IMG/VR virus record: IMGVR_UViG_3300044729_002818
Coordinates: 1 to 29,365 of that record
Reading direction: 5' to 3' (one strand)
DNA length: 29,365 nucleotides
Source of the DNA: a virus
Part shown: positions 1 through 29,365 of the stretch, in pieces
How the letters are laid out: each line of letters begins with the position of its first letter
How positions within the stretch are numbered: the stretch's first letter is position 1
The notes under the pieces: model-generated
Seen by the model: only the letters and a program-made list of their open reading frames with translations
Database searches by the model: none
What the model was told of the DNA's origin: nothing
Made by a program: the position numbers and the translations under genes

Positions 1-108
1 CGAGCTTCGACGTCGCCGAGTTCGCGTTTTCATCGATCTCTCCTCTCAGGCCCACCCGCGCCGCGGGCGTGAGCCCCATCTCCCGGGCGTACTTCTTCAC
101 CGCGTCCG
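1..108. repeat. Terminal direct repeat, left copy
   Basis: Bases 1-108 are identical to 29258-29365. The simplest reading is that a circular or circularly permuted genome was opened at an arbitrary point and the assembler left an overlap. The repeat lies inside the terS coding region and reading through the junction restores an intact terS reading frame, which supports a closed circle of about 29,257 bp. Confidence 0.95.
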
Positions 109-454
109 CATTATCGCGGACGATCTGGTGAAGAGGATTCTTTACGAGGTTCCCGTCTCGACCCTTAATGAGCGGGCCCGTCTTCGAGAGCATCGTCTCC
201 GCCTCGACGTATCGTGCCATCGCCTCGGAGTAGAGGCGGAGGATATGCCGATCGGCGGAGGTGAGGACGCCCGTCTTTCCGAGGGCGCGGACGACCTGCT
301 CCCATACGACCCGAGCATCGTCGCGAAGATCCTTCGGAGGAGTGAGCGGTCCGCCTTCAGGGATCGGCTCCGCATAGTTGATCACGCTCGGAGACGTTTC
401 GCCCGCGAGGATTCGAAGTGCCGTAGGTTTTGGTTGAGGTCCTCGCGTTCCCAT
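1..454 (-). CDS. terS: Terminase small subunit, P27 family (5' part; runs off the window edge)
   Basis: The minus-strand frame opens with ATG at 454 (MGTRGPQPKPTALRILAGET) and stays open to base 1. Through the terminal repeat it continues into 29257-29226, giving about 161 residues in all. The basic Gly/Pro-rich start followed by LRILAGETS is typical of P27-type small terminases (Terminase_4), which recognise phage DNA and hand it to TerL. The middle is helical (SADRHILRLYSEAMARY, KNPLHQIVRDNADAVKKY), as in this family. The start lies 2 bases after the ParB-like gene stop. The gene is split only by where the sequence was opened. Confidence 0.9.
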   Translation of the reverse strand, partial: MGTRGPQPKPTALRILAGETSPSVINYAEPIPEGGPLTPPKDLRDDARVVWEQVVRALGKTGVLTSADRHILRLYSEAMARYVEAETMLSKTGPLIKGRDGNLVKNPLHQIVRDNADAVKKYAREMGLTPAARVGLRGEIDENANSATSKL

Positions 455-456
455 CG

Positions 457-957
457 TTACTTCCGAGGAGAGAATACTTCGCCGCACGCAGGGCACGTAA
501 CAGAGTGATCGGGTTTAGCCTCGGGCGTTCCGACTGCGGCGAGAAGTCCTGCCTCCGTTGCGACGGATGAGAGGAGCATCTGAACCGCCGCCTCTTTTGA
601 GGATACGGAATCGAGGAGTTCGCGAAGTCGATCCTTATCCGAGAACGCGAGGTCCCCGACGGAGTCGTACGTCGCGAGGACGAGCCTCTCTTCGTCTTCC
701 GTGAGTTCGACGTAGGAAACGGGAATCGCCTTCTCGTCGCGGGATAGCGCGAGCTCGACGCGAAGATGACCGTCTACGAGATGACCTGTCGTTCGGTTCA
801 CGATCACGGGCGCGACGAACCCGACCTCATCGAGGAGCGCGATCAGGGCCTCACGCTGACGCCCCGGATGCGCGCGAAAGTTTCCCGGGTTCGCGAGAAG
901 CTGCTCAGGATCTTCGGCCCCGATGCCCACGATCCGATTCTTAAATGAGTTCGTCAT
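457..957 (-). CDS. ParB-like nuclease domain protein with C-terminal CPAC
   Basis: From ATG at 957 the 166-aa protein has NPGNFRAHPGRQREALIALL, then TGHLVDGHLRVELAL (residues 57-71), matching the ParB/Srx-type nuclease domain with its DGH(R/L) motif, and a helical second half. The end has CPACGEVFSPRK, half a zinc ribbon. Such proteins often lie before the terminase genes and may nick DNA or bind the packaging region. A longer frame to 1083 would read through the terminator and is rejected. The 2-base gap to terS suggests cotranslation. Confidence 0.83.
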   Translation of the reverse strand: MTNSFKNRIVGIGAEDPEQLLANPGNFRAHPGRQREALIALLDEVGFVAPVIVNRTTGHLVDGHLRVELALSRDEKAIPVSYVELTEDEERLVLATYDSVGDLAFSDKDRLRELLDSVSSKEAAVQMLLSSVATEAGLLAAVGTPEAKPDHSVTCPACGEVFSPRK

Positions 958-969
958 CGCTCGATCGTA
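957..969 (-). promoter_or_regulatory. Late promoter -10, predicted leaderless start
   Basis: TACGAT (969-964) sits exactly 6 bases before the ATG at 957, so RNA would start at the A of the start codon. There is no Shine-Dalgarno sequence before this ATG, unlike nearly all other genes here. Leaderless mRNAs with a TANNNT box at this distance are common in actinobacteria. The -35 region (CGATTC or GATTCC) is weak, so it may need an activator. Confidence 0.6.
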
Positions 970-996
970 GCCGATAACGCGCTCGGGAATCGGGAG

Positions 997-1024
997 GGTT
1001 CGAACCGCACACCGAACCGGTTCG
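997..1024. promoter_or_regulatory. Palindromic operator pair upstream of the late promoter
   Basis: Two perfect palindromes lie 6 bases apart: GGTTCGAACC (997-1006) and CGAACCGGTTCG (1013-1024), built from the same CGAACC/GGTTCG half-site. Relative to the predicted RNA start at 957 they lie at about -40 to -67, a position suited to an activator but also to a repressor. The half-site core CGAAC/GTTCG equals that of actinobacterial LexA boxes, but the spacing differs. Confidence 0.65.
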
Positions 1025-1037
1025 TTCCACCAAAACC

Positions 1038-1072
1038 AAAAAACCCCCCGTCGCGCGTTTCCGATGGGGGGT
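1038..1072 (-). terminator. Rho-independent terminator ending the early unit
   Basis: On the minus strand ACCCCCC and GGGGGGT pair around a loop that itself has a short TCG/CGA stem, followed by TTTTTT and then GGTTTTGG. It lies just after the HNH stop at 1096 and before the late promoter, so it separates the two units. It is the clearest terminator in the window. Confidence 0.9.
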
Positions 1073-1095
1073 CGGATATACAAGGTATAGACGTC

Positions 1096-1413
1096 TCAGA
1101 ATCCGACGCCCCTCCCCCCTCGCGATCTCTTCGTCCGCCCGTAGCGGCGATGGCAATCGCCGCAGAGGACGCGGAGGTTCGCGAAGGCGTCAGAGCCTCC
1201 GAGGGAGCGCGGGACGATATGGTCCACCGCGAGCGGGAGCCCTGATCTCTGGCACATCGCGCAATACGGAAACCGCCGCCTCATCTCTCGCGAGATCTTC
1301 GTCCACTCCGCGCCGTAGCCGGGGCGTTTCCGATGATCAGGTAGGGCGTGGATCTCGCACCGCGACGCGCGGGATGGAGCTCCGCATTCGAGACAAGGGA
1401 CGAGAGGGCTCAC
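1096..1413 (-). CDS. HNH endonuclease
   Basis: The 105-aa protein has a zinc knuckle (PCLECGAPSRASRC), CAMCQRSG, and the HNH core AVDHIVPRSLGG then NLRVLCGDCHRR. Such genes close to terminase genes are often needed for cutting at packaging sites in HK97-like phages; here it is the last gene of the early unit, two genes upstream of terS. GTG at 1413 overlaps the preceding TGA. Length is typical. Confidence 0.9.
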   Translation of the reverse strand: MSPLVPCLECGAPSRASRCEIHALPDHRKRPGYGAEWTKISREMRRRFPYCAMCQRSGLPLAVDHIVPRSLGGSDAFANLRVLCGDCHRRYGRTKRSRGGRGVGF

Positions 1414-1823
1414 CGCCCGAAGTTCGGGATCGGGAGTTCTCGTGCGATCAGTCGGGCGAAGTGCTCGACCATCCTCTCCGTCGCGTCAATAAAGTTCGGC
1501 TCGAGTAGGGCATATCCAATCTTTCCGAGAGGCTCCTCGAGATTCTCGATAACCCGATCGAGTCGGGCCGAGATGATATGCGAGAGCTCGTGCGCGAGGA
1601 TGAGACGCTGACGCTCCGGGGACTGCGAGAAGAAGTCTCGGGCGATCCTAAGATCCGCCGTCCTGCGTTGATCGTGGACTTCGATATCGGCGTGAGAGGT
1701 AATATCCGCGGCCTCTCGCGAGACGGTGATCTCCCAATCCTGAAGCTCGAGGGTAACGAGTGCGTCCGCGAGGTACGCCTCGATCAGGGCGTACGGATCG
1801 GACTTCGCTTCACTCTTCGCCAT
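1410..1823 (-). CDS. HExxH metallopeptidase-like protein
   Basis: The 137-aa protein carries LILAHELSHIISARLD with H78, E79 and H82, the zinc-binding and catalytic motif of gluzincin-like peptidases. A later Glu (E116 or E120, in ATERMVEHFARLIA) may be the third ligand. The short size and layout recall phage SprT-like or ImmA-like peptidase domains. It may cleave a repressor or a host or capsid protein. ATG at 1823 follows GGAGG; the longer frame upstream (to 1880) overlaps the tRNA-like element and lacks a site. It overlaps the HNH gene by GTGA. Confidence 0.8.
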   Translation of the reverse strand: MAKSEAKSDPYALIEAYLADALVTLELQDWEITVSREAADITSHADIEVHDQRRTADLRIARDFFSQSPERQRLILAHELSHIISARLDRVIENLEEPLGKIGYALLEPNFIDATERMVEHFARLIARELPIPNFGR

Positions 1824-1842
1824 AGACCCTCCTTCGGATGAT

Positions 1843-1914
1843 GGACGCGCCGAGGAGTCGAACCCCGGTTCTCTCGCCATATGGCATCTCGCCTAACGAG
1901 CATCCACGCGCGCC
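1843..1914 (-). other. tRNA-like 3' half (T-arm and acceptor-like stem), not a full tRNA
   Basis: In the gap between two genes the minus strand can pair GGCGCGC (1914-1908) with GCGCGTC (1850-1844), and CGGGG with CCTCG around the loop TTCGACT, as in the T-arm of a tRNA. Total length (about 71 bases) fits. But I cannot build a normal anticodon arm: the middle forms CTCG-TTAGG-CGAG and GCCATATGGC instead. It may be a decayed tRNA, a tRNA mimic or an att-like tRNA fragment. A GGTTCGACTCC-like string also occurs in coding DNA at about 9424, so chance is possible. Confidence 0.3.
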
Positions 1915-1924
1915 CGATGGCATC

Positions 1925-2407
1925 CTAACGCCCCCAATCCTTACCGACGATCGGAGGTCCCCACGCCTTATCGCTCAGGCGGAGCGGCGATACCGAACGA
2001 AGAGGGCATACGGAGTCCGGGCATAGCTGCTCAGTCTCGCCCCTCTTAGGATCAGGGGCGCAGGATCGACACATCTTTCCGATCGCGTTCCGATACTTCG
2101 CCACCTCGAGGGATGACTCCTCGCGGTTCGTCTTCCGATCCGCCGCCTCGACGGAGCCCGTCTTCGAGATTGAGAGGAGACGCTCGAGGATCTCGAGGTC
2201 CACGGGTTTAATCCTGATCCGTCCCGCCATACGCTCACGCATCCACGACGCAGGGAGCCCGAGGGTATCGTGCGCGTTCGTGACGTTCGTAAGGACGCGA
2301 GAGTCGCCGCGCGCTCCGCGTACCATCGCGACGAAGATCTTCGCCTCCGCGGTCGTAAGGTTATGCCTCACCCGCTCGGCCCGATCTGCCTTCGTCTCCG
2401 ATGCCAT
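1925..2407 (-). CDS. Hypothetical protein with Cys-rich tail
   Basis: From ATG at 2407, with AGGAGG upstream, the 160-aa protein begins MASETKADRAERVRHNLTTA and has a helix-rich N-terminal half, followed by KMCRSCAPDP, QLCPDSVCPLRSVSPLRL with a C-x2-C ... C-x4-C-P-L zinc pattern seen in many small phage proteins. It may bind DNA. A longer frame upstream to 2539 is an Arg-rich shadow. Stop is TAG. Confidence 0.68.
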   Translation of the reverse strand: MASETKADRAERVRHNLTTAEAKIFVAMVRGARGDSRVLTNVTNAHDTLGLPASWMRERMAGRIRIKPVDLEILERLLSISKTGSVEAADRKTNREESSLEVAKYRNAIGKMCRSCAPDPKRGETEQLCPDSVCPLRSVSPLRLSDKAWGPPIVGKDWGR

Positions 2408-2422
2408 TCGTCCTCCTCTTAG

Positions 2423-2446
2423 TCCGGGAGGCTGCCTCCTCCCGGA
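2423..2446 (-). terminator. Hairpin in the gap before the 160-aa gene (attenuator-like)
   Basis: TCCGGGAGG-AGGCAG-CCTCCCGGA forms a perfect 9-bp stem with a 6-base loop on the minus strand, followed by CTAAG and the AGGAGG ribosome site of the next gene. There is no T-tract, so it is more likely an RNA processing, stability or attenuation element than a full terminator. Confidence 0.5.
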
Positions 2447-2472
2447 TCGCGAGGATAGCCGATCGCGAGAAC

Positions 2473-2973
2473 TTAGGGGAGGAGCTCGATCGTTACGGGC
2501 GTGACTCCGAGATGCAGCGGGACCCCGAGGGCGTTCCATACTGCGGGCGCGAGATCCACGAGACGATCGTTCTTCGGATTCTTATCTCCGCCTCGGCACT
2601 CGCAAAAGTCCACGATCCATACGACGAGCGATCGCCCCGTCCTCTCCGACGTCACGATGACGCGATAAGAGTTACGCCACTCGTGCCGAACCTCCTTCCG
2701 AAGATCGGGGCCCGCTGCGCCGTAGAACTCGATCCCTGCGCGGGAATACCACGTCGTCTCTCCGTTGCGCTCCGCGTCATAGTGCGTCGCGATGCCGTGA
2801 AGCGTAGGGTTCGGGAGGATCGGCTCAGGCGTAGGCTCAGGCTTTATCGAATCACGATCGGCGAAGATTGACGGGAGAGGGAATACCTGCTCGGAGATCG
2901 GGCGGACGAAGGCGACGATCGCGGAGGCTCCAATCACGAAGACGAGCCACGCGATCGCGGATCGGATAATCAT
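2473..2973 (-). CDS. Membrane-anchored double-psi beta-barrel (RlpA/expansin-like) protein
   Basis: The 166-aa protein has an N-terminal membrane anchor or signal (AIAWLVFVIGASAIVAFV, residues 6-23), a Pro/Glu linker (KPEPTPEPILPNP) and a C-terminal domain starting HGIATHYDAE and ending VDLAPAVWNALGVPLHLGVT then PVTIELLP, the double-psi beta-barrel pattern of RlpA-like and related cell-wall proteins. It is probably outside the membrane facing peptidoglycan. In the early unit it might alter the wall or block superinfection rather than lyse; CEC in VDFCECRGGD might hold a disulfide. Confidence 0.8.
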   Translation of the reverse strand: MIIRSAIAWLVFVIGASAIVAFVRPISEQVFPLPSIFADRDSIKPEPTPEPILPNPTLHGIATHYDAERNGETTWYSRAGIEFYGAAGPDLRKEVRHEWRNSYRVIVTSERTGRSLVVWIVDFCECRGGDKNPKNDRLVDLAPAVWNALGVPLHLGVTPVTIELLP

Positions 2974-3185
2974 CGTCTCTCGTAACCCTCTCGGACGATC
3001 GCCTTCTCGAGGTCCTCGACGGCGCGGATGAGATCGATCGCGAGCCCGATCCCGTCCGCATATCCCGCGACGTATTGAGGCGTATCCTTCAGGGCCGCCG
3101 TTGCCGAGATCTTCGCCTGACTCAGCGCGAGGATGATCTCCTCTCGGGAGACCCGCTCCGTCTTAGGCGTCTTCCGAAGTCGCAT
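2970..3185 (-). CDS. Small helical protein, unknown
   Basis: The 71-aa protein has a basic start (MRLRKTPKTERVSREE) and two helices (IILALSQAKISATAALKD; GIGLAIDLIRAVEDLEKAIV). It overlaps the upstream nuclease by 23 bases and the downstream gene by ATGA. No family is recognised. Confidence 0.62.
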   Translation of the reverse strand: MRLRKTPKTERVSREEIILALSQAKISATAALKDTPQYVAGYADGIGLAIDLIRAVEDLEKAIVREGYERR

Positions 3186-3558
3186 CTTCCGCCCGATGGT
3201 TGTAGTACGAGAGAAAGTCCTGAAGATCGAAGACGATTAGGCTCGTACGCCTGACGCCCATCCCCGGTTTATTCCCGACGACGACCGCCTTCAGCTCATC
3301 GCCGCGAACGGAGAGAGATCGGAGCGCGTTATCGAGGCGCGTCGGAAAGAATCCGTTCCCGCACTTCGCCTGAATCGCTAACCATCCGGGGACTTCGACG
3401 TCCGTCTTTCCGCCGAACTGCCCGACCCTGCGCGCACCGTTCCCGAAGGCGGCGACGATCTCACGCTCGAAGGCGTTCCCTGAGTTGCGCGCCCTCTTCC
3501 CCCGAACGGACTTTTCTTTATTCTCCTCCGTGATCGCGAGATCCTTCATCCGCGCCAT
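3163..3558 (-). CDS. Holliday-junction-resolvase-like PD-(D/E)XK nuclease
   Basis: The 131-aa protein has GNAFEREIVAAFG (E31), GGKTDVEVPGWLAIQAKCG with D53 and the Q63-A-K65 core, and LKAVVVGNKPG. This order matches archaeal-Hjc-like resolvases and related phage nucleases. It could resolve branched DNA before packaging. ATG at 3558 overlaps the upstream TAA; the frame extends upstream to 3678 but that part shows no homology and no ribosome site. Third PD-(D/E)XK fold protein in the early unit. Confidence 0.77.
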   Translation of the reverse strand: MARMKDLAITEENKEKSVRGKRARNSGNAFEREIVAAFGNGARRVGQFGGKTDVEVPGWLAIQAKCGNGFFPTRLDNALRSLSVRGDELKAVVVGNKPGMGVRRTSLIVFDLQDFLSYYNHRAEDATSEDA

Positions 3559-3752
3559 TACTTCAGTCCCACGCATCCGCGATGCCGCCACGTCATCCCC
3601 GATCGTCTCTTCCCTGAGTCGAAGGAGATCCACTTCACGCGATACGCATCTTTCAGGGCGGAGATAGGAGATGAGCACCCGCCGCAGGGCGAGACGATAA
3701 ACCTCGGCTCCTTCCGAGGCCCTGCGTTCTTCTTCGCCTTTACTCCTGCCAT
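3558..3752 (-). CDS. Small basic protein with CGGC, unknown
   Basis: The 64-aa protein has a Lys-rich start (MAGVKAKKNAGPRKEPRF), SPCGGCSSP and a later Cys (RHRGCVGLK). It may bind zinc and nucleic acid. It starts 10 bases after the previous gene and overlaps the next by one base (TAATG). I recognise no family. Confidence 0.62.
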   Translation of the reverse strand: MAGVKAKKNAGPRKEPRFIVSPCGGCSSPISALKDAYRVKWISFDSGKRRSGMTWRHRGCVGLK

Positions 3753-3761
3753 ATGCCGATC

Positions 3762-4076
3762 CTACCCGATGATCCGATATCGGCGGAACTCTCGGAACCC
3801 GCCCACGAGATCGAGCCCCGCATCCGAAGGCTCGAGAAACCCGAGCCCGATCGCATACTGCGCGAGGCGTTCGTTCTCTGCGTAATCCTTGAGATAGATC
3901 TCTCCGTCCGCCATCTCCTCGTCGGGGAAATCGACGGAGAGCTTCGCGAGCTGCTCCCCCGTCTTCGCATCCACCGCGACGAGCGCGGTATGCCCTGACG
4001 GATACTCTCCGACCTCGAGCGCGACCGTGATCGCGGCTCCGCCGCCCGTCATCCTGAACTCACCGATTCGCTCCAC
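3762..4076 (-). CDS. Hypothetical protein with KDYAEN motif
   Basis: From GTG at 4076, with AGGAGG upstream, the 104-aa protein runs VERIGEFRMTGGGAAITVAL and later YLKDYAENERLAQYAIGLGF. The KDY-(S/A)-EN motif is found in small proteins of mobile elements (DUF4313-like), of unknown role. A longer frame from 4253 has no ribosome site and reads an Arg-rich out-of-frame stretch, so I rejected it. It overlaps the upstream gene by 17 bases. Confidence 0.65.
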   Translation of the reverse strand: MERIGEFRMTGGGAAITVALEVGEYPSGHTALVAVDAKTGEQLAKLSVDFPDEEMADGEIYLKDYAENERLAQYAIGLGFLEPSDAGLDLVGGFREFRRYRIIG

Positions 4077-4299
4077 GTTCCCTCCTTTCGGCCTTCGCCG
4101 TATCGCAATCCATACACTCCCACGCCAATACCTCGCCCTCGTGCCCTCCGAAGAAGGGACCTCCGAGGTATATCGCCCGCATCTGGACTCCGCAGATCCC
4201 GCAGGTCCGCGGAGGATCGAGATAGAGCCTCCCGAACGTCGGGCACTCCCCACCCGGGCGGCGACAGACGCGGCACTTAATCAGGCGAACGCCTTTCAT
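4060..4299 (-). CDS. Zinc-binding protein with CxxC pairs
   Basis: The 79-aa protein has CRVC near residue 9-12, a single Cys (GECPTF), CGIC near residues 33-36 and CMDC near residues 62-65. This spacing suggests two zinc sites. The C-terminus is charged (KAERRERGANR). Overlaps the LexA-like gene by ATGA. Nucleic-acid binding is likely; the family is not recognised. Confidence 0.72.
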   Translation of the reverse strand: MKGVRLIKCRVCRRPGGECPTFGRLYLDPPRTCGICGVQMRAIYLGGPFFGGHEGEVLAWECMDCDTAKAERRERGANR

Positions 4300-4493
4300 T
4301 CGTTCACCTTGAGCCCTCTCGCGGCTCCGCCCTGCCGCTCGATCTTTCCCTCCGCGATGAGCTCGAGGATGGCGCGCTGCGCCGTAGAGTGCCCGACCCC
4401 GAGGGCCGCGGCAATCTCACGAACCGTCGGAGGGTAGCCGTTCGCGACAACGTGCCCTCGGATGATCTGAAGAACCTCGTCCCGCCGCGTCAT
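4296..4493 (-). CDS. LexA-type winged-helix DNA-binding domain, no peptidase domain
   Basis: The 65-aa protein starts MTRRDEVLQIIRGHVVANGY, then PPTVREIAAALGVGHSTAQRAILELIAEGKIERQGG, the LexA N-terminal DNA-binding pattern. It ends ARGLKVNE and lacks the LexA self-cleavage domain. ATG at 4493 overlaps the previous TAA (TAATG). It may compete with or mimic host LexA, or control phage operators; the late promoter region has CGAAC/GTTCG half-sites like those of actinobacterial LexA boxes. Confidence 0.82.
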   Translation of the reverse strand: MTRRDEVLQIIRGHVVANGYPPTVREIAAALGVGHSTAQRAILELIAEGKIERQGGAARGLKVNE

Positions 4494-4828
4494 TAACGGA
4501 CCTCCATTCTCATATCCTTCGTCCATTCCCCATCCCGAAGGGCGAGGAGGATGACGGAATAGTTCACGAGGTCGAGGATGCTATCCCGTAGGACGGCCTC
4601 ACGCTCCACCCCGAGCTCGTCAATGAGAATCCTCCCGCTGACGACCTCGCCGCTAATCTGAGCCTTCGCCCGTTCGACTTTATTCGTAAGCTGCTCGAGC
4701 ACTCCCCACGTCCCCGCCTCGAGGATATTCTTCGGCCCGTATCGGCGTTGTCTTTCGCAGAGAATCGCGAACGCTTCGCGGTAGTAGGGCTCCATCCGAG
4801 CCTCGAAACTCTTAACCTCTTCCGTCAT
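4493..4828 (-). CDS. Nmad1/DUF1599-like (MazG-related) nucleotide-modification-associated protein
   Basis: The 111-aa protein has CERQRRYGPKNI, WGVLEQLTNKVERAK and EAVLRDSILDLVNYSVILLAL, which match the DUF1599 / Nmad1 family, linked to nucleotide pool control or DNA base modification in phages. ATG at 4828 has AGGAGG 6 bases upstream. An in-frame ATG at 4885 would add 19 residues (MRDEIREMRENINSKKEET), overlapping the upstream gene; it lacks a spaced ribosome site. No base-modifying enzyme is recognised nearby. Confidence 0.78.
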   Translation of the reverse strand: MTEEVKSFEARMEPYYREAFAILCERQRRYGPKNILEAGTWGVLEQLTNKVERAKAQISGEVVSGRILIDELGVEREAVLRDSILDLVNYSVILLALRDGEWTKDMRMEVR

Positions 4829-4900
4829 CGTCTCCTCCTTTTTGCTATTAATATTTTCTCTCATCTCACGTATCTCATCTCTCATCTCCTCCGCCCTTTT
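4829..4900 (-). repeat. GATGAGA repeats and AT-rich leader before the Nmad1-like gene
   Basis: On the minus strand the junction has GATGAGA three times within about 30 bases, then AAAATATTAATAGCAAAAAGG before the AGGAGG ribosome site. This AT-rich patch stands out from the surrounding GC-rich DNA. It may be an internal promoter or translation enhancer; no convincing -35/-10 pair is seen. Confidence 0.4.
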
Positions 4901-5480
4901 TGACGTTTAGGGGACGTAGTAAATCGTCCCGTGGACGCAAAAGGGACGCAGAGACTAACTCTTCGAGCGGTCGTAGCTGCGAGAGATCCACGTCCCGCAT
5001 ATCGCGAAACGAGGCTCCTCCTCCGCCCATCGTTGAGCCTTTCGGGATGAGGACGCTCCTCTCTCGGAACTCGGCATCGCTCATCCATCCGACCACCCAC
5101 GCCTCCTCGTACCTGAAAAACGGACCCTCCGCCTTCGGGTAAAGAGAGACGAAGACGAACGCCTCGGGATGCTGAAACTCGAGGTTCGCCACGGCGACTC
5201 CCGCCTGATAGTGCGCCTCCGGGCGGACGCTCCGAGGCTTCGTCTTTACCTCGATCTCTCCGATCGTCCTCTCCCGATAATCGAACTCGTAGGCTCCGAC
5301 GTGCTCGAGGATGCTCCCGCCGAGGCGAGCCCACGCCCGCTCGAACGCGGCCTCTCCGAACGCCCCCGCGACCTCCGCCTCTTTCCCGAGGTAGCTCATC
5401 GTCTCCCCCGGATAGAGGAGTTCTCTGGCCCGCTGACGGATCTCGGAATCAATCGGTACGAGATAACCGAACCCGCTCAT
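4875..5480 (-). CDS. PD-(D/E)XK nuclease-like protein
   Basis: The 201-aa protein has an N-terminal helix with E43/E46 (FGEAAFERAW), then YEFDYRERTIGEIEVKTKPR with D67 and the E77-V-K79 core, as in restriction-fold nucleases. Further strands (AFVFVSLYPK; EEAWVVGWMSD) fit the fold. The C-terminus (KKGGGDER) is basic. It is the second of three nucleases with this fold in the early unit. The target is unknown: host DNA, branched DNA or packaging intermediates are possible. Confidence 0.72.
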   Translation of the reverse strand: MSGFGYLVPIDSEIRQRARELLYPGETMSYLGKEAEVAGAFGEAAFERAWARLGGSILEHVGAYEFDYRERTIGEIEVKTKPRSVRPEAHYQAGVAVANLEFQHPEAFVFVSLYPKAEGPFFRYEEAWVVGWMSDAEFRERSVLIPKGSTMGGGGASFRDMRDVDLSQLRPLEELVSASLLRPRDDLLRPLNVKKGGGDER

Positions 5481-5881
5481 CCTTTTACCTCCCGAAGGAG
5501 ATCGCCGAGCGCGGACGGTTTACCGCCCCTGATCGATGACGGGCGCAGGACCGCGCCCGCCTTCTTCTCTCGATACCGCGCCGCCCTCTCGGGTTTCGTC
5601 GGGTCGATCTGATACTTCCGCCATTGTGCGATATGGATCACCCCGTCGGGGTCCACGGCGAGGAGTCCTGAGTCCACGAGCTCCCCGACCGCCTCTCCTA
5701 CCGTCGGAGAGATGACCGCGAGGAGATGCTTAAGCGATTCGAAGTATCCCGGACGATCCGACTCCTTCGCCGCGAGGATGATCGCGACGAAGGCCCACCT
5801 CGCCGCGTCGGATGAGAGCGTCGCCACCTTCGCATCTCTCGGCATCCCGACGTCGAACTTCGCCCACGGTCGCCCCTTCAT
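5477..5881 (-). CDS. Winged-helix replication protein, N-terminal domain type
   Basis: The 134-aa protein begins MKGRPWAKFDVGMPRDAKVA, then AARWAFVAIILAAKE and SPTVGEAVGELVDSGLLAVD, ending the winged helix with VIHIAQWRKYQ. This is the typical N-terminal domain of phage replication initiators or DnaD-like proteins, here without a helicase-loading tail; the last 35 residues are basic (ERAARYREKKAG). It may bind the origin. ATGA overlap at both ends. Confidence 0.75.
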   Translation of the reverse strand: MKGRPWAKFDVGMPRDAKVATLSSDAARWAFVAIILAAKESDRPGYFESLKHLLAVISPTVGEAVGELVDSGLLAVDPDGVIHIAQWRKYQIDPTKPERAARYREKKAGAVLRPSSIRGGKPSALGDLLREVKG

Positions 5882-6078
5882 CGCTGATCCTCCTCGACGC
5901 GACGGATCTCGACGAGGACCTCGGCGCGTTCGTTCTCATAGTTCGAACCGCCATAGATCGCGGCGAGACGCTTTAGATGCGCGAGATAGCAGGATCGGCA
6001 TATCGGGCGCGTCCCTTTCGACGGCTTCAGATAGTCCGCCTCCTTTCGGCACTCTGAGCACTTCTTCGCGACCGTCAT
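5878..6078 (-). CDS. Small zinc-ribbon protein
   Basis: The 66-aa protein starts MTVAKKCSECRKEADYLKP and has CSEC and CRSC pairs, a typical zinc ribbon, then a charged helix (EVLVEIRRVEEDQR). ATG at 6078 overlaps the upstream stop by ATGA, so I prefer it over an upstream in-frame ATG at 6105. It may bind nucleic acid; no family is certain. Confidence 0.72.
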   Translation of the reverse strand: MTVAKKCSECRKEADYLKPSKGTRPICRSCYLAHLKRLAAIYGGSNYENERAEVLVEIRRVEEDQR

Positions 6079-6683
6079 CGTCGGGCCTCCTGCGCGACTT
6101 CCCACGCCTTCGAAGGCTTCTCATCGCACCATCCGCGCGGATAGTTGTCGTCCTTCGCTCCGCAGGACCAAAAGGCGTACGCCTTCCCCGCCTTCGACGT
6201 ACCCTCCTTAAACGCCCAATCCCGCGAGTGAACCGGGCATCGCCCTGCGGCGAGTTCTGCCCCGATCTTCGCGACGGGATTCGCCGCGATGACGACCGTC
6301 TCCGTCTCCGAGAAGATCTCCGTCGCCGCTCGGGCGACCTGAGCATCCGCCGCGCCTCTCTTCGCGAGGACCTCATCTGCCGAGGCGACCTTCTTCGACG
6401 GGAGGCCCGCCGCTACGAGTGCCCTCCCGATCGCCGAAGTCTCGGCGTTCTCGAGCTCCGCGCCGCGCGTATACGGGGTCGTCCCCGGAACGCCGAGGGC
6501 CGAGTGCCCTACGCCCGCGGGGAGGACGTCGTCCGCCTTTCGGAAGACCTCCGCCTTCACCGTGACGCGCTTCTCTGACTGCTCGACGATCGTCGTAACG
6601 ATCCTCGCCGTCGGATTCTTTTCGTACCATTCCCGAAGTCGATCCGCGACTTCGACGTATCCTGAAAGATCGAACCCTGCCAT
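6075..6683 (-). CDS. Probable single-strand annealing protein (Erf/Rad52-like) with C-terminal zinc site
   Basis: The 202-aa protein has TPYTRGAELENAETSAIGRA (residues 69-88), a block seen in phage proteins thought to anneal single strands. The C-terminal part has CPVH (149-152), C174 and C186, likely binding zinc. It follows the Cas4-like nuclease with a one-base overlap (TAATG), as expected for an exonuclease-annealase pair working in recombination-driven replication. The annealase call is a family-pattern inference and would benefit from a structural search. Confidence 0.7.
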   Translation of the reverse strand: MAGFDLSGYVEVADRLREWYEKNPTARIVTTIVEQSEKRVTVKAEVFRKADDVLPAGVGHSALGVPGTTPYTRGAELENAETSAIGRALVAAGLPSKKVASADEVLAKRGAADAQVARAATEIFSETETVVIAANPVAKIGAELAAGRCPVHSRDWAFKEGTSKAGKAYAFWSCGAKDDNYPRGWCDEKPSKAWEVAQEARR

Positions 6684-7537
6684 TACTCCTCCTCCTTCTC
6701 GTCGGAGGCGATGAGCCTCCCGACGCTACAACCATCGAACCCGACGAGCGGGTTCGGTTTCCTCCATTCGCACGATCCGCAGAACGAGGTCGTAAATGCG
6801 ACCTCCTCCACCGAATCGCGCCCGACGACGGACCTCGTCGCCGCGAGATACTGCTCGGCGAGGAGGAGATGCTCCCCCGTCGCCTTTCCCGTGATGAGCT
6901 GATACGTCGGACGCTTCGTTCGGACGTACGTCAGATACCCGACCCCCGGAAGTTCTCCCGCCGAGTAGCGGCTCCAGAGGTACGAGTAGAAGGCCATCTC
7001 CGCCGATCGGAGATCCTTTACGGACTTCGATCGCGCGGACGCCTTGAGATCGAGGATCATCGTCGCCCCCTCTTCGCCCTTCCACTTTCGGAAGATAAAG
7101 TCGGGCGTCCCGATGAGCCCGTCCACCTTGAGCGATTCGCCGTCGAGCCCCTGAAGGTAGACGTCTCGGAACGTCACGAGCTCGGGCTCGAGTACGTCGT
7201 AGACGAAGATCTTTATCGCCGCCCTGAGCTGCGCGTCAAAGATCTCCCAATCGATCCCGATCGTCGGGCGAGCCTGAACCGCGGTAAGGGCCTCGTCTAC
7301 CACGTCCGACTCGTCCCACGTTCGCCCTGCGCGCAGGGCCTCGGCGATGATGAGGATCGCCTCATCGAGCCCGCTCCCGAACGCGACGCGCTCCGGGGCG
7401 ATGAACGGGAGGCGCGACCCGTCCTCGAGTCGGATCTTCTCGGAGAACCATCCCTTCCGCCCGCAGAGCGCGGTCGAGGTAACGAGACTCTTCGAGATCC
7501 CGACCCGCTTCGGATCGATCGCCTTCGAGATGCTCAC
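6683..7537 (-). CDS. Cas4/RecB-like PD-(D/E)XK exonuclease with Fe-S cysteines
   Basis: The 284-aa protein has the nuclease core GTPDFIF (D146) and ILDLKAS (D163, K165), then AFYSYLW. One Cys near the start (C25, in TALCGRKGWF) and three near the end (C253, C256 in SFCGSCEW; C270) match the [4Fe-4S] layout of Cas4 and AddB-type nucleases. It likely resects DNA ends to make single strands for the annealing protein coded next. I chose GTG at 7537 because it overlaps the upstream stop (GTGA) and the homology starts there. Confidence 0.86.
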   Translation of the reverse strand: MSISKAIDPKRVGISKSLVTSTALCGRKGWFSEKIRLEDGSRLPFIAPERVAFGSGLDEAILIIAEALRAGRTWDESDVVDEALTAVQARPTIGIDWEIFDAQLRAAIKIFVYDVLEPELVTFRDVYLQGLDGESLKVDGLIGTPDFIFRKWKGEEGATMILDLKASARSKSVKDLRSAEMAFYSYLWSRYSAGELPGVGYLTYVRTKRPTYQLITGKATGEHLLLAEQYLAATRSVVGRDSVEEVAFTTSFCGSCEWRKPNPLVGFDGCSVGRLIASDEKEEE

Positions 7538-7704
7538 GATCCCACCGCCGCGGCGATGATCCCCGAGATGACGATCCCTCCGAACGAGATGATGAGCATC
7601 CATAGCCTCCACGTCTCGCGGTCCTCGCCCCGGATCAGGCTCCCGCGACTAAGCGGGCGATAATCCATAAACGTCTTCGGTTCGTTCCTTCGATCGAGCT
7701 TCAC
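7534..7704 (-). CDS. Small membrane protein (56 aa)
   Basis: A GTG at 7704 with GGAGG upstream opens a frame with a basic N-terminus (KLDRRNEPKTFMDYRPLSRG) and one C-terminal membrane helix (LWMLIISFGGIVISGIIAAA). It overlaps both neighbours by GTGA. The reading frame is not seen if only ATG starts are used. Function unknown. Confidence 0.65.
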   Translation of the reverse strand: MKLDRRNEPKTFMDYRPLSRGSLIRGEDRETWRLWMLIISFGGIVISGIIAAAVGS

Positions 7705-7892
7705 TTTCCGCCTCCTGACTTTCTATCCTTCTTCGCCCATCCCTCGCCCTTAAAGACGAGGGAGGGCCGCGGGATCTCCCGCTCCATCCAATACCCGCAC
7801 TCGCAGAGGATCAGGCGATCGTCCGTAATGGACTGCGCCACCTCCCGAGTGCGCGAGCACTTCGCGCATCGATAGTCGTAGAGCGGGCTCAT
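7701..7892 (-). CDS. FmdB-type zinc ribbon protein
   Basis: The 63-aa protein starts MSPLYDYRCAKCSRTREVAQ, with CAKC and CEC pairs and PSLVFKGEGW, matching the FmdB family of small zinc-ribbon regulators (PF09723 type). Start ATG at 7892 overlaps the previous stop (ATGA). A longer upstream extension of the frame is not needed. Such proteins are common in phages of Gram-positive hosts; their task is unclear. Confidence 0.82.
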   Translation of the reverse strand: MSPLYDYRCAKCSRTREVAQSITDDRLILCECGYWMEREIPRPSLVFKGEGWAKKDRKSGGGK

Positions 7893-8365
7893 CGATTCAC
7901 CTCGACGAAATACTCCGCCCCCGGGCGATGCTGCGGGAGGAAATAAGAGTGCGACGGAGCGCGCAGGGTATCCCCGAACTCGATCCCCTTTCGGAGCTTG
8001 TCGTACTCCTTCGCCCACGCCTCGCCCGATACGGGATCAGGGAGTCGGACGACGAGATGGAATCGCTCCTCTTCGGGCGTATGCGAGAACGTCGAGTAGG
8101 CGATCCATTCGCGATCCGCGAGGGCCGCCTTCGCCGTCGCATATGCCGTCCCGCCGTCTACGTCGAAGACGAGCGCGTTCACCTGCGCGACCGCCGCGTT
8201 CTTCCGCGTCCCTCCGGGGACGAGCGTCACGGGCGACCATAGAGGCGCGCGCTCCTTATCTCTGTTCTCGCGATGATCCGAAAGGATCGTCACGAGCTCA
8301 TCCCACGTCCCGATCTTCCGATCAGGCGTCGTCCCGAAGAGGGACGGATACGTGACGGCGATCAT
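7889..8365 (-). CDS. Small AEP-like primase / replication protein (PrimPol-like domain)
   Basis: The 158-aa protein resembles the N-terminal domain of archaeo-eukaryotic primase-polymerases. ALVFDVDGG (D68, D70) matches motif I with two metal-binding Asp, YSTFSHTPE (S94, H95) matches motif II, and RFHLVVRLPDPV is the usual following strand. YFLPQHRPGA near 141-150 is typical of the family's end. It could start replication by priming. No helicase domain is attached, and none is found elsewhere in the genome. It overlaps its neighbours by ATGA. Confidence 0.75.
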   Translation of the reverse strand: MIAVTYPSLFGTTPDRKIGTWDELVTILSDHRENRDKERAPLWSPVTLVPGGTRKNAAVAQVNALVFDVDGGTAYATAKAALADREWIAYSTFSHTPEEERFHLVVRLPDPVSGEAWAKEYDKLRKGIEFGDTLRAPSHSYFLPQHRPGAEYFVEVNR

Positions 8366-8457
8366 CGCATCGCTCCGATCGCGAGGATGCCGATCATCGC
8401 GGCGATAAAGAGGAGGACGGCTACGACCTCCCCGAGTAGCGTTAGGGCCTTATTCAC
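8362..8457 (-). CDS. Tiny one-helix membrane protein (31 aa)
   Basis: A GTG at 8457, behind a near-perfect AAGGAGG site, opens a 31-aa frame that is almost one membrane helix (ALTLLGEVVAVLLFIAAMIG and on). Its stop overlaps the primase-like start by ATGA. Phages use such mini-proteins for membrane anchoring, superinfection exclusion or inhibitor roles; the role here is unknown. Confidence 0.6.
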   Translation of the reverse strand: MNKALTLLGEVVAVLLFIAAMIGILAIGAMR

Positions 8458-8608
8458 CTTCCCCCTCCTTAACGGTCGCGCCTTCGCGCGCCCACTCGTA
8501 GCAGGGACGCATCTCGCCCCGCTCGATCTGCGTTCGATACGGCCCGCAGAGTGAGCACTCGCCCGCCTGATCGCCGTCTTCGGGTCCCGTGAGCTTCTCC
8601 GTAATCAT
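8450..8608 (-). CDS. Very small Cys-rich protein (52 aa)
   Basis: This short gene begins MITEKLTGPEDGDQAGECSL and has CSLC followed by a third Cys (MRPCYEWA), so it may bind a metal. Its ATG overlaps the upstream stop as ATGA and its TAA lies inside the start region of the next tiny gene. It is too short for usual ORF cut-offs but the coupling supports translation. Confidence 0.65.
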   Translation of the reverse strand: MITEKLTGPEDGDQAGECSLCGPYRTQIERGEMRPCYEWAREGATVKEGEGE

Positions 8609-8850
8609 TGAGCGACCTCCTGACTCTTCATCGCGCGGAGAACGTCCGCGAGCGTCGGCTTCTTCTTCTCGAATCCAATCGCGAGAATCCCCGCGCCGTC
8701 ATCCACGAGAACGAGCCACTTATTCGTCCCCGGAACGCGCGACATCGCCGCGACATCCGAGAGACGGGTAAAGTCCGCCATCTGATCGAACTCCTTCAGG
8801 ACCTCCGAAGGGATATCGATATGATGCGGGAGATAGGCGAGGATCTTCAT
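8605..8850 (-). CDS. Hypothetical early protein
   Basis: The 81-aa protein begins MKILAYLPHHIDIPSEVLKE, has a short beta part (NKWLVLVDDGAGILAIGF) and ends in a helix (TLADVLRAMKSQEVAQ). It overlaps both neighbours by 4 bases (ATGA), so it is translated with them. I recognise no family. Confidence 0.68.
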   Translation of the reverse strand: MKILAYLPHHIDIPSEVLKEFDQMADFTRLSDVAAMSRVPGTNKWLVLVDDGAGILAIGFEKKKPTLADVLRAMKSQEVAQ

Positions 8851-9119
8851 CGCGCCACCTCCGCGATCGTCTTCGGGATCAGGTACGTAATAACCGCGTA
8901 GACCTCGCTATTCGCGTAGCATCCCGTCCCCTTGTGAATCCGAACTCCGGGCATAGACTCGACGCTCGCGAGCCTCTCCGCGAAATGCGCGCACGTATTA
9001 ACGCGAGTCCACGATCGGCCCGGGGACATATTGAGACCGCCGTCGCACTCTTGGCACTTCAGGCCGTACCGCCCGACGCCGTCGAGTCCCGCCATCCTCT
9101 TTACTTCTGCGAAGCTCAT
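8847..9119 (-). CDS. First early gene; small Cys-containing protein, unknown
   Basis: The 90-aa protein is the first one made after the early promoter. It has CQEC near residues 22-25 and two later single Cys (CAHFAERL; GCYANSEVY), so it may bind zinc. No family is recognised. ATG at 9119 follows AGGAGG. First early genes of phages often turn over or redirect host functions, but nothing in the sequence proves this here. It overlaps the next gene by ATGA. Confidence 0.7.
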   Translation of the reverse strand: MSFAEVKRMAGLDGVGRYGLKCQECDGGLNMSPGRSWTRVNTCAHFAERLASVESMPGVRIHKGTGCYANSEVYAVITYLIPKTIAEVAR

Positions 9120-9138
9120 ATCTGCCTCCTATTTTTCA

Positions 9139-9153
9139 CGGGGTATCTCCCCG
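9139..9153 (-). promoter_or_regulatory. Small hairpin in the early leader RNA
   Basis: The leader of the early mRNA holds CGGGG-AGATA-CCCCG, a 5-bp stem with 5-base loop, followed by GAAAAAT and then the AGGAGG ribosome site of the first early gene. It could act in mRNA stability or translation control; it lacks the T-tract of a full terminator. Confidence 0.45.
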
Positions 9154-9163
9154 ATCTCTCACG

Positions 9164-9193
9164 ATGGTACACCCGTACCACGAGGACCGTCAA
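9164..9193 (-). promoter_or_regulatory. Early promoter with overlapping operator
   Basis: The minus strand carries TTGACG (9193-9188), an 18-base spacer and TACCAT (9169-9164), a good sigma70/SigA-type promoter. A 6-bp inverted repeat TGGTAC-ACCC-GTACCA (9165-9180) overlaps the -10, as repressor operators do. The predicted RNA start is about 38 bases before the first early gene (9119). This is the best promoter in the window. Confidence 0.8.
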
Positions 9194-9204
9194 GGGCGTT
9201 TCAG

Positions 9205-9221
9205 ATATTCACGATGAATAT
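9205..9221. promoter_or_regulatory. Inverted repeat upstream of the early promoter (operator-like)
   Basis: ATATTCA-CGA-TGAATAT is a perfect 7-bp inverted repeat with a 3-bp centre, in an AT-rich island unusual for this genome. It ends 11 bases upstream of the early -35 hexamer, a position suited to a regulator that activates or represses early transcription. Confidence 0.6.
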
Positions 9222-9369
9222 TCTTCATCCACCCCTCCGCCCTGAGCGTGGACGGAGAGCCCTCGTAGAATCGCCGTAGGATGCCCTCCGCGCCCCGTAG
9301 AGGCGCGCTAATGCGGATAGAGGAGCGGAATGCCCCCGAAACGCCCTACGGGCTCGGGAGAGGGAAAGT
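9222..9369. other. Non-coding region with several hairpins, no gene seen
   Basis: Between the late terminator and the early control region I see no supported gene. The stretch has GC-rich inverted repeats, including a nested one near 9331-9360 (CCCGA / GCCCGTAGGGC / TTCGGG on the minus strand) and another at about 9287-9306 (GCGCC / GGCGC). These may be back-up terminators or structured RNA. A short plus-strand reading frame here has no ribosome site or family features. Confidence 0.5.
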
Positions 9370-9414
9370 AAGGGCCGCCGCACCGGGGAGGCTCCGATGC
9401 GGCGGCGGACCCTT
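9370..9414 (-). terminator. Terminator ending the late unit
   Basis: Just after the phosphoesterase stop, the minus-strand RNA can pair AAGGG with CCCTT and CCGCCGCA with TGCGGCGG, with a small bulge and a GC-rich loop. A short T-rich tract (TTACTTTCCC) follows. It separates the late genes from the early promoter region. Confidence 0.8.
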
Positions 9415-9417
9415 AGT

Positions 9418-10479
9418 TTACGGGTTCGACTCCCCGAGACGGATCAGGTACTCCGCAGAGATCCCCGAGCGCGACTGAAAGAGTAACCATTGAGCGGGAT
9501 CTCCCGACGCCGAGAGCCACTCCTGCGCGTACGTATTCGAGGACTCGATAGAGCCCGCCGCCCACGCGGTAAGTTTCCCGTCCGCCGCGACGAGGCGCGA
9601 CGGAGTATGCCAATGCCCGAACGCGGCATATGAAAAATCCGTAACGCTTAAGTTCCACCCGCCGAGCTTCTTATTCAGGGAGTAGAACGGGAACCCCATC
9701 GACGCCTTTAACTGATCACCGTGGAAGAGAAACCACTTCTTCGTGACGCCTTCCACCGTGACGGGGACGACTTCGTTCCAATGCCGTTCGCCTTCCGTGA
9801 ACGTCTCCTTAAACGTAATCCGTTTCTCGTCTCGGACGAGCATCGCCGCCGTTTTATAGGCGATCGCGTCCGCGTTAGATTCGGGCCGCGACGTTCCCCA
9901 TCGCCCGATCCTTCCGTGATTACCGATGACGCCGAAGACTCTCACCGTCTCGAAGTGCGAGGCGAGAGATCGCAGGAGTCCCGCGAGCATCTCTGCCGTT
10001 GAGAAGATCTGCCCGTAGAGTCCTGAGTCGATGAGGTGCGCCTGACCCGGAAAGATATCCTCGCCCTCGACGAGATCTCCTAAGAGAAAAACGTTCACCT
10101 CGCGGACGGGATGATCCGTACGCTGAATCTCGACGAGCTGCTCGACCTTCTTCGCGAGGAGTGCGACGCGCGATGCGGCGATCTCCGTCGAATAGTCGGG
10201 CGTTACTTTTCCGACCTGCCAATCTGCGCAGAGGAGAAGAGCCTTCTCTTCGCCCTTCTTTCTCTTATCTGCCTTCGGCGCGGGGACGGGTTTAATCGTC
10301 ATCGACGCCGCGGCATCTCTCGCCGCCCGATAGACGGCCTCCGTATATTCATCCTCCGAGCGTCGGATCTTCTCGAGTTGGCGGAGGACGCGAACGTGCG
10401 CCGCCTTGAGTTCTTCATATGCGACGACCTGACTCGCCGCCTCCATCTCGCGCGCGATCGCCTTCTCGATCTTCGTCAT
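9418..10479 (-). CDS. Calcineurin-like metallophosphoesterase (Mre11/SbcD-type nuclease or phosphatase)
   Basis: The 353-aa protein carries the metallophosphoesterase motifs in order: CADWQVGK (D86), GDLVEGED (GD at 134-135), GVIGNHGRIGR (N187-H188), LFHGDQ (H253) and AFGHWHTP (H289, H291). The first motif has DxQ instead of the usual DxH. A coiled-coil, charged N-terminal region (1-75) precedes the enzyme part. It is the last late gene before the terminator. The true start is ATG at 10479, which overlaps the upstream TGA and has GGAGG upstream; a TTG at 10503 is less likely. Nuclease versus phosphatase is open. Confidence 0.86.
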   Translation of the reverse strand: MTKIEKAIAREMEAASQVVAYEELKAAHVRVLRQLEKIRRSEDEYTEAVYRAARDAAASMTIKPVPAPKADKRKKGEEKALLLCADWQVGKVTPDYSTEIAASRVALLAKKVEQLVEIQRTDHPVREVNVFLLGDLVEGEDIFPGQAHLIDSGLYGQIFSTAEMLAGLLRSLASHFETVRVFGVIGNHGRIGRWGTSRPESNADAIAYKTAAMLVRDEKRITFKETFTEGERHWNEVVPVTVEGVTKKWFLFHGDQLKASMGFPFYSLNKKLGGWNLSVTDFSYAAFGHWHTPSRLVAADGKLTAWAAGSIESSNTYAQEWLSASGDPAQWLLFQSRSGISAEYLIRLGESNP

Positions 10480-10736
10480 CGTTCGATCCTCCCGCAGAGA
10501 CAATCCTTCCGACGATGCCGATCGAGCGATGCCCGATGGACGTCAATCCCGTACGCGGACGAGATCGCGAGAGAGAGTCCGAGCGCGGGCGTACGATTCA
10601 CGCCGATATCTTCGACCGCCTTCTTAAGGGCGGCGCGTTCCGCCTCCGGGACTGCCGCATAGAGCGCGGCGACTGAGCATCGCGACCCCTTCCGCGTTGG
10701 AGGGATCTTCTTTAGCGCGTCCTCGATCTTCGTCAT
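10476..10736 (-). CDS. Small protein with RHRRxxCxC tail, possible DNA-binding
   Basis: The 86-aa protein has a helical body (VAALYAAVPEAERAALKKAVEDIG; LGLSLAISSAYGIDVHRASLD) ending in RHRRKDCLCGR. Such an arrangement is common in small phage proteins thought to be helix-turn-helix regulators or terminase-related factors. A GGAGG site precedes ATG at 10736, and its stop overlaps the next gene by ATGA. The first five residues (MTKIE) match the next gene's start, as does 15 bp of DNA around both ATGs. Confidence 0.7.
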   Translation of the reverse strand: MTKIEDALKKIPPTRKGSRCSVAALYAAVPEAERAALKKAVEDIGVNRTPALGLSLAISSAYGIDVHRASLDRHRRKDCLCGRIER

Positions 10737-10756
10737 AGAGCCTCCCCATACTTCGC

Positions 10757-10789
10757 CCGACGGCTACGTCGAGTCTACGCGGAGTCTAC
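10757..10789 (-). repeat. Iteron-like 11-bp tandem repeat before a small late gene
   Basis: On the minus strand the gap between holin and the next gene reads GTAGACTCCGC, GTAGACTCGAC, GTAGCCGTCGG in tandem. The 11-bp spacing is about one helical turn, so a protein could bind on one face. A further GTAGACG lies at 10805-10811. The 8-mer GTAGACTC also occurs after the capsid gene (23262-23269). It may be an operator or iteron. Confidence 0.5.
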
Positions 10790-10808
10790 TATGCGGAGAG
10801 TTGAGCGT

Positions 10809-11141
10809 CTACTTAGATGCGATCTCGAGTCGGAGGACTGCCGCTTCCACGGCGTTCTCGAGCTGCTCGATATCGAGCGTGATCCCACGCTTCAGGGCCT
10901 CGGACTGAACGAGCGCGACTGCCGCGTCCTTCTTAACCTGACCCTCTTCGGAGGAGAGCGTCTTCTCGACGGAGGCGACGACGGTCGCCGCGATCTTCTC
11001 GACGATCGCGTACGCCTCGGCATTCATCCGAGCCTTCAGGTAGCCCGCCACCTGACGGGCGAGATAGGCGATCCCGCCAATCCCGACGGGGATCAGGGCG
11101 AGGAGTGTCGCGTTTACGATATCGCTGACGAGTGGATTCAT
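10809..11141 (-). CDS. Holin, LL-H family
   Basis: The 110-aa protein has one N-terminal membrane helix (ATLLALIPVGIGGIAYLA, residues 11-28) and a charged helical C-terminal part (NAEAYAIVEKIAATVVASVEKTL; AVALVQSEALKRGITLD; IEQLENAVEAAVLRLE), the pattern of LL-H-type holins. It follows the endolysin, and AAGGAGAG precedes ATG at 11141. It would open the host membrane at the end of infection. Confidence 0.87.
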   Translation of the reverse strand: MNPLVSDIVNATLLALIPVGIGGIAYLARQVAGYLKARMNAEAYAIVEKIAATVVASVEKTLSSEEGQVKKDAAVALVQSEALKRGITLDIEQLENAVEAAVLRLEIASK

Positions 11142-11150
11142 AGTCTCTCC

Positions 11151-11738
11151 TTACTTCTTGACGATGAGGGTCCGCCCCTTCGGGGCGTCTCCCTTCGATG
11201 ATGCGATCGATCGTACCTGAGCCTCCGTAACGGGGACGGCGTAGACCTCCGTCGTCTCCCCGCTCATCGTCGGGTCCGCGAACTGCCACCCGATAACGGG
11301 GTCGTAGGCGAAGGCGACCATATGCCCATACCCGACCGCCCCCGGATTCTTCTTGACGAGCTGACGATGCCACTTCGACATCTTGACGCCGTCATAAAAC
11401 GGCGAGAGCCCGTTCGAAACGTTTACGATTAGGGCCGCGCCCCTCTTCCCCGCGCGAATCGCGTCGTCCCACGAAGACGGATATCGTCCGTCCGCGCCGA
11501 GGACCTTAACCGTCTTAAGGAGTTCGGGGAGGTTCGAGCCGTTATCCGAGACGCCCTGAGCGTCTACGTGCCCGGTTGCGCGCTCCTTCGCGGCGATGCC
11601 TTCGCGCGCCGTGATCGTCTTTCCGAGAACCCACGAGGCCGCCGCCGCTGCGGATGATGGCCCGCAATCGTCCCATACGCCCATTCTGCGAGCCTCGCGA
11701 TCGACGGCGAGTTGAGAACGGATCTCGAGTTTCCGCAT
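11151..11738 (-). CDS. Endolysin-like cysteine peptidase (C39-like)
   Basis: The 195-aa protein has the papain-like triad spread typical of C39/CA-clan peptidases: C25 in WDDCGPSS, H139 in GYGHMVAFAYD, and D155 in WQFADP. It has no signal peptide, so it probably needs a holin. It sits between an XhlA-like protein and an LL-H-type holin, so cutting peptidoglycan cross-bridges is the likely job. The C-terminal 35 residues are basic (KGDAPKGRTLIVKK) and could bind the wall. No separate amidase or muramidase is seen. Confidence 0.82.
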   Translation of the reverse strand: MRKLEIRSQLAVDREARRMGVWDDCGPSSAAAAASWVLGKTITAREGIAAKERATGHVDAQGVSDNGSNLPELLKTVKVLGADGRYPSSWDDAIRAGKRGAALIVNVSNGLSPFYDGVKMSKWHRQLVKKNPGAVGYGHMVAFAYDPVIGWQFADPTMSGETTEVYAVPVTEAQVRSIASSKGDAPKGRTLIVKK

Positions 11739-11926
11739 TACTTACCCTGCGAGGCGAACCACGCTGTTACGCCGCCGAGTCCTGAGACTCCGAGGAGGGC
11801 GATCACGAACTTCGCGAGGCGATACGCTCCGCGCGTCTCGGCGAGCTCGAGCTTAATCATCCCGAGGTCCTTCTCGATCCGATCGAGCCTCGCGAGAATC
11901 TCCGTATTCGCGTCACGCTGCGTCAT
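11738..11926 (-). CDS. XhlA-like small holin / lysis membrane protein
   Basis: The 62-aa protein has an N-terminal coiled coil (NTEILARLDRIEKDLGMIKLEL) followed by one membrane helix (FVIALLGVSGLGGVTAWF, residues about 40-57), the pattern of XhlA/haemolysin-type lysis proteins. It lies directly before the endolysin and overlaps its start by one base (TAATG). It likely acts with the LL-H-type holin in membrane opening or in anchoring the endolysin. Confidence 0.75.
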   Translation of the reverse strand: MTQRDANTEILARLDRIEKDLGMIKLELAETRGAYRLAKFVIALLGVSGLGGVTAWFASQGK

Positions 11927-12200
11927 TCGTCGTCCCCTCTACGATCTCTTCGATCATCTCCTCGGACGTACCCTCGACGATCTCGGGCTGCGGCGGAGGA
12001 GGTGGAGGGAGGAATCCCTCTTCGGGAGTATAGGTTCCGCCGATCCATACGCGGACTGAGTCGTCGTCGATCTTTATGGCGGAAATAGTTCCGAAAACGG
12101 CCTGATAATCCCGCTCGAAGAGCGCGAGCTGATCGGGCGAGAGTCCTCCCGTGATCACTTGTCGAACTTGAGCCGAGGGAGAAATAAACGCATATCTCAT
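11913..12200 (-). CDS. Hypothetical protein with polyproline linker and acidic tail
   Basis: The 95-aa protein begins MRYAFISPSAQVRQVITGG, has a compact beta-rich part to about residue 62, a PPPPPP run, then an acidic tail with the repeat EEIVEGT/EIVEGT. A good AAGGAG site precedes ATG at 12200. It lies between the tail fibre and the lysis genes and overlaps the next gene by 14 bases. It may be a fibre-associated protein or chaperone; the function is not recognisable. Confidence 0.7.
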   Translation of the reverse strand: MRYAFISPSAQVRQVITGGLSPDQLALFERDYQAVFGTISAIKIDDDSVRVWIGGTYTPEEGFLPPPPPPQPEIVEGTSEEMIEEIVEGTTNDAA

Positions 12201-12209
12201 CTTTACTCC

Positions 12210-13964
12210 TTATCCGATATAAGCGACAATGAGATAGCCGCTTCCACCATCCCCACCGTTGCCACCTGTCGCGGTTCCTGATGAGTTGGTGTATGCCGTC
12301 GTCCCTGCGGCTGTCGTCGCATTGTTGCCCCACAACGCAGGACCGCCACCACCGCCGCCTGACCCGCTATTCGCGGAAGCGTTCCCTCCGTTCCCTCCCG
12401 CCGCTGAGATTCCTGTTCCCGCTGTGGTGCTGATCCAAAAGACCCCCGCGCCGCCGCCGCCGCCCGCCGTCTGAACCGCGCTTCCTGCGTAGTAGGTTGC
12501 CGTCCCTGTTGGCAGGGCTGAGCCGCTGTACGCAAATCCGCCTGAGCTGTCGATGCGAGTATCAGAACTGACGCCGCCCATACAAAGCCCGATTCCCGCC
12601 TGTCCTGCCGTTCCACCTTCGGTTCGCACGCCTCCCCTCGCAGTAATCTTTCCGCCAACCGTCGCACCGTCTGCCGTGCCGTTCGCTCCATTCGTACCCG
12701 AAAGAGCGAACGATTCTTGGAACGGTAGCGCGGTAAATCCGCTTGTCGTAAGGGTTGAGTTTGATACATCCGTCGTCGCGGTTGTGGTGCGAGCGGTTGA
12801 AGTCACCACTTTGTCTGGAAACGGCAGCGTGGTAGTCACCGTGCCAGATTGTGCGGTCACGGCGGCTGAGGCTGTGGTCGCGCAGACCAGATACGAACCG
12901 AAAGTGGTATTGCCCCCGACGCCGCCGTCCGCTCCTGCCGTCTGAATCGTTGCGGTCGTTACGCTAACGGCCTTCGTTGCCGTACCGCCCGCACCGCCCG
13001 CGCCGCCTGCGCCGATGCCGACGCTCACCGTCGCAACATCTCCGACGTACAGGTCGCGGAGAAGGCCATAGGCTCCCGGCTGACCCCCACCGCCGAGGCC
13101 GCCGCTGTCCCCTTGGCGCGAGATTTTTCCCTTCCCACCCTGCCCCCCGTTGCCTGCGGAGTATCCCGCAACCGCGACGAGATAATCCACGCCCGTAGGT
13201 CGCGTCCACGTGTCGCTCGACGTGAACGTTTCCGTCACGAGAAATGAGTTCCCTCCGCCCGCCGCAGGAGTGCTCGTCTGAAGAAGAAGACTCTTAATCG
13301 TCGCCTTCGCCGAGCCCGTGACCGTTCCGAGTGCCGTCATTGTGAACGTAAGATCCACATATGCCGCCGAAGAGCTGATCGCAGATCCGCCCGCGGTCGT
13401 CGTCCCGGAGATGCTCGTCCACGTCGTTACGTCCGTCACCGTTCCGATCGCGTACGACGAGAGGCTCGCCCCCGCTTCGGAGAAATATTCCGCGGAGAGA
13501 ACGAGGTTCCATTGAGCCGCGGTTCCGCCCGCGGTTCCACTTTTACTGAGAACCGAGAGGGCCTTCTGACGAAGGGCGAGATTATCGTCATTCAGGAGAA
13601 ACGATCGCGTCGTCATTGAGATCGCAGCGTCCACGGTCGCGGTTCCGAGGCTGAGCTCCACGCCCCACGTGGACGTCGCATCGTCGAAGACTGCGATCGC
13701 GGTTCCGTCTCCTTCGGTTCCGTTCTCGATCGTCCAATACGGAAGAGGGTTATCGTTATCAACGATCGGGAGCGTAGGATCGGGAGGCGTTAGGTTAAAA
13801 CTCGCGTTCGCGATCCCGAAAAGTGCCTGAGTTCGAGCTGCCACCCCGAGGGGAGAAGATCCGAACGTCGTATCCGAGGAGACGATCGAGTTCGCCTGAT
13901 CGTCAAGGATTCCCGCGCTCGTCGTCGCGATGAAGTTCTGATCCGATCCGATACGACTGCTCAC
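12210..13964 (-). CDS. Glycine-rich tail fibre or receptor-binding protein
   Basis: The 584-aa protein has an N-terminal virion-binding part (about 1-115), a beta-rich middle, then from about residue 250 a glycine-rich domain with TSSDTWTRPTGVDYLVAVAGYS followed by many Gly-Gly runs. That motif and composition match glycine-rich tail domains that form polyglycine-II-like or beta-stacked receptor-binding tips. It is last of the tail genes before lysis, where fibres lie. The glycine-rich part differs in base use from its neighbours. GTG at 13964 overlaps the hub stop. Confidence 0.8.
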   Translation of the reverse strand: MSSRIGSDQNFIATTSAGILDDQANSIVSSDTTFGSSPLGVAARTQALFGIANASFNLTPPDPTLPIVDNDNPLPYWTIENGTEGDGTAIAVFDDATSTWGVELSLGTATVDAAISMTTRSFLLNDDNLALRQKALSVLSKSGTAGGTAAQWNLVLSAEYFSEAGASLSSYAIGTVTDVTTWTSISGTTTAGGSAISSSAAYVDLTFTMTALGTVTGSAKATIKSLLLQTSTPAAGGGNSFLVTETFTSSDTWTRPTGVDYLVAVAGYSAGNGGQGGKGKISRQGDSGGLGGGGQPGAYGLLRDLYVGDVATVSVGIGAGGAGGAGGTATKAVSVTTATIQTAGADGGVGGNTTFGSYLVCATTASAAVTAQSGTVTTTLPFPDKVVTSTARTTTATTDVSNSTLTTSGFTALPFQESFALSGTNGANGTADGATVGGKITARGGVRTEGGTAGQAGIGLCMGGVSSDTRIDSSGGFAYSGSALPTGTATYYAGSAVQTAGGGGGAGVFWISTTAGTGISAAGGNGGNASANSGSGGGGGGPALWGNNATTAAGTTAYTNSSGTATGGNGGDGGSGYLIVAYIG

Positions 13965-16072
13965 GAGATCCCTCCCTTCTTAATGGCGTCCACGAGATTA
14001 TTCGGGCTCCTGCGATTAAACGTTACGCGGATGACCTGAACATACGATCCGGGCTCGAGGCTCCAATCCACCGTCTCGACCCTAAATAGGCCCGAGAGTG
14101 ATAGCGGGACGCACTCGATAAAAACGAACTGTCCCGGCTCCCACTTCGTCTGTAGGGCGAACGTTGAGGCTCCCGTCTGGTAGTAGCCCGCCGAGAACCC
14201 GAGGTTATTATGCGCCGCGGTTCCCGCTCCCCGAAGGGTAAACGTCCCCGTGAGGAGCGGTTTATGGCGTTCGATGAAGTATGACTTCGCCGCGCGCGTG
14301 ACCTGCGTCGCGGGCGATGCCGCTGCCGTCGGGAACTCCACGACTCCGTCGAAGACGGGCGCGCCCGCCCGATTCGTAAACCCGACCTCCGTATACTTAA
14401 TGACCTTCCGCGTCGTCGCGCCCGTCGTGGAGTTGAGTCCGAAGAGGGCCTGTTTCGTCGTCTGGTGATCGTATGAGACCTCGAGAGAATAGGGCGCGAC
14501 CGAAGCCGCCGCCGTCGTCGTATCAGGAGTCCCCGGAGAGGAGGTCGTGATCCGATACGGTGCGGTCGCGTACGTCGGCTGATTCGCGGTATTCACGAGC
14601 CGATACTGAAGAGCGCGGTTCGTAAGATTGATAAAGTATCGCCTCTCTTTAGAGTCCTGACCGCCGTAGAGCTCGACGATAGAATCGAGAACGCTACGAA
14701 GGGTTCCGCCCGGGATTGAGAGGCCCGCGTCGGATGAGGCCGCGACGGAGCTTGAGATTCCCGAGGTCGTCGTCGTAGAGACGAGACGTTGAACGGGATA
14801 CTCCCGCCGTTTATAGGAGTTCACCGTCGAGAGCACCTTCCGAACGGCGTCTCCCTCGTCTTCGCCTCCGACGATCGGGATCGTCGTTTGAGTCTGCGAT
14901 CCGATCGGCGTAATCGTCACGATTCCGCGGATCTCCCCCGCACCCGTCCACGTCTGAGCAAAGTTTAGCGAGGAGCTAAGGGTAAGCTCGAGGACGGTAT
15001 CTGAGATCTTCTTCACATTAGATCCCGAGAAGACGGCGTTAATCTGCGCCGTCGCCTTATCGGACGATCCGACCGCGTCTCGAATCTCGAGCGTATCGCC
15101 TGACGAGAGCCCGTGGAACGCGGTAGAAGATAAAGTGACGCGCACTTTATTAAGAATCTTCTTCGAACCCTTCGTCGCGTGAGCGATTGTTCCGATATTC
15201 CTATAGTTGTCGCCTGTTGCGTTGGAGCCCGTATTGGCGTACGTAAACGTCACGTCGTCGGGAGTCGAGGCGATCGTGAAGGTTCCGTTAAACGATGCGT
15301 TCACTCCGCCGATCACGGATGCGATCCTGACCTTATCTCCGACCGCGTATCCGTGATCCGTACTCGTCGTGACGGTCGTCACGTTCCCCGAACGGCTAAA
15401 CCCGCCCTCTCCTTCAGGGTCGCGCGCTTGACGCTCCTTTCCGAATACCACGAGGCGATCGAGAACGCCGTTCACCTCTTCGATACTGATATCAGAGATC
15501 GTCCCCTGACCTGATTCGTTCATCCGAGAGGCGATGCTCGCGATCGTTCCGATGAAGTAAAGATCCGTCGTATCCGTCGGAGCCGAGCCCGTATTCTTTT
15601 TGTAGAGCCTGATCCGCGCCTGATCGGGGATCGAAAGATGCCACGGCCCCGCGGACGGCGTGACGTCCTGAAGGAGCGTAAACGCCATCGAGCTCGTATT
15701 CCCGTCCCCCGATGCGCTCATCGAGAGCGATTCGAGCTCCACGTAGACGGCGAACGGACGATCTGCCGATGCGTAGCTGCCGAGAGGATTGAGAACATCC
15801 TGAGACGCCGCGCCCGTTGCGAGCGCGGTTCCCGAAGCCGTTCCCGAGGTCGTGCCCGAGGTATACGTGAGCGTCGTCCCGCTTGACGCCGTGACCTGAA
15901 AGACGCCGTTCATCGCCGTCCCCGCTCCGCCGAGCCCTTCGACCTGAACGTATGATCCCGTCGCGACGGAGTGAAACGATGCCGTCGTAATCGTTACGGT
16001 TCCCGAAGAGATGACGGCGGAGGAGATCGCGGGGAGATCGACGTAGAGTTGGAACGGCGCGGTTCCGGGCAT
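13961..16072 (-). CDS. Tail hub / baseplate protein with three inserted beta repeats
   Basis: The 703-aa protein follows the tape measure, where tail-tip genes lie. Residues 22-72, 228-280 and 308-368 look like three copies of one beta domain: each has a strand, a helix-like H-x(1-3)-G or T-G turn (FHSVATGSYV, DHGYAVGDKV, FHGLSSGDTL), an N-A/N-G-F turn and a closing strand. The rest is beta-rich, and WSLEPGSYVQVIRVTF near the C-terminus recalls hub proteins. ATG at 16072 overlaps the tape measure stop (TAATG). Its stop overlaps the next gene (GTGA). Confidence 0.78.
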   Translation of the reverse strand: MPGTAPFQLYVDLPAISSAVISSGTVTITTASFHSVATGSYVQVEGLGGAGTAMNGVFQVTASSGTTLTYTSGTTSGTASGTALATGAASQDVLNPLGSYASADRPFAVYVELESLSMSASGDGNTSSMAFTLLQDVTPSAGPWHLSIPDQARIRLYKKNTGSAPTDTTDLYFIGTIASIASRMNESGQGTISDISIEEVNGVLDRLVVFGKERQARDPEGEGGFSRSGNVTTVTTSTDHGYAVGDKVRIASVIGGVNASFNGTFTIASTPDDVTFTYANTGSNATGDNYRNIGTIAHATKGSKKILNKVRVTLSSTAFHGLSSGDTLEIRDAVGSSDKATAQINAVFSGSNVKKISDTVLELTLSSSLNFAQTWTGAGEIRGIVTITPIGSQTQTTIPIVGGEDEGDAVRKVLSTVNSYKRREYPVQRLVSTTTTSGISSSVAASSDAGLSIPGGTLRSVLDSIVELYGGQDSKERRYFINLTNRALQYRLVNTANQPTYATAPYRITTSSPGTPDTTTAAASVAPYSLEVSYDHQTTKQALFGLNSTTGATTRKVIKYTEVGFTNRAGAPVFDGVVEFPTAAASPATQVTRAAKSYFIERHKPLLTGTFTLRGAGTAAHNNLGFSAGYYQTGASTFALQTKWEPGQFVFIECVPLSLSGLFRVETVDWSLEPGSYVQVIRVTFNRRSPNNLVDAIKKGGIS

Positions 16073-17532
16073 TATCCGCGGCCTGTAATCCGAGTCCCGG
16101 TCGCGCTCCTGACTGACGCTCCGAGAGTTGTATTCACGCTCGAGGCGGCATCGCGCCCGAAGGTAATCGAGTTAGAAACGACGACGTCTCGCCCGCCTAC
16201 GGAATCCCGACCGCCGCCGCTCGTCACGGACGCAGGGACGACTCCCGTATTCCCGCCGAGCCCGAACGCGCCCCCGACTGCGCCCGCCGCTCCTCCGACG
16301 ATGCCCGCGACTGCCTTAATAAGAAATCCGATCGGGGAATCCATAATCGCCTTCCCGAGTTTCATTACGAAATCGATCGCGGTCGCGATAGCCCCGCCAA
16401 TATTCCCGAGGATCGAGAGAACGATCGAGAAGGCTCCGCCGATCGCCTGAACCGCGATCGCGAGAGGACCCGTACCGTCGCCCCATAGAACGCCCACGAG
16501 CTCGAAGACCTTTCCGACGAGTTTCCCCACGCCGTCGAAGAACCTTCCGAACGCGGGAACGAGGTCCTTCATAATGCCCCCGACGACCTGTCCGACGGAA
16601 TCCGTCACGCCCCCGGGCGCGGTAAGTTTCTCGATAAACCCGACGATCGCAGGGACGATCGTCCCGAAGATAAACTGTCCGACCTGAACGAGGACGGGGA
16701 TCAGGTTCCCGACGAATCCTGCGACTGTCTCGACGACTGACGCGATGAGACCGCGATTATTATCGATGAAGGACTTAATCCCGTCCACGACGGAGAGGAT
16801 GACGGGGAGGGCCTTCTCGTTAAAGACTTTAAGGAGATCGTTCACGATCGGGAGGAGAGACTGCCCGATGGACTCGCCCGCCTCGGCGAGCTGAATCGTA
16901 AGGGCCTCGATACCGCCCGCGGTCGTCTCCGTATACGCACCCGCCGAGCCCCCGAACTTCGCCGTTACGGCGTCGAGTGCCTTCGTACCTTTCGCGCCCT
17001 TCTCGAGCGCGACGCCCATTCGGGAGAGACCCGTCGTATTTCCGTCGTAGGCGCGCCCGACGAGGAGGGTCGCCTTCTCGAGAGAGATATTCTTCGCCCG
17101 GGCGAGATCCTGCGAAACGGCGAGGATCTTCTGAGCCTTTGAGAAGTTATTCGTGAACTGCGTCGCGGTTGCGAGCCCCGCGCGCACCTGATCGTCCGTG
17201 AACGCGAGCTTCGCTCCTGCCTTAATCGACTCCTCCGTCGCCGCGAGATTCTCCTTCGTGGCGATGCCGCGCGCCTTAAGGACTGCGACGAGTTTTGACT
17301 GAGCTGCCTCGTCCTCGATCGCGCCCTTCGTGAAGGCTGCGAGGGCGGCCCCTGCGCCCGCGACCGCGCCCACGATCGCCGCGATCCCGACCTTTAGCCC
17401 CGTCTTAAGGATGCCTCCCACTCCTGACGCGACTTTCCCGAGTCCCGAGATTGACTTCGAGAGCCCGCGGATAGTTGCGGACGCCGCGTCTTTCGCGAGA
17501 AATGCGAACGTGACCTGAGCGGATGAGCCCAT
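16072..17532 (-). CDS. Tape measure protein
   Basis: The 486-aa protein has an N-terminal Gly/Ala-rich hydrophobic stretch (VGIAAIVGAVAGAGAALAAF, residues about 48-67), a helical middle (AAQSKLVAVLKARGIATKENL; ILAVSQDLARAKNISLEKAT) and later hydrophobic helices (SVVETVAGFVGNLIPVLVQVG), as tape measures do. At roughly 1.5 angstrom per residue it predicts a tail near 73 nm, short for a siphovirus. It follows the chaperone pair. ATG at 17532 lies after a GAGG site. Confidence 0.92.
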   Translation of the reverse strand: MGSSAQVTFAFLAKDAASATIRGLSKSISGLGKVASGVGGILKTGLKVGIAAIVGAVAGAGAALAAFTKGAIEDEAAQSKLVAVLKARGIATKENLAATEESIKAGAKLAFTDDQVRAGLATATQFTNNFSKAQKILAVSQDLARAKNISLEKATLLVGRAYDGNTTGLSRMGVALEKGAKGTKALDAVTAKFGGSAGAYTETTAGGIEALTIQLAEAGESIGQSLLPIVNDLLKVFNEKALPVILSVVDGIKSFIDNNRGLIASVVETVAGFVGNLIPVLVQVGQFIFGTIVPAIVGFIEKLTAPGGVTDSVGQVVGGIMKDLVPAFGRFFDGVGKLVGKVFELVGVLWGDGTGPLAIAVQAIGGAFSIVLSILGNIGGAIATAIDFVMKLGKAIMDSPIGFLIKAVAGIVGGAAGAVGGAFGLGGNTGVVPASVTSGGGRDSVGGRDVVVSNSITFGRDAASSVNTTLGASVRSATGTRITGRG

Positions 17533-17535
17533 TCG

Positions 17536-18105
17536 TTACCTCGGCTTCGGGAGTCGAACGCGAACTCCGCCGCGTTTCGGGATACCGCGCTCGATAATAG
17601 ACGTCAGAGCATCGCCGAACATTCGTAGGATTGTGTCGAAGTTGCGGCTCACCGTCTCCTCGACGAACGGGCGACCCTTAACGGGAGACGTGCGCGTCGC
17701 CGAGAGGCGATACCCGATGCCCGGGATATTGAGGGCCTGAGCTCCCGACCTGCGGTTCGGCGTGATGGCGTACGGGACGCGCTTAATCCCCGACGTGACG
17801 ACGTAGCGGTAATATGCGCCCTTCGTATCGGCGCGGGACTTACCCGCCCTGATCCCGACGTAGGCTCCGGGTTTATTCTTCATCACGGGATTCGCCCAAA
17901 TCGCGCGACGGAGGCGTCCCGTCTTCGAGGGCGCGGCATTCTTCACGGGTTTAACCTGACCCTTCGCCGCGTAGAGGGCGGCGGCGGAGAGAGCCTTATC
18001 GATCCTCTTCTCGTCGAACCCTGCGGCGAGGGCGAGGGAGAGCCCTGAGATCTGCTCGAGCGTCTCCTTCGAGATCGTGATATCGACGCGGGATGATGCG
18101 GCCAC
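17536..18105 (-). CDS. HK97 gp10-like / minor tail protein
   Basis: The 189-aa basic protein has AAPSKTGRLRRAIW near residue 58-71 and GRPFVEETVSRNFDTILRMFGDALTSIIER near the end, the pattern of the HK97 gp10 / Ne1-like family (head-tail joining or tail component). Such genes usually lie before the tail terminator; here it is between the chaperones and the tape measure, which is unusual. GTG at 18105 overlaps the preceding TAG by one base. Confidence 0.75.
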   Translation of the reverse strand: MAASSRVDITISKETLEQISGLSLALAAGFDEKRIDKALSAAALYAAKGQVKPVKNAAPSKTGRLRRAIWANPVMKNKPGAYVGIRAGKSRADTKGAYYRYVVTSGIKRVPYAITPNRRSGAQALNIPGIGYRLSATRTSPVKGRPFVEETVSRNFDTILRMFGDALTSIIERGIPKRGGVRVRLPKPR

Positions 18106-18320
18106 TATCTCTCCTTCGTCTTACTGAGATCGGAGACAATCGTCCACCATCTTAGGACGTCCCCGAAATCCATCTCGAGGATTGTAGCGGGTGTGACTCC
18201 CCACTTCTCTGCGAGGACCACCGCGACGACTTCTGCGGGAGGACGAACGGGTCGCCCGAGGGCGATCAGTTGCGCCGCCCGCCTTACGCGGAAGGGAGGG
18301 CCGCCTTTAGTGCTCCCCAC
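18105..18320 (-). CDS. Tail assembly chaperone, second frame (gpT-like, probably via -1 frameshift)
   Basis: This 71-aa frame overlaps the end of the upstream chaperone in the -1 frame. The only nearby start is GTG at 18320, which lacks a good ribosome site, so it is probably made mainly as the C-terminal part of a frameshift fusion. It contains PPAEVVAVVLAEKWGVTPATILEMDFGDVLRWW, like the small tail-chaperone helices that sit before the tape measure. No perfect XXXYYYZ slip site is seen; near-matches are AAAGGCG and CCCTTCC. Confidence 0.75.
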   Translation of the reverse strand: MGSTKGGPPFRVRRAAQLIALGRPVRPPAEVVAVVLAEKWGVTPATILEMDFGDVLRWWTIVSDLSKTKER

Positions 18321-18574
18321 TTCTCGAGGAGCTGCGAGATCGCATCATCCGGGGCGAGGAGAACGTCCTCGATTGGATCTTCGTATCCCACCTCTTCGCG
18401 GAAGTTGTGCGCGACGATGATCGACTTAATCGCGTTCACGCGATCCGTCGGAGAATCAGACTCGAGCATTACTGCGAGCCTGAACGGGACGTGGAGTCTC
18501 ATCTCCGCCCACCATCCGTCAAATGGCGCGGTTAGTTCGATCCTGATCTTACGATCTGCGCGTACTTCGCTCAC
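18284..18574 (-). CDS. Tail assembly chaperone, first frame (gpG-like)
   Basis: This 96-aa acidic protein precedes the tape measure and overlaps the next frame by 37 bases. It starts at GTG 18574 after AGGAGG. Small pairs here bind the tape measure and guide tail-tube assembly. The downstream frame is -1 relative to this one, so a longer gpGT-like fusion may be made by frameshifting within 18284-18320. MRLHVPFRLAVMLESDSPTDRVNAIKSIIV resembles tail chaperones only in general pattern; the call depends on context. Confidence 0.8.
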   Translation of the reverse strand: MSEVRADRKIRIELTAPFDGWWAEMRLHVPFRLAVMLESDSPTDRVNAIKSIIVAHNFREEVGYEDPIEDVLLAPDDAISQLLEKWGALKAALPSA

Positions 18575-18605
18575 GTTGCCTCCTTCTTCTCGCCTCCCGA
18601 AGAAC

Positions 18606-19631
18606 TTACGGGAGCGCGCTCACGCTATTGACTGCCACAACCTTAAACGGCTTCAGGCTCACGGGATCTGTTGCGATTCGTGCCGTGACCGTCATCGTCG
18701 TAATGCCTTCGTCTTCACCTGCGATAGGAGTTACCTCTGAGACGACGGTCGAGAGGTAGATCGTGAGGGAATACGTTCCGTCCGTCCACGTGAGACGGAT
18801 AAACTTCTGCGTTCCGAGATCCTTAAAGAACTCGTCGGATGCTGAAGCGTTGGATTGAACCGTCATCGTAAGCTCACCGCCGAGACGCGCCGTCTCTGCG
18901 TGACCCGAGATCGTCGCGGTTCCGTTGAGCGCGCTCCACTTCGCGAGGCCCGTCTGAATCGTGAGCCCGAAGTCGAGGGCGTACCCGTAATCGGTGAAAG
19001 TTCCCGTCGCGAGTGCGGTTCCGATCGCGACCTTCCATAGTCGCCCCGGCATAAAGACGGACGTCGGGATCGCGGTAGACGCCGCAGGGTTCGTCGTCGT
19101 CTCGGCGACGTTCTGCGCGAAGAGCGTCGCGCTGAGAGAGGTTAGTCCTGAGCGTTCCGCGGAGATCGTGATCTCCGTTGGCATCGCGTAGTTAATGAGG
19201 TAGGCGTTACCGCCCGTCGTCGTCCCGCCGAGCGCGTCCTGCGAGATGAACGAATAAGAAGTCGGAGACTGCGATGCGCTTCCGTTCGAAGGGTCCGTCG
19301 TCCACGTATACGGGGCCGCAGTCCCGGAGATCGAAGGAGAGAACGCCATCCCGAGCCAGATTGACGCCTCGTCTACGGATACCGCAGGGACGGAGACGGA
19401 GATCTCAGGCTCGTTAGAAATGAGCGTCGCCTGAGTTGCGATGATAGGCGCGCGGTAGGCGATGGATCGCTCCTCGCCAAGCTCCCACGTCTTCCCGAGA
19501 GTAATGAGGCCCGTAGGCTCGACGAGAAACTTCCGTCCGCCCGAAGCGAACGAAGGAGAAGTCCCCGCGGTTCCCTCGGCCTTACCAATGAGGGACGCGA
19601 ATAGGATGGAGCCCGTATTAGCTGCCGGCAC
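18606..19631 (-). CDS. Major tail tube protein
   Basis: The 341-aa protein is Ser/Thr/Ala/Gly-rich and beta-rich, with repeated blocks such as PEISVSVPAVSVDEASIWLG and AMPTEITISAERSGLTSLSA, fitting a long-tail tube subunit. GTG at 19631 follows AAGGAGAG. Just downstream are the two small overlapping tail-chaperone frames and then the tape measure, the standard siphovirus order. It may carry an extra C-terminal domain (about residues 280-341). Confidence 0.86.
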   Translation of the reverse strand: MPAANTGSILFASLIGKAEGTAGTSPSFASGGRKFLVEPTGLITLGKTWELGEERSIAYRAPIIATQATLISNEPEISVSVPAVSVDEASIWLGMAFSPSISGTAAPYTWTTDPSNGSASQSPTSYSFISQDALGGTTTGGNAYLINYAMPTEITISAERSGLTSLSATLFAQNVAETTTNPAASTAIPTSVFMPGRLWKVAIGTALATGTFTDYGYALDFGLTIQTGLAKWSALNGTATISGHAETARLGGELTMTVQSNASASDEFFKDLGTQKFIRLTWTDGTYSLTIYLSTVVSEVTPIAGEDEGITTMTVTARIATDPVSLKPFKVVAVNSVSALP

Positions 19632-19646
19632 GTCTACTCTCCTTCT

Positions 19647-20087
19647 TTATGCGGACGGGGCGATAACCTCGACCCCGATGATCTGAATATTAGCGTTCAC
19701 GATGATAAACGAGGCGTCCCCGTACTCGGACGAGTCTACATTAGTCGAGACGACGGACGCCTGAGAGACTCCATTAGTCCCGTTAAGTTGGACGCCGTCG
19801 AGAAGGACGTCGCGCATAAAGGCGCGCCACTTCGCCGTCCTCGCATAGTTCCGCGCGTACTCCACGAGCGGGAGATAAAGCGTCGCCGTAACGGAGAGGT
19901 TCGTCTGCCGATTCGAGGCCCCGTAGGCGATGGAGTCGCCGCCCGGGTAGAGGACGACCGCAGGGGTCGCGCCCATCCCGTCGGGAGGGTAGGCGAAGGA
20001 CTGCTTCAGGGTTTCGCCCGTAGGCGGAGTCGCCGCCTTAATATGCGCCGCGAGAGCCTCGAGGATCGTCGCGTCGTCGAACGCCAT
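19647..20087 (-). CDS. Probable tail terminator / tail completion protein
   Basis: The 146-aa protein sits just before the major tail protein, where siphovirus tail terminators lie. Its order fits: an N-terminal helix (DATILEALAAHIKAA), then strands and a helix (YARTAKWRAFMRDVLLDGVQL), ending in beta (FIIVNANIQIIGVEVI). Such proteins cap the tail tube and join it to the head. The assignment rests on position and general pattern, not on a firm motif. Confidence 0.72.
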   Translation of the reverse strand: MAFDDATILEALAAHIKAATPPTGETLKQSFAYPPDGMGATPAVVLYPGGDSIAYGASNRQTNLSVTATLYLPLVEYARNYARTAKWRAFMRDVLLDGVQLNGTNGVSQASVVSTNVDSSEYGDASFIIVNANIQIIGVEVIAPSA

Positions 20088-20695
20088 TAGACCGCCTCGC
20101 GGATGACTCGATACGGGCGGAGCATTAGTTCCACGTCAGGATCGAGGCGCGAGAGGAGGCGTACGATGCCGCCTTCAGGTGACCCGGCGACCCCGTAGGG
20201 CGACTGACGTCTCGCGTGGATTCGTGAGCATTGTAGGAGCGCGGCGGCCTTCACGGGCTCGGGGACGCTTCCGCCCCAACCTCTCGTCCCGATCACCTGT
20301 ACGCCCTCCGTGACGCCGAGCGGGAGGGTATGAGAACCGAAGCTCGTAATCTGAATCGCGGTATAGGGCCATCCGGGGACGACCTTATTCGTCGCGAGGC
20401 GATAATCCGTTCCCGCCGTGAGCGTGATCTCAGGCGTCCCGTCATTGTCTTCGTCCGTCTTAATCGAAGTAACCACGCTCCAATCTCCAATCGGGAGAAA
20501 GAGATAGTTATCCGCGGTAAACGTGACGGTCCCTGCGACGGAGTAAAAGAAGCGTCCGCAATAATCATCGATCGCGCGAGAAACGCTCGTGACGACCTGA
20601 TCGATCTCTTCGGAATCAGGGACGAGCGTAGCCGTCCCGAGCCCGAGGGCCTGTTGGACGTTGTCCCGCGTAACGTATCCGTTCGTAATCGCCAC
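20087..20695 (-). CDS. Head-tail connector (HK97 gp6-like adaptor)
   Basis: The 202-aa protein begins YVTRDNVQQALGL, followed by helices EEIDQVVTSVSRAIDDYCGRFF, a beta-rich middle, and VPEPVKAAALLQCSRIHARR then SPYGVAG near residues 148-175. This layout is typical of gp6-like adaptors that form a ring under the portal. GTG at 20695 follows AAGGAGA. The order connector, terminator, tail tube downstream fits this role. The stop overlaps the next start (20087). Confidence 0.85.
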   Translation of the reverse strand: MAITNGYVTRDNVQQALGLGTATLVPDSEEIDQVVTSVSRAIDDYCGRFFYSVAGTVTFTADNYLFLPIGDWSVVTSIKTDEDNDGTPEITLTAGTDYRLATNKVVPGWPYTAIQITSFGSHTLPLGVTEGVQVIGTRGWGGSVPEPVKAAALLQCSRIHARRQSPYGVAGSPEGGIVRLLSRLDPDVELMLRPYRVIREAV

Positions 20696-20733
20696 GGTAT
20701 CTCCTTCTCTTCGCGCGGTCGCGCGCGGTTATC

Positions 20734-21411
20734 TTACCTCGTGAGTGCCGTCTCGACCCATCCCACGACGTCGGACTTCGGCGGATCTTCGGAGAGCACG
20801 TTCTCGAAGTCGGGGACAGCGGCGATCGCCGCAGGATCTCCCGCATCGTGCCACCCTCGGACGGTGTTTTGATGGAGCTGCGTATCGGAGGCGTAGCGTT
20901 GGAGGAGATCAGAGAACGGGACCTCGGGTCCGATCGCCATCGCGCGGATCGCCGCATATAGACGCTCCGGGTAGGCGAAGGCGTAGATCCCCACGCAGAC
21001 TGCGAGATAGGGTTTCCCTCGCGTCCATCCCCACCGTGACGGGAGATCCCACGTGCGAGCGGGCGCAGGGGCGACCCCTACCCACGAGCCCTCGGGGAGA
21101 GGTTGCGGGGCGAGGAGGGTATCTGCGAAGAGGACGATCGTCTCCTCCGCGGGCCATCGCGTAATCGAGAGGTAGGCGCGCAGGGCTCCGACGGGTCCGT
21201 CCGTCTCATCGTGCGCGATGACCCTCGCCCACGGAGTAGCCTCGGCGACTGCCTTCACGTCATCCGTTCTCGTGACGATCGTCGTCGGGATGCCTCGGAG
21301 GAGCCTCTCGTGCCAACGATGCGCGGGGACGCCGCCCGCCTCTACGAGAAGTTTATTCGTACCGCCGAGACGAGTCGCCTTACCCGCGGCGAGGATGACT
21401 GCGCGCCTCAC
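20734..21411 (-). CDS. Sugar nucleotidyltransferase-like protein
   Basis: From GTG at 21411 the 225-aa protein begins VRRAVILAAGKATRLGG with a Lys at position 20, the LAAGxxxRxG...K pocket of sugar-phosphate nucleotidyltransferases and related NTP transferases. A later acidic stretch (IVLFADTLL) may supply the metal-binding Asp. It would make an activated sugar for the two neighbouring glycosyltransferases. I chose GTG because it overlaps the upstream stop (GTGA) and the homology starts there; an ATG at 21432 would add seven residues. MobA-like or CTP-dependent specificity cannot be told apart. Confidence 0.82.
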   Translation of the reverse strand: MRRAVILAAGKATRLGGTNKLLVEAGGVPAHRWHERLLRGIPTTIVTRTDDVKAVAEATPWARVIAHDETDGPVGALRAYLSITRWPAEETIVLFADTLLAPQPLPEGSWVGVAPAPARTWDLPSRWGWTRGKPYLAVCVGIYAFAYPERLYAAIRAMAIGPEVPFSDLLQRYASDTQLHQNTVRGWHDAGDPAAIAAVPDFENVLSEDPPKSDVVGWVETALTR

Positions 21412-21947
21412 GGACGGGATTCGTGAACCCATTCAGGGTTGAGACGATAGATCCACGTTACGTCGGGAACGGAGACGAACTTCGCCCCGGCATCGAGAGC
21501 CTTAACCCAGAAACGCCAATCGTAGCCCTTGACGTTATCGAACCCGCCGAGATCGAGGATGAGTTCCGTTCGCACCATCGCGACGTGCGAGACGATCGAA
21601 GTCGTTCGCAGGAGATCGGGATCGAAGGGACGGTTATAAAGATTAAACGCAGGATCTCCGATAACCGTCGCGTAGGAGTAGACGACGTCCGCGCCTTCGG
21701 CGTGATCGAGCATCGTCTCGAGATGATTCGGAAGAAGGAGATCGTCGTCATCGAGGAGCTGCGTCCACTCCGTCTCGACCTGCGAGGCGAGGACGTTCCG
21801 AGGCCGCCACCCTCCGATCTTTTGATAGTCAATCGCGATCAGATGGTCCGCAGGTTTAATAATCTGCGCCGCTACGCTGCGAATACATTCTTCGCGCTGC
21901 GACGATCGATCCGGGAGCGATGCAGTGATAACCGTTACTTCGCTCAC
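21408..21947 (-). CDS. Glycosyltransferase family 2-like (GT-A fold), short
   Basis: The 179-aa protein starts MSEVTVITASLPDR, the first strand of a GT-A fold. A DDDD cluster (66-69) in QLLDDDDLLLPNHLE fits the metal-binding DXD site of GT2 enzymes. WRFWVKALDAGAKFVSVPDVTWIYR near residues 142-167 is the usual C-terminal part. It is shorter than most GT2 proteins but holds the core. The GTG start overlaps the GT4-like stop as GTGA, and its own stop overlaps the next gene the same way, so the three are translated together. Confidence 0.86.
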   Translation of the reverse strand: MSEVTVITASLPDRSSQREECIRSVAAQIIKPADHLIAIDYQKIGGWRPRNVLASQVETEWTQLLDDDDLLLPNHLETMLDHAEGADVVYSYATVIGDPAFNLYNRPFDPDLLRTTSIVSHVAMVRTELILDLGGFDNVKGYDWRFWVKALDAGAKFVSVPDVTWIYRLNPEWVHESRP

Positions 21948-23191
21948 TTCTTCCCCTTTCGGAGGGCCTTTCGCCGCTCCTCCCGATTCACCCCGCCCGT
22001 CGGGACGGGTTTCTTAAGCTCGACCTCCATCCGTTCGAAGATCGCCTTCCAATGCTCATCGTATACCCGGGGCGTTGCGTACTGCTCGGCGAACGAGACG
22101 GCCTGAGCCTTCATCGCGGCGGAGCCCTCCGTATCGCCCTTCAGGGCGTACGAGGCCTCGAGCGCGGCGACGATCGCGTCGATATTCGGGACCTTCCACC
22201 ACGAGCCCTGAAACGAGTCCCATTCGACCTGACCCTCTACGAGCCACCCTGCGCCGCATAGTTCCGTCATAGCCGTCCACCTCGTCGAGACGATCGGGAC
22301 TCCCGAGGCGAGGGATTCGATCTGACTCACCCCGAAGCCCTCTCCTCGCGTTGCGTGAAGGAGAACGTCCGCGGAGCGCGCAATATTCGAGACTGTCTTT
22401 TGATCAATGCCCATTCTGTATTCGTATTGGGGAACGATACGGATTCGATCTCGCGGCATCTTGAGCGCGTTCATTAGCGGCTCGAGCGCGACGCCCTGCG
22501 CCATCCCCGAGAGATCCGTATGAAGATAAAGATATGCGTCGGGATGACGCGCGGCGAAGATTGCCCACGCCGTAAGCTGCTCGCTCCAACACTTCCGAAC
22601 CGGGGTGGAGCCCTTATTCGCGGCGTTGATCCACGTGAGATGCGCGTCCTCCGGGATGCTCATCGTCTTACGCATCGTCTCGCCTTCGGGTCGCCATACC
22701 TCGGGATTAAATGAGTGAGGCGCATAGAACACCTGATCGCGCGGGAGTCCCGCGTTAAGAAGTTCCGTCTCTCCGAATCGGCTCATCGCGACCGCCCACT
22801 TACGACCGCCGCGACGGAAGAACTGAAGGACTTCGGGAGTGACGGGCGAGTGATCGATCGGCGTCCACGAAAGAAGAGGGACGTTATCCCATTCGGGATT
22901 CTTGAGAGGCCATACGTCGAAGAGCGTCATCCCCAAAAACGGACGATCCTTCGTCTCTTCCCGGATGCGCGCCATCTGCGCGGGATGAAGATCGTTCGAA
23001 TAGGCGTCGATTCCCTGCGGATAAACGGAGATCCCGTTCCAATCAAGGACGGTTCCCGAGAGTCCATAGTTCGCGAGGATTGATACGTCGTGCCCGTCCG
23101 CCTTCATTCGCGGTCCGAGCTCCGCCATTTGAGCACCGTATCCCGAGCCCACCCACGGGGCATTCGTCGAGACTGCTACGCGAAGTGCCAT
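21944..23191 (-). CDS. Glycosyltransferase, GT-B fold (GT4-like)
   Basis: The 415-aa protein has a Gly-rich N-terminal loop (NAPWVGSGYGAQ, residues 10-21) and a C-terminal nucleotide-sugar site with the EX7E motif E284-E292 in GEGFGVSQIESLASGVPIVS, as in GT4 retaining glycosyltransferases. It likely moves a sugar from an NDP-sugar to a protein or glycan acceptor in the host cytoplasm. It is first of three sugar genes directly after the capsid gene. ATG at 23191 follows a good ribosome site (AAGGAGG upstream). The C-terminus is very basic (NREERRKALRKGKK). The acceptor is unknown; virion proteins are the best guess. Confidence 0.88.
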   Translation of the reverse strand: MALRVAVSTNAPWVGSGYGAQMAELGPRMKADGHDVSILANYGLSGTVLDWNGISVYPQGIDAYSNDLHPAQMARIREETKDRPFLGMTLFDVWPLKNPEWDNVPLLSWTPIDHSPVTPEVLQFFRRGGRKWAVAMSRFGETELLNAGLPRDQVFYAPHSFNPEVWRPEGETMRKTMSIPEDAHLTWINAANKGSTPVRKCWSEQLTAWAIFAARHPDAYLYLHTDLSGMAQGVALEPLMNALKMPRDRIRIVPQYEYRMGIDQKTVSNIARSADVLLHATRGEGFGVSQIESLASGVPIVSTRWTAMTELCGAGWLVEGQVEWDSFQGSWWKVPNIDAIVAALEASYALKGDTEGSAAMKAQAVSFAEQYATPRVYDEHWKAIFERMEVELKKPVPTGGVNREERRKALRKGKK

Positions 23192-23223
23192 CGCCTCCGT
23201 CCTCCTTTCCTGCTCCTATAAAT

Positions 23224-23259
23224 GGAGAGGGCCCCCGGGTTTCCCCGAGGACCCTCTCC
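23224..23259 (-). terminator. Strong hairpin after the capsid gene
   Basis: On the minus strand the RNA folds as a 16-bp stem (two G-U pairs, no mismatches) closed by a GAAA tetraloop. Only a weak ATTTATA tract follows, so it may be a partial terminator or a 3'-end stabiliser that keeps capsid mRNA high and lowers expression of the downstream sugar genes. It lies in the gap between the capsid stop and the next start at 23191. Confidence 0.8.
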
Positions 23260-23289
23260 GTGAGTCTACCTTACGGCGACCCGCCCGTC

Positions 23290-24474
23290 TTAGCTATTCG
23301 CTGAGACGAGGATTCGGCCCGCTGCGCCGTCGGGGAGGTTCGAGTCGAACTGATAGATCGATCGGATGCCGATCGAGTTAAGTTCGAAATAACGATCCTC
23401 GCTCGTAGCCACGGACAGAGAACCTGCCTCGCGGATATAGATCGAAGGCTCGTGAACGATCGCCACGGACTTAGAGGCCGAAGCGACCGCCGCCATATAT
23501 GGATTCTCGATCACGCGGTAGCCGAGGAGGGTTTCAGGCTGACCCGCAGCCTGCGACGCCTGCCAAACGAACTGACCGTTTAGATCTTGGAATCCGCGCA
23601 TCTTTCGCGCTGCGCCCGTTGATACGTGCCACGCGGTATTCGCGTTGCGGTACTTAGGGGCCAAAGCGTAGAGTGCGGTCTGAACGTCCAAGAGGTCGAA
23701 GAAGGTCGCCGTGACCGTTCCGCCCTTCGTTGCGGTCGTAAGTGCGCCCGCGGTCGTGAGAGCGGAAATGAAGCCCGTAGGCTGAACCGTTCCCGTTCCG
23801 AGGGTACAGGCTGAACCCGCGAGCTGCGCGATCTGAGCACCTGCGGCTCGTCCCACGTACTCCACGAGGTTAAACCCTGCGCTATCCACGAGCTCGCGTG
23901 AAGCGAGCGTGAGGGTAGCGGCTGCGAACGATCCGAGTGTAATCGAAGTGAACACCGGGTCCGCCGCGCTGATCGTGCCACCCTGAGCGACAAATGCCGC
24001 CGCCGGGGCCGTACCTGCGAGGATTGGAACGGTGATGTTTCGGTTATCGGTTGTGCGAATCTTCGTTGCGCCCGCATATACAACGTTGTCGTTCACGAGC
24101 TGCTCGACGACGAAGTCGGCGAACGTCACGGGAGTCGTCGCGGTTGCGGTTGCGAGTGCGCGCATCTCGAAGTTAGCGGTTCGCTTGTCGCCCTTAATCA
24201 AGGCGCGAAGAGCGTCGGCGTCATTCTCGATCGTCTTAGAAGTTGCGACTTCGACGGCCCCGATCACGGCGGAGAGCTTCGCTGAACGCTCCTCGCCCTT
24301 CTTTAGGTCCTCGATCTTCGCGAGCTTAGAATCCATAGCCTCGTTTAGCTTGGAATACTGAGCCTCTTCCTCTGCGGAAAGTTCTCGAGCCTCTTCCGAT
24401 GCGCGGGAAACGAGAGCCTTAGCGGCCTCGAAATCGCGTCGGTAGGCGTCGTGTAGCTGATTGACGACAGACAT
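23290..24474 (-). CDS. Major capsid protein, HK97 fold
   Basis: The 394-aa shell protein has a charged, coiled-coil N-terminal delta domain (about residues 5-70, rich in Glu, Lys and Ala) that acts as built-in scaffold. Maturation cleavage is likely near residues 92-106 (ALIKGDKRTANFEMRAL), before the HK97-fold core (Phage_capsid, PF05065 type). Core motifs include AAFVAQGGTISAADPVFTSI, ASRELVDSAGFNLVEYV and a C-terminal RILVSANS strand. ATG at 24474 follows AGAAAGG. The gene is followed by a strong hairpin, as expected for a highly expressed gene. Confidence 0.95.
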   Translation of the reverse strand: MSVVNQLHDAYRRDFEAAKALVSRASEEARELSAEEEAQYSKLNEAMDSKLAKIEDLKKGEERSAKLSAVIGAVEVATSKTIENDADALRALIKGDKRTANFEMRALATATATTPVTFADFVVEQLVNDNVVYAGATKIRTTDNRNITVPILAGTAPAAAFVAQGGTISAADPVFTSITLGSFAAATLTLASRELVDSAGFNLVEYVGRAAGAQIAQLAGSACTLGTGTVQPTGFISALTTAGALTTATKGGTVTATFFDLLDVQTALYALAPKYRNANTAWHVSTGAARKMRGFQDLNGQFVWQASQAAGQPETLLGYRVIENPYMAAVASASKSVAIVHEPSIYIREAGSLSVATSEDRYFELNSIGIRSIYQFDSNLPDGAAGRILVSANS

Positions 24475-24581
24475 AGTTTCACCCTTTCTTCACTATTGTT
24501 TTTTATTAAACACCCGTCCCGGCGGCGCGACTCGTGCGGTACTTTCGCCCTTAGACGTTCGCCCTTAGCGTTTCGGTTTTG
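24475..24581 (-). promoter_or_regulatory. Intergenic leader of the major capsid gene with an 11-bp direct repeat
   Basis: This 107-base gap is one of the largest in the late unit. It holds CTAAGGGCGAA twice (24558-24568 and 24544-24554, period 14) and an AT-rich stretch (TTTAATAAAAAACAATAG, minus strand) just before the capsid gene, with AGAAAGG as ribosome site. It could hold an extra promoter or RNA element to raise capsid expression. I see no convincing -35/-10 pair. Confidence 0.4.
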
Positions 24582-25364
24582 TTATCGTAGCGCGCGCTTC
24601 GCGAGTTCGATCTCTTTCTCCCGCGTGGATCGCGGGACGCTGCGCGGCGCGGACTCTTCGACGATCATCTCCTCGGGAGTCTCTTCGGCGACGACCTCGC
24701 CTTCGGCGATATCTTCCGCCTTCTCCGCCTCGTCTTCGGCGACGACTGCGGCGATCGCCTCGGCGAGGAGGCGAGCCTGATCCTCAGAGACGTCCCCGGA
24801 GAGGAGCGCGTTCACCGCGGCGCGGAGAGGCTCGATCTCGAGGCCCGCCTCGGAGGCGAGGGATCGGACGGATACGGTCGAGATTGTGGACGGATAGTAG
24901 GGCGAGAGCCCCGTAAGGGCGGAGACCTCGACGAGCTTCACGTCGCGAAGTTCGCGGACGCCGTCCTCGTTCACCTTATTCGCGTTCGTGGAGTAGAACC
25001 CGAAGGAGAGCCCGAGGGACTTTCCCATCGTGCGGACGATCTCTGCGAGGTCGCGATGGAACGAGACGTTCGGGTTTAGGCGGATGCGGGCGAGGAGGCC
25101 GTCCTCGCGATCCTCGAGCTCGAGGGTTCCCGTCTTCGTCGTGCCGAGGAGACGCTCGGGATTATGATCGGCGTATGCCTTCACGTCCCATTCTCCGCGC
25201 CCTGCGGCGGCGAGAGAGCGGGCGAACGCGCCCTTCTTTACGATCTCGGGGTTCGTGCCTTCCGCGGATGGCGAGTCGTAGACTGCCGCCATACCCTCGA
25301 ACGTAAACCCGTCCTCGTCCACGGCTCGTAGTTCTGCCGTTGTGCGTCGGAACTCGATCGCCAT
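24582..25364 (-). CDS. Prohead maturation protease from an internal start (predicted second product)
   Basis: ATG at 25364 (MAIEFRRTTAEL), in frame within the 508-aa fusion, is preceded by AAGGAG with a 5-base spacer. This is one of the best ribosome sites in the window and is hard to explain unless it is used. The product would be 260 aa, a normal length for a free HK97-type prohead protease, and begins where the protease homology begins. It would cut the capsid delta domain during head maturation. That both long and short forms exist is inference. Confidence 0.65.
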   Translation of the reverse strand: MAIEFRRTTAELRAVDEDGFTFEGMAAVYDSPSAEGTNPEIVKKGAFARSLAAAGRGEWDVKAYADHNPERLLGTTKTGTLELEDREDGLLARIRLNPNVSFHRDLAEIVRTMGKSLGLSFGFYSTNANKVNEDGVRELRDVKLVEVSALTGLSPYYPSTISTVSVRSLASEAGLEIEPLRAAVNALLSGDVSEDQARLLAEAIAAVVAEDEAEKAEDIAEGEVVAEETPEEMIVEESAPRSVPRSTREKEIELAKRALR

Positions 25365-26108
25365 CTCGTCTCCTTCGTTTCGTTGCGCGTCTTCTTCGGA
25401 CGCTTCACGGATGATACGCGATGCCCACGCCATCCCGCTATCTCCCGACCATAGAGCCCACGCGATACGACCGTTCGACGGATAGCCGTCTTCGCCCGGG
25501 CGGAATCCCTCCGCCTCCTTATCGACTTCGTGACGCGCGAAGTAAGACGACATCCTTACGACCGTCTCGTAGGGGAGTCGTCGTCCGTTCGAAATATCTC
25601 GAGCTCGTGCGATCCCGATCTCCGTACCGCCACGCCCGAACTCTCGCCGCCACTCGAGGCCCTTCTCCGCCTCGGCGCGCATCTCTGCCGTGGGCTCGTA
25701 GCCGTCGGGATCGATCGCTCGGGCAGAGAGGCGGACGAACGCCTCGGGGCCGTAGGCGTCGATCCCCATTCCCTCGGCGGCATCTCGCGCCTCGGCGTCG
25801 TCGTCCACGAGGTAGCCGATCTGATCGCCGAACTCTTCGAGGAGCTTCGAATACTTAAACGCCTTAAAGGCTTCGATCACGGGGAGGCTCGAATCTTCGG
25901 AGAAGTCCTGAAGGTAGATCGCCTCGTACGGGATCTCGTTCTCTGCGAGCCACGCCTTCGTCTCGTCCAACCGGGCGACGGCGCGTCCTGAGACGATAAA
26001 GATCCTCTCGCCCTTCTCGGCCTCTTCGCGGAGCCTCGCGATAACGGGTTCGTTCGGAGTATTGCCGCTCGTCGTAAGCGTTCCGTCGATATCGAAGATC
26101 AGGATCAC
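24582..26108 (-). CDS. HAD-like phosphatase / linker domain / HK97-type prohead protease fusion
   Basis: This 508-aa open frame holds three parts. Residues 1-125 look like a HAD phosphatase: FDIDGT with D6 and D8, VSGR with S40, a Lys-rich stretch (K85, K88), and VDDD at 101-104. Residues 155-232 carry a domain often found beside phage head proteases (VRMSSYFARHEVDKE, GEDGYPSNGRIAWALW). Residues 249-508 form a prohead protease of S78/U35 type, with candidate catalytic H315 (YADHNPERLLG) and S368 (GLSFGF), then an acidic tail. The start is GTG at 26108 overlapping the upstream TGA. A phosphatase on a head protease is unusual. An internal start at 25364 probably also makes protease alone. Confidence 0.88.
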   Translation of the reverse strand: MILIFDIDGTLTTSGNTPNEPVIARLREEAEKGERIFIVSGRAVARLDETKAWLAENEIPYEAIYLQDFSEDSSLPVIEAFKAFKYSKLLEEFGDQIGYLVDDDAEARDAAEGMGIDAYGPEAFVRLSARAIDPDGYEPTAEMRAEAEKGLEWRREFGRGGTEIGIARARDISNGRRLPYETVVRMSSYFARHEVDKEAEGFRPGEDGYPSNGRIAWALWSGDSGMAWASRIIREASEEDAQRNEGDEMAIEFRRTTAELRAVDEDGFTFEGMAAVYDSPSAEGTNPEIVKKGAFARSLAAAGRGEWDVKAYADHNPERLLGTTKTGTLELEDREDGLLARIRLNPNVSFHRDLAEIVRTMGKSLGLSFGFYSTNANKVNEDGVRELRDVKLVEVSALTGLSPYYPSTISTVSVRSLASEAGLEIEPLRAAVNALLSGDVSEDQARLLAEAIAAVVAEDEAEKAEDIAEGEVVAEETPEEMIVEESAPRSVPRSTREKEIELAKRALR

Positions 26109-26374
26109 GGGTCCACCTGAAAATCGAAGACGTGGGCCTCGCCGTCCACATCAAGGGAAACGGCGTAAAGGATATCGCCGTTCGCGATCTTCACTTCTCG
26201 GAACGACGACGCGGGAATATGGAATCCGTTCGCCGTCGTCACATCCGACGCCCCGAGAAAGATTGACTTATTAGAGTCGTTATAGATCGAGAGCTCGTGC
26301 GTATTCTTGGCGGATGCCGTTCCGATCGCGACCGTCGCCGTTCCGATTGTGTAGTGACGCGACGTGAACGTCAT
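26105..26374 (-). CDS. Small beta-rich virion-associated protein, unknown
   Basis: This 89-aa protein has alternating hydrophobic and polar residues (HYTIGTATVAIGTASAKN, LSIYNDSNKSIFLGA), suggesting a compact beta sandwich with no membrane segment. It sits between portal and prohead protease, overlapping both by 4 bases (ATGA at its start, GTGA at its end). Position and fold suggest a head decoration or minor capsid protein, but I recognise no family with certainty. Confidence 0.7.
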   Translation of the reverse strand: MTFTSRHYTIGTATVAIGTASAKNTHELSIYNDSNKSIFLGASDVTTANGFHIPASSFREVKIANGDILYAVSLDVDGEAHVFDFQVDP

Positions 26375-27651
26375 AGTTTCGCGATCCTCTTAGCCTCTGC
26401 GGGGTCCATCCCCGATCCGATGAGAGCGGAGTAGACGTTCGCCTTTTGCTGCGCCGATGCGATCGCAGAGTCGGCCTGAGCGAGCGGCTGACGATATGCG
26501 TTCGCGGAGGCGTCGTCAATCGGCGCGAGGTCCTCTAGACGCCTTACGTCAGAAATCGAGAGCCAACCTTCGGAAACGCCGATCCTCATTGATTCATACC
26601 GATCGCGCGTTGAGCCCCTGAGAAGAGCGTCCATTGATAGACGAGCGAACGCTTCAGGGAGAGGAATAAGGAGAGAGAGTGCGCGCTCGATCTTCTCCGC
26701 GAGCGGTCGTAGCGTATAGGAGACGAAGGCGGCATTCAGTTCGACGACGGATGAGTACGACATCGCGCCCGGAGTCGTGACTGCGAGAAGCTGCGGCGGC
26801 ACTCGGAAGATGCGCGCGATCTCGTTCACCGTGAACTCGCGCGAGGCGAGGAGCTGCGCGTCTTCAGGGCGGAAGGATAGAGCCTTAAACGTCGCGCCTC
26901 CTGAGAGGACGCCCGGAGTGTGAGCGTTCGCGCCCGTATGATGGCGCAACCATCCCTCCTTTAGCGTCTTCACCTGATCCGCCGTCAAGGTGTCGGGCGT
27001 CTCGATGATGCCCGTCGGAGTGCTACCCGTCGCGAAGAACGAGGCGGCGGAAGAGTCGAGCGTCATTCCGAGGCCGAGAGTATTCCGTAAAGCTTCGAGC
27101 GGATTAACGCCCTTCGCCTGACCCGGAATCGTGATTAATGGAATATGGATAATCGTCTCGGGTCCGTATTGTCGCGACTCTGCGCCGCCGCGAATCGTAT
27201 AGATGACGTCGCGGCCTTCGTACTTCACGTCCACCGAACGAGGATCGAGGACCCTGACCTCCAACGGCGCGAGAGTGTCGGGGTCGCGAGGTGCGAAGAT
27301 ATAGGCGTTCCCCGAAAGATAAAGGGAGACCGTAATCTGGGAGATGGTTTCGTTAATCGTCGTATTAGATCCGGGGATCGGTGTAATCATCCATTCGGGT
27401 TTAGATCCTCCGGGGCGATACGGGCGACGCTGACCGTTATCGCGAACGTAAGAATCGAGAGGGAGTGTTGAGATGATATCGGCGAGAATCGTTACGCACG
27501 CCCACGCGGTCGAGAGTCCGAGAACGGAGTTCTCGTTTACGAGAGGCGCGCTAAGTCCCGGAACGCGATCGAAGGCGGAAGGGATGAGCCCGAGCCCGTT
27601 AAGGTTTCGCTCCTCCTTATTCGTTCCGAGGACGCGGCGAATAATGCTCAC
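26371..27651 (-). CDS. Portal protein, HK97 family
   Basis: The 426-aa protein forms the dodecameric ring at one capsid vertex through which DNA enters and leaves and to which the tail joins. Family-typical stretches include WACVTILADIISTLPL near residues 50-65, GVNPLEALRNTLGLG near 180-195, FFATGSTPTGIIETP, and the stem region FTVNEIARIFRVPPQLLA (Phage_portal, PF04860 type). The start is GTG at 27651, overlapping the preceding TGA. Length is normal. It ends in an ATGA overlap with the next gene. Confidence 0.95.
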   Translation of the reverse strand: MSIIRRVLGTNKEERNLNGLGLIPSAFDRVPGLSAPLVNENSVLGLSTAWACVTILADIISTLPLDSYVRDNGQRRPYRPGGSKPEWMITPIPGSNTTINETISQITVSLYLSGNAYIFAPRDPDTLAPLEVRVLDPRSVDVKYEGRDVIYTIRGGAESRQYGPETIIHIPLITIPGQAKGVNPLEALRNTLGLGMTLDSSAASFFATGSTPTGIIETPDTLTADQVKTLKEGWLRHHTGANAHTPGVLSGGATFKALSFRPEDAQLLASREFTVNEIARIFRVPPQLLAVTTPGAMSYSSVVELNAAFVSYTLRPLAEKIERALSLLIPLPEAFARLSMDALLRGSTRDRYESMRIGVSEGWLSISDVRRLEDLAPIDDASANAYRQPLAQADSAIASAQQKANVYSALIGSGMDPAEAKRIAKL

Positions 27652-27782
27652 TTCTTACCCCTCTCGTATCCGATGACGATTAGCGCGATCCCGAGGAGTC
27701 CGATAATGGACGCGGGATGAACGAGGTACGCCGCATAGAGTAGCAGGGCGACGCCTGAAAGTTCGAGGACGTTCGAAATCAT
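27648..27782 (-). CDS. Small one-helix membrane protein (44 aa) between terL and portal
   Basis: This short gene starts MISNVLELSGVALLLYAAYL and ends in a basic RGKK tail. It holds a long hydrophobic stretch (about 7-20 and 25-37), so it is one helix or a helical hairpin in the membrane. Its ATG overlaps the terL stop as ATGA, and its TGA overlaps the portal GTG start as GTGA; such exact coupling on both sides argues strongly that it is translated. Function unknown; small membrane proteins at this position are common in siphoviruses of Gram-positive hosts. Confidence 0.75.
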   Translation of the reverse strand: MISNVLELSGVALLLYAAYLVHPASIIGLLGIALIVIGYERGKK

Positions 27783-29290
27783 AGGCTAAAAAACTCCACA
27801 CTTCGGGACGGCTTCTCCGCCTCTGACGCATAATAGCGCGCCCGATCCAATGCCATAACCGCCGCGACGGCGAGGTCGATCTTTCGCGGAGATCCGCGAT
27901 GCTCCTTGACGATGCGCGGCCCGAAACGATCCGTCTTGACGGTCGTATTCGCGAGATGCCGAACGAGAGCCTTCGAGAGGTTCGGCTCCCCGCCCCACGT
28001 GAGCGTCCCCTGCGTGACGGATTCGAAGAACGCTTGAGACGAGGCGACCATCCGGGAGGGACTCTGCGGATAGTGGACGACCCGTAGACCTTCGCGCTCG
28101 AGGATCTCGAGGCTCCTCGCCCAACGGAACGGGTCCGCCGCGAGCTCGACGATCTCGTATTTCTTCGCGAGCTCGAGGATCGCCGCCTCTACCTCGGAGA
28201 TATCGACGCGCCAATGAGGATCGTCGATCGGACGCTCGTAGCAGAGAAGGGGTTCGACGTGCCCATCGAGCGTCGCGGCGCAGAGAACCGATGCGTCGCC
28301 GTCGAAAGATCCGTCAAACGCCGCCACGATCTTCTCGCCCGGGATGAGACGGCGCGGAGACTCGAGCCTCTCGAAGGAGCCCGTCGGGAGCCACGAGGTC
28401 GCGCGCTGAATCCAACGATTAAGACGCTTCGTCTCGAACTCGTCTCGCGGGATGGACTTCGCGGCGGCGGCGAAGTCCTCGGGGTCGAGAAAGTCTCCGA
28501 ACGCAGGGTTCGCCGCGGCCCACGCCTCGGGCGAATCCCACGCGATCTCCTCGGATGCGTGGAAGTATTGGAAGAAGAAGGCGTCGTCCTGAACCTCCCC
28601 CGACTGAAGGCGCATCCCATACTGAAAGAGTCGATAGCAGATGGAGTCCTGACCTCGTGAATCCGTCCGCGCGCCCGCGGTCGAGATGCCGAGGACGAGA
28701 GGATTCTTTCGCGTACCCGATCCGAGGTTTACCGTCGCCCATAGACGATCGTCGGGCTGAACGTGGATCTCGTCGAAGATGACGGTCGAGAAGTTGTAAC
28801 CCTCCGCGCGTGAAGCGTCCGACGAGAGCACGCGAAGGACGGAGCCCGTCTCGGGGTACTCGATCACGTCGCGCATAACGCGAAGTTTTCGGGAGAGGTT
28901 CGGATCGAGCTCCACCATACGCGCGCACTCTCGGAAGACGATCCGCGCTTGAGCCCTATCCCCTGCGACGATCGCGACCTCGGCTCCGACTTCGGTAAAG
29001 AGTGAGTAGAGCGCGACGCCCGAGGCGAGGATGGACTTCCCGTTCTTTCTCGGCATTAAGAGAAGGCCGCGCCGATACTTACGGCGACCATCCTCACGAT
29101 GCGAGAAGAGTTCCGAGAGGATCTCCTTCTGCCAATCTCGGAGGCGGATTAGTTCTCCTGCGCCGTCGCCCTTCGAGAGGCGACAGAATGACTCGATAAA
29201 GTCCGCGACGACTTCGCCTTCAGGCTTAGGCGCGGCGAGCTGCGCGGATGATGGCGTCGAGCTTCGACGTCGCCGAGTTCGCGTTTTCAT
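27779..29290 (-). CDS. terL: Terminase large subunit
   Basis: The 503-aa packaging motor pumps DNA into the prohead and cuts it. The ATPase half has a Walker A-like PRKNGKS near residues 80-86 and Walker B VIFDE near 170-174. The nuclease half shows acidic residues in AFDGSFDGD (about 325-332), AADPF (about 384-388) and KIDLAV near the end. The PRKNGKS form is typical of HK97-type terminases (Terminase_1). ATG at 29290 follows AGGAGAG, supporting this start. It overlaps terS by 65 bases and the next gene by ATGA. Length is normal for the family. Confidence 0.96.
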   Translation of the reverse strand: MKTRTRRRRSSTPSSAQLAAPKPEGEVVADFIESFCRLSKGDGAGELIRLRDWQKEILSELFSHREDGRRKYRRGLLLMPRKNGKSILASGVALYSLFTEVGAEVAIVAGDRAQARIVFRECARMVELDPNLSRKLRVMRDVIEYPETGSVLRVLSSDASRAEGYNFSTVIFDEIHVQPDDRLWATVNLGSGTRKNPLVLGISTAGARTDSRGQDSICYRLFQYGMRLQSGEVQDDAFFFQYFHASEEIAWDSPEAWAAANPAFGDFLDPEDFAAAAKSIPRDEFETKRLNRWIQRATSWLPTGSFERLESPRRLIPGEKIVAAFDGSFDGDASVLCAATLDGHVEPLLCYERPIDDPHWRVDISEVEAAILELAKKYEIVELAADPFRWARSLEILEREGLRVVHYPQSPSRMVASSQAFFESVTQGTLTWGGEPNLSKALVRHLANTTVKTDRFGPRIVKEHRGSPRKIDLAVAAVMALDRARYYASEAEKPSRSVEFFSL

Positions 29291-29365
29291 CGATCTCTCC
29301 TCTCAGGCCCACCCGCGCCGCGGGCGTGAGCCCCATCTCCCGGGCGTACTTCTTCACCGCGTCCG
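29226..29365 (-). CDS. terS: Terminase small subunit, 3' part (same gene as 1-454)
   Basis: This is the continuation of the small terminase after wrapping around the junction. Bases 29258-29365 repeat 1-108, and the frame ends in TAA at 29226-29228 with the tail SKLDAIIRAARRA. The last 65 bases overlap the start of terL in another frame, a common arrangement for terS/terL pairs. It is partial here only at the window edge. Confidence 0.88.
   Translation of the reverse strand, partial: DAVKKYAREMGLTPAARVGLRGEIDENANSATSKLDAIIRAARRA
29258..29365. repeat. Terminal direct repeat, right copy
   Basis: Exact copy of bases 1-108. It carries the start of terL and part of terS, and lets both genes be read across the window edge. 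Confidence 0.95.

Follow-up and report, generated by a model that had tools for sequence, protein, structure and literature searches.

The viral genome that we analyzed (IMG/VR record IMGVR_UViG_3300044729_002818, a stretch of 29,365 nucleotides hereafter called the window) encodes, inside its head operon, a three-gene cassette whose best-supported function is glycosylation of the virion, which we consider probable. The cassette consists of a GT4-type glycosyltransferase (GT4), a GT2-type glycosyltransferase (GT2) and a MobA/sugar-nucleotidyltransferase-like protein (NTP). This function is favored because of the position in the head operon, the lack of a predicted membrane helix, the lack of recognized DNA-modification genes among those scanned and published precedent. 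Among relatives, GT4 is nearly fixed directly behind the capsid gene, and GT2 and NTP are present or absent as a pair.

Organization of the genome and head module

The window represents a phage genome in full: the 108 bases at either end (1-108 and 29258-29365) are the same, which leaves ~29.26 kb. This direct terminal repeat sits within the gene for the terminase small subunit, indicating a circularly mapping genome, and that gene lies at the left end, as expected of a circular map. The genome is that of a siphophage of ~29.3 kb with the minus-strand order large terminase, portal, HAD-protease, HK97-type capsid, three cassette genes, head-tail adaptor, tail completion, tail tube and tape measure (Table 1), the last three roles being assigned by position and shape. 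The putative tail tube protein had no family match in Pfam or PHROGs. The HAD domain of the protease resembles the phosphatase half of polynucleotide kinase-phosphatase, and such a domain was present in 86 of the 156 long protease ORFs from relatives, a redundant set.

An initial annotation made from the sequence had placed the three genes between the major capsid gene and the head-tail connector (CON), with GTGA at each junction, and both the placement and the two GTGA junctions were confirmed. Tandem phage-encoded glycosyltransferases sharing one operon are also one mark of the Che8/Corndog-type cassette. GT4, GT2 and NTP are all under purifying selection as judged by dN/dS, which was 0.05-0.15 in comparison with two close relatives (L006 and L008), similar to the capsid gene.

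Table 1. Features of the glycosylation cassette and its surroundings in the window.
Feature	Position	Strand	Basis or remark
Putative major tail tube protein, alternative acceptor	18606..19631	-	Position and conservation
Head-tail adaptor/connector (CON), downstream cassette border	20087..20695	-	phrog_442, E 2.7e-14
MobA/sugar-nucleotidyltransferase-like protein (NTP), 232 aa	20734..21432	-	PF12804, PDB profile matches
GT2-type, presumed GT-A glycosyltransferase, 179 aa	21408..21947	-	phrog_14775, alignment
GT4-type, GT-B fold retaining glycosyltransferase, 415 aa	21944..23191	-	Pfam, PHROGs, AlphaFold2
16-bp GC-rich hairpin between capsid gene and GT4	23224..23259	-	MFE, z-score, relatives' folds
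HK97-type major capsid protein	23290..24474	-	PF05065, E 1e-39; C-terminus ...GRILVSANS
Prohead protease with N-terminal HAD phosphatase domain (residues 2-119)	24582-26108	-	
Small 89-aa protein between portal and protease	26105-26374		

Enzymes of the cassette

The enzyme classes first proposed for the three proteins (GT4-like, GT2-like and sugar nucleotidyltransferase) were upheld by family matches and motifs. The motifs on which the proposal drew, EX7E (EGFGVSQIE), DDDD and LAAGxxxRxG, were all found, and proved conserved when 21, 15 and 15 relatives, respectively, were aligned.

For GT4, PF13692 (Glyco_trans_1_4) and PF00534 (Glycos_transf_1) both exceeded the Pfam cut-off, phrog_2170 matched with an E value of 5.5e-24, and EX7E was invariant across the 21 aligned relatives. 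Fold prediction, suggested earlier as a check on the enzyme classes, yielded an AlphaFold2 model (mean pLDDT 83) of GT-B fold with MshA (3c4q, TM 0.69) as top PDB match. The modeled fold together with EX7E identifies GT4 as a GT-B enzyme of the retaining family GT4. Its fold matches include the envelope and small-molecule enzymes MshA, PimA, PimB' and WaaG, at 13-18% identity, a level that reflects the whole GT-B class. No membrane helix was predicted in the cassette proteins.

GT2 scored 22.2 bits against Glycos_transf_2, slightly under the cut-off of 23.3, and matched phrog_14775 (glycosyltransferase) with an E value of 3.5e-21. In the alignment of 15, DDDD, D143 and a C-terminal HESRP were all invariant, D143 having the appearance of a catalytic-type Asp. 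The profile match, the DXD motif and this putative catalytic Asp place the protein in family GT2, with a presumed GT-A fold. The N-terminal domain of Che8 gp108 is a homolog of GT2 (HMM E 8.7e-10), and phrog_14775 matches both.

The true start of NTP is probably the GTG at 21411, within the GTGA junction, which gives a protein of 225 aa; in the relative L021 the equivalent gene begins at an ATGA in the same place. NTP matched PF12804 (NTP_transf_3) with 49.8 bits against a cut-off of 27 (E 5.5e-13), and its PDB profile matches were MobA and CTP:inositol-1-phosphate cytidylyltransferase. The structural check assigned NTP to the IspD/RmlA/MobA fold class, with a model of low confidence (pLDDT 63). 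MobA, IspD and inositol-1-phosphate cytidylyltransferase are also among the family-level matches, and models and profiles resolve the substrate no further than the superfamily. The NTP_transf signature and the predicted fold are consistent with a nucleotidyltransferase acting on a putative sugar-1-phosphate substrate, and an activated sugar is its probable product. We also considered whether GT4 or NTP came from bacteria or had a bacterial operon context and set this aside: a scan of genome contigs gave no relative of GT4 and two matches to NTP, both confined to the signature motif.

Distribution of the cassette among relatives

Relatives were gathered by searching IMG/VR with the capsid protein, that is, with no selection for glycosyltransferases, and 42 contigs were found. 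In all 34 relatives whose capsid was close and whose contig ran on for 363 bp or more, GT4 was the next gene after the capsid gene. Seven of the 42 contigs stop at most 110 bp past the capsid gene and thus fall outside the 34, and one contig with a distant capsid (26% identity) was without GT4. Co-occurrence with this capsid type, which had been proposed as a check, was thus found for GT4 in all capsid-ascertained relatives with enough sequence, and the suggestion that the placement is unusual did not hold within this phage group. Behind GT4, 18 of the 34 carried GT2 and NTP, and in seven the connector came after GT4 and these two genes were missing, L219 among the seven having a fiber gene pair in the interval; the remaining nine contigs had no further recognized gene, mostly from early contig ends.

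A wider set of 57 distinct GT4-CON intervals, taken from all fetched loci and partly ascertained via GT2 or NTP queries, comprised 40 with GT2 and NTP, 16 with neither (including Pontimonas phage phiPsal1, despite its own GT2 of another branch), one with a distant GT2 alone and none with NTP without GT2 (Fisher p ~3e-13, kinship ignored). Among 14 long contigs, nine had both genes and five had neither, and in these five no recognizable copy was found elsewhere on the contig. GT2 and NTP thus act as a single module across the intervals, a pattern consistent with NTP supplying the donor that GT2 uses, whereas GT4 stands alone. The initial description of a complete cassette that activates a sugar and transfers it in two steps agrees with the enzyme classes, but "complete" is too strong, since the host must supply the putative sugar-1-phosphate and 16 of the 57 intervals lack this GT2 and NTP.

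The interval behind GT4 also accommodates other genes. In L016, L041 and L182, a collagen-like/Phage_fiber_2 protein and a small BppU-like partner are inserted as a pair between cassette and connector (L016:9913-11465, L041:10582-12356 and L182:7265-8862), forming a tail-fiber-like module inside the head operon. The interval of L185 contains a P-loop kinase and that of L184 a P-loop kinase plus another GT2. The P-loop kinase of L024, L184 and L185, which adjoins or is near GT4, shows matches to portions of certain families of terminase small subunits and head proteases.

The position of GT4 is tied to the capsid gene strongly, not absolutely. In another lineage GT4 lies upstream of terminase (L024, L189, L197 and L059, the last with GT2 and NTP). 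The L059 set (L059:23-2141) is ~40% identical to that of the window and is located upstream of terminase rather than behind the capsid gene. Comparison of the window with L011 gave 89% identity for GT2, 94% for NTP and 89% for the tail tube, versus 59% for GT4 and 66% for the portal, a mosaic that points to recombination within the cassette. Judging from the relationship to phiPsal1, the host may be a freshwater organism or an actinobacterium.

A hairpin separates the capsid gene from the cassette

Between the capsid stop and the GT4 start lies a hairpin with a weak T tract; the gap folded with an MFE of -47.5 kcal/mol (z -4.3). A strong hairpin was found in 22 of 22 capsid-GT4 gaps folded, that of phiPsal1 included, with stems unrelated in sequence between lineages. 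Consensus folding of the gaps (MAFFT) returned no shared pairs, as the stems differ between lineages, and the gaps were folded per sequence instead.

The simplest reading is that this terminator-like structure causes partial termination, or else RNA processing, which would keep the capsid message high and the cassette and downstream genes lower, and the hairpin would thus argue against equal expression of cassette and capsid. Lower expression agrees with the glycosylation model because enzymes are needed in small amounts. In the initial annotation, the acceptor had been argued from late expression next to the capsid. The cassette does lie inside the structural operon, but co-expression is deduced from gene order only, the hairpin intervenes and no promoter-like site was found in the capsid-GT4 gap, so that the hairpin weakens this argument.

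Comparison with known phage glycosylation systems

Corndog already provides a precedent for a glycosyltransferase cassette within the head operon, and phiPsal1 one for its exact position. Corndog has O-methyltransferase and glycosyltransferase genes between portal and protease, and the cluster O mycobacteriophages have an O-methyltransferase and three glycosyltransferase-type genes whose products were seen in infected cells and not among virion proteins, the capsid peptides of these phages being strikingly scarce (PMC4351075). According to work cited in PMC12363180 and PMC12619734, virion proteins of Corndog, Che8 and Myrna are glycosylated, and glycans are reported on the capsid and tail tube C-termini. 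PMC12363180 describes gp110/gp38 as the essential glycosyltransferases in Che8/Corndog; nothing in the window cassette matches them. Neither GT4 nor NTP had a detectable relative among Che8 or Corndog-type cassette proteins.

The closest precedent is Corndog gp35-38, which, like the window, consists of tandem glycosyltransferase genes inside the head operon, in a phage whose virions are reported to be glycosylated; the products were present in infected cells but absent from the SDS-PAGE virion set. In contrast to the window, the Corndog cassette lies between the portal and protease genes, contains an O-methyltransferase and lacks a nucleotidyltransferase. Its glycosyltransferase families also differ, in that proteins of the cluster O phage Familton, the stand-in for Corndog in the layout and protein comparison, did not match the window GT4 or NTP. 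Che8 (cluster F1) gp108-110 likewise form a set of three overlapping genes in a phage with a glycosylated capsid and, according to citing papers, tail tube. The GT2 domain of gp108 is homologous to the window GT2, whereas gp109 and gp110 are unrelated to GT4 and NTP, and the Che8 cassette is at the far right genome end, away from the head genes.

Genes 009-012 of phiPsal1 show the same order (capsid gene, GT4, GT2, neck) in the same head module, with a GT4 homologous to that of the window (31% identity, profile E 7e-92). They differ in that the GT2 belongs to another branch, an antisense gene for a methyltransferase intervenes and a nucleotidyltransferase is absent. These genes are annotated in the record, and a literature search found no functional study of them. 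The "RfaG" cluster of Microcystis phage Mae-JY09 similarly has a homologous GT4 and a GT2-like protein between major capsid protein and adaptor, but with a NAD-dependent nucleotide-sugar epimerase in place of the nucleotidyltransferase; its other head genes gave no tblastn match to those of the window. Genes 165-171 of Arthrobacter phage Atuin include a homolog of the window GT2 (32%) followed by another glycosyltransferase and an annotated nucleotidyl transferase, but this set belongs to the replication/RNA-repair region of its 194-kb genome, and the nucleotidyl transferase has no match to NTP.

Discussion

Position alone does not name the acceptor, because some lineages have GT4 upstream of terminase. 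We propose the major capsid protein as the main acceptor, with the tail tube as an alternative. Linking GT4 to an acceptor by correlated distances was uninformative, as the values for the major capsid protein and the portal were equal (0.80 and 0.80). LVSAN[ST], or a sequence close to it, forms the C-terminus of nearly all capsid proteins of the group, and a few end in Ala. The Che8 capsid and tail tube end in TGS and DGS, respectively, and two control capsids from phages free of glycosyltransferases end in PAV and LGA. With only these two controls, the Ser/Thr-rich capsid C-terminus may tentatively be considered a candidate glycan site.

The initial preference for a virion acceptor over host wall or DNA stands insofar as base-hypermodification genes and membrane helices are concerned; its narrower choice of capsid or tail tube is a proposal that we share. 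The main rival, which we consider unlikely, is modification of the host envelope: late in infection, GT4 and GT2 would add sugar to a lipid or wall polymer of the host and so hide the receptor, preventing superinfection or the re-adsorption of progeny to debris. The resemblance of GT4 to MshA, PimA, PimB' and WaaG, which act as soluble or peripheral membrane enzymes, and the PHROGs category of these families (moron/host takeover) would suit such a role. However, these matches are as broad as the GT-B class itself, GT4 is strictly behind the capsid gene in the capsid-ascertained relatives, and neither a membrane helix nor a flippase or Gtr-like partner was recognized.

It is still less probable that the acceptor is an accessory head or tail protein, such as head fibers or the 89-aa protein, instead of capsid or tail tube. 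Collagen-like repeats are known bacterial glycosylation targets, and collagen-like/Phage_fiber_2 proteins with their small partner adjoin the cassette in three relatives, but most members, the window included, keep GT4 without a fiber in the interval. Glycosylation of phage DNA, with hypermodified bases protecting from host restriction, appears very improbable. Phage glycosyltransferases acting on DNA are known (cited in PMC12619734), but the cassette is in the structural module, not the replication module. We rejected this candidate because the companion base-hypermodification genes (thymidylate-synthase-like, TET/JBP or base-kinase) were not recognized among the window proteins scanned.

For virion glycosylation, the preferred reading, we infer a scheme of substrates, transfer order, acceptor, expression level and effect on the particle as follows. 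Late transcription would read through past the hairpin to give modest amounts of three cytoplasmic enzymes. With a host nucleotide-sugar as donor, GT4 would place the initial sugar on a virion protein, for which the likeliest candidates are the major capsid protein (its conserved Ser/Thr-rich C-terminus being a possible site), the tail tube or both. In phages that have NTP, this enzyme would convert a host sugar-1-phosphate, or a similar phosphate ester, into the NDP-donor from which the compact GT2 would extend the glycan. A broader proposal, which we offer tentatively as possible, is that capsid glycosylation is constitutive across a clade of small phages, of presumed freshwater origin, with GT4 fixed in the head operon like the protease or the connector. 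A swappable second module (GT2 and NTP, another GT2, a P-loop kinase or a fiber pair) would set what is added, so that the outer sugar varies among relatives with one capsid.

New aspects are that the cassette includes a nucleotidyltransferase of its own among its enzymes and that, in many uncultivated phages, GT4 is nearly fixed and the second module can be swapped. If the proposal is correct, capsid glycosylation would be a fixed trait of a widespread uncultivated, probably aquatic, phage group and not a curiosity of a few mycobacteriophages, and it would be carried out by enzymes (a GT-B GT4 and a nucleotidyltransferase) different from those of the proven cases. Relatives with GT4 alone and those with GT4, GT2 and NTP would then be predicted to bear one-step and extended glycans, respectively, on nearly the same capsid, and phiPsal1 on Pontimonas would offer a cultivated model.
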